In this document: in pieces, positions 1 through 64,000 of the stretch
How positions within the stretch are numbered: position 1 is the first letter of the stretch
How the letters are laid out: every line of letters starts with the position of its first letter
Source of the DNA: Marixanthotalea marina
Lineage (GTDB): Bacteria > Bacteroidota > Bacteroidia > Flavobacteriales > Flavobacteriaceae
Assembly: GCA_018883545.1 (NCBI GenBank)
Contig: JAHLEH010000001.1
Location: 806,001 to 870,000 of the forward strand
DNA: 64,000 nt
Direction of reading: 5' to 3'
The notes under the pieces: generated by a model
The model's input: the letters and a program-made list of their open reading frames with translations, nothing else
What the model was told of the DNA's origin: nothing
Database searches by the model: none
Made by a program: the position numbers and the translations under genes

Positions 1-499
1 AGCAATGGGCAAAAATATAGGCCTCGTTTTTAAAATGATTAATGGCAATTATATTTTTGTAGACCGCATAGTAAACATCTGGTATATTTACTGAGTTTTC
101 TTTTTTGTTTATTTCAATGTCTTCAAAATACCTAACGGCATCGTAAGCTGTATATCCAAAAATACCATTGTTTATAAACTTGAAGTTTTCGTCGTTATCT
201 ACCTTAAACCGTTTGGTAAAGTTGTGGATTTCATTGGCTAAATTAACTGAATCGTCTATGTTGGTCAATGTGGAGCTTCCGTCAGGAAATGTTTGCGTAA
301 TGGTTTCATTTTCAACTTTAATAGACGCAATAGGATTGAAGCATATGTATGAAAAGTTTTTTTGGTTTTTATGGTAATCGCCACTTTCCAATAAAATGCT
401 GTTGGGGTATTTGTCCCTTATTTTGTAATAGACGGTCACCGGTGTAATGGTGTCGGTCAATATTTTTTTGTGGTAGGTATGTAAGTTAAAAGTCTTCAT
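1..499 (-). CDS. trpE: Anthranilate synthase component I, N-terminal part (runs off the window)
   Basis: This is the first 166 codons of a minus-strand gene cut by the left window edge; it is not in the supplied ORF set because its stop lies outside. The translation shows the TrpE N-terminal domain: an LLES motif near residues 36-39 (the tryptophan feedback-binding motif of the family), the stretch FSYICFNPIASI, and a GYTAYDAVRYFE segment. TrpE converts chorismate and glutamine-derived ammonia to anthranilate in tryptophan synthesis. The ATG at 499 lies 18 bases downstream of an intrinsic terminator and behind a Trp-rich leader peptide, so expression is very likely controlled by attenuation as well as feedback inhibition. 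PabB is the main alternative, but the Trp leader argues strongly for TrpE. Confidence 0.9.
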   Translation of the reverse strand, partial: MKTFNLHTYHKKILTDTITPVTVYYKIRDKYPNSILLESGDYHKNQKNFSYICFNPIASIKVENETITQTFPDGSSTLTNIDDSVNLANEIHNFTKRFKVDNDENFKFINNGIFGYTAYDAVRYFEDIEINKKENSVNIPDVYYAVYKNIIAINHFKNEAYIFAHC

Positions 500-509
500 A
501 AACGGTTCA

Positions 510-540
510 AAAAAAAAGGCCTGTCGTGAATGACAAGCCT
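510..540 (-). terminator. Attenuator terminator in the trpE leader
   Basis: On the minus strand a 9-bp stem (AGGCTTGTC with GACAGGCCT, one mismatch) at 517-540 is followed by a run of U at 510-517. It stands between the Trp leader peptide and the trpE start. The position and U-run fit a premature terminator that is bypassed when the ribosome stalls at the Trp codons. Confidence 0.85.
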
Positions 541-572
541 TTATGTATTTTAATTTTTAAATATACTAGGTT

Positions 573-635
573 TTACTTCACGAAATTTAAGTTTCTAAAG
601 TGCCACCACCAAGTATTATTTAAAATTGAATTCAT
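573..635 (-). CDS. trpL: trp operon leader peptide (20 residues, three consecutive Trp)
   Basis: A 21-codon minus-strand ORF starts with ATG at 635 and ends with TAA at 575-573. Its peptide begins MNSILNNT, continues WWWH, and ends NLNFVK. Three tandem UGG codons at residues 9-11 lie about 50 bases before the terminator in front of trpE. This is the classic layout of ribosome-mediated tryptophan attenuation, and it matches the idea behind the Bacteroid-trp RNA motif described upstream of Bacteroidota trp genes. The peptide is probably only a sensor with no other function. It is too short for ordinary ORF callers. Confidence 0.88.
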   Translation of the reverse strand: MNSILNNTWWWHFRNLNFVK

Positions 636-654
636 TTCTGTTATTTTGTTTTGC

Positions 655-685
655 CAAATATAGAAATGAAAATACAATTACACAA
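655..685 (-). promoter_or_regulatory. Promoter of the trp leader/trpE transcript
   Basis: On the minus strand TTG (685-683) is followed after 20 bases by TATATTTG (662-655), a perfect match to the Bacteroidota -7 consensus TAnnTTTG. The predicted transcript starts about 15 bases before the leader-peptide ATG. Confidence 0.75.
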
Positions 686-692
686 TATTTTT

Positions 693-727
693 AAATAAAA
701 AAACTACCATTAAAAAATGGTAGTTTT
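693..727 (-). terminator. Terminator of the marR gene
   Basis: A perfect 12-bp stem, AAAACTACCATT with AATGGTAGTTTT (700-711 and 716-727), is followed on the minus strand by a T-rich tract. It lies 20 bases after the marR stop and just upstream of the trp leader promoter, insulating the two units. Confidence 0.8.
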
Positions 728-746
728 GTGTAGATTACTAGGGGAT

Positions 747-1217
747 TTAAAGAGAATTATTTGCTATTAACCTAATCTTTCCTAACAATCTGATAAGCTC
801 TTTAGTTTCTTCTTCAGATAAAGAACTCGTTAATTTATCCTCAGTTTTATCAATTAATTCATCAATGGTTTCGAGAAAATTAAGGCCTTCCTGAGTAATA
901 GTAATATCAATTTTTCTGCGGTTGGACTTATTTATTTTTTTCGCCACATAACCTTTTTTCAATAGTTTGTCAATCAGTCTAGATGTGTTACTCATTTTGT
1001 TTACCATACGCTCCTGAATAGTTTCTAGGTTGACAGTATTGTTTCCTTGTCCGCGCAAAATTCGCAACACATTAAACTGTTGAATGGATATTTCGTATGG
1101 CTTAAGAACGTTGTTTAATGCACTGTTAACTGCAGCAAAAGTCACCAACACATTAATGACAGCTTTTTTTGATAAGGCTAAATTTGAATTTATTTTTAAT
1201 ATTTGTTCAATATCCAT
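747..1217 (-). CDS. MarR-family transcriptional regulator
   Basis: A 156-residue winged-helix regulator. The recognition-helix region reads VNLETIQERMVNKMSNTSRLIDKL, followed by the wing (KKINKSNRRKIDITIT) and a C-terminal dimerisation helix, at the usual MarR length. An upstream TTG at 1238 is open in frame but lies inside the -7 promoter element, so the ATG at 1217 is chosen. MarR proteins usually repress their own and neighbouring genes in response to small phenolic or oxidative ligands; the ligand cannot be read here. A palindrome over the promoter suggests autoregulation, and the divergent neighbour is a thioredoxin-like lipoprotein gene. Confidence 0.85.
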   Translation of the reverse strand: MDIEQILKINSNLALSKKAVINVLVTFAAVNSALNNVLKPYEISIQQFNVLRILRGQGNNTVNLETIQERMVNKMSNTSRLIDKLLKKGYVAKKINKSNRRKIDITITQEGLNFLETIDELIDKTEDKLTSSLSEEETKELIRLLGKIRLIANNSL

Positions 1218-1226
1218 TATCAACTG

Positions 1227-1268
1227 TTGTATATACAAATGTAGGTAATTTGTATTTTTACAGACAAA
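1227..1268 (-). promoter_or_regulatory. marR promoter with palindromic operator
   Basis: TTTG (1268-1265), a 21-base spacer and TACATTTG (1243-1236) form a good Bacteroidota promoter on the minus strand. A perfect 12-bp palindrome, TTGTATATACAA (1227-1238), overlaps the -7 box and the expected start point, where a MarR dimer could block initiation. Binding by this regulator is inferred. Confidence 0.65.
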
Positions 1269-1365
1269 TTATTTTATAAAATTTTGTTAAATCGACAGAC
1301 CTAAGTTGTGGATTGACTAAATTTATAGCTAACGGTTTATTATAAAAGAAATTAAAGTTGTTTTT

Positions 1366-1902
1366 ATGAAGATTTTAAAATTATTGTTTGTTGTATCGCT
1401 TTTAGTGTCTTGCAATAGCAATAAAAAGAATGAAGAAGTTTCACAGAAAGTGGAAGATGTTAATACAACCGTTTCTGTTAGTACGGATCTTGAGGTTTAC
1501 GATTTTGATGGCTTTGAAAAATACTTGACAAAAAATGATGGCAAAACCTATGTGGTTAATTTTTGGGCTACTTGGTGCGCGCCATGTGTAAAGGAATTGC
1601 CATATTTTGAAAAACTTAACCAAGAATACAAAAACAAAAATGTTGAGGTTTTATTGGTGAGTTTAGATTTTCCGCATTTGTATGATACCAAACTGAAGCC
1701 TTTCATTGCAGAAAATAAGTTGCAATCTAAAGTAGTTGCGTTAAATGATGTGGATATGAATACTTGGATTCCTAAAGTGAATGAAGATTGGTCTGGTTCC
1801 ATTCCGGCTACGGTTATCTATAGAAATGATGAAAGTAAGTTTTATGAGCAATCGTTTACTTACGAATCACTTGAAAACGAATTAAAACAGTTTGTAAAAT
1901 AA
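1366..1902 (+). CDS. TlpA/ResA-like thioredoxin lipoprotein
   Basis: A 178-residue protein with a lipoprotein signal peptide (lipobox ending LVSC, Cys16) and a thioredoxin fold carrying the redox motif WCAPC (Cys71 and Cys74). It is probably anchored in the envelope and reduces or shuffles disulfides in periplasmic proteins, as ResA and TlpA do for cytochrome maturation; the actual partner is unknown. The cis-Pro loop appears as GSIPAT near residue 146. The next gene, 11 bases downstream, is another redox protein, so the two probably form an operon, and the divergent marR may control them. Confidence 0.85.
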   Translation: MKILKLLFVVSLLVSCNSNKKNEEVSQKVEDVNTTVSVSTDLEVYDFDGFEKYLTKNDGKTYVVNFWATWCAPCVKELPYFEKLNQEYKNKNVEVLLVSLDFPHLYDTKLKPFIAENKLQSKVVALNDVDMNTWIPKVNEDWSGSIPATVIYRNDESKFYEQSFTYESLENELKQFVK

Positions 1903-1913
1903 AAACCAATACT

Positions 1914-2531
1914 ATGAAAACAATCAAAATTTTATCATTATTAGCTCTTATAATAGGTATGAGTGCTTTTACTGTTGCTAAAATAGCGGTAGATGACGGT
2001 TATAAAGTTGGAGACATAGCCGACGATTTCAAATTAATGAATGTAGATGGCAAAATGGTTTCTTTGGCAGATTACAAAAATGCAAAAGGCTATATTGTTA
2101 CGTTTACATGCAACACCTGTCCTTATGCCGTAGGTTACGAAGACAGAATAATTGCATTAGACAAAAAGTATGCTTCAAAAGGCTACCCCGTTATTGCCAT
2201 TATGCCAAATAATCCAGATGTACAACCTGGAGATAGTATGGAAAAAATGAAAGAAAGGGCACAAAACAAAGGCTTCACATTTCCGTATTTAATGGATACA
2301 AATCAAACGGTTTATCCAAAATATGGCGCTACCAAAACACCTCATGTTTTTGTGTTGCAAAAAACAAGCAAAGGCAATGTAGTTAAATACATTGGTGCTA
2401 TTGATGACAATTACCAAGATGCTTCAGCTGTAAAAACAAAATATGTAGAAAATGCGGTTGATGCTTTATTAAAAGGCAGTGAAGTTCCCGAAAAGGAAAC
2501 AAGAGCCATTGGTTGCACCATTAAAGTATAA
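1914..2531 (+). CDS. Thioredoxin/redoxin-family protein (AhpC/TSA-like)
   Basis: A 205-residue protein with an N-terminal hydrophobic signal segment ending near AFTVA. Its redoxin domain has the redox motif CNTC (Cys66 and Cys69), the cis-Pro segment TKTPHVFV, and a further conserved-looking Cys near the C terminus (AIGCTIKV). This layout is that of small exported redoxins that often follow TlpA-like genes in Flavobacteriia. It is expected to act as a periplasmic disulfide oxidoreductase or peroxiredoxin; which of the two cannot be decided. It follows the TlpA-like gene by 11 bases and is followed by a terminator. Confidence 0.8.
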   Translation: MKTIKILSLLALIIGMSAFTVAKIAVDDGYKVGDIADDFKLMNVDGKMVSLADYKNAKGYIVTFTCNTCPYAVGYEDRIIALDKKYASKGYPVIAIMPNNPDVQPGDSMEKMKERAQNKGFTFPYLMDTNQTVYPKYGATKTPHVFVLQKTSKGNVVKYIGAIDDNYQDASAVKTKYVENAVDALLKGSEVPEKETRAIGCTIKV

Positions 2532-2556
2532 ATTTATACAGTTTAGAATAAATAAG

Positions 2557-2592
2557 AAATCTGAAGACATGTAATACTTCAGATTTTTTTTC
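2557..2592 (+). terminator. Intrinsic terminator after the redoxin operon
   Basis: A 10-bp stem, AAATCTGAAG with CTTCAGATTT, is followed by eight T residues. It closes the transcription unit of the two thioredoxin-like genes. Confidence 0.85.
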
Positions 2593-2615
2593 GTCTGTAT
2601 TTAAGTTATAAATAT

Positions 2616-2623
2616 TAAGTTTG
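2616..2623 (+). promoter_or_regulatory. Possible -7 promoter box for the rhodanese genes
   Basis: TAAGTTTG matches TAnnTTTG and lies 20 bases before the rhodanese start codon, directly after a terminator. No convincing -33 TTG is visible, so this is a weak call. Confidence 0.45.
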
Positions 2624-2643
2624 TAAACATAAAAAGTTTATTT

Positions 2644-2964
2644 ATGATTGAAGATTTATCCCAGGAAGAATGGGCAGAGCAATTGGCAAATGACGATAAT
2701 GCTGTAATATTGGATGTGAGAACGGATGCAGAAGTGGCCGATGGAATCATTCCAAATGCTATCCACATAGATATTTACAAAGGGCAGGACTTTATTGATG
2801 AAGTTGATGCTTTGGATAAAAACAAAAATTACTACGTTTATTGTAGGTCTGGAAATAGAAGTGGGCAAGCATGTCAAATTATGGAAGAGCTGGGTTTTGA
2901 AAATGCCTATAACCTTGAAGGGGGTATTTTACAATGGACAGGAGATATTGTAGATAACGAATAA
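2644..2964 (+). CDS. Rhodanese-like sulfurtransferase, single domain
   Basis: A 106-residue cytosolic single-domain rhodanese. The N-terminal DVRT motif (residues 24-27) and the active-site loop CRSGNRS with catalytic Cys67 are intact, and the domain fills the protein. Such proteins carry a persulfide on the Cys and pass sulfane sulfur to thiol acceptors. The six-residue active loop is the sulfurtransferase form rather than the longer arsenate reductase/Cdc25 form. A second rhodanese gene follows by 12 bases, this one exported, so a cytoplasmic-periplasmic pair is encoded. Confidence 0.88.
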   Translation: MIEDLSQEEWAEQLANDDNAVILDVRTDAEVADGIIPNAIHIDIYKGQDFIDEVDALDKNKNYYVYCRSGNRSGQACQIMEELGFENAYNLEGGILQWTGDIVDNE

Positions 2965-2976
2965 ATTTTGGATAGT

Positions 2977-3354
2977 ATGAAAAAACTAACCTTTTTGTGC
3001 TTTTTAGCATTAACCACTATATTTGGATGTAAAGAAGCTTCAGAACCAAAAATAACTACTATTTCGGCTGAAGAAATGCAAAGTTTGCTTGAAACTGAAA
3101 ATGTTAAGTTAATAGATGTTAGAACCGAAAAGGAATATAACGACGGTTCTATCCCCAATGCCCAAAATATAGATTTTTTATCTCCTACCTTTCAAACAGA
3201 TATTCAAATGTTAGATAAAAACCAACCGGTTTTGCTTTATTGTAATACAGGAAAAAGAAGCATGCGCTGTGCAGAAGAAATGGTTAAATTGGGATTTGTG
3301 AAAATTTACGATTTAGAAGGTGGTTACTCCAAATGGAAGCGTGAAGCTGAATAA
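2977..3354 (+). CDS. Exported rhodanese-like lipoprotein
   Basis: A 125-residue protein. The ATG at 2977 is preferred over an in-frame TTG at 2968, because it leaves a clean lipoprotein signal peptide with lipobox Cys18 (TIFGC). The rhodanese domain carries DVRT and the active-site loop CNTGKRS with Cys89. It is probably membrane-tethered in the periplasm and handles persulfide or thiosulfate sulfur there. It is cotranscribed with the preceding cytosolic rhodanese and followed by a terminator. Confidence 0.85.
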   Translation: MKKLTFLCFLALTTIFGCKEASEPKITTISAEEMQSLLETENVKLIDVRTEKEYNDGSIPNAQNIDFLSPTFQTDIQMLDKNQPVLLYCNTGKRSMRCAEEMVKLGFVKIYDLEGGYSKWKREAE

Positions 3355-3378
3355 AAATTGAATTTTATAAACGTTCAT

Positions 3379-3417
3379 AAAAGCCTTTAATGTTTTAGTA
3401 ATTAAAGGCTTTTTTTA
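3379..3417 (+). terminator. Intrinsic terminator after the rhodanese pair
   Basis: AAAGCCTTTAAT pairs with ATTAAAGGCTTT across a short loop, followed by a run of seven T. Confidence 0.88.
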
Positions 3418-3524
3418 TGATTCCTTTATTTTATCTTTTTTTTGGGTACTTTGACTTATAAATTTTTCATATACAGGGACATAGTATATTTTTACACCAT
3501 AATTAATTGTATAATAGTCTAATT

Positions 3525-3851
3525 ATGGAACATGGTTTTTTAATATTGGCAATTTTGGTTTTGTTGTTTGCGGGTATGTATGGTTACTCATTTATCCCTG
3601 TAGCCTTAGAGAAAAAAAAGGAGCAGCGTTTAAAGTTGGAGCAGGAGAGGCTTGAAGAGGAAAGACGCCAAAGAAAAATTAAAAATCAAGAGCTTAGGGA
3701 CGAGAAATTCCATGCTTTAAACAAAAGAAGCCAAGAAATTAGAAAAGAACTAGAACGTTTAGAGCAAATGAAAAAGAACAGAAAAGGGCTTTTTGAAGAT
3801 GAAATGAACCAAATGAAAGTAGATAAAATGAAAAAACAGAAAGCAGGATAA
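3525..3851 (+). CDS. Small membrane-anchored coiled-coil protein
   Basis: A 108-residue protein of unknown function. Residues 5-27 form one hydrophobic membrane segment; the rest is a highly charged Lys/Glu/Arg-rich helix with heptad character, a likely coiled coil facing the cytoplasm. The ATG at 3525 is chosen over a TTG at 3507 because it starts directly before the membrane segment. No catalytic motif is visible. It stands alone between two terminators. Confidence 0.6.
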   Translation: MEHGFLILAILVLLFAGMYGYSFIPVALEKKKEQRLKLEQERLEEERRQRKIKNQELRDEKFHALNKRSQEIRKELERLEQMKKNRKGLFEDEMNQMKVDKMKKQKAG

Positions 3852-3877
3852 TAACCGCTTTCATTGCTATAGCACAT

Positions 3878-3912
3878 AAAAAAAGCACCACTTAAAAGTG
3901 GTGCTTTTTTTA
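3878..3912. terminator. Bidirectional terminator between convergent genes
   Basis: AAAAAAAGCACCACTT pairs with AGTGGTGCTTTTTTT around a three-base loop. The stem has A-runs on one side and T-runs on the other, so it works in both directions. It overlaps the stop codon of the minus-strand gene. Confidence 0.9.
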
Positions 3913-4578
3913 TGGAGTTGTTTTCTTTTTTCGATATAACTTTACAGTATAAATTATTATTCCAGTTATTATAAGCAATAAGAAAAAATAAGTAGAAATT
4001 ACATAGCCAATTCTATATTTTGGAGGTTTTCCTAAATATTGGCTAATACTATTGTTATTATTTATTTTAATGGAATTAAAGATAGAATCTTTTACCTGCG
4101 AATTGTAATCGGTTTCACTTGCATAAAAGAAAGTATAAAGGTTTTTGTTAAGTAAATAAAACTCGGTTTCATAGGCCAACGAGTCTTTATTGTTTGTAAA
4201 CTTTAGATTGTAACCTTGAAAACCTTCCTTTTCAACAAGGGCTTTAGATTTAAATGTATAAGGTATTCTGGTGCGCATTCTGGCAATTACACGGTCGTAT
4301 TCATCAAGTAAACTTGCGTAATTGTAGGGTAGTCTAGAAAGGCTTTCTTTTTGGTCTTCCCTTTCAAACAGTACTTTTTGGGCAATGAAATTATAGGTGC
4401 TGGTTTTAAATCGAATTTGGTGTATCTGTACGCCATCAACCAGCGTATCTGCTTCAAAGTAGTTTTTAGGTACTTCTAAAGAAACAATAGAATCGAATTT
4501 AAAGGTGGTTTTATTGCTGTTTTGTGAAACCAGAATTCCTCCAAAACACATAAAAAATAAAAAGAAAAGTTTTTTCAT
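3910..4578 (-). CDS. Uncharacterised exported protein with a C-terminal membrane segment
   Basis: A 222-residue protein I do not recognise. It has an N-terminal signal peptide (about residues 1-18, ending LVSQ), a mixed alpha/beta periplasmic region of about 160 residues, and one C-terminal transmembrane helix near residues 189-212 followed by a basic tail (KLYRKKK). The topology suggests a bitopic inner-membrane protein with a periplasmic domain. No enzyme motif is visible and it has no obvious operon partner. Confidence 0.6.
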   Translation of the reverse strand: MKKLFFLFFMCFGGILVSQNSNKTTFKFDSIVSLEVPKNYFEADTLVDGVQIHQIRFKTSTYNFIAQKVLFEREDQKESLSRLPYNYASLLDEYDRVIARMRTRIPYTFKSKALVEKEGFQGYNLKFTNNKDSLAYETEFYLLNKNLYTFFYASETDYNSQVKDSIFNSIKINNNNSISQYLGKPPKYRIGYVISTYFFLLLIITGIIIYTVKLYRKKKTTP

Positions 4579-4694
4579 AAACTATAAGTAATTAGCATAA
4601 AGCCTTGGCCAAAAAGGCATGCCTAAAATAGCTAATTTTTGGCTTACAAAACAATAATTAACAATTTTACTGAAACGATTTGTTGAAGTTCCGC

Positions 4695-5723
4695 CTATTG
4701 TAATTTTCTTGAAGAAGCCCTTTTAATGAGTTCAGGCTGAAGGATTAACTTATTAAGGCTTACGTTTTTGTTGTTTGTTTCAATCCTTTTTAACAGGGTT
4801 TCGGCTGCTATTTGTCCTATTTGTTCGCTATGTTGCTCTACAGAACTTAGTGAAGGTGTTACCAACGACGTAAAAGGTTCGTTGCTAAATCCCACCAGTG
4901 CAATATCGTTTGGAACATCAATATTGTGTTCCTGCATGATTTGAAGTGCCCCCAAAGCTGCATAATCGCCAGCGGCATAAACGGCATCAGGCCTATCTTT
5001 TAATTCAAGGAGTTGCTTCATTATTTTTCGGCCGTCTTCAATACGTAAATTACTTTCAACAATTAAAGAATCTTCTATAGGCAAGCCAAATTTTTCCAAA
5101 GCATCTCTATAACCCCTAATCCTATTTTTGTAAATACGTGTATGGCTAAACCCAGCAATATGGGCAATCCGTTTACACCCTTGAGCAACAAGATGTTCTA
5201 TGACCATTTGACTGCTTAAATAATCGTCAATACCAACATAATCTACATTTAAATCGTTTTCTCCTCTGTCAAACAATATAAGCGGAATGCCTTTGGATTT
5301 TATTTTTTCATAATAATCCAATTTTACGGTTTCGTTCGCCATAGAAGCAATAATGCCATCTACCTGCGTGTACAAAAGCGCATCAATACTTTTGCATTCT
5401 TTTTCATAAGATTCATTCGATTGGGCAATAATAACATTGTAACCTTTTGCATTCAGTACATCTTCAATTTTCTCAATAATGGATGAAAAAAAATGACTGT
5501 TGGCTTTGGGAATAATAACGCCTACTAAATTACTTTTTCCTTTTCTTAGGGCACTGGCTAGGTGGTTGGGTTGGTAATCCAAATTTTTGGCTATCTGCAA
5601 AACGGCAGCTTTGGTTTTATCACTTATTCTGGGGTGGTCGTTCAGGGCCTTTGAGACTGCTGAAGGTGTAATGCCCAAAACATTAGCAATATCTTTAATC
5701 GTTGTTTTTTTTTTGTTAGCCAA
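4695..5723 (-). CDS. LacI-family transcriptional regulator of the divergent KDG genes
   Basis: A 342-residue regulator with an N-terminal LacI helix-turn-helix (residues 8-27, TIKDIANVLG...SAVSKAL), a hinge helix (HLASALRKGKS), and a periplasmic-binding-protein-like sensor domain. The start is TTG at 5723: an in-frame TAA two codons upstream rules out a longer form, and the family N terminus needs this start. It is divergent from kdgK, and two similar palindromes in the 195-base gap look like its operators. By context it should sense an intermediate of 2-keto-3-deoxy-sugar-acid catabolism. The ligand is inferred, not visible. Confidence 0.88.
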   Translation of the reverse strand: MANKKKTTIKDIANVLGITPSAVSKALNDHPRISDKTKAAVLQIAKNLDYQPNHLASALRKGKSNLVGVIIPKANSHFFSSIIEKIEDVLNAKGYNVIIAQSNESYEKECKSIDALLYTQVDGIIASMANETVKLDYYEKIKSKGIPLILFDRGENDLNVDYVGIDDYLSSQMVIEHLVAQGCKRIAHIAGFSHTRIYKNRIRGYRDALEKFGLPIEDSLIVESNLRIEDGRKIMKQLLELKDRPDAVYAAGDYAALGALQIMQEHNIDVPNDIALVGFSNEPFTSLVTPSLSSVEQHSEQIGQIAAETLLKRIETNNKNVSLNKLILQPELIKRASSRKLQ

Positions 5724-5737
5724 TTTTTATATACATT

Positions 5738-5755
5738 TGTTTCAACGTTTGAACA
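5738..5755. promoter_or_regulatory. LacI-type operator, site 1 (near lacI start)
   Basis: TGTTTCAACGTTTGAACA is a near-perfect palindrome with the central CG step typical of LacI-family operators. It lies 15 bases upstream of the lacI-type start codon, suited to autoregulation. Confidence 0.75.
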
Positions 5756-5873
5756 AAAATAAACTTTTTTTATAAACCATGAACCTTTTGAAGATTTAAC
5801 TTCAAATAAAATGAAGTGGTTTTTGAATGAAATTATTTAGTTTTTTGATTTTTTATAAGTAAAAACCAAAATA

Positions 5874-5891
5874 TGTTCAAACGATTAACCA
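5874..5891. promoter_or_regulatory. LacI-type operator, site 2 (near kdgK)
   Basis: TGTTCAAACGATTAACCA shares the left half TGTTCAAACG with the reverse complement of site 1 and keeps part of the right half. It lies 27 bases before the kdgK start, positioned to repress the catabolic genes. Confidence 0.65.
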
Positions 5892-5918
5892 AAATTAAAT
5901 AATTAATAACTTTTTTAA

Positions 5919-6959
5919 ATGAGTAGAGTAGTTACTTTTGGAGAAATCATGTTGAGATTGGCTCCCCAAGGATTTTTAAGATTTTCGCAAGCAGACAATT
6001 TTGATGTTGTTTACGGTGGTGGTGAATCTAACGTGGCTGTTTCTTTAGCTAATTATGGTATTTCTGTCGATTTTGTAACACGTTTACCAAAAAATGATAT
6101 CGGCCAATGTGCCATGATGGAAATGCGCAAAAGAGGTGTAGGTGTAGATAAGATTGTTTGGGGTGGCGACCGTCTGGGCATTTATTTCTTGGAGACGGGT
6201 GCGGTGTCTAGAGGTAGTAAAGTGGTTTACGACAGAGCGCATTCTGCCATGGCCGAGATTCAGCCAGGCATGGTAAATTGGGATGAAGTTTTTGAAGGGG
6301 TTGAATGGTTCCATTGGACGGGTATTACGCCTGCTATTTCACAAAGTTCTGCCGATGCTTGTTTAGAAGCTGTTAAAGCTGCTAGTGCTAAAGGTATAAC
6401 CATTTCTACAGATTTAAATTACCGCGCCAAACTTTGGAAATATGGTGGTGATAGAGAAAAAATAATGACCGAATTAACATCGTATTGCGATATCATTTTA
6501 GGAAATGAAGAAGATGCCGAAATGCATTTTGGTATTAAACCAGAAGGGTTAGATGTGACCAAGCATGGACACGATGTAAAAGCAGAGGCGTTTTTATCGG
6601 TTTGTAAACAAATGATGAAAAAATTCCCAAGAGCCAAAAAAGTAATTACCACGCTTAGAGGTTCTATTTCAGCATCGCATAATACATGGGCAGGTGTGTT
6701 GTATGACGGAGAGAAAATGTATGAATCACGTCAGTATCAAATCACCGATATTGTAGACCGTGTTGGAGGTGGTGACAGCTTTATGGGAGGATTAATTTAC
6801 GGATTGTTAACATACCCTGATAACGATCAAAATGCGTTGGATTTTGCAGTTGCGGCTTCTTGTTTAAAACATACCATAAAAGGCGATGCCAACTTGGTAA
6901 CAGTTGAAGAAGTAACCAAATTAATGGGTGGTGATGCTTCTGGTCGTGTAGCTCGATAA
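5919..6959 (+). CDS. kdgK: 2-keto-3-deoxygluconate kinase (PfkB family)
   Basis: A 346-residue PfkB/ribokinase-family sugar kinase. The N-terminal substrate-binding glycines are seen as YGGGESNVA (about residues 32-40), and the C-terminal ATP/anion-hole motif DRVGGGDSF carries catalytic Asp286. The next gene encodes a KDPG aldolase, so this kinase most likely phosphorylates 2-keto-3-deoxygluconate to KDPG. The kinase and aldolase together finish the breakdown of hexuronates such as those from alginate or pectin. The first gene of the operon, it is divergent from the LacI regulator. Confidence 0.88.
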   Translation: MSRVVTFGEIMLRLAPQGFLRFSQADNFDVVYGGGESNVAVSLANYGISVDFVTRLPKNDIGQCAMMEMRKRGVGVDKIVWGGDRLGIYFLETGAVSRGSKVVYDRAHSAMAEIQPGMVNWDEVFEGVEWFHWTGITPAISQSSADACLEAVKAASAKGITISTDLNYRAKLWKYGGDREKIMTELTSYCDIILGNEEDAEMHFGIKPEGLDVTKHGHDVKAEAFLSVCKQMMKKFPRAKKVITTLRGSISASHNTWAGVLYDGEKMYESRQYQITDIVDRVGGGDSFMGGLIYGLLTYPDNDQNALDFAVAASCLKHTIKGDANLVTVEEVTKLMGGDASGRVAR

Positions 6960-6969
6960 AATAGGTTGT

Positions 6970-7010
6970 TGTTAAGTTGTCTTTCGTTTAGTCGATTTTG
7001 CAACTTAACA
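6970..7010. repeat. Intergenic inverted repeat between kdgK and the aldolase gene
   Basis: TGTTAAGTTG (6970-6979) and CAACTTAACA (7001-7010) form a perfect 10-bp stem with a 21-base loop and no T-run. It could be an mRNA-processing or stability hairpin inside the operon, or a relic of a dispersed repeat like that at 59647-59714. Confidence 0.6.
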
Positions 7011-7041
7011 GCTTAACGAATAAACAAATTAACAGTACAAA

Positions 7042-7710
7042 ATGGCACAATATTCAAGATTAGAAGTAGCACAAGCAATGAAAGACACAGGCATGATTCC
7101 TTTGTTTTTTAATAGTGATATAGAATTAAGTAAAAATGTTTTAAAAGCCTGTTACAATGGAGGCGCAAGATTATTGGAATTTACTTCCCGTGGTGATTTT
7201 GCACACGAAGTTTTTGGTGAATTAAATAAATACGCCATAAAAGAATTGCCTGGTATGATATTGGGTGTAGGTTCCGTAACCGATGCAGCCTCGGCTTCAT
7301 TGTATATGGCTTTAGGAGCAAATTTTGTGGTAACCCCAGTTTTAAGGGAAGATATCGCTATTGTTTGTAATAGAAGAAAGGTGTTATTTTCTCCTGGTTG
7401 TGGTTCAGTTGCTGATATTGCTAGAGCAGAAGAGCTTGGATGTGAAATCATCAAATTGTTTCCAGGTGATATCTATGGACCAAAGTTTGTAAAAGCTATT
7501 TTAGGTCCGCAACCGTGGACGTCTATTATGCCAACAGGCGGTGTGTCTCCAACAGAGGAAAACTTAAAAGGGTGGTTCGATGCCGGTGTCACTTGTGTTG
7601 GTATGGGCTCTCAGTTGATTTCTAAAGACATTTTAGCGAATAAAAATTATGCAAAGCTTGAGCAAAATGTAAAAGATGCTTTAGCCATTATAAAAGCCGT
7701 TAGGAAGTAA
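7042..7710 (+). CDS. eda: KDPG / 4-hydroxy-2-oxoglutarate aldolase
   Basis: A 222-residue class I aldolase of the KDPG/KHG family. The Schiff-base Lys138 sits in IIKLFPGD, the conserved glutamate region in LLEFTSRGD, and the phosphate-binding segment in MPTGGVSP. It splits 2-keto-3-deoxy-6-phosphogluconate into pyruvate and glyceraldehyde 3-phosphate and follows the kinase that makes this substrate. The length is slightly above the usual 205-215 residues, as in other Bacteroidota. Confidence 0.9.
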   Translation: MAQYSRLEVAQAMKDTGMIPLFFNSDIELSKNVLKACYNGGARLLEFTSRGDFAHEVFGELNKYAIKELPGMILGVGSVTDAASASLYMALGANFVVTPVLREDIAIVCNRRKVLFSPGCGSVADIARAEELGCEIIKLFPGDIYGPKFVKAILGPQPWTSIMPTGGVSPTEENLKGWFDAGVTCVGMGSQLISKDILANKNYAKLEQNVKDALAIIKAVRK

Positions 7711-7788
7711 ATAAAAGAAAGTCACTACGGCTGTATTTAATCTTTTAAATGTAGAAAGATTGGTGTATACAATTAACATCTTTAAATT

Positions 7789-8808
7789 ATGATGAATAAA
7801 GAAAAAGTTCGTTTAGTACAAATTTTTCATCCCGACTTAGGAAGATCTGTTGCTAAGGTAGAAGAGCCAAATTTAATATTGCTTAAGGGGCACCAGTCTA
7901 TTTATGAACTTGCCTTAAAAGCTATTGATACAGATGTTAAACTGCTAACGTTGATAGATTCATTACTTTCTGAAGAAAAATTGAATTATGATTCGGTTTA
8001 TAATGGAGAGAGTGAATGGAAGCTCTTGCCTTCCTTTGATTGTCCTGACAACCCTTTTGCTTGTATGGTCTCTGGTACTGGTCTTACGCACCATAATAGT
8101 GCATTGAATAGGCAAGTAATGCACCAATCAGCAGAAAATACACCAACAGATAGTATTAAGATTTATGAATGGGGTTTAAAGGGCGGAAAACCTAATCCTG
8201 GAAGTATAGGTGTTCAACCAGAATGGTTTTATAAAGGTAATGGCGCCGTACTAAAAGGGCATGGTGAATCACTTACTGTTCCAACATTTGGAAACGATGG
8301 CGGGGAAGAACCCGAACTGGCAGGTGTTTATATTGTTGATAGAAATGGCAAGCCCAGGCGAATAGGACTAACTACTGGCAATGAGTTTTCGGATCATATT
8401 ATGGAGAAGAAAAATTACCTCTATTTGGCACCTTCTAAAATTAGGGAATGTGCAATTGGTCCGGAATTGGTAATAAATGCAGATTTCAACGCGTATGAAG
8501 GTAAGGTGGGTATTATGCGTGATGGACATTTAATATGGAGTTCAGATATAAAAACAGGAGAAAAGAATATGTCGCATAGTCTGGAAAATTTAGAATACCA
8601 TCACTTTAAGTATCCTTCCCATAGAATTCCTTTACAGGCCCATGTTCATTTTTTTGGAGCGGATGCTTTTAGTTTTGGAAACAGTTTAGAGCTTCAGCAA
8701 GATGATGAAATGCATGTAGAGTGGTTTGAATTAGGCAGAAAGCTGAAAAACAAAATTCAAATTTCAAGAGATAAGGAACAAATAGTAAAGGCCATACCGC
8801 TTTTATAG
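7789..8808 (+). CDS. AraD1/GguC-like protein (fumarylacetoacetate-hydrolase superfamily)
   Basis: A 339-residue protein resembling the AraD1/GguC family, whose C-terminal domain has the fumarylacetoacetate-hydrolase fold. Members include 2-keto-3-deoxy-L-arabinonate dehydratases. Visible family-like segments are VRLVQIFHPDLGRSVA at the N terminus, TGLTHHNSA and EPELAGVYIVD in the middle, and GNEFSDH. Placed behind kdgK and eda, it probably handles a related 2-keto-3-deoxy sugar acid. Its exact reaction is uncertain, and a lactone or keto-acid isomerase role is possible. The 78-base gap and following terminator make it the last gene of the operon. Confidence 0.7.
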   Translation: MMNKEKVRLVQIFHPDLGRSVAKVEEPNLILLKGHQSIYELALKAIDTDVKLLTLIDSLLSEEKLNYDSVYNGESEWKLLPSFDCPDNPFACMVSGTGLTHHNSALNRQVMHQSAENTPTDSIKIYEWGLKGGKPNPGSIGVQPEWFYKGNGAVLKGHGESLTVPTFGNDGGEEPELAGVYIVDRNGKPRRIGLTTGNEFSDHIMEKKNYLYLAPSKIRECAIGPELVINADFNAYEGKVGIMRDGHLIWSSDIKTGEKNMSHSLENLEYHHFKYPSHRIPLQAHVHFFGADAFSFGNSLELQQDDEMHVEWFELGRKLKNKIQISRDKEQIVKAIPLL

Positions 8809-8821
8809 ATGCTAAAAAATT

Positions 8822-8857
8822 AAAGCCTAGTAAAATCAAAATTACTAGGCTTTTTTG
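8822..8857. terminator. Shared terminator between the KDG operon and tmRNA
   Basis: AAAGCCTAGTAA pairs with TTACTAGGCTTT, with T-runs on the plus side and a T-rich tract on the minus side. It ends the plus-strand operon and probably also the minus-strand tmRNA, whose mature 3' end lies one base away. Confidence 0.85.
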
Positions 8858-9250
8858 TGGAGCCGGAGAGAATCGAACTCTCGTCCAAACAAGTAACCAA
8901 AGGGCTTTCTACACGTTTATTCTTTTCTTTTTTTTTCGATTGCAAGCTGGTTAAAGACAACCTACTTACAACTTAGCTTTTTAAATTTCAATAGCACATC
9001 AAAGCACTATGCTATCTATGTTAACTTTTACGATGCCTCATAAAAGAACGCCGTTAACCAAGGCTTTCAAGAGACATTTAGCTTTCCCGCCTTGCGGGAC
9101 TAGGCTTATCTTACTATAATTCAGAATTAAGCAGCTAAAGCGTAGTTATTCTCGCCGTTTAAAGTTTGGTCTAGCCTTTTACGTGTTTCAAAACCATCAC
9201 ACGACGTGCTTACCGTTCAATTAATCTCGCTGTCAAAACCAGTCGACCCC
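8858..9250 (-). ncRNA. ssrA: Transfer-messenger RNA (tmRNA)
   Basis: The 5' end GGGGTCG and the 3' end CGGCTCC form a seven-pair acceptor stem. The T-arm is GAGAG-TTCGATT-CTCTC, followed by discriminator A, and the CCA end is not encoded. A tag reading frame (9156-9127) codes GENNYALAA and stops with TAA. A strong hairpin (CCCGC...GCGGG, near 9087-9100) follows the tag, as in the pseudoknot region. The length of about 393 nt fits Bacteroidota tmRNAs. With SmpB it rescues ribosomes stalled on broken mRNAs and marks the products for proteolysis. Confidence 0.95.
9127..9156 (-). other. tmRNA proteolysis-tag reading frame
   Basis: The codons GGC to GCT, then TAA, encode GENNYALAA. The terminal ALAA is the usual ClpXP recognition end. 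The resume codon is likely the GGC or the triplet just before it. Confidence 0.88.
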
Positions 9251-9269
9251 AATTGAATTGTAAGATTGT

Positions 9270-9330
9270 CACTTCGAATGATTTTTGTCAGACTGAGCGC
9301 AGTCGAAGTCAAAAATCGTATCGAGAAGTG
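9270..9330. repeat. Nested inverted repeat, dispersed element family A
   Basis: The outer arms CACTTC...GATTTTTG and CAAAAATC...GAAGTG enclose an inner palindrome, GACTGAGCGCAGTC. The core CTGAGCGCAGTCGAAG recurs at 30261-30285 and, with one change, at 45683-45707. It sits 20 bases upstream of the tmRNA 5' end. Confidence 0.8.
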
Positions 9331-9475
9331 GGCGTTCCCACGCCTTTGGCGTGGTCGGGTTTTACGCTTTATCTTTTTTATGTTTCGATACATCCCAATA
9401 AAATTGGGACACTCAAACTGACATAAAAAAGGATGCCGCTTCAATCCCTAACGCGGACTGCAAAGTTATAAAAAA
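9331..9475 (+). other. Structured non-coding element upstream of tmRNA
   Basis: This gene-free stretch (part of the 327-base gap 9251-9577) holds a compact structure: GGGCGTTC, a CCACGCC-TTT-GGCGTGG hairpin, then TCGGGTTTTACGC. An insert follows, bounded by TTTTTTATG and CATAAAAAA and holding a CCCAAT...ATTGGG hairpin. The end is GATGCCGCTTCAATCCC and TAACGCGG. The blocks GGGCGTTC, GTCGGG and CTTCAATCCCTAACGC resemble a repeated extragenic element I associate with Bacteroidota genomes. Whether it is transcribed is unknown. The strand given is the one on which these blocks read. Confidence 0.5.
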
Positions 9476-9577
9476 ACTTCACGGTCTAAGCATGTGCAAA
9501 AACTATTCCATTGAAATTTTGTCAGCAACCCGTTTGGGTGCGTTGGCAAGTATTTTACTTAAAGTCGAAATAATGTT

Positions 9578-9961
9578 TTAAGCCATCCATAATTTATAGA
9601 TTTTGTACTCTATAAAAAGTACGGTTAGTATACCAAGTGTATAGGCTATTAAGTCGCTAATATGAAACGAACTTCCCAATGCTAATTTTAATAGTTGGTT
9701 ATCTTGTAAATTTAGTATGCTTAAAATGTTGGCTAATTGTAAAAACTCGATGATAAAAGCCAAAAGCAAAACGCTCATAGCTATACTAAAAGGATTTGTT
9801 TTTAAAAAGCTTTTAAAAAAACAATAAAGCATTATCACCACCAAATAATCGCCAAATATATAGCGGATAAAGCCATTAGTAAAGAATTTAGCGATTAGTA
9901 CCTCAATAACAAATGTTGAAATAAATAAAAGCGCATGTGTTTTGTTGAGTTTTGGTTTCAT
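9578..9961 (-). CDS. DUF2809-like membrane protein
   Basis: A 127-residue polytopic protein with about four hydrophobic segments and a C-terminal motif (LGSSFHISDLIAYTLG) typical of DUF2809, a VanZ-like family. Its function is unknown. Its start overlaps the stop of the upstream membrane-protein gene by four bases, indicating translational coupling. Confidence 0.7.
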   Translation of the reverse strand: MKPKLNKTHALLFISTFVIEVLIAKFFTNGFIRYIFGDYLVVIMLYCFFKSFLKTNPFSIAMSVLLLAFIIEFLQLANILSILNLQDNQLLKLALGSSFHISDLIAYTLGILTVLFIEYKIYKLWMA

Positions 9962-10248
9962 AAAAATTCTATTATAACATAGATATATAAAATAGCCATG
10001 GGAATATTTAGCAAAATAAAACCACCTGTTTTCAGGTATTCAATTCGGTTTTCATTTGGCACTAATGCCAATAATAAATTTAAGACAAACAAAATGACAT
10101 TGATTAAAACGGCAACAATTAAAAACTTTGCACCAATAATCACAGAAATATGAGATTCACCTAAATAGAGAAATAATGAGAACAACGTAGTTCCAATTAT
10201 GAAACTAATTAATGCAACAATTTTACTCACTTGAATTAAATTAAGCAT
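9958..10248 (-). CDS. Small four-helix membrane protein, function unknown
   Basis: A 96-residue protein made almost entirely of four hydrophobic helices (about residues 8-27, 36-64 and 72-95, the middle one long enough for two). No known motif is seen. It overlaps the DUF2809-like gene by four bases, so the two are probably made together. Confidence 0.6.
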   Translation of the reverse strand: MLNLIQVSKIVALISFIIGTTLFSLFLYLGESHISVIIGAKFLIVAVLINVILFVLNLLLALVPNENRIEYLKTGGFILLNIPMAILYIYVIIEFL

Positions 10249-10275
10249 AGTTTTATTTTAAGAATTCAGTGTTAA

Positions 10276-10311
10276 GCCTCAATCGTTTCCACTGGAAAAT
10301 AAGAGTGAGGC
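10276..10311. repeat. Intergenic hairpin without a T-run
   Basis: GCCTCA (10276-10281) pairs with TGAGGC (10306-10311) and encloses a second stem, TTTCCA/TGGAAA. It lies between creD and the small membrane genes. The lack of a T-tract makes it a poor intrinsic terminator. Confidence 0.5.
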
Positions 10312-10331
10312 AAAACTAACCAACCAATAAA

Positions 10332-11711
10332 TTAACCGTTATTCCAATCTATTTTTCTTGATACATACATAACTATGGCCAATATTAAGAACAATCCAAT
10401 GCAGCCAACCAATAGGGCGTAATTTTCCAACTGGATAATAACATAAATGAATGTATACAAAGCTGATAGGGACAAACCGATGAATATTGGGAATTTGAAT
10501 GTCTTTAAAATGGATTTTGAATATAAAGTAATTAGGACGATAACCGAAACACCTGCTATTAAATAAGCTTTTAAAAAGTTACTATGCTCTGATATAGATA
10601 CCAAAAGCGTGTAAAACATGGTAAGCGCCAACCCAATCATTAAATATTGAAAAGGGTGAATGTCTATTTTACTTAAAGTTTGTATTAAAAAGAAGATTAA
10701 AAATGTTAGTGCAATTACCAAGAAACCATACTTTGCAGAGCGTTCACTTTGTTGGTATTCATCAACAGGAATCATAAAATTAACACCTGATGCAAATTCG
10801 GTAATGTCTGGAATGCTGTTTTTATATTGCTGTGAAAAGGGGCGGTTTAGTTCCAATACTTTCCATTTGGCATCAAACCCATTTTCATTTATTTTATCGC
10901 CATTGTAGGGCAAATATTCACCAATAAAATTAGCCGTTTTCCAATTGGAAGTAATTTGTGCTTCGGTGGTTCTACCAATAGGAACAAACCGTATTTGTTC
11001 GCTTCCTTTAATATTTAAATCGATGTTAAAAGGCATATTTTTAAGTGAAGAAGTATCTATTTTTTCCAAGTGTTTGGTTTCCAAAGTATGCATGGTCAAC
11101 GCCAGAGGATTTAGTTTTTTTTCGTTGCTGCCGTACTTAGAAGTGATGGTGTATTTTTTGTTAAAAAAAGACACATTGGCTTCGTAGACACCTTTAACGT
11201 TGGATGATTTTATGATGAGTTTGGCTTTGTCCCAAATAATGTTTTCAGGGTTTATTTCAAGACTTTCAAAATCTGGAATGCTAAAATTTCCATTAAGTTT
11301 AACTTTGCTGTTGTAAACGGCGGTATTATATATGCCACGACTTTTCTCTTCGGGGTTTACATCAGAGTTGATTTCGAGATTTTCAGGAAAGAAATAAGCA
11401 TATTCAACAGACTCTATCGTCTCTGTATAGGTTTTTTTTGTGTCTCTGTCGGTCACTGTTTTTTCAGAATAGGTTTTATAGGGAAGTTCCAAAACGGGAC
11501 CGTAAATAAGTAATTCATTTCCCCACTGTTGGTTTATTTCGCTTAAGGCAATTTCTTTTCTTTCAGAGCGCTCTCGAATTAATTCTCTAATAAAAGCTAA
11601 AGGAATAAGCAATATAATAATTAAGAATCCTACCATAAGCATTCTGGCCGTAATGCTTGTTTTTAACCAATTGCCAAATTTATTGGACTGTTGCAAGTTT
11701 GTGTTTTCCAT
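10332..11711 (-). CDS. creD: CreD-family inner-membrane protein
   Basis: A 459-residue protein with the CreD layout: an N-terminal membrane helix (about 23-44), a large periplasmic beta-rich domain (about 45-320), and five or six C-terminal helices. The segment EINQQWGNELLIYGPVLELPY is typical of the family. CreD is linked to envelope integrity and beta-lactam or colicin tolerance in Enterobacteria; its molecular role is not known. It lies downstream of a winged-helix regulator gene, with a palindromic site in the 55-base gap that is repeated upstream of the regulator operon. Confidence 0.9.
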   Translation of the reverse strand: MENTNLQQSNKFGNWLKTSITARMLMVGFLIIILLIPLAFIRELIRERSERKEIALSEINQQWGNELLIYGPVLELPYKTYSEKTVTDRDTKKTYTETIESVEYAYFFPENLEINSDVNPEEKSRGIYNTAVYNSKVKLNGNFSIPDFESLEINPENIIWDKAKLIIKSSNVKGVYEANVSFFNKKYTITSKYGSNEKKLNPLALTMHTLETKHLEKIDTSSLKNMPFNIDLNIKGSEQIRFVPIGRTTEAQITSNWKTANFIGEYLPYNGDKINENGFDAKWKVLELNRPFSQQYKNSIPDITEFASGVNFMIPVDEYQQSERSAKYGFLVIALTFLIFFLIQTLSKIDIHPFQYLMIGLALTMFYTLLVSISEHSNFLKAYLIAGVSVIVLITLYSKSILKTFKFPIFIGLSLSALYTFIYVIIQLENYALLVGCIGLFLILAIVMYVSRKIDWNNG

Positions 11712-11725
11712 GATTATTGAAAATT

Positions 11726-11750
11726 AAAGTACTTTGTTTTTCAAAGCAAA
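11726..11750. promoter_or_regulatory. Operator-like palindrome A, upstream of creD
   Basis: Minus-strand CTTTG-AAAAA-CAAAG followed by TACTTT lies 15 bases before the creD ATG. The same arrangement occurs at 12691-12714. Confidence 0.65.
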
Positions 11751-11766
11751 TAGTTAAAAAAATATA

Positions 11767-12060
11767 TTAATGTTTGTTTATTAGATTTTCAAGTGCTTCA
11801 ATGTGTTTCTTAAAAGCTTGTTCACCTAGTTTTGTGGTACTATAACGCGTATTGGGTTTTCTGCCAATAAATAGTTTCTCTACTTTAATGTATTCAGCCG
11901 TTTCCAATGCTTTGGCGTGACTTGCCAGATTGCCATCGGTAATGTCTAGAAGTTCTTTCAAGGTGTTGAAGTCGGCATATTCATTCACCATCAAGATAGA
12001 CATAATGCCCAAGCGTATTCTGTGGTCAAAAACCTTATTTATGTTGTTTATTAAACTCAA
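11767..12060 (-). CDS. Winged-helix transcriptional regulator
   Basis: A 97-residue ArsR/PadR-sized DNA-binding protein. The HTH region is FNTLKELLDITDGNLASHAKALE and the wing carries RKPNTRYSTT. The start is TTG at 12060: an in-frame TAG lies three codons upstream and the family N terminus (NKVFDHRIRLGIMSIL) requires it. It has no sensor domain. It lies between a membrane-protein gene and creD, and both units carry the same palindrome just before their start codons, so it probably regulates itself and creD. Confidence 0.82.
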   Translation of the reverse strand: MSLINNINKVFDHRIRLGIMSILMVNEYADFNTLKELLDITDGNLASHAKALETAEYIKVEKLFIGRKPNTRYSTTKLGEQAFKKHIEALENLINKH

Positions 12061-12075
12061 GTTATTCTATTTTCT

Positions 12076-12687
12076 TTATTGTTTTGCGTCATATTTAAAG
12101 TGCATCCAAGTGCCGTAAACAATATGCATGACCCCAAAACCTAGTACCCATAACCAAAAACCGTAACCGGGTAATATGGCGCAAATAAGTCCCAAAATTA
12201 ACTCAATAAAGCCTAAATAACGAATATCGCCCAAGCTGTATTTAGACGCATTTATTAAAGCCAAACCATAAAAAATAAGCATTAGGGCAGCTGTTTGTCC
12301 GTATTTCTGTTGCCCTAAAATGATTAGAATGTAAAGGCCGCCAACCAATAAGGGAATTAAAAAATTTACCACCAATCTTTTGGAAGTAGTATCCCAAATT
12401 TTTTCGCCATGCTTTTTTGCCTTTTGTGTGGTTAAATAGATACCGGTAACAATGCTTAAAAGTGCAACCATGGCCAGAATAAATACACAAGTTTTAAAAA
12501 GATAACCATCTAACGTTAAATATCCTTGGGCTGAATTTGAGACCATCCAATAAGCAATGGCAGATCCCAGCAATGCATAAATACCGGCCAAAATGCCAGA
12601 TAGACCACTAAGCGAGATGAAGCGTGACGATCGATTCATCATGTTTTTAATTTCGCTAATATCTTTTAAATAATCTTTTGATTCCAT
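12076..12687 (-). CDS. Integral membrane protein, function unknown
   Basis: A 203-residue protein with about six transmembrane helices after a short cytosolic N terminus (MESKDYLKDISEIKNMMNRSS). It precedes the winged-helix regulator by 15 bases in the same transcript, an arrangement often seen for such regulators and a cognate membrane protein. No enzymatic motif is visible. It may be a sensor or target of the system, which is inference only. Confidence 0.65.
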   Translation of the reverse strand: MESKDYLKDISEIKNMMNRSSRFISLSGLSGILAGIYALLGSAIAYWMVSNSAQGYLTLDGYLFKTCVFILAMVALLSIVTGIYLTTQKAKKHGEKIWDTTSKRLVVNFLIPLLVGGLYILIILGQQKYGQTAALMLIFYGLALINASKYSLGDIRYLGFIELILGLICAILPGYGFWLWVLGFGVMHIVYGTWMHFKYDAKQ

Positions 12688-12690
12688 TTT

Positions 12691-12714
12691 AAAGTACTTT
12701 GAAAAACAAAGTAA
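12691..12714. promoter_or_regulatory. Operator-like palindrome B, upstream of the regulator operon
   Basis: Minus-strand CTTTG-TTTTT-CAAAG followed by TACTTT ends three bases before the ATG at 12687. It is nearly identical in arms and right flank to site A; only the five-base spacer is inverted. Confidence 0.7.
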
Positions 12715-12786
12715 ATAAATAAAAATATAACTGCAAACTATATTTACTATAATTTACAGTTATATTATTTTGAAAGTTAATTTTAT

Positions 12787-14748
12787 TTAAGATTTAATTG
12801 GCTCAACGGATTGTGTAAATTCAATCATATGATCCAATTCATTTACCAAACCATCAACACTACCACCAAAGCCTACAGATTTAAATTTTATTCTGCCGTC
12901 TGGTCCAATGATAAATTTGGTTGGTATGCCACTAACTTTATAATCTTCAACAACTTTGTATGGACTGCTCGCTTCATCTGATGTTTTGGTGTCAAACAAA
13001 ACATTAAATGAGTATTTATTGTCTTTAATGAATTTGACAACATTTTTATTGTTTTCTTCTGTGGTGCCGTTTTCCCAAGTGTCAATAAATAAAAAAGCTA
13101 CATTTGGGTTGTCTTTATATTTGTTAACGGCAACTTGCATACCGGGGAAAGATTGTTTGCATGGGCCGCACCATGTTGCCCAAAAATCTAATATTACTGT
13201 TTTTCCTTTTAAGCTAGATAATGTTACTTCTTCATTATTTAAGTTTGTTAAAGTGAAATCTGGAGCTTCTTCATCAATTATCTTTTTTTGTAGTTCAGCA
13301 ATAAGCATTTCTTCAGCTTCAGCTTCCAGACCAGTTAAATAATCATCAAAATCTTCAATAGATTCATGGTTATTTTCATAGGCTGTTTTTAAATATTCCT
13401 TTGTTTTTTGTGTACCGTTACCATCTTTTATAAATTGAGAAGCTTCTTTTTCTATGGATTCAAATTGCTTGTCTTTGCTCATAAACTCAATGTATCTTTC
13501 AATAACTCCATCTTTATCTCCTTTGCCTTTTTTGATGGAGTAAGCCACCGGTTTTTGGTATTCAATGGCTTCATCTAGTTTGCCTTGTTTTGATAATATA
13601 AAAGCATAGGTGTCGGCATACATAAAGTAACTCGATTCCATACTTTTTTCATATTGGTTTTTACTTATATAAGGGCTTTTCTCCCCTTTTTTAACAAGAT
13701 CTAGTGATTTCTTTGAAATCTCAGAGGCAAAGTCAAGGTTTTCATCTTTAAGAGCCATATTCCACGCCATGTTGTTATACATGCTGGCTAAATTCGATTT
13801 GTTGGATATTTGATTGGAATATTTAAAAAAGCCTTCATAATCTTTTTTCTTAGTGTATTCGTTTGCTATAACGTTTGCCATATAGTCTTTCAGGCTTGCA
13901 TCTTTCTTGCTTTTTGCTTTGGCTGAAAACTCTTCAAATATTGTAATTTTCTTATTTAAATCTTTTTCTTCATAAAAATCATTTAGAAATTTATTCATGG
14001 CAGCATTTCCATTTGGGAATTTTTCAGCTGCTAAATTGACTATCGAATCTACTTTTTCCCTTTCTCCAAGGAAGGAATACAAACTTGTGAGCTTGGAATA
14101 TTCTTTTTCGGTTAAATCGCCTTTGCTGGCCAGGCTGTCAATTTCTTGGTTAATTAACAGTTTGCCCGAAACATGGTCTTCTCTATTAAGTAGGTTTAAA
14201 TATGTTAAATCTAGCTTTTCTTTGGATTCGGGGTTTGTTTCAATGTCATTTTTCAACAACGAAAGGATGTCTTTTTTGTCAATTTTAATGTTATGAGCAT
14301 TGGCATATCTGTAATAGTACATGCCCATACTAGATTGACTACCTATAAGTTGTGTTTCGTTTTTTGTGTATAAAGGGATTACATAGCCTTCATTGTGATT
14401 GTTTAAATATGTTTCTCCTGTTTTAAAATTAAAAGCCAATGCTTTGGCTGAGTCTGGAATTTTAATGATGGCTTGCCAAATGGAGTCGGTATTTTTATTG
14501 AAATGAATATCCTCTGGATACATTTGGTCATCTACCAAAGCATAAAAAAGTGATTCGAATTCATTTTCATTTTCCAAAACATCTTTGTCTGGAGCAAAAC
14601 TAAGTTTTAAGGAGTCTCCTGGTTTTGGGAAAGTTTTAGAAATATGAAGTTCGCCAATGTTTGTGCCTTTGTCCTGTTCTTGTTTTTGGCATCCAGTAAC
14701 GAGAAAAAATATTAATAATGTGGTGGTTAGAATGTGTGAAGTTTTCAT
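12787..14748 (-). CDS. Large TlpA-like thioredoxin lipoprotein
   Basis: A 653-residue lipoprotein (lipobox VTGC, Cys20). The first 100 residues look like a beta-sandwich, then comes a long helical repeat region (about 170-490), and finally a thioredoxin domain with WCGPC (Cys527 and Cys530) and cis-Pro in SGIPTKF. This fusion of helical scaffold and TlpA domain is common in Bacteroidota envelope proteins. It presumably acts as a periplasmic thiol-disulfide reductase, the helical part binding a partner. It is monocistronic and divergent from the SDR gene. Confidence 0.85.
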   Translation of the reverse strand: MKTSHILTTTLLIFFLVTGCQKQEQDKGTNIGELHISKTFPKPGDSLKLSFAPDKDVLENENEFESLFYALVDDQMYPEDIHFNKNTDSIWQAIIKIPDSAKALAFNFKTGETYLNNHNEGYVIPLYTKNETQLIGSQSSMGMYYYRYANAHNIKIDKKDILSLLKNDIETNPESKEKLDLTYLNLLNREDHVSGKLLINQEIDSLASKGDLTEKEYSKLTSLYSFLGEREKVDSIVNLAAEKFPNGNAAMNKFLNDFYEEKDLNKKITIFEEFSAKAKSKKDASLKDYMANVIANEYTKKKDYEGFFKYSNQISNKSNLASMYNNMAWNMALKDENLDFASEISKKSLDLVKKGEKSPYISKNQYEKSMESSYFMYADTYAFILSKQGKLDEAIEYQKPVAYSIKKGKGDKDGVIERYIEFMSKDKQFESIEKEASQFIKDGNGTQKTKEYLKTAYENNHESIEDFDDYLTGLEAEAEEMLIAELQKKIIDEEAPDFTLTNLNNEEVTLSSLKGKTVILDFWATWCGPCKQSFPGMQVAVNKYKDNPNVAFLFIDTWENGTTEENNKNVVKFIKDNKYSFNVLFDTKTSDEASSPYKVVEDYKVSGIPTKFIIGPDGRIKFKSVGFGGSVDGLVNELDHMIEFTQSVEPIKS

Positions 14749-14911
14749 AATAATTTAGTTTAGATTGATGAACAATGTGATTTAAATATAATTAAAATAT
14801 CTTAATTATAAGAATATACAACAAATTGTAGATAAAATTTCTTTGATTAATGGCGTTTAACGATGATATATTTCCTTAAAAAGTGATTAAACTAGAATTG
14901 TTTTTAATTGA

Positions 14912-14944
14912 TTGCGGCTATTTAAATGTAAAGGGATAGTTTTG
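14912..14944 (+). promoter_or_regulatory. Promoter for the SDR gene
   Basis: TTG (14912-14914), a 22-base spacer and TAGTTTTG (14937-14944) match the Bacteroidota consensus, 34 bases before the SDR start. Confidence 0.65.
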
Positions 14945-14978
14945 TAGCTATGTTTTTTAAACTCTTTATGCAATTAGT

Positions 14979-15761
14979 ATGACAAAAACAGCTTTGGTAA
15001 CGGGAGCGGCATCTGGTTTAGGTTATGAATTGGCAACGCTCTTGGCAAAAGATGCTTATAAATTAATTTTAGTTGACATTGATGACGAAAGTTTGGCTAG
15101 GGTAAAAGCTGAATTGGAACGAAAGTTTAAGGTAGAGGTAGTTACTTTAATTAAAGATTTAAGCACTAAAGAAGTTGCGGAAGGGATTATGCAGGATATT
15201 AAAGGTGAGCCTATAGATGTTTTAATCAATAATGCAGGTTTTGGTCTGTTTGGGTCGTTTGTAGATACCGATTGGGAACGTGAATCTGAAATGTTACATG
15301 TACATATTTTAACAACCACCCATTTAACCAAATTGGTGCTAGAGGGCATGGTGAAACGAGGTTCTGGAAAAATTTTGAATATGTCGTCTTTGGCAGCTTT
15401 CCAACCTGGGCCATTAATGGCCATTTATTATGCTTCAAAAGGTTATATGCTGTCTTTTTCTGAAGCTATTGCAAACGAATTGAAAGGTACGGGTGTTACC
15501 GTAACAGCACTTTGTCCAGGGCCTACAAAAACAGCTTTTCAAAAAACCGTTTCAGCAGATGCTTCTAAAAATAAAATAACTTTCAATATGGCTTCGGCTG
15601 AAGAGGTAGCGACCTATGGCTATAAAGCGATGCAAAAAGGAAAAACAGTGGCCATTCCAGGGATTTTCAATAAGTTTTTGGCTACCATACACCGCTTTGT
15701 ATCCAGAGGTATGGCTGCAAAAATTGTTAGAAACATACAGGAGAAAAATAGAAATAACTAG
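14979..15761 (+). CDS. Short-chain dehydrogenase/reductase (DltE-like)
   Basis: A 260-residue classical SDR. The cofactor motif TGAASGLG is at residues 8-15, NNAG near 87-90, catalytic Ser in the NMSSLA segment, and YYASK gives Tyr150 and Lys154. LVDIDD after beta-2 suggests NAD(H) preference, though Arg/Lys further on leaves this open. The substrate is unknown; the branch resembles acyl-CoA or hydroxysteroid-like reductases. A DUF1801 gene follows by 18 bases. Confidence 0.82.
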   Translation: MTKTALVTGAASGLGYELATLLAKDAYKLILVDIDDESLARVKAELERKFKVEVVTLIKDLSTKEVAEGIMQDIKGEPIDVLINNAGFGLFGSFVDTDWERESEMLHVHILTTTHLTKLVLEGMVKRGSGKILNMSSLAAFQPGPLMAIYYASKGYMLSFSEAIANELKGTGVTVTALCPGPTKTAFQKTVSADASKNKITFNMASAEEVATYGYKAMQKGKTVAIPGIFNKFLATIHRFVSRGMAAKIVRNIQEKNRNN

Positions 15762-15779
15762 CTTAAAAATAAAGTTTAA

Positions 15780-16133
15780 GTGAAACCGGTTGAGCATTAT
15801 TTTTTGAATCAAAAGGAGCCTTACCAATCTATTATGCTTTATGTAAGAGGTGTTATTTTGAATACATTACCTGAAGTAGAGGAACGCTCTAGTTATAACA
15901 TTCCGTTTTATTATTGTTGTAAAAAGCCCATGCTTTACCTAAATATCTTAAAAGGTCGGGATTATGTAGATATCGCCTTTATGCAGGGGATATTGTTGGA
16001 AAAGGATTTTCCTTTTTTGAAAAATGACAATAAACGCAAACAAGTACGCTCTATTCAGTTAAAGAATTTGGAGGATTTAGATCATGAGAAGTTTGTGGAT
16101 TTGTTGCATACGGCAGCAAACCTAATAAAGTGA
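15780..16133 (+). CDS. DUF1801-family protein
   Basis: A 117-residue protein of the DUF1801 (YdhG-like) fold: an N-terminal helix followed by the region EERSSYNIPFYY and a C-terminal helical half. The function is unknown. The GTG start is chosen because a TAA precedes it directly in frame and the domain would be cut by later starts. It is probably cotranscribed with the SDR gene. Confidence 0.75.
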   Translation: MKPVEHYFLNQKEPYQSIMLYVRGVILNTLPEVEERSSYNIPFYYCCKKPMLYLNILKGRDYVDIAFMQGILLEKDFPFLKNDNKRKQVRSIQLKNLEDLDHEKFVDLLHTAANLIK

Positions 16134-16157
16134 AATTAGCAAGTTTTAGTTTTTTAT

Positions 16158-16979
16158 TTAACCGAACGTATTTACCGTTTTTCTAATAGAAACCAAGTTG
16201 GTCAATAGATTTTCCAATAAATCTAAGTGTAGCATATTGGCGCCATCACTTTTAGCATTGGCAGGGTCGAAATGGGTTTCAATAAATAATCCATCTACAT
16301 TGTTAACAACGCCAGCTCTAGCAATGGTTTCAATCATATCTGGTCGACCGCCCGTAACACCGCTCGATTGATTGGGTTGTTGTAGCGAGTGTGTAACGTC
16401 TAAAACAGTTGGTGCAAACTTTCTCATGGTGGGAATGCCCCTAAAGTCTACAATCATATCTTGGTAACCAAACATGGTGCCTCTGTCTGTAATCCATGCG
16501 TTTTCATTGCCAGAGTCTTTCACTTTTTGCACGGCATGTTTCATGGCTTCCGGACTCATAAACTGTCCTTTTTTCAAGTTGACCACTTTGCCGGTTTCAG
16601 CGGCAGCTACGACTAAATCGGTCTGCCGAACTAGAAACGCAGGAATTTGTAAAACATCTACGTATTCTGCAGCCATGGTGGCGTCAGATATTTCATGGAT
16701 GTCGGTTACAGTGGGTACATCAAAACTATCCGATACTTTCTTTAAAATTTTAAGTGCTTTTTCATCGCCGATGCCCGTAAAACTATCAACCCTACTGCGA
16801 TTTGCCTTTTTAAAACTTCCTTTAAATACATAAGGAATTTCTAATTTATTGGTTATTGTAACCACTTTTTCAGCAATACGCAATGCCATATCTTCACCTT
16901 CAATGGCACATGGGCCACAAAGCAAAAAAAAGTTGTTGGCACTAATATGTTTTAATTTGGGTACATCTTGAAGATTCAT
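16158..16979 (-). CDS. kdsA: 3-deoxy-8-phosphooctulonate synthase
   Basis: A 273-residue KDO8P synthase. Family segments are visible: LLCGPCAIEGED, FKGSFKKANRSRVDSF with the KANRS substrate loop, PTVTDIHE, DVLQIPAFLVRQTDL, and the metal/PEP-site segment GGRPDM. It condenses phosphoenolpyruvate and arabinose 5-phosphate into the precursor of KDO in the lipopolysaccharide core. It is monocistronic with its own -7 box. Confidence 0.95.
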   Translation of the reverse strand: MNLQDVPKLKHISANNFFLLCGPCAIEGEDMALRIAEKVVTITNKLEIPYVFKGSFKKANRSRVDSFTGIGDEKALKILKKVSDSFDVPTVTDIHEISDATMAAEYVDVLQIPAFLVRQTDLVVAAAETGKVVNLKKGQFMSPEAMKHAVQKVKDSGNENAWITDRGTMFGYQDMIVDFRGIPTMRKFAPTVLDVTHSLQQPNQSSGVTGGRPDMIETIARAGVVNNVDGLFIETHFDPANAKSDGANMLHLDLLENLLTNLVSIRKTVNTFG

Positions 16980-17005
16980 CTACTTAAAATTTCAAATTCC
17001 AGTAG

Positions 17006-17013
17006 CAAAGATA
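17006..17013 (-). promoter_or_regulatory. -7 box for kdsA
   Basis: TATCTTTG on the minus strand, 26 bases before the kdsA ATG, matches TAnnTTTG. The -33 element is unclear. Confidence 0.5.
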
Positions 17014-17017
17014 CATA

Positions 17018-17377
17018 TTAAAAGCTTCTCTTAAGACTATTTCTTATCATCCACAATGCCATGATGAAATTTGTAGGGATGAAAATACTGCCGTAAAAAA
17101 GAAGGCTTTTAAAGGTTTTAGAAAAATGTACGATATCCATTAAATTTGAAATGTAGGCAATTATTATATAAGATGAAATGCATACAAAGGTGATGCCCAA
17201 AGAAAAATTCAGTTTTGTATTAGGTTTAACCAGTTGCCATACAAACGGAATTGCAAAAAGCAAAATTAAAAAAGCAGGGTAACCTTCAGTTTTATTAACA
17301 ATGGTAAACCAAGTTATAATTGCTGAAATAAAATAGAGATAAGGGATGACCTTAGAAAAATGATTGAGAGATTTCAT
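17018..17377 (-). CDS. Small four-helix membrane protein
   Basis: A 119-residue protein with four hydrophobic helices (about 10-26, 31-49, 58-79 and 88-110) and a basic C terminus. No family is recognised. It lies just upstream of kdsA on the same strand, but kdsA appears to have its own promoter. Confidence 0.55.
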   Translation of the reverse strand: MKSLNHFSKVIPYLYFISAIITWFTIVNKTEGYPAFLILLFAIPFVWQLVKPNTKLNFSLGITFVCISSYIIIAYISNLMDIVHFSKTFKSLLFYGSIFIPTNFIMALWMIRNSLKRSF

Positions 17378-17545
17378 TTTGGTATGTTTTAGTTAGTTAG
17401 CTATTAATGAGCACTAAATATATTAATTAAAAAATAAGGTGCAACACAAACGTTGTATTTTTTAGTATAAGACATAAAGTTGTGAACAATAACATTTAAT
17501 TAACTAAATATCAAAATATAATAGGATGAATGATAAAATATAGCG

Positions 17546-17553
17546 TACATTTG
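17546..17553 (+). promoter_or_regulatory. -7 box for typA
   Basis: TACATTTG, 22 bases before the typA ATG, is a perfect match to TAnnTTTG. No clear -33 TTG is present. Confidence 0.55.
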
Positions 17554-17575
17554 CACGCTCAAAAACGGCATTTTT

Positions 17576-19375
17576 ATGGCTAATATTAAAAACATAGCAA
17601 TTATAGCACACGTAGACCACGGTAAAACTACTTTGGTTGATAAAATTATGTACCACTGTAGATTGTTCCGTGAGAATGAAAATACAGGTGATTTAATTTT
17701 GGATAACAACGATTTAGAGCGTGAAAGGGGTATCACCATTACCTCTAAAAACGTTTCGGTAATTTATAAAGACACAAAAATTAATATTATAGATACACCG
17801 GGTCACGCCGATTTTGGTGGCGAGGTGGAACGTGTTCTTAATATGGCCGATGGCGTGTTGTTGTTAGTGGATGCTTTTGAAGGCCCCATGCCGCAAACCC
17901 GTTTTGTATTGCAAAAGGCCATTAATTTAGGTTTGAAACCTTGTGTGGTTATCAATAAAGTAGATAAAGAAAACTGTACGCCCGAAGAAGTACACGAAAA
18001 AGTGTTCGATTTAATGTTTGAACTAGGTGCAGAAGAATGGCAATTGGATTTTCCAACAGTTTATGGCTCGGCCAAACAAAACTGGATGAGTGATGATTGG
18101 AAAAACCAAACAGAGAACATAGAACCTTTGTTGGATATGGTAATTGAACATATTCCATCACCAAAAATTGAATCTGGAAGTACACAAATGTTAATTACAT
18201 CATTGGATTTCTCCTCATTTACTGGACGAATAGCCATTGGTAGATTAACACGTGGTGAATTAAAAACAGGACAGAATATTTCGTTGGTAAAACGAAACGG
18301 AAGTGTTGTAAAATCGAAGATAAAAGAACTTCATACGTTTGAAGGTTTGGGCCGTAAAAAAGTGGATGAAGTGCAGGCAGGCGATATTTGTGCGATTGTT
18401 GGTTTGGAAGGTTTTGAAATTGGTGATACAGTAGCCGATTTTGAAAATCCGGAAGGCTTAAAAACCATTGCTATTGACGAGCCAACCATGAGTATGTTGT
18501 TTACCATTAACGATTCGCCTTTCTTTGGTAAAGATGGTAAGTTTGTAACATCTAGACACATAAAAGAGCGTTTAACCAAAGAATTGGAAAAAAACTTGGC
18601 TTTGCGTGTTGAGGAAACCGATAGTGCCGATAAGTTTATGGTGTTTGGTCGTGGGGTATTGCATTTATCAGTATTGATTGAAACCATGCGCCGTGAAGGG
18701 TATGAGCTTCAAATTGGTCAGCCACAAGTTATCATCAAAGAAATTGATGGTGTGAAATGCGAACCCGTTGAAGAAATGACCATTGATTTACCAGAAAACG
18801 TTTCTGGAAAAGCTATTGAAATGGTAACCTTGCGAAAAGGAGAAATGTTGAGTATGGAAGCCAAAGGCGACCGTATGGTGTGCCAGTTTATGATTCCATC
18901 ACGAGGAATTATAGGTTTAAGGAATCAGTTACTAACCGCAACGGCAGGTGAGGCTATTATGGCACACCGATTTAAAGAATACCAACCTTTAAAAGGCGGC
19001 ATTCCAGAACGCCAGAACGGAAGTTTGGTGTCTATGGAAAAAGGTCAGGCCATTCCATATTCTATAGATAAGTTACAGGAACGCGGTAAGTTTTTTATCG
19101 ATCCAGGAGAAGATATTTATGAAGGGCAAGTTATTGGAGAAAATTCCCGTGGCGATGATATGGTAGTAAACGTAACGAAAACCAAAAAATTAAGTAACGT
19201 GCGTTCTTCCGGAGCCGATGAAAAAGCCAAAATTGTACCGGCTATTAAATTTTCATTGGAAGAGGCATTAGAATACATACAAAAAGACGAATACGTTGAG
19301 GTAACGCCAAATCATTTAAGATTGCGTAAAATTTACTTAACGGAAGTGGAAAGAAAACGAGCCAAAGTTGTATAG
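17576..19375 (+). CDS. typA: Ribosome-associated GTPase BipA/TypA
   Basis: A 599-residue translational GTPase of normal length. The G motifs are AHVDHGKTT (residues 10-18), RGITI (G2), DTPGHADFGGEVE (G3), NKVDK (G4) and a short G5 segment. They are followed by an EF-Tu-like domain II, an EF-G-like domain V and the BipA-specific C-terminal domain. It assists ribosome assembly and stress-dependent translation. It has a terminator directly after it and its own promoter. Confidence 0.96.
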   Translation: MANIKNIAIIAHVDHGKTTLVDKIMYHCRLFRENENTGDLILDNNDLERERGITITSKNVSVIYKDTKINIIDTPGHADFGGEVERVLNMADGVLLLVDAFEGPMPQTRFVLQKAINLGLKPCVVINKVDKENCTPEEVHEKVFDLMFELGAEEWQLDFPTVYGSAKQNWMSDDWKNQTENIEPLLDMVIEHIPSPKIESGSTQMLITSLDFSSFTGRIAIGRLTRGELKTGQNISLVKRNGSVVKSKIKELHTFEGLGRKKVDEVQAGDICAIVGLEGFEIGDTVADFENPEGLKTIAIDEPTMSMLFTINDSPFFGKDGKFVTSRHIKERLTKELEKNLALRVEETDSADKFMVFGRGVLHLSVLIETMRREGYELQIGQPQVIIKEIDGVKCEPVEEMTIDLPENVSGKAIEMVTLRKGEMLSMEAKGDRMVCQFMIPSRGIIGLRNQLLTATAGEAIMAHRFKEYQPLKGGIPERQNGSLVSMEKGQAIPYSIDKLQERGKFFIDPGEDIYEGQVIGENSRGDDMVVNVTKTKKLSNVRSSGADEKAKIVPAIKFSLEEALEYIQKDEYVEVTPNHLRLRKIYLTEVERKRAKVV

Positions 19376-19396
19376 AAGTTTGGTTCAATCGTAAAT

Positions 19397-19434
19397 AAGG
19401 TGGATGTTTAAAAACATCCACCTTTATTTTTTTT
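19397..19434 (+). terminator. Terminator after typA
   Basis: AAGGTGGATGTTT pairs with AAACATCCACCTT, followed by a T-rich run. Confidence 0.9.
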
Positions 19435-19495
19435 GCTCAGGTTGTTTCCAGAATGGACAAACACTTTTTTAAATAATCAAACGCTCATAATTCAC

Positions 19496-19524
19496 TTGAA
19501 ACCTTAATTGATTTTGTATATTTG
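19496..19524 (+). promoter_or_regulatory. Promoter of the glycan-export operon
   Basis: TTG (19496-19498), an 18-base spacer and TATATTTG (19517-19524) form a strong Bacteroidota promoter 51 bases before the first flippase gene. Confidence 0.75.
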
Positions 19525-19575
19525 ATTCCACATCTCAATTTCTATCAGTATTATAATTCAAAGCTCACGTACTAA

Positions 19576-20880
19576 TTGAAAAAGTTTATAGACTACATTC
19601 GTACCAAGGTTTTAGTTAAGGTTACTTCGTTAAAAACCACTTCGGTAATCGTTAAGATTATTGCTGGAATATTAACTTCTAAGGCTATAGCTCTTTTTGT
19701 TGGGGCGACAGGTTTGGCGTTAATAGGCAACATGAGGAATTTTGTTAGTGCCACCCAAACTTTTGCCACCTTAGGGTTTTACAATGGGATTGTTAAGCAT
19801 GTAGCGAAATTTAAGGAGGATGCACTTAATTTAAGCAAAACACTGTCTACTGTTTTTTATGTTGGTTTTGTGACTACCATTATGGTGTCTTTTTTTTGCT
19901 ATTTTAAGGCAGACTTCATAAACGCTACTATTTTTCCCGGTTATAATAATTATGTTTACATAATCAGGATTTTTGCTATAGTCTTACCTTTTTATGCTTT
20001 AAATGTATTCTCATTTTCTATAATGAACGGGTTTTCAAAGTATAAAATCCTAATAATTATCAATATAATAGGTCAGATTTTAAGTGTTTCCATAACCCTA
20101 TTATTAATTTACCAAAACAGAATAGATGGTGCTTTAATATCGGTAGCAATATCAGAGTCTATTATTTTTCTGATTACGTTGGTAGGTATTATAAACAGGC
20201 GAAGTTTAGCTGGTTATATAAAGGTAAAGGAAGTGAGTTTAACTTTTTTGAAAACCCTGAGTCCGTTTTCGGTAATGGCTTTGTTTTCTGCAATCATACT
20301 TCCGTTAGTGGCATTGGCAATTAGGTCTTACTTGATTGAGAATTTAGGATATAGAGAAGCTGGTTTTTGGGAGGCAATGACACGTATTTCAAAATATTAC
20401 TTAATGTTGGTCGTTTCGTTAATGACTCTTTATGTGTTGCCAAGATTTTCTGAAATTGATTCGGTAGAGGAGTTTAAGAAAGAAGTGTTTAATATTTATA
20501 AATCTATAATGCCAATGTTTGCATTAGGCTTGTTGGTTATATATCTATTAAGGCAATATATAGTTCTTTTTATTTTTTCTGAAGAATTCAAACCAGTAAG
20601 CGATTTGTTTTTATGGCAGTTGTTGGGTGATTTGTTAAAGGTTTTGTCTATGGTAATTACCTATCAATTTTTGGCTAAAAAAATGTATTGGCATTTTATT
20701 ATTACAGAGGTTTTCTTTCTTTTGATACTGTATATGTCTAGTATCTATTTTATCGACCTATTTGGTATAAAAGGAGCTGTAATAGGTCATTTTGTTAGCT
20801 ATTTTATGTATTATGCAATAATTTTATTGATATTAAGAAGCTCGCTTTTTAGGGTGGATTCTGAAAATTATAAATCTTAA
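19576..20880 (+). CDS. Wzx-type lipid-linked oligosaccharide flippase (copy 1)
   Basis: A 434-residue polytopic protein of the MOP/Wzx superfamily with about 12 to 14 transmembrane helices, resembling O-antigen translocases. It is expected to flip undecaprenyl-diphosphate-linked glycans across the inner membrane. The start is TTG, with an in-frame TAA directly before it, and the family N terminus confirms it. It is paralogous to the gene at 21917: both have a YVLPRFS segment and a KWQLLGD/LWQLLGD segment in the same place. It is the first gene of a three-gene operon. Confidence 0.85.
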   Translation: MKKFIDYIRTKVLVKVTSLKTTSVIVKIIAGILTSKAIALFVGATGLALIGNMRNFVSATQTFATLGFYNGIVKHVAKFKEDALNLSKTLSTVFYVGFVTTIMVSFFCYFKADFINATIFPGYNNYVYIIRIFAIVLPFYALNVFSFSIMNGFSKYKILIIINIIGQILSVSITLLLIYQNRIDGALISVAISESIIFLITLVGIINRRSLAGYIKVKEVSLTFLKTLSPFSVMALFSAIILPLVALAIRSYLIENLGYREAGFWEAMTRISKYYLMLVVSLMTLYVLPRFSEIDSVEEFKKEVFNIYKSIMPMFALGLLVIYLLRQYIVLFIFSEEFKPVSDLFLWQLLGDLLKVLSMVITYQFLAKKMYWHFIITEVFFLLILYMSSIYFIDLFGIKGAVIGHFVSYFMYYAIILLILRSSLFRVDSENYKS

Positions 20881-20926
20881 AGTTTGTAAAATATTTCACT
20901 AATTGGTTTTATATTGCATTGCGTTT

Positions 20927-21910
20927 ATGGGAAATGACATTAAAATAATTAGATACAAAAGTTCATATTATAAACAATGGAATGCTTTTTTGAAAAAAGC
21001 TAAAAATGCAACATTTCTTTTTCACCGGGATTTTATAGAATATCATTCAGATAGGTTTGAAGACCATTCGTTAATGCTTTACAAAGAAGCTAAACTTATA
21101 GCTGTTTTACCAGCAAACATAAAATCAGGTATTTTGTATTCCCATTTAGGCTTATCTTATGGAGGATTTGTGCTACATGAAACTGTAAGTTTTTTTGATG
21201 TTTTTAATGTTTTTGAAACCACATTAAAATATTTGCATACTAATTCTATTGAAGAATTTCATGTTAAGTTATTGCCGATTATATACGCAAACTTGCCCAG
21301 CGATGAAATGGATTATTTATTGTTTAAAACCCAAGGGGTTTTAAACAGGACAGATGTTACATCGGTTATTCAATTAGATAATAAGTTGGAAATAAAATCA
21401 TCTAATAGAATAAGAGGATTGAAAAAAGCAATAAAGCATCAGTTGGAGATAAAGGAAACTGATGATTTTGAAGCTTACTGGAATAATATTCTAATACCAA
21501 ACCTAAAACAAAGGCACAATGCCAAACCTGTACATTCATTAAAAGAAATCACTTATCTTAAAAAGAAATTCCCCAATAATATAAGACAATTTAATGTTTG
21601 CCAAAATGGTGAAGTTGTTGCGGGAGCCACTATTTTTGAAACCAAACAAGTAGCGAGAGTGCAATATATATCGGCCAACGAAAATAGGCAGAAATTAGGT
21701 GGGTTGGATATGCTATTCCATACATTAATAAATGAAGTTTATAAAGATAAAAAATATTTTGATTTTGGTATATCTAACGAAAATCAAGGAGAAAATATAA
21801 ATGAAGGTTTGCTGTTGTGGAAAGAATCTTTTGGTGCTAGAACCATTTCTCATAAATTTTACACTTTGCAAACTAAGAGTTATAAAGAGCTAAATAGGGT
21901 TATGTTGTAA
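20927..21910 (+). CDS. GNAT/FemAB-like acyltransferase
   Basis: A 327-residue protein with a FemAB-like double GNAT layout. The C-terminal acetyltransferase half contains EVVAGATIFETKQVARVQYI and the acceptor region FDFGISNEN. It probably transfers an acyl or amino-acyl group to a sugar or lipid-linked glycan. Standing between two flippase genes, it likely modifies the exported glycan. The ATG at 20927 is used; the open TTG at 20903 would add eight unlikely residues. Confidence 0.75.
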   Translation: MGNDIKIIRYKSSYYKQWNAFLKKAKNATFLFHRDFIEYHSDRFEDHSLMLYKEAKLIAVLPANIKSGILYSHLGLSYGGFVLHETVSFFDVFNVFETTLKYLHTNSIEEFHVKLLPIIYANLPSDEMDYLLFKTQGVLNRTDVTSVIQLDNKLEIKSSNRIRGLKKAIKHQLEIKETDDFEAYWNNILIPNLKQRHNAKPVHSLKEITYLKKKFPNNIRQFNVCQNGEVVAGATIFETKQVARVQYISANENRQKLGGLDMLFHTLINEVYKDKKYFDFGISNENQGENINEGLLLWKESFGARTISHKFYTLQTKSYKELNRVML

Positions 21911-21916
21911 GATTAA

Positions 21917-23197
21917 TTGGAGCCTTCAAAAAAAAATAAAAGCCTATTACTAAAAGTCGTCTCAGTTAATTCATTGGGGGTGCTCTTTAGGTTTGTTTTC
22001 AGGTTTATTTCGCAAAAAATTTTAGCTGTTTATCTTGGGCCTCAGGGGCTGGCGCTGTATGGAAATTTAAATAACGCCATTTTAATGTTAGCTTCATTTA
22101 CAATATTGGGAACAGACCAAGGCATTATAAAATATGTTGCTGAATTAAAGGGAAAAAAGGAGAAATTGAATTTATTTGTTACAACTGCCTTTTCTTTGGT
22201 AATCATAGGAACGCTATTGTCTTCTGTAATTTCATTTGTTGGTGCTAAATATTGGAGTCAGCTATTGTTTAATACAGAAATGTATAGTTGGGTATTTAGG
22301 GTGCTTTCTGTAACGGTTCCCTTTTTGTCTTTTTTTGTCTTTTGTCAGGCTATTATAAATGGACATTCCGACTATAAAAGAATGACCAAGATTACTGTGT
22401 TATCTTCTTTTCTATCGGTTTTAATTACTGCTGTATTGACGGTTACTTATAATTTAGAAGGAGCTTTAATGGCTTTGATTTTAATGCCTTTTTTTCAGTT
22501 TGTTTCTGTTTTTATTACAGGGAAGAATCTATTTTCTAGAGTGTGGTTGAAACCAACTTTTAATAAGTATTTTAAATCTAAATTATTATTGTTCATGTTA
22601 ATGGCTACTGTGCCGGTGTTGTTAGGAAATATTGTAGAAATTAAGGTTAGAAATTATATGATGGTTAATTTGGGAGTTTTGAATTCTGGGCATTGGACGG
22701 GGATGGTTAATTTATCTACTTATTATTTTTCTATCTTAGCTGGAGTATTATCGGTTTATGTTTTGCCTAGGTTCTCGGTAATAGATACGGTTAAGGATTT
22801 TAAAAATGAATTGCTAAAGATTTATAAAATAGTTTTGCCTCTTTTTGGTTTAGGCTTTGTTATTGTGTATTTACTACGGTTTACAATAATTTCGCTTCTT
22901 TTCTCCAAAGCATTTTTGCCAATGGAAGTGCTTTTTAAATGGCAATTGTTAGGCGATTTTATTAAGCTGATTTCAATAATACTTGGATACCATATTTTGG
23001 CAAAACAATTATGGAAATCTTTTTTCATAGTAGAAATAGCATCCATAGTTTTATTTTACTTGCTAAGTATTTTCTGTGTGAAAAAATATGGATTTGAAGG
23101 CATTTCTATAGCCCATTTCTTAAGATACTGTATTTATTTAACAATGGTTTTGTTTGCTTTGAAAAGTTGGATTTTCAATAAAAAAGCAAATGTTTAA
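21917..23197 (+). CDS. Wzx-type flippase (copy 2)
   Basis: A 426-residue MOP/Wzx-family protein with about 12 helices, a paralogue of the flippase at 19576. The start is again TTG with an in-frame TAA immediately upstream, six bases after the acyltransferase stop, so translation is probably coupled. Its 3' end overlaps a convergent glycosyltransferase gene by four bases. A second flippase suggests a second glycan substrate or a heteromeric function; neither can be read from sequence. Confidence 0.82.
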   Translation: MEPSKKNKSLLLKVVSVNSLGVLFRFVFRFISQKILAVYLGPQGLALYGNLNNAILMLASFTILGTDQGIIKYVAELKGKKEKLNLFVTTAFSLVIIGTLLSSVISFVGAKYWSQLLFNTEMYSWVFRVLSVTVPFLSFFVFCQAIINGHSDYKRMTKITVLSSFLSVLITAVLTVTYNLEGALMALILMPFFQFVSVFITGKNLFSRVWLKPTFNKYFKSKLLLFMLMATVPVLLGNIVEIKVRNYMMVNLGVLNSGHWTGMVNLSTYYFSILAGVLSVYVLPRFSVIDTVKDFKNELLKIYKIVLPLFGLGFVIVYLLRFTIISLLFSKAFLPMEVLFKWQLLGDFIKLISIILGYHILAKQLWKSFFIVEIASIVLFYLLSIFCVKKYGFEGISIAHFLRYCIYLTMVLFALKSWIFNKKANV

Positions 23198-24144
23198 AGC
23201 TTTCGGAAAGGCGAAATAATTTTCCTGAAAAGTTTAAACTGACTGCATAAATAGTGAACTTTTAATTTTAAATTACTTGGTTTGTTCAACTTTAAATACA
23301 TCTTTTTTCCCAATTTCTTTTTGCCGAAATAGCCAGCTAGGTATAAACAGCCTATATAGAATTCTTTTTTAGCGTTTAGTAAAAGTGTCTCGGGTAAATT
23401 GTATTTTTTTTGAAAAAACGAAATAAGCTCTAACATCTGTTTTTTTAAGAATATTTGTTTTTCAAAATCTGAGATATGGGAATGTGATTTATTGTGAATT
23501 CTATAAATGTGCAAAGATTCGTTAATTCTGTCAAAGTTTGTGTGCATTGCAAGATCAACCAAAATGGGGTAATCTTCTACAGTAATCCCCATTTTTAAAT
23601 AAGTATCAAAATCAACATAATCATACAGGGCTTTTTTGTTATAGCATATGCCCATAGGTATTATTTTGCCCAACAACAATTGATTTTTATAAAACGATTC
23701 ATTAGAAACAATGGTCTTTTTGTTTATAAAGGGAAGGTGCTTTTTTGTTTTTTCGTAATAATGGTCATAGCCGCTATCAACAAAGCCTAGGCTGTTGTTG
23801 TTTTTAAGTACATTAACCATTTTTTGTAAGGCATAATCACTTTTTAACATGTCGTCTCCAGCAATGTCAAAAACATAATCACCTTGGCATTGATCTAGGG
23901 TTGTTTTGTAATTTTTCAAAATACCCAGTTGTTCCTTGTTTTGTTTGCAGTTAATGAGGTTTGGATGTTGTCTGGAATAAGATTTAAGAATTTTAAATGT
24001 GTTATCTGTGGAATGGTCATCGCCAATTACAATTTCGAACTTAAAATTGGTTTTTTGTTTTATAATAGACTGTAAAGTGCTTTCAATATACATTTCGCAA
24101 TTGTAGGTTAAAACGTGTACAGAAAGTGTTGGTTTGGGATGCAT
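23194..24144 (-). CDS. Family 2 glycosyltransferase
   Basis: A 316-residue GT-A fold enzyme. The nucleotide-sugar half has VLTYNCEMYIE, IGDDHSTDNT, and the metal-site segment DIAGDDM near residues 93-99, followed by an acceptor-specific C-terminal half. Such enzymes add one sugar to a lipid-linked or capsular glycan; donor and acceptor are unknown. It follows another GT2 gene by seven bases. Confidence 0.85.
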   Translation of the reverse strand: MHPKPTLSVHVLTYNCEMYIESTLQSIIKQKTNFKFEIVIGDDHSTDNTFKILKSYSRQHPNLINCKQNKEQLGILKNYKTTLDQCQGDYVFDIAGDDMLKSDYALQKMVNVLKNNNSLGFVDSGYDHYYEKTKKHLPFINKKTIVSNESFYKNQLLLGKIIPMGICYNKKALYDYVDFDTYLKMGITVEDYPILVDLAMHTNFDRINESLHIYRIHNKSHSHISDFEKQIFLKKQMLELISFFQKKYNLPETLLLNAKKEFYIGCLYLAGYFGKKKLGKKMYLKLNKPSNLKLKVHYLCSQFKLFRKIISPFRKL

Positions 24145-24151
24145 AATACTG

Positions 24152-25096
24152 CTAATATGATGAAATTTTGATATTTTTTTTCAAAAGATACTGCTTGAAT
24201 TTATTAAAAAAAACACTAATTATTCTTGGAGATTTTATAAGGATGAGCTGTTTTAGAGTTAGATTTTTATAATTTATATTTTTTAAGAGTTCTTTTTGTT
24301 TTTCTGTATTTTTTTCTAATTTATAGTGATAAGAAAAAATGTAGCGGTAAAAATCAAGAAATTTTTTGAGAGAACTATTATTTATGGCTAAATGTTCGTA
24401 TGAGTCCAGGTTGGGAAGTCTTTTCTTAGAAATTTTATTTTTAGTAATTTGATTAGGAACATTACAATTTACAATTGCACATGCCTTAAAATAATAAGCT
24501 GTTATATATTTAGAGCAATATCTAATATAGAAGTCAATATCTTCAGCATAAGTTATTGAAGGGTTAAAAACCGTGTATTCTTTGACAATACTTTTTTTGA
24601 AAGCCAATGAACTTTGAGAAAATATAGGTTGATGCATATTGGCTTTGAAAATGTCATCAATTAAGAAGAATGAATCTTTTAATTGGATAGAGATGTTTTT
24701 TTTAGGCTCTAGTATGTTTTTCTTACTATATTTTTGACAATAATCAGTAGCGTATATTGATGCTTTAGGAAATTTGATATGTAGTTTTTTTATATTTATT
24801 AAATAATTAGGAAGCCAAATATCATCAGCATCCAATAAGGCTATGATTATACCTTCTGCGTAGCTAATTCCAACGTTTCTAGTTTCAGGTAATCCTTTAT
24901 TTTTTTTGTTTTCAATGACCTTAATCCTATCATCCTTAATTTTTTCAACTTTTTCTAGACTTTTGTCGGTGCTACCGTCATTAACAATAACAACTTCAAA
25001 ATCCTGAAAAGTTTGGTTAAGTACACTTTTTAGAGTGTCTTCAATATAATTTTCTTTATTGTAAAGTGGTATAACTACAGAGAAAAAAGGAGTCAT
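24152..25096 (-). CDS. Family 2 glycosyltransferase
   Basis: A 314-residue GT2 enzyme with SVVIPLYNKENYIEDTL at the N terminus, VNDGSTDKS, and the catalytic metal site DADDIW near residue 93. The C-terminal third is very Lys/Asn-rich, and the gene is visibly more AT-rich than typA or ftsE nearby, as often seen in laterally exchanged surface-glycan genes. It is the first gene of a two-gene minus-strand unit, and a possible -7 box TAGATTTG lies at 25116-25123. Confidence 0.85.
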   Translation of the reverse strand: MTPFFSVVIPLYNKENYIEDTLKSVLNQTFQDFEVVIVNDGSTDKSLEKVEKIKDDRIKVIENKKNKGLPETRNVGISYAEGIIIALLDADDIWLPNYLINIKKLHIKFPKASIYATDYCQKYSKKNILEPKKNISIQLKDSFFLIDDIFKANMHQPIFSQSSLAFKKSIVKEYTVFNPSITYAEDIDFYIRYCSKYITAYYFKACAIVNCNVPNQITKNKISKKRLPNLDSYEHLAINNSSLKKFLDFYRYIFSYHYKLEKNTEKQKELLKNINYKNLTLKQLILIKSPRIISVFFNKFKQYLLKKNIKISSY

Positions 25097-25178
25097 GGAA
25101 ATTGTTATATATTAGCAAATCTAAGTATTTTACAGGTTTTTTTTAAAAGAGTTTGTTTAAAATTATTGTTTTCATAGT

Positions 25179-26285
25179 ATGCGAAAAAAGACAATTCAAA
25201 TAGTTACTTTTAATAATCCTTATCCTCCTAATTATGGTGGTGCTATTGATATGTACTATAAAATTAAAGCTCTAAGTGAACAAGGAGTTCAAATTAGTTT
25301 GCATGTGTTTTATGAAGATAGGGTAGATTTGGGCGACTTGAAATTGTATTGTGAAAATATAACGCTTTATAAAAGAGATAGGAGGGTTTTAAAGCACCTT
25401 TCGTTTAAGCCTTTTGCTGTTACATCGCGAAGTTCTAGGGCGTTAGTTAAAAATTTAAAAGCTTCTAAAGACCCAGTTCTTTTTGAGTCTTTACGAACAT
25501 TGTGGGTGTTAGGTAAGGTTGACTTGTCTCAAAAAACAGCAGTGAGATGCCATAATATAGAACACGACTACAGTTGGGGATTATATAGAAATGAAACCAA
25601 TTGGTTAAAAAAGATAGCCTATTTGTTAGAAGGCTATAAGTATAAATATTTTGAATCTATATTAAATAAAGCTAATGTTTTAATGCCTTTGTCGTATTAC
25701 GATTTCGAATATTTTAAAACACGGTATCAAGTACCAACATACTTCTTGCCTGTTTTTCAAGGAAGTAATAGTATTGAAAGTAAAGAGGGAATGGGAGCAT
25801 ATGCGCTTTATCATGGCGACTTATCTGTGGCCGATAATGTGAAATCGGCGCATTTTATTTTAAATGTATTTAAAAATCTAGATAGGCCTCTAATTATAGC
25901 CAGTTCTACAATAAATCCATCAATAATTAAGGCGGTTAAAGCGTGTGACAACATTACTTTTCAGGCTATAAAAAATGAAGAACAACTCACCAAATTAATA
26001 AAGGAAGCCCATATAAACACTCTGTATTCTTTTCAGCGTTCAGGGACAAAACTAAAAGTGTTTAATGCGTTGTTTAAAGGCCGTTTTTGTATTGTCAATA
26101 CTAATGTGGTTGATGATGAAGATGTGCTTTCACAATGCGACATAGCCGAAGACCAGGAGCATTATAAACAGACCGTTTTAAATTTGTTTGAACAGTCGTT
26201 TGTATTAACACAATCAAGAGTTGGTGTTTTACAAAAATATCAAGCGGCTCATAATGCTGAAAAAATTATTAATATCATGCTTTAA
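25179..26285 (+). CDS. GT4-like glycosyltransferase
   Basis: A 368-residue GT-B type protein. PYPPNYGGAIDMYYK at the N terminus is the glycine-rich start of family 4 glycosyltransferases, RCHNIEHDY matches the acceptor-side region, and YSFQRSGTKLKVFNAL corresponds to the C-terminal donor-binding segment. The usual EX7E motif is not obvious. It is probably a sugar transferase of the surrounding glycan cluster. Its stop overlaps the end of convergent ftsE by four bases. Confidence 0.78.
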   Translation: MRKKTIQIVTFNNPYPPNYGGAIDMYYKIKALSEQGVQISLHVFYEDRVDLGDLKLYCENITLYKRDRRVLKHLSFKPFAVTSRSSRALVKNLKASKDPVLFESLRTLWVLGKVDLSQKTAVRCHNIEHDYSWGLYRNETNWLKKIAYLLEGYKYKYFESILNKANVLMPLSYYDFEYFKTRYQVPTYFLPVFQGSNSIESKEGMGAYALYHGDLSVADNVKSAHFILNVFKNLDRPLIIASSTINPSIIKAVKACDNITFQAIKNEEQLTKLIKEAHINTLYSFQRSGTKLKVFNALFKGRFCIVNTNVVDDEDVLSQCDIAEDQEHYKQTVLNLFEQSFVLTQSRVGVLQKYQAAHNAEKIINIML

Positions 26286-26965
26286 TTCTTTCTCTGCACA
26301 ACCTCAAAGACCTTATTTTCATCACACTTTAATGTCTTGCTTGGGTATTTTAAAAGCAAAGCATAGTCGTGTGTAGCCATAAGTATTGTGTTTCCATTTT
26401 TGTTTATGTCCTGCAAAACTTCCATCACTTCAATGCTGGTTTGTGGGTCTAAGTTGCCAGTAGGCTCGTCGGCTAAGATAAGTTCGGGGTTATTAAGTAA
26501 GGCTCTGGCAATGGCGATACGTTGCTGCTCACCGCCAGATAGTTCATGTGGATATTTAAACCCTTTGGTTTTCATATCTACTTTTGTTAAAACTTCTTCA
26601 ATCCGTTTATTCATCTCATTTTTGTCTTTCCAGCCGGTGGCTTTCAGTACAAAAAGCAAATTTTCGTTTATGGTTCTATCTGTTAGCAATTTAAAATCCT
26701 GAAAAACCACGCCCAATTTTCGTCTTAAAAAAGGAATGTCTTTTTCCTTGAGCGTTTTTAAATCGTACTCCACAATATGACCTTCGCCTTCGGTAAGCGG
26801 TAAATCGCCATAAAGGGTTTTCATAAAACTACTTTTTCCAGAGCCCGTTTTTCCAATTAAATATACAAAATCACCTTTATTAACTTCAACATTAACATTG
26901 CCAAGCACAAGGCTTTCACCTTGGTAAATAGACGCGTTTTTTAACTCTAAAACTGGGGTCGACAT
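26282..26965 (-). CDS. ftsE: Cell-division ABC ATPase FtsE
   Basis: A 227-residue ABC ATPase. Walker A is GKTGSGKS (residues 38-45), the Q-loop VVFQDFKLL, the signature LSGGEQQR, Walker B LILADEPTGNLD, and the H-loop MATHDY. The length and the overall FtsE-like sequence distinguish it from importer ATPases. FtsE with FtsX controls peptidoglycan hydrolases at the septum; ftsX is not adjacent, as is common in Bacteroidota. Confidence 0.88.
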   Translation of the reverse strand: MSTPVLELKNASIYQGESLVLGNVNVEVNKGDFVYLIGKTGSGKSSFMKTLYGDLPLTEGEGHIVEYDLKTLKEKDIPFLRRKLGVVFQDFKLLTDRTINENLLFVLKATGWKDKNEMNKRIEEVLTKVDMKTKGFKYPHELSGGEQQRIAIARALLNNPELILADEPTGNLDPQTSIEVMEVLQDINKNGNTILMATHDYALLLKYPSKTLKCDENKVFEVVQRKN

Positions 26966-27123
26966 AAATTGAAAGGATTTTTTGTAAATGTATTATTAAA
27001 AATTAAAAGTTAAAAGTGAACGGTAAAAAGTTTGAATGGTCTTAACACAATAAAAGCTTTTAAGGTAAACCTGCCGTTGTGTCTGTAATTTTAATAACTC
27101 GGTTTATAATTCTAGCACAATTG

Positions 27124-27156
27124 TTGCGTTATAGGATTTAGATTGAATTATCTTTG
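27124..27156 (+). promoter_or_regulatory. Promoter for the TPR gene
   Basis: TTG (27124-27126), a 22-base spacer and TATCTTTG (27149-27156) match the consensus 25 bases before the ATG at 27182. Confidence 0.65.
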
Positions 27157-27181
27157 AATATCAAATTAAAACAAATTGTCT

Positions 27182-30100
27182 ATGACAAATAAAATAAAAA
27201 TGTTCCTCTTAGTATTAATTGGTTTTTATTTACCAATTTCTGCCCAACAATCGGCCGCTTATACAAGTGATTTAGTCGATTTCCAAAAAGCATTGACACT
27301 TTATAACAACCAGCAATACCAGGCCTCGCAAACATTGTTTAAGACTGTTCGGAAACAAGCTGAAAATGATGTCTTAAAGTCGGATTGTGCCTATTACATT
27401 GCTAATTGTGCGGTTCGGTTAAATCAACAAAATGCCGATAGATTGGTTGAGGATTTTGTGGCTGAATATCCAACAAGCACCAAACGCAATACAGCATTTG
27501 TTGATGTAGCCGACTATTATTTTGTGAATGGAAAATTTCCTTATGCCTTAAAGTGGTACAATAAGGTGGATGAAACTTCACTTAGCGGAAAAGAAAAAGA
27601 GAAGTTCTATTTTAATTATGGTTATTCTGCATTTTCTGCAAACGATAAAAAGAATGCTAAAAAATACCTAACTAGAGTAGAAAATTCCAAAGAATTTGGG
27701 TCGCAGGCCAAATATTATATTGGTTATATGGCTTATGAAGGTGACGATTATGAACAAGCTAACCAATATTTTGAGCAAGTGGGTGACCAAGAACGCTACA
27801 AAGAAAAATTGTCATATTATCAAGCCGATTTAAATTTTAAATTAGGAAAATTTGAAGAAGCTATAAAATTGGCAAAGGAACAATTGGCCAAAGGCGATGC
27901 CTCTGAGGTTTCCGAACTTTCAAAAATTATAGGCGAGAGTTATTTCAACTTAAAGGAATACGAAGCAGCCATTCCTTTTCTTAAAGCTTATAAAGGTAAA
28001 AATGGCAAATGGAATAATGTCGATTTTTATCAATTGGGCTATGCTTATTATAAACAGGGCGATTATGAAAGCGCCATTTCTGAATTCAATAAAATTATTG
28101 GTGGACGTGATGCCACAGCTCAAAATGCATATTATCATTTAGGGGAAAGCTATATTAAGCTTGGCAAAAAGCAAGAAGCCTTAAACGCATTTAGAAATGC
28201 CTCGCAAATGGCATACGATTTAAAAATTCAAGAAGATGCATGGCTTAATTATGCAAAACTGAGTTATGAAATCGGTAATCCATATCAACCTACGCCACAA
28301 GTGTTGGCCGACTATCTCGACAAGTACCCAAAAACAGGTTACAGAGAAGAGATTGAAACCCTGTTGATTGATTCGTATATTACATCAAAAAATTACAGAG
28401 AAGCCTTGGATTTGTTGGAAGGTAAAAAGAGTTTTGAAAATAAAGTGGCTTATCAAAAGGTAGCTTTTTACAGAGGTTTGGAAGTTTATAACGAAGGGAA
28501 TTATTTAGAAGCTGAATCGCTTTTTAATAAATCATTAAGCGAACCTAGAGATAATAAATATACGGCGAGGGCTACGTTTTGGAAAGCAGAAACCGATTAT
28601 AATTTAACCAATTACGATGATGCTTTGGTGGGCTTTAGGCAATTCATGCAACAAGCATTGTCTGCATCCACCCCCGAGAATAAAAACATCGATTACAATT
28701 TGGCGTATGCTTATTTTAAATTGAAAAATTATCCGCAAGCGGCTCAATATTTTAATCAGTTCATCAATAAAAATAAAGAAGACAAAGTAAGGTTGAATGA
28801 TGCCTACTTGCGTTTGGGCGATTCTTATTTTGTGTCCAGTGATTACAGCAGCGCCATTGGAGCTTACGATAATGCTATTAGTGTAAATGAGATGGATTCC
28901 GATTATCCGTTTTTCCAAAAAGCTTTGAGTGCGGGTTATGCAGGGCAATCATCAAAAAAGATTAGTGAGTTGGAACAGTTTATTTCTAAATATACTAATT
29001 CAAAACTTCGTGATGATGCCATGTACGAGTTGGGGAACTCTTACGTGAAAGCAAATCAAAATGATAAAGCAATGACCGTGTACGACCGATTGGCAAGCGA
29101 ATATCGTATGAGTTCGTTTGTGCCCAAAGGTTTATTGCGTCAAGGCTTGGTGTATTACAATGGCAATAACAACGAACAGGCTCTAACCAAGTTTAAAAAA
29201 GTGGCAACCGATTATGCAGGAACACCAGAAGCCATTCAGGCAGTATCTACAGCTAAACTTATCTATATTGACATGGGGCGTGTTGACGAATATGCGTCTT
29301 GGGTAAGGACTTTGGATTTTGTTGAGGTAACGGATTCCGATTTAGATAATGCCACATACCAAGCTGCAGAAAAGCAATATTTGGATAATAATACCGATAA
29401 AGCCATCAAACAATTCAACGGGTATTTAAATCAATTTCCAAACGGACTGCATGTACTCCAGTCACATTTTTATGTAGCGCAATTATATTACAAACAAGGT
29501 TTGGTAGAAAATGCTGCACCACATTATAAATATATTGTAGAAACGTCACAAAACGAGTTTACAGAAGAAGCCTTATCTAAATTATCACAGTATCATTTAG
29601 AAGCTAAAAATTGGAATGCAGCCATTCCGTTGTTAAAACGATTAGAGGTAGAGGCCGGTCTGCCACAAAACGTTGTGTTTGCACAATCTAATTTAATGAA
29701 AGCGCAATATCAATTGGAAAACTATAATGATGCAGTGGCTTATGCCGAAAAGGTGTTGGCGAGTTCAAAAATCGATAATAAAATTAAAAGTGATGCCCAT
29801 GTAATTATTGCGCGTTCTGCTATCAAGTTGGGTGATGAAGCTAAAGCTAAAACAGCTTATGCAAAAGTAGAAACTATCGCCACAGGTGAAACAGCGGCCG
29901 AAGCATTGTATTACAATGCGTATTTTAAAAACAAAGAAGGTGAGTTTGAAGCATCAAACACATCGGTTCAAAAACTTGCTAAGGATTATTCGGGCTATAA
30001 ATATTACAGTGCCAAAGGGTTGGTGCTTATGGCCAAGAATTTTTATGCGTTAAATGATGCCTTTCAAGCGACATACATACTTGAAAGCGTTATTCAGAAT

Positions 30101-30205
30101 TTCCCTGAATTTGATGATGTAGTTGCGGAAGCCAAAACAGAATTGGCAAAAATAAAAGCCGAAGAAGCCAAAACCAATGCGTCCATTCAAACAGAAGGAA
30201 ATTAA
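27182..30205 (+). CDS. Large exported tetratricopeptide-repeat protein
   Basis: A 1007-residue protein with a signal peptide (cleavage near ISAQ, residue 22) and tetratricopeptide-like repeats over nearly its whole length, such as YQLGYAYYKQGDYESAISEFNKI and LGDSYFVSSDYSSAIGAYDNAI. The ATG at 27182 is used; an in-frame TTG two codons upstream is less likely. It is probably a periplasmic or outer-membrane-associated scaffold. It directly precedes an outer-membrane barrel gene, and this pair is a plausible complex. No catalytic domain is visible. Confidence 0.8.
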   Translation: MTNKIKMFLLVLIGFYLPISAQQSAAYTSDLVDFQKALTLYNNQQYQASQTLFKTVRKQAENDVLKSDCAYYIANCAVRLNQQNADRLVEDFVAEYPTSTKRNTAFVDVADYYFVNGKFPYALKWYNKVDETSLSGKEKEKFYFNYGYSAFSANDKKNAKKYLTRVENSKEFGSQAKYYIGYMAYEGDDYEQANQYFEQVGDQERYKEKLSYYQADLNFKLGKFEEAIKLAKEQLAKGDASEVSELSKIIGESYFNLKEYEAAIPFLKAYKGKNGKWNNVDFYQLGYAYYKQGDYESAISEFNKIIGGRDATAQNAYYHLGESYIKLGKKQEALNAFRNASQMAYDLKIQEDAWLNYAKLSYEIGNPYQPTPQVLADYLDKYPKTGYREEIETLLIDSYITSKNYREALDLLEGKKSFENKVAYQKVAFYRGLEVYNEGNYLEAESLFNKSLSEPRDNKYTARATFWKAETDYNLTNYDDALVGFRQFMQQALSASTPENKNIDYNLAYAYFKLKNYPQAAQYFNQFINKNKEDKVRLNDAYLRLGDSYFVSSDYSSAIGAYDNAISVNEMDSDYPFFQKALSAGYAGQSSKKISELEQFISKYTNSKLRDDAMYELGNSYVKANQNDKAMTVYDRLASEYRMSSFVPKGLLRQGLVYYNGNNNEQALTKFKKVATDYAGTPEAIQAVSTAKLIYIDMGRVDEYASWVRTLDFVEVTDSDLDNATYQAAEKQYLDNNTDKAIKQFNGYLNQFPNGLHVLQSHFYVAQLYYKQGLVENAAPHYKYIVETSQNEFTEEALSKLSQYHLEAKNWNAAIPLLKRLEVEAGLPQNVVFAQSNLMKAQYQLENYNDAVAYAEKVLASSKIDNKIKSDAHVIIARSAIKLGDEAKAKTAYAKVETIATGETAAEALYYNAYFKNKEGEFEASNTSVQKLAKDYSGYKYYSAKGLVLMAKNFYALNDAFQATYILESVIQNFPEFDDVVAEAKTELAKIKAEEAKTNASIQTEGN

Positions 30206-30209
30206 TTTA

Positions 30210-30260
30210 GTTAAAAGTTAAAAGTTAAAAGTTAAAAGTTAAAAGTTAAAAGTTAAAAGT
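30210..30260. repeat. Heptanucleotide tandem repeat (GTTAAAA, seven copies)
   Basis: Seven perfect tandem copies of GTTAAAA plus GT fill most of the gap between the TPR gene and the barrel gene. Shorter runs of the same unit occur near 27000-27020. Such tracts can change length by slippage. Confidence 0.95.
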
Positions 30261-30285
30261 GTCATGCTGAGCGCAGTCGAAGCAT
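30261..30285. repeat. Dispersed repeat family A, second copy
   Basis: It contains CTGAGCGCAGTCGAAG, the same core as at 9291-9306 and, with one change, at 45690-45705. It directly follows the heptanucleotide tract and lies in the 5' region of the barrel gene. Confidence 0.85.
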
Positions 30286-30323
30286 TTCATAAACAAAAAT
30301 TCAATAAACGTAAACCAAATCAT

Positions 30324-32045
30324 ATGCGAAAGCACTTAAAATATATAATTCTATTCGTTTTAACTTTAAATGTTTCATGGGTATTTGCTCAAAACGACAC
30401 TATTAAAACAGGTGTTATTGATGTTGTTAAACCGTATACACCATCAATATCAGATGCCTTTAAAGTAAAGGAATCACCATCTATTGACGATGAGGTAACA
30501 ACTACGAAAAAAGATATTCAATACAATATTTTTTCTATTCCTGTAGCTTCAACTTTTACGCCGGCCAAAGGAAAAGCGGCTGTAGTAGAACAGCAAGAAC
30601 CTGAAAAGATTTTTGATAATTACGCCACGCTAGGTGTGGGAACCTATACAACAATTTTAGGTGAGGTGTATGTAAGCCATGCCATAAGCAGAACCGAAAG
30701 TTTTGGAGGCTATATCAGTCACCATTCATCGCAAGGCGGTATTGAAAATTTAGCTTTTGATGATAATTTTTCAGATTCTAAACTAAACCTTAATTACAGT
30801 TCTAATTTAAGGGATTTAACATGGAGCGTAGAAGGCGGTTTTCAGCACCAAACCTTCAATTGGTATGGTGTGCCAGGATTTCAAGTTGAAGAGGCCGCCA
30901 ACGATGCAATCGCCACTGGGCATTCCTTTTACAATGCACATTTGGGTAGTGATATAAAGTTTATGGACACTTATATAAACTCTGCAAGCGTATTTTTTAG
31001 ACGTTTTGGTGATAATCAAGGGACTGGGGAAAATAGGTTCACAGCCCAGGCTAAAGTTGATATTCCCATAAATGATGAAGAATTGGCAACGGTTTTTAAG
31101 TTTGATTATTTAGGAGGTGCTTTTGATAGGGGTTATGATGTTGATGAAGAATTGAAATATGGTAATTTCTTTGTTGGTTTATCATCGGCTTATGAGTTGC
31201 GTCAGGACGATTTAACGGTTAATTTGGGAGCTTCTGTATTTTATTTAAATGATCGGGAATCTGGCGATAACAAAATCTATTTATATCCAAATGTTACGGC
31301 TACCTACAGATTGGTCAGCGATGTGTTGATTGTTTATGGTGGGGTTCAAGGAGATTTAATCCAAAATTCTTATTACGGTTTTGCAGGTGAAAATCCATTT
31401 ATGTCGCCCACATTATTCATTCAGCCAACCGACCAGCTTTACAATGCATTTGTTGGTTTGAAAGGAAAAATATCTAGCCATATGAGCTATAATTTTAGCG
31501 GACGTTATATTTCCGACCGAAACAAAGCGCTCTTCAGAAATAATGAAATCACATCAAATCCGGACCAAAATTATTCCTATGGAAATTCGTTTGGGATAGT
31601 ATACGACGATATTAAAACCTATAGCATTGCCGGTGAATTAAATGTGGATGTAAATAGGAACTTTACTTTGGGAATAAAAGCTGAATATTTTAATTATTCA
31701 TCCGACACCGAAGAAGAAGCTTGGAATTTACCAGATATAAAAGGTTCTCTGTTTTTAGATTACCAGATAAGCGACCAATGGTTTGCGGGGGCTAATTTAT
31801 ATTATGTGGGTGAACGTAAAGATCAATTATTCTTAAATGATGGCATGACGGTAACATCGCCTTTTACAATGACTTTAGATAGTTATTTTGATGCCAATGT
31901 GCATTTGGGGTACCACATTACAGACCAACTTTCGGTATTTGCTAAAGGCAATAATTTGGGCAACCAAGGCTACCAACGCTGGCAAAATTTCCCAGTTCAA
32001 AGCATTCAGTTTTTAGCAGGCGCTACGTATAAGTTTGATTTTTAA
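30324..32045 (+). CDS. Outer-membrane beta-barrel protein (TonB-receptor-like)
   Basis: A 573-residue protein with a signal peptide (residues 1-23, ending VFAQ) and many alternating amphipathic strands rich in aromatic residues; it ends in ATYKFDF, a typical barrel C terminus. It lacks a recognisable plug domain, so it is shorter than true TonB-dependent receptors. An open frame extends upstream to 30264, but that part is repeat DNA and would destroy the signal peptide, so ATG at 30324 is chosen. It probably works with the TPR protein encoded just upstream. Confidence 0.75.
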   Translation: MRKHLKYIILFVLTLNVSWVFAQNDTIKTGVIDVVKPYTPSISDAFKVKESPSIDDEVTTTKKDIQYNIFSIPVASTFTPAKGKAAVVEQQEPEKIFDNYATLGVGTYTTILGEVYVSHAISRTESFGGYISHHSSQGGIENLAFDDNFSDSKLNLNYSSNLRDLTWSVEGGFQHQTFNWYGVPGFQVEEAANDAIATGHSFYNAHLGSDIKFMDTYINSASVFFRRFGDNQGTGENRFTAQAKVDIPINDEELATVFKFDYLGGAFDRGYDVDEELKYGNFFVGLSSAYELRQDDLTVNLGASVFYLNDRESGDNKIYLYPNVTATYRLVSDVLIVYGGVQGDLIQNSYYGFAGENPFMSPTLFIQPTDQLYNAFVGLKGKISSHMSYNFSGRYISDRNKALFRNNEITSNPDQNYSYGNSFGIVYDDIKTYSIAGELNVDVNRNFTLGIKAEYFNYSSDTEEEAWNLPDIKGSLFLDYQISDQWFAGANLYYVGERKDQLFLNDGMTVTSPFTMTLDSYFDANVHLGYHITDQLSVFAKGNNLGNQGYQRWQNFPVQSIQFLAGATYKFDF

Positions 32046-32075
32046 ATTATTTTTTAAAAGTTAAGCAATCTTTTT

Positions 32076-32188
32076 GTCATCCTGAACTTGTTTCAGGATC
32101 TCATTATATAAATAATTCCCGCGAAAGCGGGAATCCACTTTATTGTATTTGCACTTTAATTGATGAGATTCCTGCCTACGCAGGAATT
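32076..32188. repeat. Cluster of three small palindromic repeats
   Basis: Three hairpins stand in series: ATCCTGAACTTGTTTCAGGAT (32079-32099), ATTCCCGCGAAAGCGGGAAT (32115-32134), and ATTCCTGCCTACGCAGGAAT (32168-32187). All resemble short extragenic palindromes common in Flavobacteriia. The last one overlaps the 3' end of the methyltransferase gene. Nothing else is seen in this gap. Confidence 0.85.
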
Positions 32189-32877
32189 AACCTAGCCAAA
32201 TAATCAAAATGCTCACCCTCCATCACCAATTCGCATTTTAATCCAACAGTTTCACAAGCCAATTTTAAGGTGTCAAAATCCAAATACAGCCATTTCATAG
32301 GCACTTCTTCTTCGCTTTTGTAACTTAAATAATAATCGAGTTCACCATAATAATTGGCGTTGGTATCTACCCAAAAACCACCATCTTCGTCTTCGTACAT
32401 GTATTTAATGTCCGAAGAATCGATTAAAATCTGTCCGTTAGGCTTCAATAGGCTTTTTAAATGGGTTAGATATTTAGACACTTTAGAAAGTTCCTGAAAA
32501 ATACCTGTACCGTTCATCAATAGCAAAATAGTATCAAAGGTTTCGATTTCGTCTAATATGTTTCTCACTTCCGCATGTTTCACATCTCTCAGTTTGGCGA
32601 CTTCAATCGCGCCTATAGAAATATCAATCGCTTTAACGTTAAATCCTTTTTTCTGAAGGTGTAAACTATGGCTGCCCGCACCGCACCCAACATCTAAAAC
32701 TGAACCCTTGGCCAATTGTAATGCTTTTTGTTCCAGTTTGGGCATGTCTTTATAATCCCGAAACAAATAGGGGAGCGGTAATTCGTCTTCTTCAGAAATA
32801 TTGGTGGAGGTTATTATGTCCTCGGAATAGTTTCCGTTTTGGTAATCCAACAAAGCTTTTCCAAATAAATCTTTCAT
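32176..32877 (-). CDS. Class I SAM-dependent methyltransferase with a repeat-derived end
   Basis: A 233-residue methyltransferase. Motif I is LDVGCGAGSH, motif II AIDISIGAIEVA, and a post-II region ILLLMNGTGIF. The ATG at 32877 is used; the open TTG at 32916 lies within repeat-like DNA. The last codons and the TAG stop fall inside a dispersed palindrome (ATTCCTGC...GCAGGAAT), so the C terminus LIPA is encoded by the repeat. The substrate is unknown. Confidence 0.8.
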   Translation of the reverse strand: MKDLFGKALLDYQNGNYSEDIITSTNISEEDELPLPYLFRDYKDMPKLEQKALQLAKGSVLDVGCGAGSHSLHLQKKGFNVKAIDISIGAIEVAKLRDVKHAEVRNILDEIETFDTILLLMNGTGIFQELSKVSKYLTHLKSLLKPNGQILIDSSDIKYMYEDEDGGFWVDTNANYYGELDYYLSYKSEEEVPMKWLYLDFDTLKLACETVGLKCELVMEGEHFDYLARLIPA

Positions 32878-32891
32878 AAGTTTAGTGTCAA

Positions 32892-32967
32892 AGTGAGACT
32901 TAAAAAGTCGCGGCAATCTGTTTCAATTAAAAAGATTACTTCGTCGTCAAACTCCTCGTAATGACGG
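32892..32967. repeat. Dispersed inverted repeat between methyltransferase and YkgJ genes
   Basis: The segment GCGGCAATCTG and the segment AGATTACTTCGTCGT...CTCGTAATGACG form the two halves of an inverted element of a type I recognise from Flavobacteriia intergenic regions. It fills the divergent promoter space between the two genes. Confidence 0.65.
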
Positions 32968-32974
32968 AAAGTAT

Positions 32975-32982
32975 TATTTTTG
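32975..32982 (+). promoter_or_regulatory. -7 box four bases before the YkgJ-like start
   Basis: TATTTTTG is followed by CCCC and the ATG. In Bacteroidota the -7 box ends about four bases before +1, so transcription would begin at the ATG itself, giving a leaderless mRNA. Confidence 0.6.
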
Positions 32983-32986
32983 CCCC

Positions 32987-33481
32987 ATGCAAGACATTAT
33001 TAACCATCTTCCAGAGCTCGCCAAAGATAAGCATAACGAGAACAAAAAATTCTTTGCTAAGCTAAAAAAGAAACCGCCTAAAAATTTGGATTATGTGATG
33101 GAAGAATTGCATGAAGCCGAGTTTGAGAAAACGGATTGTTTGCAGTGTGCTAATTGCTGCAAAACCACGGGGCCTTTGTTTACGGATAAGGATATTGAGC
33201 GTATTGCCAAGCATTTTAAACTAAAACCACAGCAATTTATTGACCAGTATTTGCGTATTGATGAGGACAACGATTATGTACTGCAAAGTATGCCCTGTAC
33301 ATTCTTAGGGGCTGATAATTATTGTTCCATTTACGAAGTGCGCCCAAAAGCATGCCGAGAGTTTCCACATACGGATCGGAAAAAGTTTCAGCAAATATCA
33401 AATCTTACCTTAAAAAATGTGGCCATTTGTCCAGCTGCTTTTAATATTGTGGAGGAAATGAAACGCCGAATTAAGATTTAG
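32987..33481 (+). CDS. YkgJ-family cysteine-cluster protein
   Basis: A 164-residue protein with the CxxCxxCC cluster (CLQCANCC, Cys51, 54, 57 and 58) and further cysteines in MPCTF, NYCSIY and KACREF, the pattern of the YkgJ/UPF0153 family. These bind a metal, probably zinc or iron-sulfur; no biochemical role is established. It is monocistronic, with a promoter that predicts a leaderless transcript. Confidence 0.85.
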   Translation: MQDIINHLPELAKDKHNENKKFFAKLKKKPPKNLDYVMEELHEAEFEKTDCLQCANCCKTTGPLFTDKDIERIAKHFKLKPQQFIDQYLRIDEDNDYVLQSMPCTFLGADNYCSIYEVRPKACREFPHTDRKKFQQISNLTLKNVAICPAAFNIVEEMKRRIKI

Positions 33482-33520
33482 TTTTCAGTCTCAGTTTTCA
33501 GTATTTGTATTTGTTGTTGG

Positions 33521-34594
33521 TTATTCTTTTTCGTCGATAAAGATAGTCTCCAAAGTTTCACCAAGAATTTTAGCATCAACGGCAGATTTATTTATTAGAA
33601 TAGTAATAACAATGTCTTCTTCAGGAAAAACCATCAAAATCGTAGAAGCACCAACGCCGCCGCCAGTATGGTAGTATTTAGGCGTATTGTTTTTTGTTTT
33701 TTCTATAGAAAGACCAATGCCATAACCTGTTTTATTACCATTTTTAAATTTTTGTGAAGTGGTTATTTGAGAAAGGGCTTGTTCTGAAATGAGTGTTGAC
33801 TCAATTAGTTCGTGGCCAAAACGTGTAATATCTTCAGAAGTCGATAAAAAACCACCGCCAGCAACCTTGTAGCCATTAGCAACGGGGTTTTCTAAAATAC
33901 GTTTCTTTTTGTAAAAATTTGTAGTATTGGTCGGAGATGCATTGTAAACGTCAATAGTAGTGCTTTTCATTTGTAAGGGTGTGAAAATGGAATCCCTAAC
34001 CATACTGTAATAATCTCTATTGGCTGAAGTTTGCATAATTTCACTTAATAACACATAACCGAACGTATTATATGAAAATTGGGTTGACGGTTCAAAAAGC
34101 AAAGGGTCGTCTTTAAATAAGTCCAGGCCTTCGGTAATGGTCATGCGCTTATTAAGGCTATACTCATTGCCCCTGTAAGAACGAATACCAGCCAAATGAC
34201 CTGCCAGTTCCCTTACCGTAAAATCGTATTCCTTTTTAGGGTAATTTGGTAAATAGGTATAAATACTGGAGTCTAAATCAATTATTTTGTCATCTACTAG
34301 TTTGGCAAGCATCACGGCTGTAATGGATTTAGAAATACTGGCTATTCTGAATAATGTAGTGCTAGGATTTATAGGCACAGTAGGCTTTCTTTTGGCATAC
34401 CCAAAGCCTTCCGACCAGATAATGTCACCGCTTTTTGAAACGGTAATGGCCATGCCCGGGATGTGTTGTTTGCGAAGAAATTTTTTAGCTTTCTTTTTGG
34501 CGATATTTATTTTTTGCTGCATCGGATGGTCTATTTGTTGACTAAATCCAGTAGCGGTAAGAAGCATTAATATAGAGGCAATAAATCGCTTCAT
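33521..34594 (-). CDS. Serine hydrolase of the class C beta-lactamase family
   Basis: A 357-residue exported protein with a signal peptide (ending GFSQQ). The catalytic Ser86-x-x-Lys89 is in ASISKS, the YxN motif is YNTFGY, and HTGGG replaces the KTG triad, as in class C-like esterases and D-aminopeptidases. It is more likely a peptidoglycan or peptide hydrolase than a resistance enzyme. Its ATG shares one base with the stop of the NamZ-like gene (TAATG), so the two act together in cell-wall turnover. Confidence 0.85.
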   Translation of the reverse strand: MKRFIASILMLLTATGFSQQIDHPMQQKINIAKKKAKKFLRKQHIPGMAITVSKSGDIIWSEGFGYAKRKPTVPINPSTTLFRIASISKSITAVMLAKLVDDKIIDLDSSIYTYLPNYPKKEYDFTVRELAGHLAGIRSYRGNEYSLNKRMTITEGLDLFKDDPLLFEPSTQFSYNTFGYVLLSEIMQTSANRDYYSMVRDSIFTPLQMKSTTIDVYNASPTNTTNFYKKKRILENPVANGYKVAGGGFLSTSEDITRFGHELIESTLISEQALSQITTSQKFKNGNKTGYGIGLSIEKTKNNTPKYYHTGGGVGASTILMVFPEEDIVITILINKSAVDAKILGETLETIFIDEKE

Positions 34595-35841
34595 TATTGG
34601 TAGATTAAATAGTTTTTGCGGGTGACTTTAAATGCTTCCAAATCGTTTTGCCATGTTGCTTTAATGTCAGCTTCGGTCATACCAGCTTCTATTTGTTTTT
34701 GCAATTTATCGGTTCCTGCATGTTTGGTGAAATTATCGGTATTGAAGACTTTCGATTTATCCGTAGCATTTTGATAAGCTTTTATAAGCCACTTTAAGGT
34801 GATGCCTTCAATTTTTTCGTTCCTCAAATCTTCCCCATAACAAAGTGCGCCTTTGTGTTTTGGGTTTTTAGCACCGAAATTCTCGACAGGCGTATAAGAA
34901 AATGTAAAGACTGACTTATCTAAAAAAGGAGCTCCATAACGTTGAAATTGGAACTCCGTGCCCCGACCGGCATTAATATTGGTGCCTTCAAACAACCCTA
35001 AGCTAGGGTATAACTTAATAGATTGATCGTTTGGTAAGTTTGGTGACGGCCGAATGGGTAAACTATATGGTAAATTATGGTTGTAATTAGCCATAGAAAT
35101 AACCATTAAATTGCATTGTATACCATCTTCAAGCCATTTTTCGCCATTTATCATTTTAGCATATTCACCAATAGTCATGCCATGTACCAAAGGAATGGGG
35201 TGCATGCCCAGAAAACTTTGGTTTTTAGGTTCTAAGGTTGGGCCATCAACATAACTGCCGTTAGGATTTGGTCGGTCTAAAACAATTAATGGTATGTTGG
35301 CTTCGGCGCAAGCTTCCATAACGTAGTGAAGTGTGGAAATATAAGTATAAAAGCGCACACCTACATCCTGTAAATCGAACATCATAATATCGATGCCCTT
35401 TAAATCATTAGGTGTTGGTTTTTTATGGTTTCCGTAAAGGGATATAATGGGCAAGCCCGTTTTGGTGTCAACACCATCTTTAACGGTTTCCCCAGCATCG
35501 GCTGTACCACGAAAACCATGTTCGGGTGAAAATACGCTTTCAATTTTTATATTGAGGGCCAATAGTGAATCCACCAAATGGGTGTAAGCATCATTGTTTT
35601 TAAAAATTACACTGCTGGGATTGGCAACTACCCCAACTTGTTTTCCTATAAGTAATGGTAAATACAACTCAGTTTGATTGGCACCTACGGTTATGGGTTT
35701 TAGCTCTTGGCTCTTTGCTGTTGGCTCTTCTGTCTTTGATTCTTCGTCACTTGTCTTAGTCGTGTTCCCACAAGAAATTAACAAAACAATCCCGATGGCT
35801 ATCGGGAATAAAACTGTATTTTTGAAAACATTAAACCGCAT
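34594..35841 (-). CDS. DUF1343 protein, NamZ-like exo-N-acetylmuramidase
   Basis: A 415-residue lipoprotein (lipobox LISC, Cys24) of the DUF1343 family, whose NamZ members release MurNAc from peptidoglycan chain ends. Family segments include VFSPEHGFRGTADAG, DVGVRFYTYISTL, LDRPNPNG, and GRGTEFQFQ. An open frame continues upstream to 36294 but only antisense to the divergent permease gene; ATG at 35841 gives the signal peptide. The signal-peptide core is coded by a palindrome and the linker by a short AGAGCCAA repeat. Confidence 0.88.
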   Translation of the reverse strand: MRFNVFKNTVLFPIAIGIVLLISCGNTTKTSDEESKTEEPTAKSQELKPITVGANQTELYLPLLIGKQVGVVANPSSVIFKNNDAYTHLVDSLLALNIKIESVFSPEHGFRGTADAGETVKDGVDTKTGLPIISLYGNHKKPTPNDLKGIDIMMFDLQDVGVRFYTYISTLHYVMEACAEANIPLIVLDRPNPNGSYVDGPTLEPKNQSFLGMHPIPLVHGMTIGEYAKMINGEKWLEDGIQCNLMVISMANYNHNLPYSLPIRPSPNLPNDQSIKLYPSLGLFEGTNINAGRGTEFQFQRYGAPFLDKSVFTFSYTPVENFGAKNPKHKGALCYGEDLRNEKIEGITLKWLIKAYQNATDKSKVFNTDNFTKHAGTDKLQKQIEAGMTEADIKATWQNDLEAFKVTRKNYLIYQ

Positions 35842-35850
35842 ATATAGAAT

Positions 35851-37086
35851 TTGAATTACGAGTATTTTATAGCAAAACGCATTATTGGTAGTAAAGCGTA
35901 TAAAAGTAGCATTTCGGCACCAATAATAAAAATTGGCATTGCAGCAATTACTATTGGTATTGTGGTGATGATGATTGCGATTGCCACAGGAATTGGACTG
36001 CAGCAAAAAATACGTGATAAGGTTGTGGCATTTAATGGGCACGTCATTATAACCAATTACGACAGTAACAATTCCCAGGAAAGCGGCGTTCCTATTTCTA
36101 CCAAACAGGATTTTTATCCAGAATTCAAATCGGTTGATGGCATAAAACATATTCAAGCTGTGGCCACCAAATTTGGTGTTATTCGCACGGAAACCGATTT
36201 TGAAGGATTGGTGTTGAAAGGCGTTGGGGGCGATTACGATTGGAGCTATTTTAAGGAATTCCTTGTAGAAGGCCGTGTGCCCGATTATACCCAAAAACGT
36301 AATGAAGATGTGTTGATGTCGCAGTACATCGCCAACCGTTTAGGATTTAAATTGGGTGATACATTCCAGATGTTTTTTAAGAAGGACGACCCTGAAAAGT
36401 TGCCAAATATTATTACGTATAAAATTGTTGGTATATACAATTCTGGCTTTCAGGATTTAGATGCCACCTATGTTATTGGCGATATTAGGCACTTGCAACG
36501 AATCAATAGATGGGAAGACGACCAAATAGGTAATTTTGAGGTCTTTATAGATAATTACAATGATCTTGAAGAAAAAGGTATTGAGGTATTTAAAGCGATT
36601 CCATCGGTATTGGATGCCAAAACCGTAACCCAAAATTATTATTCCATTTTTGAGTGGATTAAAATATTCGATAAAAACATTTATGGCATTATTGGCATCA
36701 TGATTTTGGTGGCGGGTATCAATATGATTACAGCATTGTTGGTGCTTATTTTAGAACGTACCCAAATGATTGGTATTTTAAAGGCTTTGGGTAGTAATAA
36801 TTGGAGCATCCGAAAATTGTTTTTGTACAATGCGTCCTATTTAATTGTATTGGGCTTGTTTTGGGGAAACTTATTAGGTTTGGGTTTGTTGTTTGCCCAA
36901 AAGCAGTTTAAACTCTTTCCGCTAGACCCTAGTGTGTATTATGTAACCGAAGCGCCCGTTTACATTAATTTGGGCTATATACTGGCCTTAAATATCGGTA
37001 CTTTGGTGTTGTGTTTGCTCATGTTATTAGTGCCATCCTACATTATTACGAAAATATCGCCAGTGAAGGCTATTCGGTTTGAGTAA
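35851..37086 (+). CDS. ABC transporter permease, LolC/LolE or FtsX-like
   Basis: A 411-residue permease. One helix lies near residues 22-48, a large periplasmic domain spans about 50-275, and three C-terminal helices carry the FtsX-like domain (ITALLVLILERTQMIGILKALGSNN). This is the layout of LolC/E lipoprotein-releasing permeases and MacB-like proteins. The start is TTG with an in-frame TAG two codons upstream. It is divergent from the NamZ-like lipoprotein gene with only nine bases between start codons. Confidence 0.85.
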   Translation: MNYEYFIAKRIIGSKAYKSSISAPIIKIGIAAITIGIVVMMIAIATGIGLQQKIRDKVVAFNGHVIITNYDSNNSQESGVPISTKQDFYPEFKSVDGIKHIQAVATKFGVIRTETDFEGLVLKGVGGDYDWSYFKEFLVEGRVPDYTQKRNEDVLMSQYIANRLGFKLGDTFQMFFKKDDPEKLPNIITYKIVGIYNSGFQDLDATYVIGDIRHLQRINRWEDDQIGNFEVFIDNYNDLEEKGIEVFKAIPSVLDAKTVTQNYYSIFEWIKIFDKNIYGIIGIMILVAGINMITALLVLILERTQMIGILKALGSNNWSIRKLFLYNASYLIVLGLFWGNLLGLGLLFAQKQFKLFPLDPSVYYVTEAPVYINLGYILALNIGTLVLCLLMLLVPSYIITKISPVKAIRFE

Positions 37087-37089
37087 CAT

Positions 37090-37623
37090 TTAAGCATTCC
37101 AGTTTAGAATGTCATCTAAAGGGATATGGTCTCCAAAGTCATTGCCATAAAAGGCTTTGTCAACTTTAAAGTTTCCATTTATCATAAATTCAGCAGGAAC
37201 AATATCTATTGTTGTTAAAGACCTTAAGTTAAAAAATTCACTAGTAATAGCTTTTAGAGCTTTTTTTGGTTTCCCCATTGTTTTTAATTTAGCTTTAAAT
37301 GATGTTTCTAAACTATATAAATCATAAATTTTTAAATCTGGGTCGGGTATAATTGGAAATGGGGCTTTATGGCCGTTGGCAAACTTTAAAATAATATCTT
37401 TTGTTGATGCAAAAAAAGTAATTACCTCAATATTACTGTTTTTAAATTTGTCATGGTTTTGGATGAGCTGATTTAGCCTTAAGTTACAAAAAGGACATGA
37501 AGCATCCCTGAAAAAACTTAAATGGATTTTTTTGCCTTTATAGTCGTTAAGTTTAATTTTTTCACCAGTAAAATCATGTGTTTCGAAAGGGCGGGGAGCT
37601 TCCCCTGTTTTTAGTCTGTTCAT
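37090..37623 (-). CDS. Peroxiredoxin/redoxin-like protein
   Basis: A 177-residue AhpC/TSA-fold protein without a signal peptide. FFRDASCPFCNLRLNQL carries a CPFC pair at the position of the peroxidatic site. It probably reduces peroxides or disulfides in the cytosol. It lies downstream of a Crp-family regulator on the same strand with a 66-base gap containing a possible -7 box TAGTTTTG (37650-37657). Confidence 0.78.
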   Translation of the reverse strand: MNRLKTGEAPRPFETHDFTGEKIKLNDYKGKKIHLSFFRDASCPFCNLRLNQLIQNHDKFKNSNIEVITFFASTKDIILKFANGHKAPFPIIPDPDLKIYDLYSLETSFKAKLKTMGKPKKALKAITSEFFNLRSLTTIDIVPAEFMINGNFKVDKAFYGNDFGDHIPLDDILNWNA

Positions 37624-37689
37624 AATTTGAAAAATGCGTTTAACAAAGTCAAAACTAAACTTAGCTAACGAGATTTTTCCTGATGTATG

Positions 37690-38259
37690 TTAGAAATACA
37701 CTTTGCTTCTAATCCTGCTTAAACTTTCAGGATGGATTCCCAAATACTTTGCGATTTTATGTACGGGTATGCTTTTTATTATTTCTGGGTTTTGGTCGAT
37801 GAGGTTCACATAGCGTTCTTCGGCAGATAGGGTTAAGAATTCATTTTCCCTTTTAATTTTTTTAATTAAGAATTGTTCAGCAGCATGTTTTCCAAACTTG
37901 TTGGCAACAATAGAATTTTGGTAGGCTTTTTCTAAGTCGCTTTTTAAAATATATTCTACTTTACAATCGGTTAAAGCTTTCGTTTGTATATCGGAAGGGG
38001 AATTCATGAGAAAAGAAGTGTACGAACAAATAAAATTATTGGGAAAGACAAAATCAATGATTTTAATCTCACCGTTGTTTTCTATGGCACTTTCTATAAT
38101 GCCTTCAACAAGAAAGATGGCCTTATCTTCTATGCTTCCAAAAGGTGTTATGATTTCATTCTTTTTTATTTTTTTATGGTAGGTAGGGAAAGGTAGCTCA
38201 TTACTTGACCCAAAAGAATTTTTAAAAACGTTGTCGTTGATGTAATTGTGTATATGCAT
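37690..38259 (-). CDS. Crp/Fnr-family transcriptional regulator
   Basis: A 189-residue protein with a cyclic-nucleotide-binding-like beta barrel and a C-terminal HTH (VHKIAKYLGIHPESLSRIRSKV). The ATG at 38259 is preferred over a TTG at 38301. It lacks Fnr-type cysteines. Such short Crp relatives are numerous in Bacteroidota; the ligand is unknown. The downstream redoxin gene may be its target. Confidence 0.82.
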   Translation of the reverse strand: MHIHNYINDNVFKNSFGSSNELPFPTYHKKIKKNEIITPFGSIEDKAIFLVEGIIESAIENNGEIKIIDFVFPNNFICSYTSFLMNSPSDIQTKALTDCKVEYILKSDLEKAYQNSIVANKFGKHAAEQFLIKKIKRENEFLTLSAEERYVNLIDQNPEIIKSIPVHKIAKYLGIHPESLSRIRSKVYF

Positions 38260-38368
38260 AGGTCTTTCTCTGTAAATTTTAACTGTAGTAAAATAGAACA
38301 ATTAAATGATTTATGGAAAAATATTGGGTTGGTTACCAATCACTTTTATGTTTGGAAAAGAATAATTG

Positions 38369-38376
38369 TATTTTTG
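38369..38376 (+). promoter_or_regulatory. -7 box four bases before the SprT-like start
   Basis: TATTTTTG, then TGTT, then ATG. The spacing equals that at 32975 and 52847 and predicts a leaderless transcript. The -33 element is weak. Confidence 0.55.
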
Positions 38377-38380
38377 TGTT

Positions 38381-38989
38381 ATGCAACATACGCTTCAAGA
38401 GTTTATTTCGCCACAAGCCCTCCCTCTGGTTTTAAATCTTTTAAAGCATGAGCACCTTACGGTTAAAATCAAAAATGAGCGTAAAACCCGCCATGGCGAT
38501 TATAGGCGGTTGCCAAACGGGATGCACCAAATAACGGTTAATTCCAATTTAAATGAATACCGCTTTTTAATAACATTAATCCATGAAGTAGCCCATTTTG
38601 AAGCTTATAAAACCTATGGTAGGTTTATTAAACCTCATGGTATTGAGTGGAAAAAAACCTTTCAGCATTTAATGCTGCCATTTTTAAACCCAGATATTTT
38701 TCCAGAACATTTATTGCCATTATTGGCCAAACACTTTAAAAACCCTAAGGCTTCGAGCGATACCGATGTTAAATTGGCGCTGGCCTTAAAGCAGTACGAC
38801 CAAGATACTGGGAAAACCTATATTTTTGATGTACCTTTTGGAGCGCAGTTCAAATTATATAACGGTAAAGTATTTAAAATGGGACGCCAGCGTGTGAAGC
38901 GTTATGAATGCACTGAGGTTAAAACAGGTAGGATTTACTTGTTTAACCCTAATGCCGAAGTAGAAATTATACCTGCAGAAGTAAGGTAA
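38381..38989 (+). CDS. SprT-like metallopeptidase-domain protein
   Basis: A 202-residue protein with the zinc motif HEVAHFEAYKTYG (HExxH) and a C-terminal beta region (VKRYECTEVKTGRIYLFNP) like the SprT zinc-ribbon part but without its four cysteines. The ATG at 38381 is used in place of a TTG at 38366. SprT relatives bind DNA or ribosome-related targets; its role here is unknown. manC follows by 15 bases, so they are cotranscribed. Confidence 0.82.
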   Translation: MQHTLQEFISPQALPLVLNLLKHEHLTVKIKNERKTRHGDYRRLPNGMHQITVNSNLNEYRFLITLIHEVAHFEAYKTYGRFIKPHGIEWKKTFQHLMLPFLNPDIFPEHLLPLLAKHFKNPKASSDTDVKLALALKQYDQDTGKTYIFDVPFGAQFKLYNGKVFKMGRQRVKRYECTEVKTGRIYLFNPNAEVEIIPAEVR

Positions 38990-39004
38990 AAAAAAGAAAA
39001 ACAC

Positions 39005-40084
39005 ATGAATAAAAATTATTACGCCATTTTAATGGCAGGAGGAGTTGGGTCACGATTTTGGCCTGTAAGTACAGAAAGTTTTCCTAAGCAATTTCACGAT
39101 ATGTTGGGAACGGGCGATACGCTTATTCAAAAAACATTTCAGCGGTTGGCAAATTTAATCCCAAAGGAAAATATTTTCATTTTAACCAATGAAAAATACA
39201 ACGATTTGGTATTGGAGCAGTTGCCAGAGGTGAGTCAAAGGCAAGTGGTTTTAGAACCCGCTATGCGTAACACGGCTCCTTGTATTTTGTACGCCTCATT
39301 AAAAATACAAAAGGAAAATCCTGATGCGGTAATGATTGTCGCGCCAAGCGATCATTGGATTGAAGATGTGGATGCCTTTTCAAAAAATGTAAAAGAAGCA
39401 TTTGATTTTTGTGAAAATAATGATGCCTTGGTAACCCTTGGTATTCAGCCTACATTTCCAAATACAGGCTATGGTTACATTGAGTTTGATAAAAGTGCAA
39501 CTGGTACTATCAAGTCGGTAAACCAATTTAGGGAAAAGCCAGATTACGAAACGGCAAAATCGTTTATTGCCCAAGGGAATTTTTTATGGAATGCTGGCAT
39601 TTTTATGTGGAGCGTAAAAAGTGTTGTAGAGGCATTTAAAGCCAATCAGCCAAACCTATATGCCCTTTTTGAAAATGGTATGCATGCTTACAATACGGAC
39701 GGGGAAGATGAGTTTATTTTGAGGAATTACCCCAAGGCTGATAATATTTCGGTAGATTATGCCATTATGGAAAAATCCAAGAATGTATCGGTTATAGCGG
39801 CAGAATTCGATTGGAACGATTTGGGCACCTGGGGAAGTTTGTATGATAAATTGAAGAAGGATGAAAATAACAATGCCGTTGTTAACGCCAAAACATTGGT
39901 GGAGGATGCCTCAGGAAACATGATACGCACCAAAGGCAAAAAAGTAGTGGTAGTTGATGGATTGAACGATTATATTATTGTGGATAAAGACGAAGTTTTG
40001 CTTATCTTTCCTAAATCTAAGGAACAGGACATTAAAAAAGTGCTTCAAAAAGTTAAGGATACCTACGGAGAACATTATGGTTAA
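39005..40084 (+). CDS. manC: Mannose-1-phosphate guanylyltransferase
   Basis: A 359-residue nucleotidyltransferase. The signature MAGGVGSRFWPVS is at residues 10-22, PKQFHDML follows, and NTAPC, APSDHWI and FREKPD are in place. It makes GDP-mannose for surface glycans and is the single-domain form without the isomerase part. It lies between a SprT-like gene and a DUF389 gene on one strand. Confidence 0.93.
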   Translation: MNKNYYAILMAGGVGSRFWPVSTESFPKQFHDMLGTGDTLIQKTFQRLANLIPKENIFILTNEKYNDLVLEQLPEVSQRQVVLEPAMRNTAPCILYASLKIQKENPDAVMIVAPSDHWIEDVDAFSKNVKEAFDFCENNDALVTLGIQPTFPNTGYGYIEFDKSATGTIKSVNQFREKPDYETAKSFIAQGNFLWNAGIFMWSVKSVVEAFKANQPNLYALFENGMHAYNTDGEDEFILRNYPKADNISVDYAIMEKSKNVSVIAAEFDWNDLGTWGSLYDKLKKDENNNAVVNAKTLVEDASGNMIRTKGKKVVVVDGLNDYIIVDKDEVLLIFPKSKEQDIKKVLQKVKDTYGEHYG

Positions 40085-40110
40085 TTAGGTTTAATTCATT
40101 TTCATCAACT

Positions 40111-41589
40111 ATGGAGGAAAACAAATTCAACTTCGCCGACGAGGAAGCGTCAAAAGAAGATAAGGTAGAACAGTCTAAGGAGGAAATAAAAAAAGAAGCC
40201 AAAGGCTTATACCAAAGTATGTCCACTTTCTTGAGTGGCTTGTTGGATTTTAGGGAAGATACCGATAGGGAAGCCACTATTCAAGCTATTAAGAACGATA
40301 TCCCTATGAAGGGTGCAACGGCATGGATTTTAATTTTTGCCATATTTGTGGCTTCCATAGGGCTAAACGTAAGTTCTACTGCCGTTGTTATTGGTGCCAT
40401 GTTAATTTCCCCGCTTATGGGACCTATCTTGGGCGTGGGGATGTCTTTGGCAATAAACGATATTGATACTTTAAAACGTTCACTTATCAATTTATTGGTA
40501 ATGGTTTCGCTGAGTGTTTTTACGGCATTTCTTTATTTTAAACTATCACCTTTAGCTGAACTAACGCCTGAATTGGAAGCCAGAACACAGCCCAATATTT
40601 TAGATGTTTTTGTTGCTATTTTTGGTGGTTTGGCACTTATTGTAGCCAAGACAAAAAGGGGTACCATTGCCTCGGTTATTTTTGGTGTGGCTATTGCAAC
40701 TGCTTTGATGCCACCTTTGTGTACAGCAGGTTATGGATTGGCTGTTGGTAATTTGAAATACTTTTTTGGGGCTACCTATCTGTTTATTATTAATACCATT
40801 TTTATAGCGCTTTCCACTTTTGTGGTGCTTAAGGTGTTGCGTTTCCCGATGATTAAGTATGCCAATTCCAGGCGCAGACGTTTTATTTCCAGATTGGCTA
40901 CATTAACAGCCATTGTGGTAATGATACCGGCCAGTTTTACTTTTTGGAAAGTTTATAACGAAACACGGTTTAATGTAGAGCTTAAAAAGTTTTTGGATAC
41001 TGAAATTAGAAGTAATGATGCTTTACAATTAATGAATTTTGATAGCGACTTTGAAGGTAAAAGCATCGAGCTTAATTTTTTTAATGAAATATCTGATGCT
41101 ACCAAGCAGGATTTGTTGAACGAACTTAAGAACAACCCGCAATACCCTAATTTAAAGGATGCTGTATTGAAGATTAAAGGGAGTGATACTAAAAGTTATG
41201 AGTTGATTTCTGGTGCTTATCAAGATGCTAGGGAAGAATTAAAATCCAGTAAGAACGTTATTGCCGGATTGCATAAAGAAATTGAGGAATTAAAGAATGA
41301 AATTGTCCAGCTAACACAACAATTAGAACAGAGTAATGTTCAACAAGGTGGTGTTCCGTTTTCATCTTTATCTAGAAATGCTAAAGAAAAATTTGGGGAT
41401 TTACAATATTTTAGTTTTGCTAAAGTGTTGGAATCTAAAGATTTTACTAAAATAGATACTGTGAATGTAGCCACTGTTGCGTGGAGCAATGGATTAACGG
41501 ATAGTATTCAAAAAGTTAGGGAATTGGAATTAGGTACTTGGTTAAAACAGGAGCTGAAAATTAAAAACGTAACGATTAAGCGAAATTAA
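40111..41589 (+). CDS. DUF389-family membrane protein
   Basis: A 492-residue protein. Residues 1-55 are charged, six or more membrane helices (about 65-265) contain the DUF389 core (SSTAVVIGAMLISPLMGPILGVG), and the C-terminal 200 residues are soluble with a predicted coiled coil near residues 375-410. The function of DUF389 is unknown. It overlaps the end of convergent mlaF by four bases. Confidence 0.82.
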   Translation: MEENKFNFADEEASKEDKVEQSKEEIKKEAKGLYQSMSTFLSGLLDFREDTDREATIQAIKNDIPMKGATAWILIFAIFVASIGLNVSSTAVVIGAMLISPLMGPILGVGMSLAINDIDTLKRSLINLLVMVSLSVFTAFLYFKLSPLAELTPELEARTQPNILDVFVAIFGGLALIVAKTKRGTIASVIFGVAIATALMPPLCTAGYGLAVGNLKYFFGATYLFIINTIFIALSTFVVLKVLRFPMIKYANSRRRRFISRLATLTAIVVMIPASFTFWKVYNETRFNVELKKFLDTEIRSNDALQLMNFDSDFEGKSIELNFFNEISDATKQDLLNELKNNPQYPNLKDAVLKIKGSDTKSYELISGAYQDAREELKSSKNVIAGLHKEIEELKNEIVQLTQQLEQSNVQQGGVPFSSLSRNAKEKFGDLQYFSFAKVLESKDFTKIDTVNVATVAWSNGLTDSIQKVRELELGTWLKQELKIKNVTIKRN

Positions 41590-42356
41590 TTGTTATTTTC
41601 TTTTAAATACATTTTACGTACCTTTTTGAAAAGATTAGAAGAATACACAAAATTGGTAACTGCTTTATTATCTGTTTTGAATATGGTCTTTTTAGAGCCT
41701 TCCCATTCTTTATAACCATCTTTTAAAAAGACAATTTTTTCACCAATTTCCATAACGGAATTCATATCGTGCGAGTTAATAACGGTAGTGATGTTATATT
41801 CCCTGGTAATTTCTTGAATTAAATTATCTATGACTATAGAGGTTCTTGGGTCTAGACCAGAATTGGGTTCGTCGCAAAACAGGTATTTGGGGTTATTGAC
41901 TATGGCGCGGGCAATGGCTACACGCTTTTGCATACCACCCGAAGCCTCACTGGGCATTTTTTTATGGGCATCATCAAGGTTTACGCGTTTCAATACAAAG
42001 TTTACACGGTCTTCCATCTCACTTTTACTTTGTTTGGTAAACATGCGCAGTGGAAACATCACGTTTTCTGCAATGGTCATAGAGTCGAAAAGCGCACTGC
42101 CTTGAAAAACCATACCTATTTCGGCACGAAGGTTACGTTTTTCATCTTCATCCAGATTAGAAAATATTTTTCCTTCGTAGGAGATTGTGCCAGATTCGTA
42201 ATTAAATAACCCTAAAAGGCATTTTAAAAAAACGGTTTTTCCAGAACCACTTTGCCCAATAATAAGATTGGTTTTTCCTTTTTCAAAGGATGTGCTTATG
42301 CCTTTTAAAATTTCAACATCGCCAAACGACTTATGTAAATCCTTAACCTCAATCAT
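41586..42356 (-). CDS. mlaF: MlaF-like ABC transporter ATPase
   Basis: A 256-residue ATPase with Walker A GQSGSGKT, signature ASGGMQKR, Walker B YLFCDEPNSGLD and H-loop INSHDM. ASGGMQKR and the NSGLD variant are typical of the MlaF/MkL lipid-transport ATPases. The ATG at 42356 is chosen: it overlaps the mlaE stop as TAATG, and the longer frame to 42416 would run into mlaE. With MlaE it moves phospholipids between the membranes; the MCE-domain partner is not in the window. Confidence 0.9.
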   Translation of the reverse strand: MIEVKDLHKSFGDVEILKGISTSFEKGKTNLIIGQSGSGKTVFLKCLLGLFNYESGTISYEGKIFSNLDEDEKRNLRAEIGMVFQGSALFDSMTIAENVMFPLRMFTKQSKSEMEDRVNFVLKRVNLDDAHKKMPSEASGGMQKRVAIARAIVNNPKYLFCDEPNSGLDPRTSIVIDNLIQEITREYNITTVINSHDMNSVMEIGEKIVFLKDGYKEWEGSKKTIFKTDNKAVTNFVYSSNLFKKVRKMYLKENNN

Positions 42357-43093
42357 TAGCTCAATAACATTTGGGTTAGTAAATAATTGATAATGATTAT
42401 CACCACACTGGTCCAAACAAACGAAGTAGTACTGGCTTTACCAACTTCCAATGCACCACCTTTCATATAATAGCCATGGAAAGATGGAATGGTTGCCAGT
42501 ACAAAAGCAAACACAGTAGTCTTTATAAAGGCATATATCACGTGAAAAGGTTTGAAATCTAATTGAATGCCCTCTATGTAATGCTCAAAGGTTGTAAAAT
42601 CACCATAAACACTGGCAATCATACCGCCCACAATTCCTAAAAACATAGAAATCGAAATCACAAAAGGATACAACATTAGCGATATAAACTTAGGAAATAC
42701 CAAGTAATTTAGTGAATTAATTCCCATAACTTCTAAGGCGTCAATTTGTTCCGTAACGCGCATAGTGCCAATACTTGATGTGATAAAAGACCCAACTTTT
42801 CCGGCCATGATAATGGACATAAACGTAGGGCCGAATTCTAAAATAATGGATTGCCTAGTGGCAAAACCTACCAAACTTTTAGGAATTAAAGGGTTGCTTA
42901 TGTTCAACGCTGTTTGTATGGCCACAACACCACCAACAAAAAAGGAGATAAACGCCACGATACCCAAAGAGCCAATAATTAAATCGTCAATATCCTTTAA
43001 AATTAACTGTTTCATCACACTCCATTTGGTGGGCTTCCGAAACATTTCTACGATCATTAAAAAATAAGCGCCTATATTTTGTAGGTATAGCAT
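42356..43093 (-). CDS. mlaE: MlaE-like ABC transporter permease
   Basis: A 245-residue permease with five helices and the family segment GMRVTEQIDALEVMGIN (here beginning SIGT). It works with the ATPase encoded immediately downstream with a one-base overlap. The length and motifs are normal for MlaE. Confidence 0.92.
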   Translation of the reverse strand: MLYLQNIGAYFLMIVEMFRKPTKWSVMKQLILKDIDDLIIGSLGIVAFISFFVGGVVAIQTALNISNPLIPKSLVGFATRQSIILEFGPTFMSIIMAGKVGSFITSSIGTMRVTEQIDALEVMGINSLNYLVFPKFISLMLYPFVISISMFLGIVGGMIASVYGDFTTFEHYIEGIQLDFKPFHVIYAFIKTTVFAFVLATIPSFHGYYMKGGALEVGKASTTSFVWTSVVIIIINYLLTQMLLS

Positions 43094-43172
43094 AGTTGAA
43101 ATTAAAGTGCTAAAGTAAAAAAAAGTTGGGGGTATTTAACCTTTATTTTAAATTAAGATACTTTTAAATCTG

Positions 43173-43180
43173 TATTTTTG
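43173..43180 (+). promoter_or_regulatory. -7 box for the phosphatase gene
   Basis: TATTTTTG, 18 bases before the ATG at 43199. The -33 element is not clear. Confidence 0.5.
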
Positions 43181-43198
43181 AAGTCGAAATAACGACTT

Positions 43199-44845
43199 AT
43201 GAAAACTATTTTAAAATTGGCAATTGTCTTTGTTTTTGCCCTTTGTTGTAGAGCACAGGAAAATATTACCGTAATCAACGAAAAATCAAATCCTAAATTA
43301 ATTGTTGGTATTGTTGTAGATCAAATGCGGTATGATTATCTAACCCGTTTTTATGATAAATATGGCGACGGTGGTTTTAAACGTTTAATGAATGAAGGCT
43401 TTAACTGCAAGAACAATCATTTTAATTATGTGCCAACCTCAACTGGTCCAGGTCATGCATCTGTTTACACAGGCACGACGCCAAAGTATCATGGTGTTAT
43501 TGGGAATGATTGGTATGATAAGGAACTTAAAACAATGGTGTATTGTGCAGGAGATGATTCAGTTCAGTCTGTAGGAGCCGAAACATCGGATGGCCAAATG
43601 TCTCCGCACCGAATGAAAACCACCACTTTTGGAGATGAAAACCGCTTGTTTACCCAAATGCAAGGAAAAACCATTGGTATTTCCATAAAAGATAGGGGCG
43701 CTATTTTACCAGCTGGACATACCGCTAATGCTGCCTACTGGTTCTATGGAAAGGATAAAGGGCATTTTATAACAAGTTCATTTTATATGGATAATTTACC
43801 AGAATGGGTGGTCGATTTTAATAATTCAAATACAGCCAAATTCTATTTAAGGACTTGGGATACGTTTTATGATATAGAGACTTACACTGAAAGTGGGGAT
43901 GATAAAAATACTTTTGAAGGCACTTTTAATGGCAAGGAAACAGCTACGTTTCCATACGACCTGAATGCATTGAAAGATAAAAATGGAGGTTTCGATATTA
44001 TAAAAACAACGCCTTATGGGAATAGTGTCGTAGCCGATTTTGCCATAGCAGCCATAAAAGGAGAATCTTTAGGGAAAGATAGTGTTACCGATGTGCTTGC
44101 TGTTAGTTTTTCTAGTACCGATTATGTAGGGCATCAGTTTGGCGTGAATTCCAAAGAAGTTGAGGACACCTACATACGTTTGGATAAAGATTTGGAACGT
44201 TTGTTAAAAGAATTGGACTTATTGGTTGGGAGTGGAGAATATACCGTGTTTTTAACCGCAGACCATGCTGCGATAGATGTACCGGCTTATTTACAAAGTG
44301 TTCATGTGCCAGCTGGTTATGTTAATTCCAGAATGCATTACCAAAAAATAAGGGAATTTATGACTAATGAGTTTGGAGATGAGGCTTTAATAGAAAGCAT
44401 CAGCAATAATCAGCTGTTTTTGGATAGGGAAAAAATAAAAGCACTTGACTTGGATTTGGATGACGTTCAAGAGGCGATAGTGAATGAGTTAATTACTTAT
44501 CCTAACATATATAAAGCTTACACGGCCACAATCATGAGTACAACCTCGTACACTGAAGGAATTGAATATTTATTGGAGAAAGGGTTTAACCAAAAACGGT
44601 CAGGTGATGTGCTATATGTTTATGATCCATCCTATATTTCCTATGGTAGAACAGGTTCTACGCATGGATCAGGATTTAATTACGACACACACGCACCTTT
44701 ATTGTTTTTTGGCAAAGGTATCAAACAAGGTGAAACGTTTAAGAGAACAGAAATAACAGATATTGCACCAACCATGTCAGCCCTTTTGGGAATTAGCTTT
44801 CCCAATGCAGCTATTGGTAATCCGTTAGAGTTTGTTTTAGAATAA
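43199..44845 (+). CDS. pafA: PafA-type alkaline phosphatase
   Basis: A 548-residue exported enzyme with a signal peptide (ending CRAQ). The first metal-ligand segment is VVDQMRYD, the catalytic Thr lies in the TSTGPGH motif near residues 80-86, an IGNDWYD segment carries the Asn seen in PafA, and SIKDRGA supplies the Lys/Arg pair. ADHA and STHGSGF...DTHAP complete the metal sites. It hydrolyses phosphate monoesters in the periplasm and is little repressed by phosphate in characterised Flavobacteria. A nuclease gene follows by six bases. Confidence 0.9.
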   Translation: MKTILKLAIVFVFALCCRAQENITVINEKSNPKLIVGIVVDQMRYDYLTRFYDKYGDGGFKRLMNEGFNCKNNHFNYVPTSTGPGHASVYTGTTPKYHGVIGNDWYDKELKTMVYCAGDDSVQSVGAETSDGQMSPHRMKTTTFGDENRLFTQMQGKTIGISIKDRGAILPAGHTANAAYWFYGKDKGHFITSSFYMDNLPEWVVDFNNSNTAKFYLRTWDTFYDIETYTESGDDKNTFEGTFNGKETATFPYDLNALKDKNGGFDIIKTTPYGNSVVADFAIAAIKGESLGKDSVTDVLAVSFSSTDYVGHQFGVNSKEVEDTYIRLDKDLERLLKELDLLVGSGEYTVFLTADHAAIDVPAYLQSVHVPAGYVNSRMHYQKIREFMTNEFGDEALIESISNNQLFLDREKIKALDLDLDDVQEAIVNELITYPNIYKAYTATIMSTTSYTEGIEYLLEKGFNQKRSGDVLYVYDPSYISYGRTGSTHGSGFNYDTHAPLLFFGKGIKQGETFKRTEITDIAPTMSALLGISFPNAAIGNPLEFVLE

Positions 44846-44851
44846 TCTATT

Positions 44852-45661
44852 TTGAATAAAAGAACATTATATTCCTTAATTACGATTGTTCTTGTTTTTA
44901 GTGTTTATGGCTATGAACATTTCTTGAAAAAACAAGAACAAAAGGAAATTGTAGATTCTGGCCAACAAACAAAAAATAATACAAACGAATATTTTTTACC
45001 TACCAGTACCACTGGGCAAATAGTGCATCATGAAGGCTATTCGCTATCTTATAGCGAACCGCACGAACAGGCCGAATGGGTGGCCTACGAATTGAAAAAA
45101 TCACATTTAACGGATGCCGATTTTAAACGACCTTATTTTGAAATAGATAAAGCCGTAAGTACGGGCGCAGCCGATTGGCGTAATTATAAAAATTCGGGTT
45201 ACGATCGTGGACATTTATGTCCTGCGGCTGATAGGGAATTTGATGAAAAGCTTTATATCGAAACATTTCTTACCAGTAATATCAGTCCGCAGAACCATGA
45301 TTTCAATTCAGGTATTTGGAACCGGTTGGAGCAAAAAGTACGCTATTGGGCAGATAAATATAATGGTGTTTTTGTAGTAACAGGAGGTGTTTTAAAGGGC
45401 AATTTGAAAACGATAGGAGATGAGAAAGTTGCAGTACCCAATCAATTTTATAAAGTGTTGATTGATAATAATACAGGAAAAACCAAAATGATTGCTTTTT
45501 TAATGACGCATGAAGCCTCTAACAAACCTCTGTACGATTTCGTGGTTTCAGTTGATACTATTGAAAAACTAACCGGTATTGATTTTTTTCCTGAATTGGA
45601 AGATACTTTAGAAAACTCGTTAGAGGCTTCAAGTAGTTATAAAGATTGGGTTTTTAATTAG
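44852..45661 (+). CDS. DNA/RNA non-specific endonuclease
   Basis: A 269-residue beta-beta-alpha-metal nuclease with the catalytic motif DRGH (Asp118, His121), the metal-binding Asn region SNISPQNHDFN, and an N-terminal membrane or signal segment (residues 6-21). The TTG start lies two codons after the phosphatase stop in the same frame, which implies translational coupling. A nuclease plus a phosphomonoesterase would let the cell take phosphate from external DNA or RNA. Confidence 0.9.
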   Translation: MNKRTLYSLITIVLVFSVYGYEHFLKKQEQKEIVDSGQQTKNNTNEYFLPTSTTGQIVHHEGYSLSYSEPHEQAEWVAYELKKSHLTDADFKRPYFEIDKAVSTGAADWRNYKNSGYDRGHLCPAADREFDEKLYIETFLTSNISPQNHDFNSGIWNRLEQKVRYWADKYNGVFVVTGGVLKGNLKTIGDEKVAVPNQFYKVLIDNNTGKTKMIAFLMTHEASNKPLYDFVVSVDTIEKLTGIDFFPELEDTLENSLEASSSYKDWVFN

Positions 45662-45682
45662 TTTTGTTAGTTGTTGGTTCTT

Positions 45683-45707
45683 GTCATGCTGAACGCAGTC
45701 GAAGCAT
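45683..45707. repeat. Dispersed repeat family A, third copy
   Basis: It contains CTGAACGCAGTCGAAG, one base different from the copies at 9291 and 30267. It lies between convergent genes. Confidence 0.85.
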
Positions 45708-45722
45708 TTTTTTAGAATTATT

Positions 45723-46571
45723 TTATCGAAACTTATTCAACATTCCTTTCCAACGTAGATTTCTAATAAACTGTCCTTCTTCTTCGGTGACTAAAAATTC
45801 CAGTTTGTTTTTTTTACCTTCAAAAAAACCGGCCATATAGTCTTTAAAAAGATTGAAACTTTTTTTTCTGCAGGCCAATTTTGCAGCAGAAATTAAAGTA
45901 ATAAAAAAACCATAGCGCATTTTGTACATGGCTTCACCCTGCAAATATTTAGAAGCTTTGTTGTAAGATATGCCTGTTGGTTTAAGATGTTTTACATGCA
46001 ATGATTCGTCTGTTAAGAGTTCCCAACTATAATATTGTGCCAAAAGTTCATCAACGGTATCCCAACCCATAGATGGTTTTAGTTTGCCAATTTCTAAAAA
46101 ACATGCTTTTCTGTAAGCCTTTAAAGCACCACGAATATGGTCTTTTCGGGTTAGGTTTTCTAATACCCATTTGCCATTTTTTTCAATGTAGCAAAACCCT
46201 GCAGCCATGCCCAGTTTGGTATTGTTTTTAAAATGGTTAGAAAGTTTTTCTAAGTAGTTGTTCGGGAAAATTAAATCGGCATCAAACTTACAGATAATGT
46301 CGTAATCGCCATCCAATGTTTCAAAACCCTTGTAAAATGCATTGATGATTTTGGAACCCGGTAAATGTTGGTTCGATGATTTGGAGTTTACAAGTTTAAT
46401 CCAGTTGTGTTTTTCGGTATAACCTTCAACTATGTCTTCGGTGTTATCGGTAGAATTATCATTTACCACCACCACCCGTTTGGGGAGATGGGTTTGTTTC
46501 ACCAAAGAATCTAAAGTCAACCCAATAGAGCTTTCTTCGTTATGTGCCGGTATGATGATGTAAAAATTCAA
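45723..46571 (-). CDS. Family 2 glycosyltransferase
   Basis: A 282-residue GT2 enzyme: YIIIPAHNEESSIG at the N terminus, VNDNSTDNT, and the metal site KFDADLIF near residue 95. The start is TTG at 46571: no in-frame ATG lies upstream and the GT-A strand starts at once. It follows a methyltransferase gene by ten bases; both probably modify a surface glycan exported by the flippase encoded divergently at 47282. Confidence 0.85.
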   Translation of the reverse strand: MNFYIIIPAHNEESSIGLTLDSLVKQTHLPKRVVVVNDNSTDNTEDIVEGYTEKHNWIKLVNSKSSNQHLPGSKIINAFYKGFETLDGDYDIICKFDADLIFPNNYLEKLSNHFKNNTKLGMAAGFCYIEKNGKWVLENLTRKDHIRGALKAYRKACFLEIGKLKPSMGWDTVDELLAQYYSWELLTDESLHVKHLKPTGISYNKASKYLQGEAMYKMRYGFFITLISAAKLACRKKSFNLFKDYMAGFFEGKKNKLEFLVTEEEGQFIRNLRWKGMLNKFR

Positions 46572-46581
46572 TGTATGATTT

Positions 46582-47109
46582 TTAATGCTGAATTTTTTCA
46601 GCGTAAACTATGTAATATCTCGGCGTAAACCAACGTAGCAACGGTCTGAAGCCTATTTTTTTGGTTGGATTGGTCCATTTTTCTCTAGCTATAATTTTCC
46701 AACCTGTTTTTTCCAATAGCCAATCAAATTGCCAATCTTCAAACTCGTGGTAATGCCTGTCCAACATATCGGTTTTGCTTCGGTAAGCTGATGAAAACCA
46801 TAGCCTGAGAGGTACGCTTGCCACGAGTTTATCTGCTTTAATGGATTTTAAAACTGTAAAAGGCGATAATAAATGCTCGAAAATTTCAAAAGCGGTTACC
46901 ACTTGGGCATCAGAATTTTTAATGGTTGAAACATCTATGTCCAAATCTTCACCCAACGTATTTTCAACACTATAACCATGTTTTTGCATTACTTCTGTAA
47001 ATGGATTTTCAACCCCCAAGTCCAAAATGGTTTCAGAATTGGAAATATGCCGTTTCAAAAAATTAATAGTATGTTTATAACGTTTGTTTGGGTAACTGTT
47101 TTGGTACAT
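46582..47109 (-). CDS. SAM-dependent methyltransferase-like protein
   Basis: A 175-residue protein with a class I methyltransferase fold: ILDLGVENPF as a weak motif I, QVVTAFEIFEHLLSP as motif post-II, and VASVPLRLW. The ATG at 47109 is used because the upstream TTG at 47127 lies inside a -7 promoter box. The glycine-rich loop is reduced (LGVENP instead of GxGxG), so activity is not certain. It is the first gene of a two-gene unit with a GT2. Confidence 0.72.
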   Translation of the reverse strand: MYQNSYPNKRYKHTINFLKRHISNSETILDLGVENPFTEVMQKHGYSVENTLGEDLDIDVSTIKNSDAQVVTAFEIFEHLLSPFTVLKSIKADKLVASVPLRLWFSSAYRSKTDMLDRHYHEFEDWQFDWLLEKTGWKIIAREKWTNPTKKIGFRPLLRWFTPRYYIVYAEKIQH

Positions 47110-47124
47110 GCTGTGTATTTCTTC

Positions 47125-47132
47125 CAAATATA
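47125..47132 (-). promoter_or_regulatory. -7 box for the methyltransferase-GT2 unit
   Basis: Minus-strand TATATTTG, 15 bases before the ATG at 47109, is a perfect consensus match. Its position excludes the TTG start at 47127. Confidence 0.6.
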
Positions 47133-47281
47133 TTAAATAAGCATAAATAGAATGGTTAAATCATAAATCATATTAAAATTGTTATTAGCATTGAAACAAC
47201 TGGCAAAAAGTGTTTAGTTTTAATAGAAACGATTACTTTTGAAATTATTGATAAAAAGCTGAAAATTATTTAGAACAAAAT

Positions 47282-48748
47282 TTGAAAAAAAACAGAGTGC
47301 ATAAGCAGGCGTTTTGGTTTACACTTATAAATTATTTGGGTGTGGCCATTGGTGTGGTTTCTACTTTGTTTGTGTATCCGTATGATAAAGAATTTTTGGG
47401 TTTGGTAAGGTATGTAGATAGTATAGCCCAAATGTTTTTTCCATTTATGGTTTTTGGCGGGGCGCAGGCTTTGATTCATTTTTATCCTTCATTATCAGAT
47501 GATAATAAAAAGCAACTTTTTAAGTATAGTATTTTTACAATTTTAGCAGTTAGTTTACTGATTTTAATATTCTTGATCTTGGTAAACTCATTTGTGGATT
47601 GGAAGAATTACCATTATTTATTTTATGCGTTTCCTATTGGGATTGCCATTGCTTTTACTGAATTATTTAAACGGCAAGCAACTAACATTGAAAGGCTTGA
47701 AATGCCGACGTTTTATGAAAAAATCATTCCCAAAATAGCTTTGCCACTTATTTTCGGATTATTGATTTTTGGCTATTTAAACTCAATAAATGCATTGTTG
47801 GCATTTATTGGTGCTTACATTATCATGTTTGTTTTAATTATTGTTTATGTGCTGAAGCATTTTAAGTTGAATAGCGGATTTAATTTTAAATCCTTATTTA
47901 AAGAAGTGCCAAAAAATGAATATTATAAGTATAGTTTTTACAGTTTTTTAGGAAGTTTTGGTGCGTTTTTGGCTTTTAGGATTGATGCTTTTATGATACC
48001 TGAATTTTTATCGTTTGAAGCCAACGGTACATTTAACATCGGTGTGGCATTGGCAACTTCACTGGCTATTCCGGCCACGGGAATGTTTGCCATTTATGGG
48101 CCTAAAATATCATCACTCATTAAAAATGATGATTTTGAAGAACTTGGCAAAAAATACATTGATATAGCGAAATTACTTTTTTTCATTGGAGCTGTTTTAT
48201 ATACCTCAATTGTTTTGGGAATTGATTCACTGTTTCAATTATTGCCTAAGTATGATCAGTTGGTAGATTCCATTCCCATTATTTTTTTATTGGGAGCCAA
48301 CGTGCTTTTTAATATGTCTACTGGGTTCAATTCTGAAATTATCTCCTATTCCAAGTATTATAGATTCAATATTGTTTCCATTTTAATTTTGGCCGTATTG
48401 AATATTGCTTTAAACCTCTATTTTTTGATTAATACCAATTTAGGTATAATAGGCGTGGCCTATGCGTCTCTAATTTCAATGGTGACTTTCAATTGCCTTA
48501 AACTTATTTTTATCTACCAAAAGTTTGGCATATTGCCGTTTGATAGAGATTATTTTAAATTGATAATTACGGTGGGGTTGGTGTTTTTTGTTTTTTATTT
48601 GATGCCAGATAACGACAACAATATTTTAAACCTATTTTTAAAGGCAGGTTTATGTAGTGTTGTAATATTAATTATAATCTACAAAATGAAATGGGTTTAT
48701 AGTTTTAATTATTGGATTGAAAAACTATTTAAACTTGGTAAACAATAG
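47282..48748 (+). CDS. Polysaccharide flippase/export protein (MOP family)
   Basis: A 488-residue protein with about 14 transmembrane helices, resembling Wzx or the lipopolysaccharide biosynthesis family of MOP exporters. The start is TTG; an in-frame TAA nine codons upstream leaves no ATG. A possible -7 box TACTTTTG lies at 47234-47241. It is divergent from the methyltransferase-GT2 unit and its 3' end overlaps convergent KAS III by 20 bases. The sequence is distinct from the flippase pair at 19.6-23.2 kb. Confidence 0.82.
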   Translation: MKKNRVHKQAFWFTLINYLGVAIGVVSTLFVYPYDKEFLGLVRYVDSIAQMFFPFMVFGGAQALIHFYPSLSDDNKKQLFKYSIFTILAVSLLILIFLILVNSFVDWKNYHYLFYAFPIGIAIAFTELFKRQATNIERLEMPTFYEKIIPKIALPLIFGLLIFGYLNSINALLAFIGAYIIMFVLIIVYVLKHFKLNSGFNFKSLFKEVPKNEYYKYSFYSFLGSFGAFLAFRIDAFMIPEFLSFEANGTFNIGVALATSLAIPATGMFAIYGPKISSLIKNDDFEELGKKYIDIAKLLFFIGAVLYTSIVLGIDSLFQLLPKYDQLVDSIPIIFLLGANVLFNMSTGFNSEIISYSKYYRFNIVSILILAVLNIALNLYFLINTNLGIIGVAYASLISMVTFNCLKLIFIYQKFGILPFDRDYFKLIITVGLVFFVFYLMPDNDNNILNLFLKAGLCSVVILIIIYKMKWVYSFNYWIEKLFKLGKQ

Positions 48749-49787
48749 CATTGATATTCATGCCCGCGCCAACACTGGCAAATATGATAACATCACCTTT
48801 ATTTATGGCATGGTTTTCAAGTTCGCCTTTTAAAATGATATCATATAAAGTGGGAATGGTAGCTACGCTGGAATTCCCCAAATAATTAATGCTCATAGGC
48901 ATAATATTTTCAGGCATTTCCATATTGTATAATTTATAGAAGCGTTTTACAATGGCCTCGTCCATTTTCTCGTTGGCTTGATGGATAAGTATTTTTTTAA
49001 CTTGTTTAATGTCGATGCCACTAGTATCTAAACAGGATTTCATGGCAGCAGGTACATTGGTTATGGCAAATTCGTAAATTTTTCGACCATACATTTTTAT
49101 GTAACGCCTGTTTTCGTCAGAAACTTGATTGTTCGATTCCCCAAAATAAATGAAATGGGCTTCATCAAAAGCATACGTTGCCGTTTCGTGAGCTATAATA
49201 CCGCCTTCCTGATTAGTGGCTTCAACCACAGCGGCACCAGCGCCATCACTATAAATCATAGAATCCCTATCGTGTTTGTCGGTAACCCGAGATAACGTTT
49301 CGGTTCCAATTACTAAACATTTCTTGGCCATGCCAGCTTTTATAAATGCGTTTGCTTGAATAATGGCTTCTACCCAACCTGGGCAACCAAACAAAATATC
49401 GTATGCCACACATTTCGGATTCTTAATCCCAAGCAAATGTTTCACCCTAGAAGCAATACTTGGTACCGTATCACTTTGGCTAGAACCATGCCTAACATCA
49501 CCATAATTATGTGCTACTATAATATAATCTAATGCTTCGGGGTTTATTTTAGAGTCTACAATGGCACGTTCAGCAGCAAAAAAAGCAATGTCAGATGAGT
49601 TTAAATGCGATTTTACATAACGTCTTTCCCTTATGCCGGTAATGGCTTTGAACTTTTCTATAATAACTTCGTTTGAATGGTTTATGGTTGAACCATCAGT
49701 ATTATAAAATTCATGATTTTGGAAATTCTCGTTCTTTTCTACAATGTCTGGAATGTAGCTTCCAGTTCCCGTAATTTTAATATTCAT
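48729..49787 (-). CDS. 3-oxoacyl-ACP synthase III-like protein
   Basis: A 352-residue thiolase-fold enzyme with the KAS III triad: Cys135 in LFGCPGW, His in ILIHQANEKM and Asn in YLGNSSVAT. The ATG at 49787 is used rather than a longer TTG frame. Typical FabH is about 320 residues; this longer form belongs to the KAS III-like enzymes that prime fatty acids or secondary products such as flexirubin-like or lipid precursors. Its acyl donor is unknown. Confidence 0.85.
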   Translation of the reverse strand: MNIKITGTGSYIPDIVEKNENFQNHEFYNTDGSTINHSNEVIIEKFKAITGIRERRYVKSHLNSSDIAFFAAERAIVDSKINPEALDYIIVAHNYGDVRHGSSQSDTVPSIASRVKHLLGIKNPKCVAYDILFGCPGWVEAIIQANAFIKAGMAKKCLVIGTETLSRVTDKHDRDSMIYSDGAGAAVVEATNQEGGIIAHETATYAFDEAHFIYFGESNNQVSDENRRYIKMYGRKIYEFAITNVPAAMKSCLDTSGIDIKQVKKILIHQANEKMDEAIVKRFYKLYNMEMPENIMPMSINYLGNSSVATIPTLYDIILKGELENHAINKGDVIIFASVGAGMNINAIVYQV

Positions 49788-49891
49788 AGCGTTGTTTGCC
49801 TTAAATAGTTTAGTTGGTATAGCCAATATAGACGCTTTTTGTTAAAGACAATTTATATTTTGTTTGGTTTTACGATGTTCAACACCCAAAT

Positions 49892-52741
49892 TTAAGCTTC
49901 CATATAAGCTTCAATGGGGGCACAGGTACAAACTAAATTTCGGTCGCCAAAGGCATCATCCACGCGTCGAACGCTAGGCCAAAATTTATTGTCTTTTATG
50001 TAATCAAGGGGATAAGCAGCCTCTTCTCGGGTATACGGAAAATACCATTCATTAGAAGTTAACATCTCTAACGTGTGAGGCGCATTTTTTAGCATATTAT
50101 TGGTGTCCTCTTTGGAAGCATTGTCTATTTCTTTTCTTATGGCAATCATGGCATCGCAAAACCTATCAATTTCAGCTTTGCTTTCGCTTTCGGTCGGTTC
50201 AATCATCAGGGTGCCTGCAACAGGGAAAGAAACGGTTGGTGAATGAAATCCATAATCCATTAAACGCTTGGCAATGTCTGTGACTTCAATGCCATTAACT
50301 TTAAAAGATCTGCAATCCACTATCATTTCATGGGCTGCGCGACCGTTTTCACCAGAATACAAAGTATCGTAATAACCTTCTAATCTGTGCTTAATATAAT
50401 TGGCATTTAATATGGCCATTTTAGTAGCTTCGGTTAAACCTTCGGCTCCTAGCATTTTAATATAGCCATAGGAAATTAAACAGGCCATAGCGGAACCGTA
50501 AGGCGCTGCCGAAATTGCCGTAATGGCTTTTTTGCCACCCACTTTTTTAATAGGACTGCCAGGCAAGAAAGGGACTAATTGTTCCGCAACACAAATGGGG
50601 CCAACACCAGGGCCACCACCACCATGCGGAATAGCAAAGGTTTTGTGCAGGTTTAAGTGACAGACATCGGCACCAATATTGCCAGGGTTTGTTAAGCCGA
50701 CTTGTGCATTCATGTTAGCGCCGTCCATATAAACTTGCCCGCCATTATCATGAATTATTTTGGTGATCTCTTTAATAGCCGATTCGTAAACACCATGCGT
50801 GGATGGATAAGTAACCATTAAACAAGACAAATTGTTTTTGTATAGTTCTGCTTTTTCACGTAAATCTTCTACATCAATGTTGCCTTCTTCCGTAGACTTT
50901 GTGACAACAACCTGCATGCCAGCCATAACTGCACTGGCTGGGTTGGTGCCATGTGCAGAGGATGGAATTAAACAAATGTTCCTGTGGTTTTCGCCTCTCG
51001 ATTCGTGGTAGGCTTTTATAACCATTAGTCCAGCAAACTCACCTTGGGCGCCCGAATTAGGTTGTAATGACGTTGCTGCAAAACCAGTGATTTCGGTTAA
51101 TTGTGTTTCAAGTTCTTTTAGAACAGTTAAATAGCCCTGAGCTTGTTTGTTCGGTGCAAAGGGGTGGATGTTGGTCCATTTAAACCAACTAAGCGGTAAC
51201 ATTTCTGAAGCTGCATTGAGCTTCATGGTACACGAACCTAGAGAAATCATGGAATGGTTAAGTGATAAATCTTTACGTTCCAATGATTTTATGTAGCGCA
51301 TCAATTCGGTTTCAGAATGGTATTTATTGAAAATATCAAGCGTTAAAAAGTCAGACTCACGCTTTAAAGAACGTTCAATATTATTGGCTTCAGTAATCGA
51401 AGAAATTTCAAAAGCGTCTTTTTCGGCAGCTTCAGCAAAGATTAAAATAAGATAATTGATGTCTCTAATAGCTGTGGTCTCATTGATTGAAATCGTTACT
51501 GTTTCGCTATCGGGATAGTATAAATTGACCTTCTTTTCTTTGGCTACTTTTTTAATTTTTTTGGCATTCGTTTTAATTTGAAGTGTATCAAAATACGATG
51601 TATTGATTTGGTCATATCCCAGTTTTTCAAGAGCATTGGCTAGAGCAGCCGCTTTGTTGTGCACTTTGTTAGCGATAAATTTTAAACCTCTTGGGCCGTG
51701 GTACACGGCATACATGCCAGCCATAACAGCCAGTAAAACCTGCGCTGTACAAATATTTGAGGTTGCTTTATCTCGTTTAATGTGTTGTTCTCTTGTTTGC
51801 AAAGCCATTCGTAAGGCGCGTTTGCCATTCATGTCTTTGGTAACTCCAATAATGCGTCCCGGAATAACACGTTTGTAAGCTTCTTTAGTAGCAAAATAAG
51901 CAGCATGGGGGCCACCATATCCCATAGGGATACCAAAACGTTGGGTAGTGCCCAATACCACATCGGCACCAAATTTACCGGGAGCTTCTAATTTTACTAA
52001 GCTTAAAATATCGGCCGCAATAGCCACTTTAATCTGGGCATTTTGGGCTTTTTCAATGAAGGTTTTAATATCTGTTATTTGGCCATCTTTGCCAGGATAT
52101 TGAAGAATGGCACCAAAGAATTCCGAAGAAAAATTGAAAGCTTTCTCATCGCCTACAATTAATGTAATGCCTAAAGGAATCGCTCTGGTTTCTAAAATGG
52201 ATAAGGTTTGAGGCAATATGTTTTCTGAAACAAAAAACTTATTGATACCTGCTTTTTTCTGGTCGCGTTCGCGTACGGCAAATAATAAACTCATAGCTTC
52301 CGCGGCAGCAGTGCCTTCATCCAATAATGAGGCATTGGCAATTTCCATACCTGTTAAATCGGTTATCATGGTTTGGAAGTTCAACAGTGCTTCCAGTCTT
52401 CCTTGGGCTATTTCTGCTTGATAGGGTGTGTAAGCCGTATACCAACCTGGGTTTTCCAATACATTTCTTTGTATAACGGCAGGCAAAATGGTAGGATGGT
52501 AACCCAACCCAATATAGGTTTTGTAGGCTTTGTTTTTTTTAGATAAATCGTGTATATGAAGCAAGTACTCATGCTCAGTCATGGGTGCCTCTAGATTCAG
52601 TGGGTTTTTTAAGCGAATGTCATTTGGAATGGTTTCATCAATCAGTTGTTCCAGAGAATCAACTCCAATAGTTTTTAGCATTTCCATTTGGTCTTTTTCA
52701 TCAGATCCTATGTGACGAAGCGCAAAAGTGTTTGTATTCAT
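49892..52741 (-). CDS. gcvP: Glycine dehydrogenase (decarboxylating), P-protein
   Basis: A 949-residue single-chain P-protein, the fused form. The PLP-binding Lys is in HLNLHKTFAIPHGGGGPG, and the N-terminal half is a degenerate second PLP domain (GYGGPHAAYFA). It decarboxylates glycine and passes the aminomethyl group to the H-protein lipoyl arm. The ATG at 52741 follows a TTG two codons upstream, which I reject. A possible -7 box TAATTTTG lies at 52764-52771. The other gcv genes are not in the window. Confidence 0.95.
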   Translation of the reverse strand: MNTNTFALRHIGSDEKDQMEMLKTIGVDSLEQLIDETIPNDIRLKNPLNLEAPMTEHEYLLHIHDLSKKNKAYKTYIGLGYHPTILPAVIQRNVLENPGWYTAYTPYQAEIAQGRLEALLNFQTMITDLTGMEIANASLLDEGTAAAEAMSLLFAVRERDQKKAGINKFFVSENILPQTLSILETRAIPLGITLIVGDEKAFNFSSEFFGAILQYPGKDGQITDIKTFIEKAQNAQIKVAIAADILSLVKLEAPGKFGADVVLGTTQRFGIPMGYGGPHAAYFATKEAYKRVIPGRIIGVTKDMNGKRALRMALQTREQHIKRDKATSNICTAQVLLAVMAGMYAVYHGPRGLKFIANKVHNKAAALANALEKLGYDQINTSYFDTLQIKTNAKKIKKVAKEKKVNLYYPDSETVTISINETTAIRDINYLILIFAEAAEKDAFEISSITEANNIERSLKRESDFLTLDIFNKYHSETELMRYIKSLERKDLSLNHSMISLGSCTMKLNAASEMLPLSWFKWTNIHPFAPNKQAQGYLTVLKELETQLTEITGFAATSLQPNSGAQGEFAGLMVIKAYHESRGENHRNICLIPSSAHGTNPASAVMAGMQVVVTKSTEEGNIDVEDLREKAELYKNNLSCLMVTYPSTHGVYESAIKEITKIIHDNGGQVYMDGANMNAQVGLTNPGNIGADVCHLNLHKTFAIPHGGGGPGVGPICVAEQLVPFLPGSPIKKVGGKKAITAISAAPYGSAMACLISYGYIKMLGAEGLTEATKMAILNANYIKHRLEGYYDTLYSGENGRAAHEMIVDCRSFKVNGIEVTDIAKRLMDYGFHSPTVSFPVAGTLMIEPTESESKAEIDRFCDAMIAIRKEIDNASKEDTNNMLKNAPHTLEMLTSNEWYFPYTREEAAYPLDYIKDNKFWPSVRRVDDAFGDRNLVCTCAPIEAYMEA

Positions 52742-52820
52742 ATGCAATGATTCAATTAAGCCGCAAAATTACATAATTATAAATGCCTTTTTTAGATGAT
52801 AAAATGAAAGTTTTTAACCA

Positions 52821-52854
52821 TTTGAAAGCATTATTAACACTTTCTCTATTTTTG
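52821..52854 (+). promoter_or_regulatory. Promoter giving a predicted leaderless mRNA
   Basis: TTTG (52821-52824), a 22-base spacer and TATTTTTG (52847-52854), then four bases and the ATG at 52859. It is the best-formed of three such cases in the window. Confidence 0.7.
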
Positions 52855-52858
52855 TATA

Positions 52859-53701
52859 ATGAAGCTTTTAAAGCAACTTTTCGATTTTTACATTAACAGC
52901 AGTATTCATGTGGCATTATCGGTGTTTTCGCTAACATGGATTACGCTTATTGAGTTTAAGTTGCCGTTTGATGTTGCATTGCTTTGGTTTGTTTTTTTTG
53001 CAACCATTACAGGTTATAATTTTGTGAAATATTTTGGAGTTGCAAAATTTCACCATAGAAGGCTGACAAGCCGATTAAAGGCGATTCAAGTATTTTCTTT
53101 TTTTAGCTTTTTGTTTTTGTGCTATTATGCATTGCAATTAGAAACCAAAAGTTTGGTTTTCGTTGCTCTTTTGGGTTTGGTTACTTTTTTTTATGCCATT
53201 CCTTTTTTGCCAAGGCATTTTTTTGTGGACAACCAGCAGAATTTACGTAGCATTAGTGGACTAAAAGTCTATTTAATTGCGTTGATTTGGAGTGGTGTTA
53301 CTGTGTTTCTTCCTATCGTGAATGATTCTGTTGAAATTGATTCCGATATTATTTTAACTGGAATTCAACGCTTTGTGTTTATAGTTGTGTTGATGTTGCC
53401 ATTTGAAATACGCGATTTACAATATGATAATTTGAAATTAGGAACCATTCCCCAGAAAATAGGAATAACCAATACGAAGATAATGGGGTGTGTGTTATTG
53501 TTGTGTTTTGTTATAATGGAGTTTTTTAAAATAAACCCAACAACGCTTTTTAAGGAAGTTACGGTGTTAATAGCAATAATTGCATTACTTTTTTTGGTGT
53601 TTTCTAAAAAAATTCAGTGGAAATATTACAGCTCTTTTTTGGTGGAGGGTTTAACTATTTTATGGCTAGTAATATTGATGGTGGTAAACTATTTGGGTTG
53701 A
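52859..53701 (+). CDS. UbiA-like membrane protein
   Basis: A 280-residue protein with eight or nine membrane helices. EIRDLQYDNLKLGTIPQKIG matches the second Asp-rich motif of UbiA prenyltransferases (DxxxD followed by G-x-P), but the first motif, normally NDxxDxxxD, appears only as GYNFVKYFG and lacks the aspartates. It may be a diverged prenyltransferase or an inactive relative. Its end overlaps the convergent anti-sigma gene by 13 bases. Confidence 0.65.
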   Translation: MKLLKQLFDFYINSSIHVALSVFSLTWITLIEFKLPFDVALLWFVFFATITGYNFVKYFGVAKFHHRRLTSRLKAIQVFSFFSFLFLCYYALQLETKSLVFVALLGLVTFFYAIPFLPRHFFVDNQQNLRSISGLKVYLIALIWSGVTVFLPIVNDSVEIDSDIILTGIQRFVFIVVLMLPFEIRDLQYDNLKLGTIPQKIGITNTKIMGCVLLLCFVIMEFFKINPTTLFKEVTVLIAIIALLFLVFSKKIQWKYYSSFLVEGLTILWLVILMVVNYLG

Positions 53702-53952
53702 TTTTTTAAGGCTTTTTCAAATTCCGTCTTCATACATTCTTTACGCTTTTTGTCCATACACTCAACATTCGATTTTTTAATGGTATCAGAAAGTTTTTTG
53801 TTATTGTTGGTGTATTTTCTGCAGGCTTTGCAGTATAGCAAATGGAAATTTAACTTGATTTTTTCCCATAACGAAGCTTCGTTATATTGCGATTTATCGC
53901 AAACATGGTTTGCTTCGCTACAGGGCACTTTAATGTTTATTTTTTTACTCAT
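53689..53952 (-). CDS. Putative small zinc-binding anti-sigma protein
   Basis: An 87-residue soluble protein. The segment HLLYCKACRKY (a HxxxCxxC motif) after an N-terminal PCSEANHVCD resembles the ZAS domain of zinc-binding anti-sigma factors. It lies one base after the sigma-factor stop, the standard position for a cognate anti-sigma factor. It lacks a membrane anchor. The remaining C-terminal part is Lys-rich with two more cysteines. Confidence 0.68.
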   Translation of the reverse strand: MSKKINIKVPCSEANHVCDKSQYNEASLWEKIKLNFHLLYCKACRKYTNNNKKLSDTIKKSNVECMDKKRKECMKTEFEKALKNQPK

Positions 53953-53953
53953 G

Positions 53954-54505
53954 TTAAAACCAATTTTCCTCTAAACAACTGGCCATAGCCGTTCTAGCAC
54001 GATGTATAATAACCCAAAGATTAGACGGAGTGATATCTAATTCTTTACAAATAACTTCGGTTTCGTAGCCTTCAATGGTTTTCATTCTAAAAACTTCTGC
54101 TTGTTTTTCAGGTAATTTGCTTAAGCATTCCAAGATGGCATCTCCCAATTCGCTATTTTGCATAAGGTCTTCTGCGGTCTTGTCAAATGGATCGGCAACA
54201 CGTTCTTCTAACCAATCACCTTCAGATTCATCATCATTATAAGAGATTCTAACCTCGGCTTTGCCTTTATTGGAATTTATTTTTCGGTAGTGGTCAATTA
54301 TTTTTCTTTTTAAGATGGAAATAAGCCAAGTGCGCTCACTTGCTTCCCCCTTGAAATTCTTCATCGATTTTAGACCAGCTAAAAACGTTTCCTGTACTAA
54401 ATCTTCGGCCATATCTCTGTCATTAACACGCGTAATGGTGTAGTTGAAAAGATAATCGGAATATAGATCAATCCATTTGGTAGGATCTATTTTGTATTCG
54501 GGCAT
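53954..54505 (-). CDS. ECF-type RNA polymerase sigma factor
   Basis: A 183-residue sigma-70-family factor with region 2 (YLFNYTITRVNDRDMAEDLVQETFLAG...FKGEASERTWLISILKRKIIDHYRK) and region 4 (LPEKQAEVFRMKTIEGYETEVICKELDITPSNLWVIIHRARTAM). Regions 1 and 3 are absent. With the small Cys-rich protein just downstream it forms a sigma/anti-sigma pair. A -7 box TATTTTTG precedes it, so housekeeping sigma may transcribe it. Confidence 0.92.
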   Translation of the reverse strand: MPEYKIDPTKWIDLYSDYLFNYTITRVNDRDMAEDLVQETFLAGLKSMKNFKGEASERTWLISILKRKIIDHYRKINSNKGKAEVRISYNDDESEGDWLEERVADPFDKTAEDLMQNSELGDAILECLSKLPEKQAEVFRMKTIEGYETEVICKELDITPSNLWVIIHRARTAMASCLEENWF

Positions 54506-54524
54506 TGGTATCGATTTAGTTTTC

Positions 54525-54532
54525 CAAAAATA
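54525..54532 (-). promoter_or_regulatory. -7 box for the sigma-factor operon
   Basis: Minus-strand TATTTTTG, 19 bases before the ATG at 54505. No clear -33 TTG. Confidence 0.5.
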
Positions 54533-54572
54533 GAATAAATAATGGAATTAATAACCTAATTTGCTCTTTGTC

Positions 54573-56615
54573 TTATTTGCTTTCAATCAACCCGGCCCGT
54601 CTTAGTAATGCCTCAGGCTGAGGTTCTTTTCCGCGGAAACGTTTGTACAATGCCATTGGGTCTTCGGTACCTCCTTGTGAAAGGACATTGTCTTTAAATT
54701 TTGTGGCCACTTCTTTGCTGAAAATACCAGACTCCTTAAAATATTCAAAAGCGTCGGCGTCTAAAACTTCAGCCCACTTATAACTATAATAACCAGACGA
54801 GTATCCTCCTTGAAATATATGAGCAAATGCAGTACTCATGCAATTTTCAGAAACATCGGGATAAAGTTGTGTGCCTTCAAAAGCTTTCGTTTCAAAGTCT
54901 TTAACTGATGTTATGGTTTTTGGTGAATCACCAGCGTGCCAACTCATATCCAACATGCCAAAACTCAATTGTCTTAAGGTTTGCATGCCTTCTAAAAACG
55001 TGGCCGATTCTTTTATTTTTTCAACGTATTCCATAGGAATGAGTTCGCCGGTTTCGTAATGGGTGGCAAACAATTCTAAAGCCTCTTTTTCATAGCACCA
55101 ATTTTCCATAACCTGACTTGGTAATTCTACAAAATCCCAATATACGTTGGTCCCCGATAAGCTAGGATACGTGGTGTTTGCCAACATACCATGCAGTGCA
55201 TGGCCAAACTCATGGAATAGGGTGGTGACTTCATTAAAAGTTAATAAAGAAGGCTTGCTTTTTGTGGGTTTGGTAAAGTTGCACACAATAGAAATATGAG
55301 GTCTTTCCATGTGTCCATTCTTAATATATTGCGGTTTGTAGGAAGTCATCCAAGCACCGTTACGTTTGCCTGGTCTTGGGAAGAAATCGGCATAGAAGAT
55401 AGCAATAAATTCACCATTTCCGTTTGTTACTTTATAGTTTAAAACATCATTGTGATACTTATCGATATTGTGTATTTCTTCAAATTGTAAATCAAAAAGT
55501 TTGTTGGCTACTAAAAAAGCACCGTTTATTACATTTTCAAGCTTAAAATAGGGTTTTAGCTTTTCATCATCAAGATTGAATAATTTTTGTTTCAATTTTT
55601 CCGAATAATAAGCGCCATCCCATTTTTCCAAATGCTTGATGCCATCTATTTCGTTAGCAAAACTTTCCAAATGTTTAAATTCTCGTTCGGCGGCAGGTTT
55701 TGCTTTTTCCAGAAGTTCGTTTAAAAAGCTTTTTACTTTTTCAGGTGTTTTGGCCATGCGTTCTTCCAAAACAAATTGGGCATGCGTTTTATAGCCCAAT
55801 AAATTGGCACGTTGGTGTCTTAGCCTTACAATTTCCAAAACAATATTTTGGTTGTCTAAATTGTCGTTTTGAAATCCTTTTTTGCCAGCGGCAATCGTTA
55901 ATTTTTTTCTTAATTCGCGGTTGTCAGCATAAGTTACAAAAGGAATGTAACTGGGGTAATCTAAAGTGAAAACCCATCCTTCTTTGTCTTTAGATTCGGC
56001 CAATTGTTTTGCGGCTTCTATGGTGCCTTCAGGAAGTCCAGATAAATCGGCTTCATCAGTAATTAGCATTTCAAACCGATTGGTTTCTGCCAATACATTT
56101 TCACCAAACTTTAATTTTAATTGACTTAATTTTTTATCAATCTCACGGAGTTTTTCTTTTTTGTCAGCAGGCAAATTGGCACCGTTTCTGGAAAAATTCT
56201 TGTATTTTTTATCAAGAAGCATTTGCTGTTCTTTGGTAAGGTTCAGCGCATTTTTTTTTAAATAAACAGTTTTTACACGTGCGAACAAGTCTTCATTTAA
56301 AGTGATGTCGTTGCTAAATTCTGATAATAGGGGCGATACTTCTTGCGCTATTTTTTGGATAGTGTCGTTGGTTTCAGCTGAATTTAGATTGAAAAAAATA
56401 CTTGAAATTCTATCCAGTTGTTCGCCTGCAAATTCTAGGGTCTCAATCGTATTTTCAAAAGTTGGTTTTTCGGTGTTTTTTGCAATACTGTCTATCTCTT
56501 TTTTTGCGATTTCAATAGATTTTTGAAATGTCGGAAGAAAATCGTCATTATGAATTTTTGAAAATGGAGCTGTATTATACGGAGTTTGGTAGGTTTTTAA
56601 TAAAATATTTTTCAT
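54573..56615 (-). CDS. M3-family metallopeptidase (Dcp/oligopeptidase A-like)
   Basis: A 680-residue M3 zinc peptidase with HEFGHALHG (His468, Glu469, His472) and the downstream Glu region FVELPSQVMENW. It has no signal peptide, so it probably degrades oligopeptides in the cytosol, although Dcp homologues in Bacteroidota are often exported. The length and motif positions are normal for Dcp. It is monocistronic, and a 14-bp palindrome lies just upstream. Confidence 0.93.
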   Translation of the reverse strand: MKNILLKTYQTPYNTAPFSKIHNDDFLPTFQKSIEIAKKEIDSIAKNTEKPTFENTIETLEFAGEQLDRISSIFFNLNSAETNDTIQKIAQEVSPLLSEFSNDITLNEDLFARVKTVYLKKNALNLTKEQQMLLDKKYKNFSRNGANLPADKKEKLREIDKKLSQLKLKFGENVLAETNRFEMLITDEADLSGLPEGTIEAAKQLAESKDKEGWVFTLDYPSYIPFVTYADNRELRKKLTIAAGKKGFQNDNLDNQNIVLEIVRLRHQRANLLGYKTHAQFVLEERMAKTPEKVKSFLNELLEKAKPAAEREFKHLESFANEIDGIKHLEKWDGAYYSEKLKQKLFNLDDEKLKPYFKLENVINGAFLVANKLFDLQFEEIHNIDKYHNDVLNYKVTNGNGEFIAIFYADFFPRPGKRNGAWMTSYKPQYIKNGHMERPHISIVCNFTKPTKSKPSLLTFNEVTTLFHEFGHALHGMLANTTYPSLSGTNVYWDFVELPSQVMENWCYEKEALELFATHYETGELIPMEYVEKIKESATFLEGMQTLRQLSFGMLDMSWHAGDSPKTITSVKDFETKAFEGTQLYPDVSENCMSTAFAHIFQGGYSSGYYSYKWAEVLDADAFEYFKESGIFSKEVATKFKDNVLSQGGTEDPMALYKRFRGKEPQPEALLRRAGLIESK

Positions 56616-56639
56616 TTTAATATAAAATGTGTTAAAAAT

Positions 56640-56671
56640 AAAAATTTATTATGCATACATAATAAATTTTT
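56640..56671. promoter_or_regulatory. Perfect 14-bp inverted repeat, operator-like
   Basis: AAAAATTTATTATG and its exact reverse complement are separated by CATA. It lies between the M3 peptidase start and the -7 box of the plus-strand RNA candidate, covering that promoter's -33 area. It could be an operator for an unidentified repressor. An AT-only hairpin of this kind would be a weak terminator. Confidence 0.7.
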
Positions 56672-56673
56672 TA

Positions 56674-56681
56674 TACTTTTG
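56674..56681 (+). promoter_or_regulatory. -7 box for the RNA candidate
   Basis: TACTTTTG matches TAnnTTTG. No coding sequence follows on this strand before a strong terminator. Confidence 0.55.
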
Positions 56682-56685
56682 CATC

Positions 56686-56766
56686 AAATTAGTTTTAGAG
56701 AGTGACTAACTCAAGTAATTAGTTAATAGCTGGCCTCGGATTTTTAAATCCGAGGTTTTTTATTTT
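56686..56766 (+). ncRNA. Candidate small RNA antisense to the purE 3' end
   Basis: About 80 bases between a consensus -7 box and a strong intrinsic terminator, with no ORF on this strand. The 5' part can fold through ACTAA/TTAGT. The 3' end is the terminator stem CCTCGGATTT/AAATCCGAGG with a T-tail. The last seven bases lie over the purE stop, so a small antisense overlap exists. Existence and length of the RNA are inferred from sequence only. Known Flavobacteria RNA motifs such as Flavo-1 should be compared. Confidence 0.5.
56734..56766 (+). terminator. Intrinsic terminator on the plus strand
   Basis: A perfect 10-bp GC-containing stem (CCTCGGATTT/AAATCCGAGG) followed by TTTTTTATTTT. On the minus strand the stem is not followed by T, so it does not look like a purE terminator. 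Confidence 0.85.
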
Positions 56767-57242
56767 AGGCTTTCAGCAGATTTAATAACGACCGCTTTCA
56801 GTTCTTCTTTATAGTCAACCATTTTGTTTAAAACATCAGGGTTTGATGATCCAATAATTTGAGCAGCTAAAATACCTGCATTTTTGGCGCCATTTAATGC
56901 AACTGTGGCTACAGGAACACCGCCTGGCATTTGCAGGATTGATAATACGGAATCCCAGCCGTCAATGGAATTACTACTTTTTACTGGAACACCAATTACT
57001 GGAAGTGGCGATAAAGAAGCTATCATACCTGGCAAATGAGCTGCACCTCCTGCACCAGCAATAATAACTGAAAATCCTCTGGTATGTGCATTTTTACCGT
57101 AATCAAACAATTTTTCTGGGGTTCTATGTGCAGAAACAATGTCAACTTCAACTTCAATACCAAAATTTTTTAAGATGTCTACTGCATCTTGCATAACAGG
57201 AAGATCGCTTTTGCTTCCCATAATAACGCCTACTTTTTCCAT
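56760..57242 (-). CDS. purE: N5-carboxyaminoimidazole ribonucleotide mutase
   Basis: A 160-residue class I PurE. GSKSDLPVM at the N terminus, SAHRTPEK with the catalytic His, and AGAGGAAHLPGM are intact. It converts N5-CAIR to CAIR in purine synthesis. It follows purK by two bases in a purKE operon, the partner that makes its substrate. Confidence 0.96.
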   Translation of the reverse strand: MEKVGVIMGSKSDLPVMQDAVDILKNFGIEVEVDIVSAHRTPEKLFDYGKNAHTRGFSVIIAGAGGAAHLPGMIASLSPLPVIGVPVKSSNSIDGWDSVLSILQMPGGVPVATVALNGAKNAGILAAQIIGSSNPDVLNKMVDYKEELKAVVIKSAESLK

Positions 57243-57244
57243 AA

Positions 57245-58402
57245 TTATTCGGTTATTACTTTTATCGTCTTTTTTACTTCTTCGGCCACTTTTCGGGCTT
57301 TATTTAAATCTTCGTTTACTATGGTTACATGTCCCATTTTTCGGAATGGCCTTGTTTGCTTTTTGCCATAAATATGGGGTGTTACACCTTCCATTTGTAA
57401 GATGTTTTCAATGTTTTCGTATTTCACGTTACCAGTAAAACCTTCTGCGCCCACTAAATTAACCATAACGCCACCCACTTTGCTATCGGTTCTTCCCAAA
57501 GGTAAATTTAAAATAGCACGGATATGTTGCTCAAACTGCGATGTATAACTGGCTTCAATGGTTTGATGTCCTGAATTATGTGGTCTTGGGGCCACTTCGT
57601 TTACTAAAATTTGATCATCTTGTGTCTGGAACATTTCTACAGCTAACAATCCAACATGGTTGAAAGCCTTAGAGGTTTTCAAGGCAACTTCGGTTGCTTT
57701 TTTAGCTATATCATCAGGAATTCGTGCCGGACAAATAACATATTCTACTTGGTTGGCCTCGGGATGAAATTCCATTTCAACCACGGGATAAGTCTTGGTT
57801 TCGCCCGATGCATTTCTGGCAACAATGACGGCCAATTCGTTTTTAAATGGCACCAATGTTTCTGCAATACATTCCACATTGGGTAAGGTTTCTAAATCAT
57901 CAAAAGATTTTACTATTTTAACGCCATTGCCATCATAACCAAATTGCGCCGATTTCCAAACGAAAGGAAAAGTTAGTCCACCATGGTTAACAGCTTCTTT
58001 TATTTCTGAGGTATATGCAAACCTGGAAAATGGTGCAGTAGGTATGTTATTGTCAACATAAAATAATTTTTGGGTTGCTTTATTTTGAATGGTGCGCAAT
58101 GTTTTAGAGCTTGGGTACACTTTCACACCTTCCTTTTCTAGGGCTTCTAAAGCATCTACATTTATGTTTTCAATTTCAATGGTAAGTACATCCATTTGTT
58201 TGCCAAATTCGTAAACAGCATCATAATCCATAAGACTGCCTAAATGAAATTCGTTTGCGGCTATTTTACAAGGGGCCTCTTCGTTGGCTTCTAGAATGCA
58301 TGTGTAAATATCAAATTTTCTGGTATTATACAATAGCATTTTTCCTAATTGCCCGCCGCCTAAAATACCTAGTTTAAAATTTGAAGAAAAGTAATTTGTC
58401 AT
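57245..58402 (-). CDS. purK: N5-carboxyaminoimidazole ribonucleotide synthase
   Basis: A 385-residue ATP-grasp enzyme. GILGGGQLGKML is at residues 12-23, followed by central ATP-binding strands (PFVWKSAQFGYDGNGV) and the metal-site segment VNEVAPRPHNSGH. It makes N5-CAIR from AIR, bicarbonate and ATP and feeds PurE. It is the first gene of the operon, divergent from the HPRT-Adk gene. Confidence 0.95.
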   Translation of the reverse strand: MTNYFSSNFKLGILGGGQLGKMLLYNTRKFDIYTCILEANEEAPCKIAANEFHLGSLMDYDAVYEFGKQMDVLTIEIENINVDALEALEKEGVKVYPSSKTLRTIQNKATQKLFYVDNNIPTAPFSRFAYTSEIKEAVNHGGLTFPFVWKSAQFGYDGNGVKIVKSFDDLETLPNVECIAETLVPFKNELAVIVARNASGETKTYPVVEMEFHPEANQVEYVICPARIPDDIAKKATEVALKTSKAFNHVGLLAVEMFQTQDDQILVNEVAPRPHNSGHQTIEASYTSQFEQHIRAILNLPLGRTDSKVGGVMVNLVGAEGFTGNVKYENIENILQMEGVTPHIYGKKQTRPFRKMGHVTIVNEDLNKARKVAEEVKKTIKVITE

Positions 58403-58435
58403 GTTTTTATTTAGTTGAAACTCACTTTAGATAAG

Positions 58436-58443
58436 CAAAAATA
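58436..58443 (-). promoter_or_regulatory. -7 box for purKE
   Basis: Minus-strand TATTTTTG, 33 bases before the purK ATG, with a TTTG 24 bases further upstream. The spacer is slightly long. Confidence 0.5.
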
Positions 58444-58498
58444 CATTTAATATCCTAAATCATAAATCAAAAAAATGGGTAATCGTTAATCTATTGAT

Positions 58499-58506
58499 TA
58501 TCTTTG
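58499..58506 (+). promoter_or_regulatory. -7 box for the HPRT-Adk gene
   Basis: TATCTTTG, 21 bases before the GTG start, matches the consensus. No clear -33 TTG. Confidence 0.5.
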
Positions 58507-58527
58507 CCTCTTTAAAAATAAAAAACC

Positions 58528-59637
58528 GTGTTGAAGCTTCATAATAAAGAGTTCAAACCATTTATTTCTACCAAAGAAATTGAAACAGTTATTCAAGAAA
58601 TGGTTAATGAAATATCTCAGGATTTGGGGGATGAAGTGCCCGTTTTTGTGGGCATTTTAAACGGCTCTTTTATGTTTACGAGCGATTTTGTAAAAAAGTA
58701 CCCGAAGCCTTGTGAAGTCACTTTTATTAAGTTAGCATCTTATGAAGGAGTCAAGTCTACTGAAGACATTCAGCGTTTAATTGGACTCACCCAAGATTTA
58801 ACCGGTCGCAGTGTCATCATTTTGGAAGATATTATCGATACCGGAAATACCTTGGCCGAAGTGCACCGTATTTTTAAAAATGAAAATGTAAAACAACTAA
58901 AAATAGCCACCTTATTTTACAAACCAGATGCCTATAAAAAGGATTTTAAAATTCATTATGTAGGGATAAAAATTCCAAATAAATTTATTGTAGGGTATGG
59001 TTTGGATTATGATGGCTTGGGAAGAAACTTACCAGAAATATATCAAATAAAAGAAACACAATTCATGACAAATTTAGTATTATTTGGCCCTCCGGGTGCA
59101 GGAAAAGGAACACAGGCAGAATTTTTAAAGGAAAAATATAACCTAGTACACATCTCTACAGGCGATGTTTTTAGGTTTAACATTAAAAATGAAACCGCCT
59201 TGGGCATGTTGGCTAAATCGTATATAGATAAAGGCGAATTGGTTCCAGACCAAGTAACCATTGATATGTTAGAGGCAGAAGTTGAGAAAAATTCTTCAGC
59301 AAATGGCTTTATTTTTGACGGATTTCCTCGTACCAATGCACAAGCCGAAGCCTTGGATAAATTAATGGAAAGCAAGGATTCTTCAATCAATGCCATGATT
59401 GCCTTAGAAGTTGAAGATGAAATTTTAGTGAAACGTTTGGTAGAACGTGGCAAAACCAGTGGTAGGGCCGATGATGCCGATGAGGCTATCATTAGAAATA
59501 GAATTACTGAGTACTACAAAAAAACAGCCGTTTTAAAAGATTACTATTCTGCCCAAAACAAATATTATGGCGTTGATGGCGTTGGCAGTATAGAAGAGAT
59601 TACCAAACGATTAAGCGCTGTTATAGATAAGCTTTAA
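58528..59637 (+). CDS. Fused hypoxanthine phosphoribosyltransferase and adenylate kinase
   Basis: One uninterrupted 369-residue frame joins two enzymes. Residues 1-175 are a purine phosphoribosyltransferase with the PRPP motif VIILEDIIDTGNT. Residues 180-369 are a complete adenylate kinase: FGPPGAGKGTQ P-loop, FDGFPRT, and a short LID form. The fusion links purine salvage (hypoxanthine or guanine to IMP or GMP) with AMP/ADP/ATP balance. I recall similar fusions in other Flavobacteriaceae. An internal ATG at 59065 could also start a free kinase. GTG at 58528 or TTG at 58531 are both possible starts. Confidence 0.88.
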   Translation: MLKLHNKEFKPFISTKEIETVIQEMVNEISQDLGDEVPVFVGILNGSFMFTSDFVKKYPKPCEVTFIKLASYEGVKSTEDIQRLIGLTQDLTGRSVIILEDIIDTGNTLAEVHRIFKNENVKQLKIATLFYKPDAYKKDFKIHYVGIKIPNKFIVGYGLDYDGLGRNLPEIYQIKETQFMTNLVLFGPPGAGKGTQAEFLKEKYNLVHISTGDVFRFNIKNETALGMLAKSYIDKGELVPDQVTIDMLEAEVEKNSSANGFIFDGFPRTNAQAEALDKLMESKDSSINAMIALEVEDEILVKRLVERGKTSGRADDADEAIIRNRITEYYKKTAVLKDYYSAQNKYYGVDGVGSIEEITKRLSAVIDKL

Positions 59638-59646
59638 GTAGGGGAC

Positions 59647-59714
59647 GTTTAGTTGTTTGTTGTTTAGTTGATTCTTTTGCTTCAGCTTAATAACCAAACG
59701 ACAAACAAATAAAC
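59647..59714. repeat. Imperfect inverted repeat between HPRT-Adk and obg
   Basis: GTTTAGTTGTTTGT and ACAAACAAATAAAC with inner pairs form an imperfect long stem. It has no T-run. It resembles the spacer hairpin between kdgK and eda in its TTAGTTG-type composition. Confidence 0.6.
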
Positions 59715-59721
59715 AATTAAA

Positions 59722-60720
59722 ATGACTGAAGGGAATTTTGTCGATTACGTAAAAATGCATGTAAGCTCCGGAAATGGAGGTAAAGGTTCTGCGCATTTAC
59801 ATCGTGAAAAGTTTGTTGAAAAAGGTGGACCCGATGGTGGTGATGGTGGTCGTGGTGGCCATGTGATTGTTAAGGGCAATTCCAATCTTTGGACGTTGTT
59901 TCATTTAAAGTTCAAAAGACATGTTAAGGCTGGCCATGGTGAGCATGGTGGTAAAAGTAGGAGTACTGGTGCCGATGGTGAAGATGCTTATATTGAAGTG
60001 CCTTTGGGAACAGTTGTAAGGGATACCGAAACCAACGAAATCCTTTTTGAGATTACCGAACATGGTGAAGAAAAAATTGTGGTTGAAGGCGGTAAAGGCG
60101 GTTTGGGTAACTGGCATTTTAGAACGGCTACCAACCAAACACCGCGCTACGCCCAGCCTGGTATTCCTCATGTTGAAAAAGATATCACGATTGAATTAAA
60201 AGTGTTGGCCGATGTGGGCTTGGTAGGTTTTCCAAATGCGGGAAAATCAACTTTGCTGTCGGTTGTTACATCAGCAAAACCAAAAATAGCCGATTACGAA
60301 TTCACTACTTTAAAGCCTAATTTGGGAATTGTAGAGTATCGTGATTTTCAAACGTTTGTAATGGCCGATATTCCTGGAATTATTGAAGGTGCGGCTGAAG
60401 GTAGAGGTTTGGGACATTATTTTTTGCGTCATATAGAACGTAATTCGGTATTGTTGTTTTTAATTCCAGCAGATGCCCAAGACATCAGAAAACAATACGA
60501 TATTCTGTTGGATGAACTTCGCAGGTATAATCCAGAGATGTTGGATAAAGAACGCATCATTGCCATTTCAAAATGTGATATGTTGGATGATGAGTTAAAA
60601 GCGGAGTTGCGAACCGAATTGGAAAACGAACTTCCCATTCCATTTTTATTTATTTCTTCTGTAGCGCAAGAGGGCCTTACTGAGCTAAAAGATACTTTAT
60701 GGAAAATGCTGAATGATTAG
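59722..60720 (+). CDS. obg: Ribosome-assembly GTPase Obg
   Basis: A 332-residue GTPase. The glycine-rich Obg fold ([20 protein letters not shown] and further GG repeats) covers residues 1-158, followed by the G domain with [19 protein letters not shown] and SKCDM. The OCT domain is absent, as usual in Bacteroidota. It acts in 50S subunit maturation. It lies 84 bases after the kinase gene and is probably cotranscribed with it. Confidence 0.96.
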
Positions 60721-60726
60721 TGTTTT

Positions 60727-61368
60727 TTATGCTTTAATCTTTTTATATGCTGCATAAGAGTAAACTACTGGAATTAGAGCTAAAAGTATGGTTATCGATA
60801 AGAAAAAATAGCCATTGAATTCTTTACTCGTTAGTAAGCTTGATAGAATCACTATGAAACCGCCTGCAAACCATAGTTTTCCTGCTAATATATGGGTAGA
60901 TTTCCAAACCGACTCATTTTCCAAAGTCCAAGGTGTGCGTATGCCAATAAAATAATTGGCTTTGATGGTTTTCATATAATTGCCCATAAGAATATATAAA
61001 ATTCCTAAGCCAGCAAATAGAAAATTCATGTTTGTCATCGATTGTTTTTTTGTAATGTAAATTATAAAAATAGATAGGGCAGACATGAAAAGTACTAGCA
61101 AAAATTTTAAGTCGTAGAACTTATTTCCCATAGATTCAATTTTTTTCTTCGGATCAAGAAAAGGAATAGCGGTTAGAATGATGTAGGTAAGGACAGGCAA
61201 TAAAAAAGTAACCCAAATTAAGATCGATTTCTTTCCCCAACCATCAATTTCACCTTTAATATTCCAATGAGTTGGTATGGTTTCTGGTAACGAATTCCAA
61301 ATAAATGCTAAGTACAGAAATGGTATTAAAACCACGAGTAGCAAAGGAATTTCTTTTTTTAATTTCAT
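60727..61368 (-). CDS. SdpI-family membrane protein
   Basis: A 213-residue protein with six hydrophobic helices. The N-terminal DUF1648 segment has LPETIPTHWNIKGEIDGWG, and the C-terminal SdpI domain includes NYFIGIRTPWTLENESVW. In Bacillus, SdpI is both an immunity protein and a membrane sensor that captures its repressor. Here it forms a two-gene operon with the ArsR-type regulator, four bases apart. No toxin gene is adjacent, so it may have another signalling role. Confidence 0.88.
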   Translation of the reverse strand: MKLKKEIPLLLVVLIPFLYLAFIWNSLPETIPTHWNIKGEIDGWGKKSILIWVTFLLPVLTYIILTAIPFLDPKKKIESMGNKFYDLKFLLVLFMSALSIFIIYITKKQSMTNMNFLFAGLGILYILMGNYMKTIKANYFIGIRTPWTLENESVWKSTHILAGKLWFAGGFIVILSSLLTSKEFNGYFFLSITILLALIPVVYSYAAYKKIKA

Positions 61369-61372
61369 CTTG

Positions 61373-61627
61373 TTATTTTTTTAATGTTAAAATCCATTTT
61401 AATACATCTTCAAGAATAGTGGTGTTTAAAGAATAGGTTATAAACTGACCCTCTTTTTGTGCCGATACCAAATCGGCTCTTTTTAAAATATCTAAATGGT
61501 GTGAAATACTTGGCTTAGAAATATTAAAAGCATCAGCAATATCACCAGCAGTCATATCTTTCTCTTTCAGCATTTCCAATATTTGCCTTCTGGTCTCATC
61601 ATTTAATGCTTTAAAAAGATAATTCAT
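61373..61627 (-). CDS. SdpR-type ArsR-family autorepressor
   Basis: An 84-residue winged-helix protein without metal-binding cysteines: FKALNDETRRQILEML, then ITH segment ADAFNISKPSISHHLDILKRA and wing EGQFITYSLN. It precedes the SdpI-like gene. A perfect 10-bp inverted repeat 8 bases upstream of its start is very likely its operator. Confidence 0.88.
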   Translation of the reverse strand: MNYLFKALNDETRRQILEMLKEKDMTAGDIADAFNISKPSISHHLDILKRADLVSAQKEGQFITYSLNTTILEDVLKWILTLKK

Positions 61628-61635
61628 TGTTTAGG

Positions 61636-61657
61636 TATTTAGATAAATATCTAAATA
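61636..61657. promoter_or_regulatory. Operator of the sdpRI-like operon
   Basis: TATTTAGATA and its exact reverse complement are separated by two A residues. The site lies 8 bases upstream of the repressor ATG, where bound SdpR-type protein would block transcription. Confidence 0.8.
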
Positions 61658-61745
61658 ATATTTGGCATTTGCAAATTTTAGAACTAAATGGGTTCTTGTT
61701 AAAAAGGAATAATTTTTGTGTAACTTTATATAAAAATTGAAAAAA

Positions 61746-62267
61746 ATGAAACGTTTTTTGCTTCTTATTGTTCTTATTTCATTTAGTTCTTGTGTAACCA
61801 TTCGCGTGAATACCGATTACGAACGAGGTGCCGATTTTACAAAATACAAAACCTATCAGTATTTTGGTGATATGCAAACTGGGCTAAGCGAATTGGATAC
61901 CAAACGTTTATTGGATGCCCTAGATGCCAAGATGAAAGCAAAAGGTTTTAGTATATCTGAAAACCCCGATTTTTTAATTGATATTAAAAGCAGCGAATAT
62001 AAAGAGCCCCAAAGAAGTAACGTTGGTATTGGTATAGGCGGTACTGGTCGAAATGTTGGCGGTGGCATTTCTATAGGGGTGCCAGTTGGGCAATCAAACG
62101 TCAATAGGCAAATTATTATTGATTTTGTAGATGAGAAAGGCAACGGTCTTTTTTGGCAGGCGGTAAGCGAATACCAATACAGTCCCAATGCGTCACCCGA
62201 AAACAAAGCTGAACAGTTTAATGCCGTTGCAGAAAAAGTATTGGCTCAATACCCGCCAAAATCTTAG
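61746..62267 (+). CDS. DUF4136-family lipoprotein
   Basis: A 173-residue protein with a lipoprotein signal peptide (lipobox SSC, Cys16), a DUF4136 domain (DFTKYKTYQYFGD near the start), and a central glycine-rich segment (GIGIGGTGRNVGGGISIG) typical of the family. It is probably attached to the outer membrane; the function is unknown. The ATG at 61746 is chosen over TTG at 61737. Confidence 0.85.
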   Translation: MKRFLLLIVLISFSSCVTIRVNTDYERGADFTKYKTYQYFGDMQTGLSELDTKRLLDALDAKMKAKGFSISENPDFLIDIKSSEYKEPQRSNVGIGIGGTGRNVGGGISIGVPVGQSNVNRQIIIDFVDEKGNGLFWQAVSEYQYSPNASPENKAEQFNAVAEKVLAQYPPKS

Positions 62268-62343
62268 TCAATTTTATAATTATCCTAACATTGTATTTTC
62301 TGTGGTTTCTTATTCATTTTGTAGCTTTACAAAAACGATAAAT

Positions 62344-63072
62344 ATGAGTTCAATACAAAATAAAGTAGCCCTTATAACGGGTGGTACCAAAGGTATTGGT
62401 TACGGTGTAGCTGAAAGTTTATTAAATGAAGGTGTCAACGTAGCCATTACCAGTAGAAACGAATCCGCTGCTAAAGAAGCGGCTAATGCCTTAAATGAAA
62501 ACTCAAAAACAGAAGCTAAAGCTATTGGCATAAAGTCAGATGTTAGAAATTTTGAAAGTCACCAAAACACAGTGAAAACGGTTTTAGACCATTTTGGTCA
62601 GTTGGATATTGTGGTGGCCAATGCGGGGTTGGGACATTTTATCAGCATAGAAGATTTAACACTAGACGAGTGGCACGAAACGATTGACACCAATTTAACC
62701 GGTGTTTTTTATTCCTTAAAATCTAGTATAGCGCCATTAAAAAAATCCAAAGGCTATTTTATATCCATTTCAAGTTTGGCCGGTACTAATTTTTTTGCTG
62801 GTGGTTCTGCCTATAATGCTAGCAAATTTGGGGTTACAGGTTTTACACAAGCGGCTATGTTGGATTTAAGAAAGCTCGATATAAAAATCAGTACCATTAT
62901 GCCAGGTTCGGTGGCTACCCATTTTAATAATCATACGCCCAATGATGCTGATGCTTGGAAAATCCAGCCAGAAGATATTGGCGAATTGGTGGTCGATTTA
63001 ATAAAAATGAACCCAAGAACCTTACCAAGTAAAATTGAGGTGAGGCCAACCATACCGCCAAGTAGTAAATAA
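62344..63072 (+). CDS. Short-chain dehydrogenase/reductase
   Basis: A 242-residue SDR: TGGTKGIG at residues 12-19, ANAG, SSLAG with catalytic Ser, and YNASK with Tyr and Lys. The Arg in ITSRNES after beta-2 suggests NADP(H). The ATG at 62344 is used; the open frame back to 62188 would overlap the DUF4136 gene. The substrate is unknown; sequence style is that of 3-oxoacyl-ACP-reductase-like enzymes. Confidence 0.83.
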   Translation: MSSIQNKVALITGGTKGIGYGVAESLLNEGVNVAITSRNESAAKEAANALNENSKTEAKAIGIKSDVRNFESHQNTVKTVLDHFGQLDIVVANAGLGHFISIEDLTLDEWHETIDTNLTGVFYSLKSSIAPLKKSKGYFISISSLAGTNFFAGGSAYNASKFGVTGFTQAAMLDLRKLDIKISTIMPGSVATHFNNHTPNDADAWKIQPEDIGELVVDLIKMNPRTLPSKIEVRPTIPPSSK

Positions 63073-63078
63073 TTTGAA

Positions 63079-64000
63079 TTAGTTTTTAATTATTTTTTTG
63101 CTGACAATAAATACGTTGTTGGCATAAAATTTAGCAATGTAAATGCCTTCGCTAAGGTGGCTAATGTCAATATTTTGAGTCTCGTAGTTAGATAATGTTA
63201 CTGTTTTAACTTTTTTACCTTCTATACTTATTAAATCTACTTTTAAATCTGTGTCTAAACTGTTTTCAGCTTTGAATGTGATAATGTTATTGGTTGGATT
63301 TGGGTATATGGAAATGTTGAATTTATTTTCTTCACGGGTAATGTCTTTAACGCCTAAGGCTGAATTGTCAATACTCCAAGTAACAGTATAAACATGAAAA
63401 GTCTCGTGGTTATCAACACGTAAAAGTGTAGTTGCATCTGTAACGGCAACCGTTAAGGTATTCATCCCTGCATTTAAATCGGTTTCTAAAATGGAAACGG
63501 CGTCTGTGTTGGTTGCAATTTCGACTGTGTTTAGATTCCAAGTGCTTTCTAATGTATTTGGGTTTGGTTTTATCAAGTCCAATGAAAAGTCTATTGGAAA
63601 ACTTGGGTTACTTACCGAATTAGAAATTGGACTGTAAGCATCAATAGGAGAAACCAAGCTATGTATTTTTTCAATAATACCTTCTTTGCAAACAGGACAA
63701 AACGGTTTGTCGATACTTTCCATGATACAGTTTTGGTGAGGTTTATACCAATCGGCACAATTTCCTGTATCACATGTATATTGATAGATGCCAACATTAT
63801 TAGTGCCCAGCCAGTTTTTCCATCTCACTAAATTGGGGTCTGTTTCTTGGGTCATGTTAATGGCTTCGGCAGCTAAAAGATCGCCTGGATAATATTCGTC
63901 TTTTAAGTCAAATAGAGAATGCCCCAACTCATGCATTACAACCCTAGCACCCCAAAACCCCGTGTAAGCCATAGGGAAATCGCCACCACTGCCACCATAT
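63079..64000 (-). CDS. T9SS-secreted zinc metalloprotease, C-terminal part (runs off the window)
   Basis: The last 307 codons of a larger protein; reading continues through the right window edge (YGGSGGDFPMAYTGFWG is in frame at the end). It has HELGHSLFDLKDEY, a zinc site like that of M64/IgA-type peptidases, cysteines in CDTGNCADW and CPVCKE, then a C-terminal type A sorting domain (SIYPNPTNNIITF...GIYIAKFY...KKIIKN). It should be exported by the type IX system and act outside the cell. Confidence 0.87.
   Translation of the reverse strand, partial: YGGSGGDFPMAYTGFWGARVVMHELGHSLFDLKDEYYPGDLLAAEAINMTQETDPNLVRWKNWLGTNNVGIYQYTCDTGNCADWYKPHQNCIMESIDKPFCPVCKEGIIEKIHSLVSPIDAYSPISNSVSNPSFPIDFSLDLIKPNPNTLESTWNLNTVEIATNTDAVSILETDLNAGMNTLTVAVTDATTLLRVDNHETFHVYTVTWSIDNSALGVKDITREENKFNISIYPNPTNNIITFKAENSLDTDLKVDLISIEGKKVKTVTLSNYETQNIDISHLSEGIYIAKFYANNVFIVSKKIIKN

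Follow-up and report, generated by a model that had tools for sequence, protein, structure and literature searches.

A conserved candidate small RNA gene beside purE in Flavobacteriaceae, with a predicted MarR-type operator and predicted pairing to mRNA 3′ ends

The unit between the M3 peptidase gene and purE

We analysed a stretch of 64 000 nt from Marixanthotalea marina (here called the window). Its region between an M3 peptidase gene and purE contains the following features.

54573..56615, − strand: M3 family peptidase, divergent neighbour (ORF and Pfam)
56640..56671, no strand assigned: predicted MarR-family palindromic operator AAAAATTTATTATG-CATA-CATAATAAATTTTT, overlapping the −33 promoter region (score 30.0 bits; background maximum 1.03)
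56674..56681, + strand: −7 box TACTTTTG; TAnnTTTG is the consensus of the flavobacterial primary sigma factor (PMC9723704)
56686..56766, + strand: predicted small RNA of ~80 nt (fold and conservation; covariance-model match at 56684-56761, E 6.9e-8)
56700..56712, + strand: conserved hairpin GAGTGACTAACTC (alignment of relatives)
56702..56722, + strand: region complementary to the leuB and ankyrin 3′ UTRs, GTGACTAACTCAAGTAATTAG (duplex computation)
56722..56731, + strand: conserved linker GTTAATAGCT, 5′ of the terminator (core pattern and alignment)
56732..56766, + strand: intrinsic terminator (7 of 10 consensus pairs changed on both sides in relatives)
56760..57242, − strand: purE (AIR carboxylase), convergent neighbour, whose stop meets the terminator (ORF and Pfam)

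The original prediction had placed here a perfect 14-bp inverted repeat, a consensus −7 box and a terminator around some 80 nt without a gene, with a 3′ end overlapping the purE stop, and each of these parts was recovered. The palindrome arms (56640-56653 and 56658-56671, 14 nt each) were 100 % complementary across a 4-nt gap. Perfect repeats of at least 14 pairs with a loop of at most 8 occurred at two places in the window and at none in ten Markov-1 random windows with matched dinucleotide composition; the second inverted repeat (3875-3914) has 19-bp arms and a 2-nt gap. The −7 box followed 2 bases 3′ of the palindrome, its motif TAnnTTTG being frequent in the window (61 occurrences on the + strand, 44 on the − strand). 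The terminator on the + strand consisted of a stem of 11 pairs (56732-56757) and a T-rich tail, and it reached the end of purE at 56760. Terminator-like sites were not enriched around the unit (four seen, 4.1 expected). There was no ORF of at least 50 aa within 56616-56759. The start of the RNA was predicted by taking the −7 box as positions −12 to −5, and its end from the terminator. The fold of 56683-56768 had an energy of −23.3 kcal/mol (z −4.24), and none of 200 shuffled sequences was equally low. What appears to be a promoter and an intrinsic terminator thus flank a short noncoding stretch, the arrangement of a promoter-driven sRNA.

At gathering scores, no Rfam family matched the region, and the best hit of a permissive scan, at 22 bits, stayed below its gathering score of 52. 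The Flavo-1 (RF01705) and 6S models, named by the original prediction for this check, also left the unit below gathering score. Elsewhere in the window, Rfam located a Bacteroid-trp leader (532-655, − strand) and a tmRNA with an adjoining Flavo-1 RNA (8855-9463, − strand; Flavo-1 at 9349-9463). By reading of the letters, a single 369-aa frame at 58528-59637 (+ strand) resembles a fusion of hypoxanthine phosphoribosyltransferase and adenylate kinase.

Among the genes discussed below, MarR, 3-hydroxyacyl-CoA dehydrogenase (3HCDH), ETF, the M3 peptidase, PurE and the ankyrin repeats were named by Pfam, and leuB and fabH scored above their NCBIfam cut-offs. An acyl-CoA dehydrogenase (partial, 491 aa) reached 588.8 bits against the FadE model NF058590, just below the cut-off of 600, and an M48 peptidase was a weak match. 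The names 'hisS', 'usp', 'gpmI' and 'pdhB' come from reading the protein letters.

Conservation of the RNA and of its predicted operator

In a DNA search among 60 relatives, 29 had the unit or its palindrome alone. The core pattern of the RNA matched in 68 of 397 genomes of the family; by core and terminator together we accepted 30 of these as genuine, our own genome included, and read the remainder as chance. Of the accepted loci, 28 adjoined purE, and all of these except L045 adjoined the M3 peptidase gene too; the peptidase gene was also present beside the RNA in our window and in L002. Scanning a collection of named contigs yielded 42 loci, of which 41 were the RNA, in Algibacter, Tamlana, Wocania, Flaviramulus, Hyunsoonleella, Jejuia, Gaetbulibacter and uncultured relatives. 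The remaining one, in Pasteurella, falls at a reading-frame end and was rejected as chance (reading of the letters).

In an alignment of 50 distinct sequences, 7 of the 14 aligned pairs were changed on both sides, all of them within the terminator stem (7 of 10 terminator pairs). The 4-pair hairpin GAGU..ACUC was nearly invariant and, because it hardly varies, says little on pairing. The covariation score was 0.307 compared with 0.163 in shuffles, and none of 500 shuffles scored as high. The original prediction had named conservation in relatives beforehand as its test; of the sequence part of that test, the hairpin, the terminator and the 5′ promoter part were all kept. Sequence and structure of the unit were therefore both conserved, again as in a promoter-driven sRNA. 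The linker GUUAAUAGC was decayed in G133 and G330, close relatives of our genome. A small peptide was considered for the RNA core and set aside: by reading of the aligned letters, stops interrupt several frames and no start codon is shared among relatives.

A covariance model matched in 212 of 397 genomes (E≤0.01), a count that is inflated because three other places in our own genome score below E 0.005; we treated own-genome matches from E 0.003 upward as background from other terminators and left them out of the count. We retrieved 60 further model-match places, of which 54 adjoined purE and/or the M3 peptidase gene. The six non-syntenic ones (L185, L192, L197, L203, L207 and L208) were dropped, and eight more places in the same E range were left out (second matches in G153, G178, G333 and G236, as well as G156, G106, G277 and G028). 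Together with three more covariance-model loci, this gave a set of 87 loci (30+54+3). The M3 peptidase gene adjoined 85 of them and purE the other two. Three of the non-syntenic places (L185, L192 and L207) have a similar layout of hairpin, GTTAATAGC and terminator and might be sibling RNAs. Tandem operator-less relatives of the RNA, with two model matches ~200 bp apart before purE, were seen at L173 (G304), L183 (G091) and L182 (G194).

Allowing up to three mismatches, the palindrome pattern occurred at three places in our own genome: in the promoter of the predicted RNA (56640..56671), before marR and a 3-hydroxyacyl-CoA dehydrogenase gene (L034, three mismatches), and between etfB and a pdhB-like (pyruvate dehydrogenase-like) gene (L033). 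The reversed control pattern had four matches in the same genome, so the marR site counts through its context alone. That context was shared widely: for the best 30 of 79 MarR matches the marR promoter was retrieved, and all 30 had the palindrome directly before TAnnTTTG. From these 30 marR promoters alone we built an operator matrix. It scored 52 of the 87 RNA promoters, our own included (30.0 bits), higher than any of the 289 124 background positions in these loci (maximum 1.03 bits), a match between these RNA promoters and the regulator's own promoter. In some operators both arms were changed jointly (ACTATG..CATAGT, GTTATG..CATAAC). The regulator itself was identified by Pfam (MarR, E 3.9e-12), with the 3-hydroxyacyl-CoA dehydrogenase gene next to it. 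The operator begins 35-46 bases 5′ of the start of the covariance-model match; as this would place it across the −33 region, repression is what one would naturally expect. We conclude that the palindrome is, as a predicted site, the operator of a MarR-type regulator that heads fatty-acid-degradation genes.

The operator was absent from the other 35 of the 87 RNA promoters. Because MarR was nevertheless found, with one match each, in 79 of 80 genomes searched (drawn from the 87), the RNA probably has a role or history apart from the operator. Joint loss of marR and operator was rejected, MarR being still present in these 79 genomes. Presence of the operator differed within genera: one had it in G006 and lacked it in G262 and G414, and another had it in G191 and lacked it in G367. 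On a quick tree of the peptidase (85 rows), its distribution took five changes compared with 26.9 for shuffled labels, at least three of the changes being forced by well-supported branches. One group of 44 rows (SH-aLRT 93), which includes our genome, had the operator throughout. Taken together, conservation and the match to the marR operator support the suggestion of the original prediction that the unit is a free sRNA and that the palindrome serves as its operator. Comparison among relatives gives good support to a promoter-driven sRNA under likely repression by the beta-oxidation MarR.

Complementarity to the 3′ ends of mRNAs

We scanned 30 genomes for the complement of the conserved hairpin and obtained 78 places, 27 of which were the RNA itself; the 51 others compare with 14 for the reversed control pattern. 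The follow-up covered 38 of these 51. One group lay in the 3′ UTR of the fad operon, where the pairing sequence stands in the sense of the sRNA just 5′ of the terminator, after the acyl-CoA dehydrogenase gene and ~5.5-6 kb behind marR. Another followed a gene for a small, secreted-looking ankyrin-repeat protein (Pfam Ank), the 3′ UTR of which holds the antisense TTATTTGAGTTAGTCACTC; this element accompanies the ankyrin gene also in genomes with a different convergent neighbour. A conserved motif resembling TGTAACA..CGTCT, which we take to be an ECF-sigma-like promoter, precedes the ankyrin gene at L340, L341, L342, L345 and L348.

With the ankyrin 3′ UTR, our own sRNA formed a predicted duplex of −24.3 kcal/mol (0 of 100 shuffles as low), and the sRNA of G330 one of −34.1 kcal/mol with 21 perfect pairs. 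Among 32 genomes, the duplex reached z≤−4.6 in 12, all with the operator, and ranged from −3.9 to +1.1 in the other 20, 7 of which have the operator. Strong pairing was seen in every one of the 11 genomes that combine the exact hairpin GAGUGACUAACUC with a known ankyrin 3′ UTR. Eight of the 12 strong pairers (G330, G144, G333, G019, G084, G357, G036 and G095) had entered the set via the exact complement behind the ankyrin gene, a match that G287 had as well. Our own genome, G017 and G198 were picked without knowledge of the complement, and their sRNAs paired with the ankyrin 3′ UTR in three of three cases.

With the leuB 3′ UTR, our own sRNA paired over 21 contiguous bases, including two G-U pairs (−30.3 kcal/mol, a value reached by none of 1000 shuffles). 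The sRNA of G330 formed 20 contiguous pairs (−27.9 kcal/mol; 0 of 1000 shuffles). Here the element is an exact copy 2 bases past the leuB stop, and another exact copy lies ~90 bases behind fabH. Our own sRNA thus has extended complementarity beyond that of shuffled sequences to two 3′ UTRs, those of leuB and of the ankyrin gene. Hfq (PF17209) was found in none of six genomes, with the control positive in 5 of 14; any pairing would therefore have to work without Hfq. Action of the sRNA through base-pairing with 3′ UTRs is our best guess from these computations, a tentative one that we consider less likely than not.

The fadE and ankyrin 3′ UTRs can also pair with each other; in 16 of 30 genomes at most 1 of 100 shuffles was as low, and 14 genomes, including G330 and G144, were without such pairing. 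In our genome the two 3′ UTRs have a C-to-T change in common and are complementary over 15 nt. As covariation this is weak, because elsewhere (e.g. in G333, G084, G343 and G148) the change occurs in fadE alone and leaves a G-U pair.

The element GTGACTAACTCAAAT turns up, in either orientation, close to the 3′ ends of a number of genes, and some of its matches fall inside reading frames. It stands in the sense of the sRNA behind the fad operon and the hisS-like and usp-like genes, and in antisense behind the ankyrin gene and leuB. In two species it takes the identical position behind fabH (L428/L431) and at leuB (L430/L429). Further sites near 3′ ends, in either orientation, are L407, L416, L421, L325 (hisS-like), L411 and L413 (usp-like). 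At up to two mismatches, element counts were slightly above control in our genome (11 vs 6) and in G330 (14 vs 11).

This distribution bears on a different explanation, in which GTGACTAACTCAAATAATT is a dispersed 3′-end element (a DNA site, or an RNA hairpin for stability or processing) that the sRNA holds by chance, while the RNA acts otherwise, e.g. through its linker GUUAAUAGC. The two orientations at 3′ ends and the excess of non-self places over the reversed control both speak for it. So does the finding that the element, or a variant of it, outlives a changed sRNA hairpin in the ankyrin 3′ UTR of eight genomes (G006, G074, G148, G155, G232, G262, G343 and G414), in which pairing is weaker or absent and six of which have the operator. 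On the other hand, the pairing of our own sRNA with leuB runs over 21 contiguous bases, beyond the self-complementary stem, and the fadE and ankyrin 3′ UTRs of our genome share a change within their complementary 15 nt. Exact copies are also few, two in our genome and four in G330, the RNA itself included. The 12 strong ankyrin pairers, moreover, all have the operator, although seven more operator genomes fall short of strong pairing and 8 of the 12 were found via the complement. We regard the dispersed element as a serious contender that is nevertheless doubtful.

The linker was searched for targets with AGCTATTAACAA in 20 genomes, giving 86 places, of which 19 were the RNA itself. The follow-up covered 60 of the 67 non-self places, with seven of G196 left out. 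Fifteen of the 60 were near ORF starts (reading of the letters), and three matches fell in the first codons of lipoprotein-like genes. The largest group, from six genomes, was the conserved C-terminus of an upstream reading frame (reading of the letters). At L257, L264, L268 and L283, AGCTATTAACAA stands in a 5′ UTR immediately 3′ of TAnnTTTG, before genes that read as epimerase-like, secreted and nucleotidyltransferase-like.

A proposed MarR-controlled RNA, its alternatives and its parallels

Could the palindrome instead serve mainly the divergent M3 peptidase gene, with the + strand RNA as a by-product? It lies 25 bp from the peptidase start codon, and the peptidase gene accompanies the RNA at 85 of 87 loci. 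The + strand layout of palindrome and TAnnTTTG, however, is that of the marR promoters, and by reading of the letters the − strand of our window has no TAnnTTTG between palindrome and peptidase start. Moreover, 34 loci have peptidase and RNA without the palindrome. We therefore consider control of the peptidase improbable. Action on purKE had been raised by the original prediction; in the form of cis action on purE/purK, by antisense or termination control through the 3′-3′ overlap, it is left without support except for the conserved place next to purE, where the terminator overlaps the purE stop. It is very improbable, as the overlap amounts to a few bases in our genome, purE ends 193-496 bases from the RNA start in twelve loci (L168, L170, L171, L173, L181, L182, L183, L184, L190, L193, L194 and L205), and the operator belongs to fatty-acid rather than purine genes.

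A MarR-controlled small RNA is thus the best reading of these sequence comparisons. We give a probability of roughly 0.7 to a conserved sRNA gene with a promoter under the beta-oxidation MarR operator and an RNA predicted to pair with mRNA 3′ ends. The promoters of marR and of the RNA have the same layout, the palindrome followed by TAnnTTTG. MarR would bind the palindrome (approximately −46 to −15) and repress the RNA, and acyl-CoA or a related ligand may release it. Given the shared operator, the RNA is likely repressed and released together with the fatty-acid beta-oxidation operon. Upon release, the ~80-nt RNA would be made, and its conserved hairpin may pair with the 3′ ends of other mRNAs and alter their stability or 3′-end processing. 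The 3′ UTR of the fad operon, with the same pairing sequence in the sense of the sRNA, could act on the same partners.

In its fullest form, the proposal is an Hfq-less MarR circuit in which a 20-nt element, carried by both the sRNA and the 3′ UTR of the beta-oxidation operon, hits the antisense elements in the leuB and ankyrin 3′ UTRs. We think this form unlikely in its entirety. If it were true, fat breakdown would rewrite other messages from their tails, among them that of an ankyrin gene presumably of ECF-sigma type.

GadY of Escherichia coli, an sRNA with an mRNA 3′ end as its pairing partner, overlaps its target in cis, whereas the complementary 3′ UTRs of the purE-side RNA sit elsewhere in the genome. 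Flavo-1 (RF01705) is likewise a small RNA of Flavobacteria, but its model does not match the purE-side unit. According to PMC9438474, RNase E releases FarS of Vibrio cholerae from the fabB mRNA, and FarS acts together with Hfq and represses fadE under FadR. It is the nearest functional parallel on that description, as an sRNA tied to the main fatty-acid transcription factor and forming a loop with beta-oxidation genes (PMC9438474). In contrast to FarS, processed from the fabB 3′ end with Hfq, the RNA described here has its own predicted promoter and terminator beside purE as well as a predicted MarR-type operator; six genomes searched yielded no Hfq, and the leuB and ankyrin 3′ UTRs are its candidate partners.

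PMC9723704 reports 85 new and four known RNAs of Flavobacterium psychrophilum, named Rfp1-89, and a rise of fatty-acid beta-oxidation genes in response to fish mucus and plasma. Among these RNAs, Rfp18 is conserved across the genus; two protease mRNAs drop in level when it is deleted, and its third stem-loop has predicted pairing with mRNAs for proteases and an adhesin (PMC9723704). Compared by description rather than by position or sequence, it resembles our RNA as an independent structured flavobacterial sRNA kept beyond one species; the main text of PMC9723704 mentions neither marR nor purE. One of the Rfp RNAs may be the Flavobacterium counterpart of the purE-side RNA. Among the papers that a literature search listed, none described the purE-side unit.

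In Bacteroidota, to our knowledge, a switch is known for few small RNAs. The RNA family described here offers a candidate regulator together with an exact operator and a short list of candidate partners, and sister species have naturally lost the operator or the pairing element. The chain from inducer through regulator and RNA to target is therefore open to direct tests in laboratory strains.
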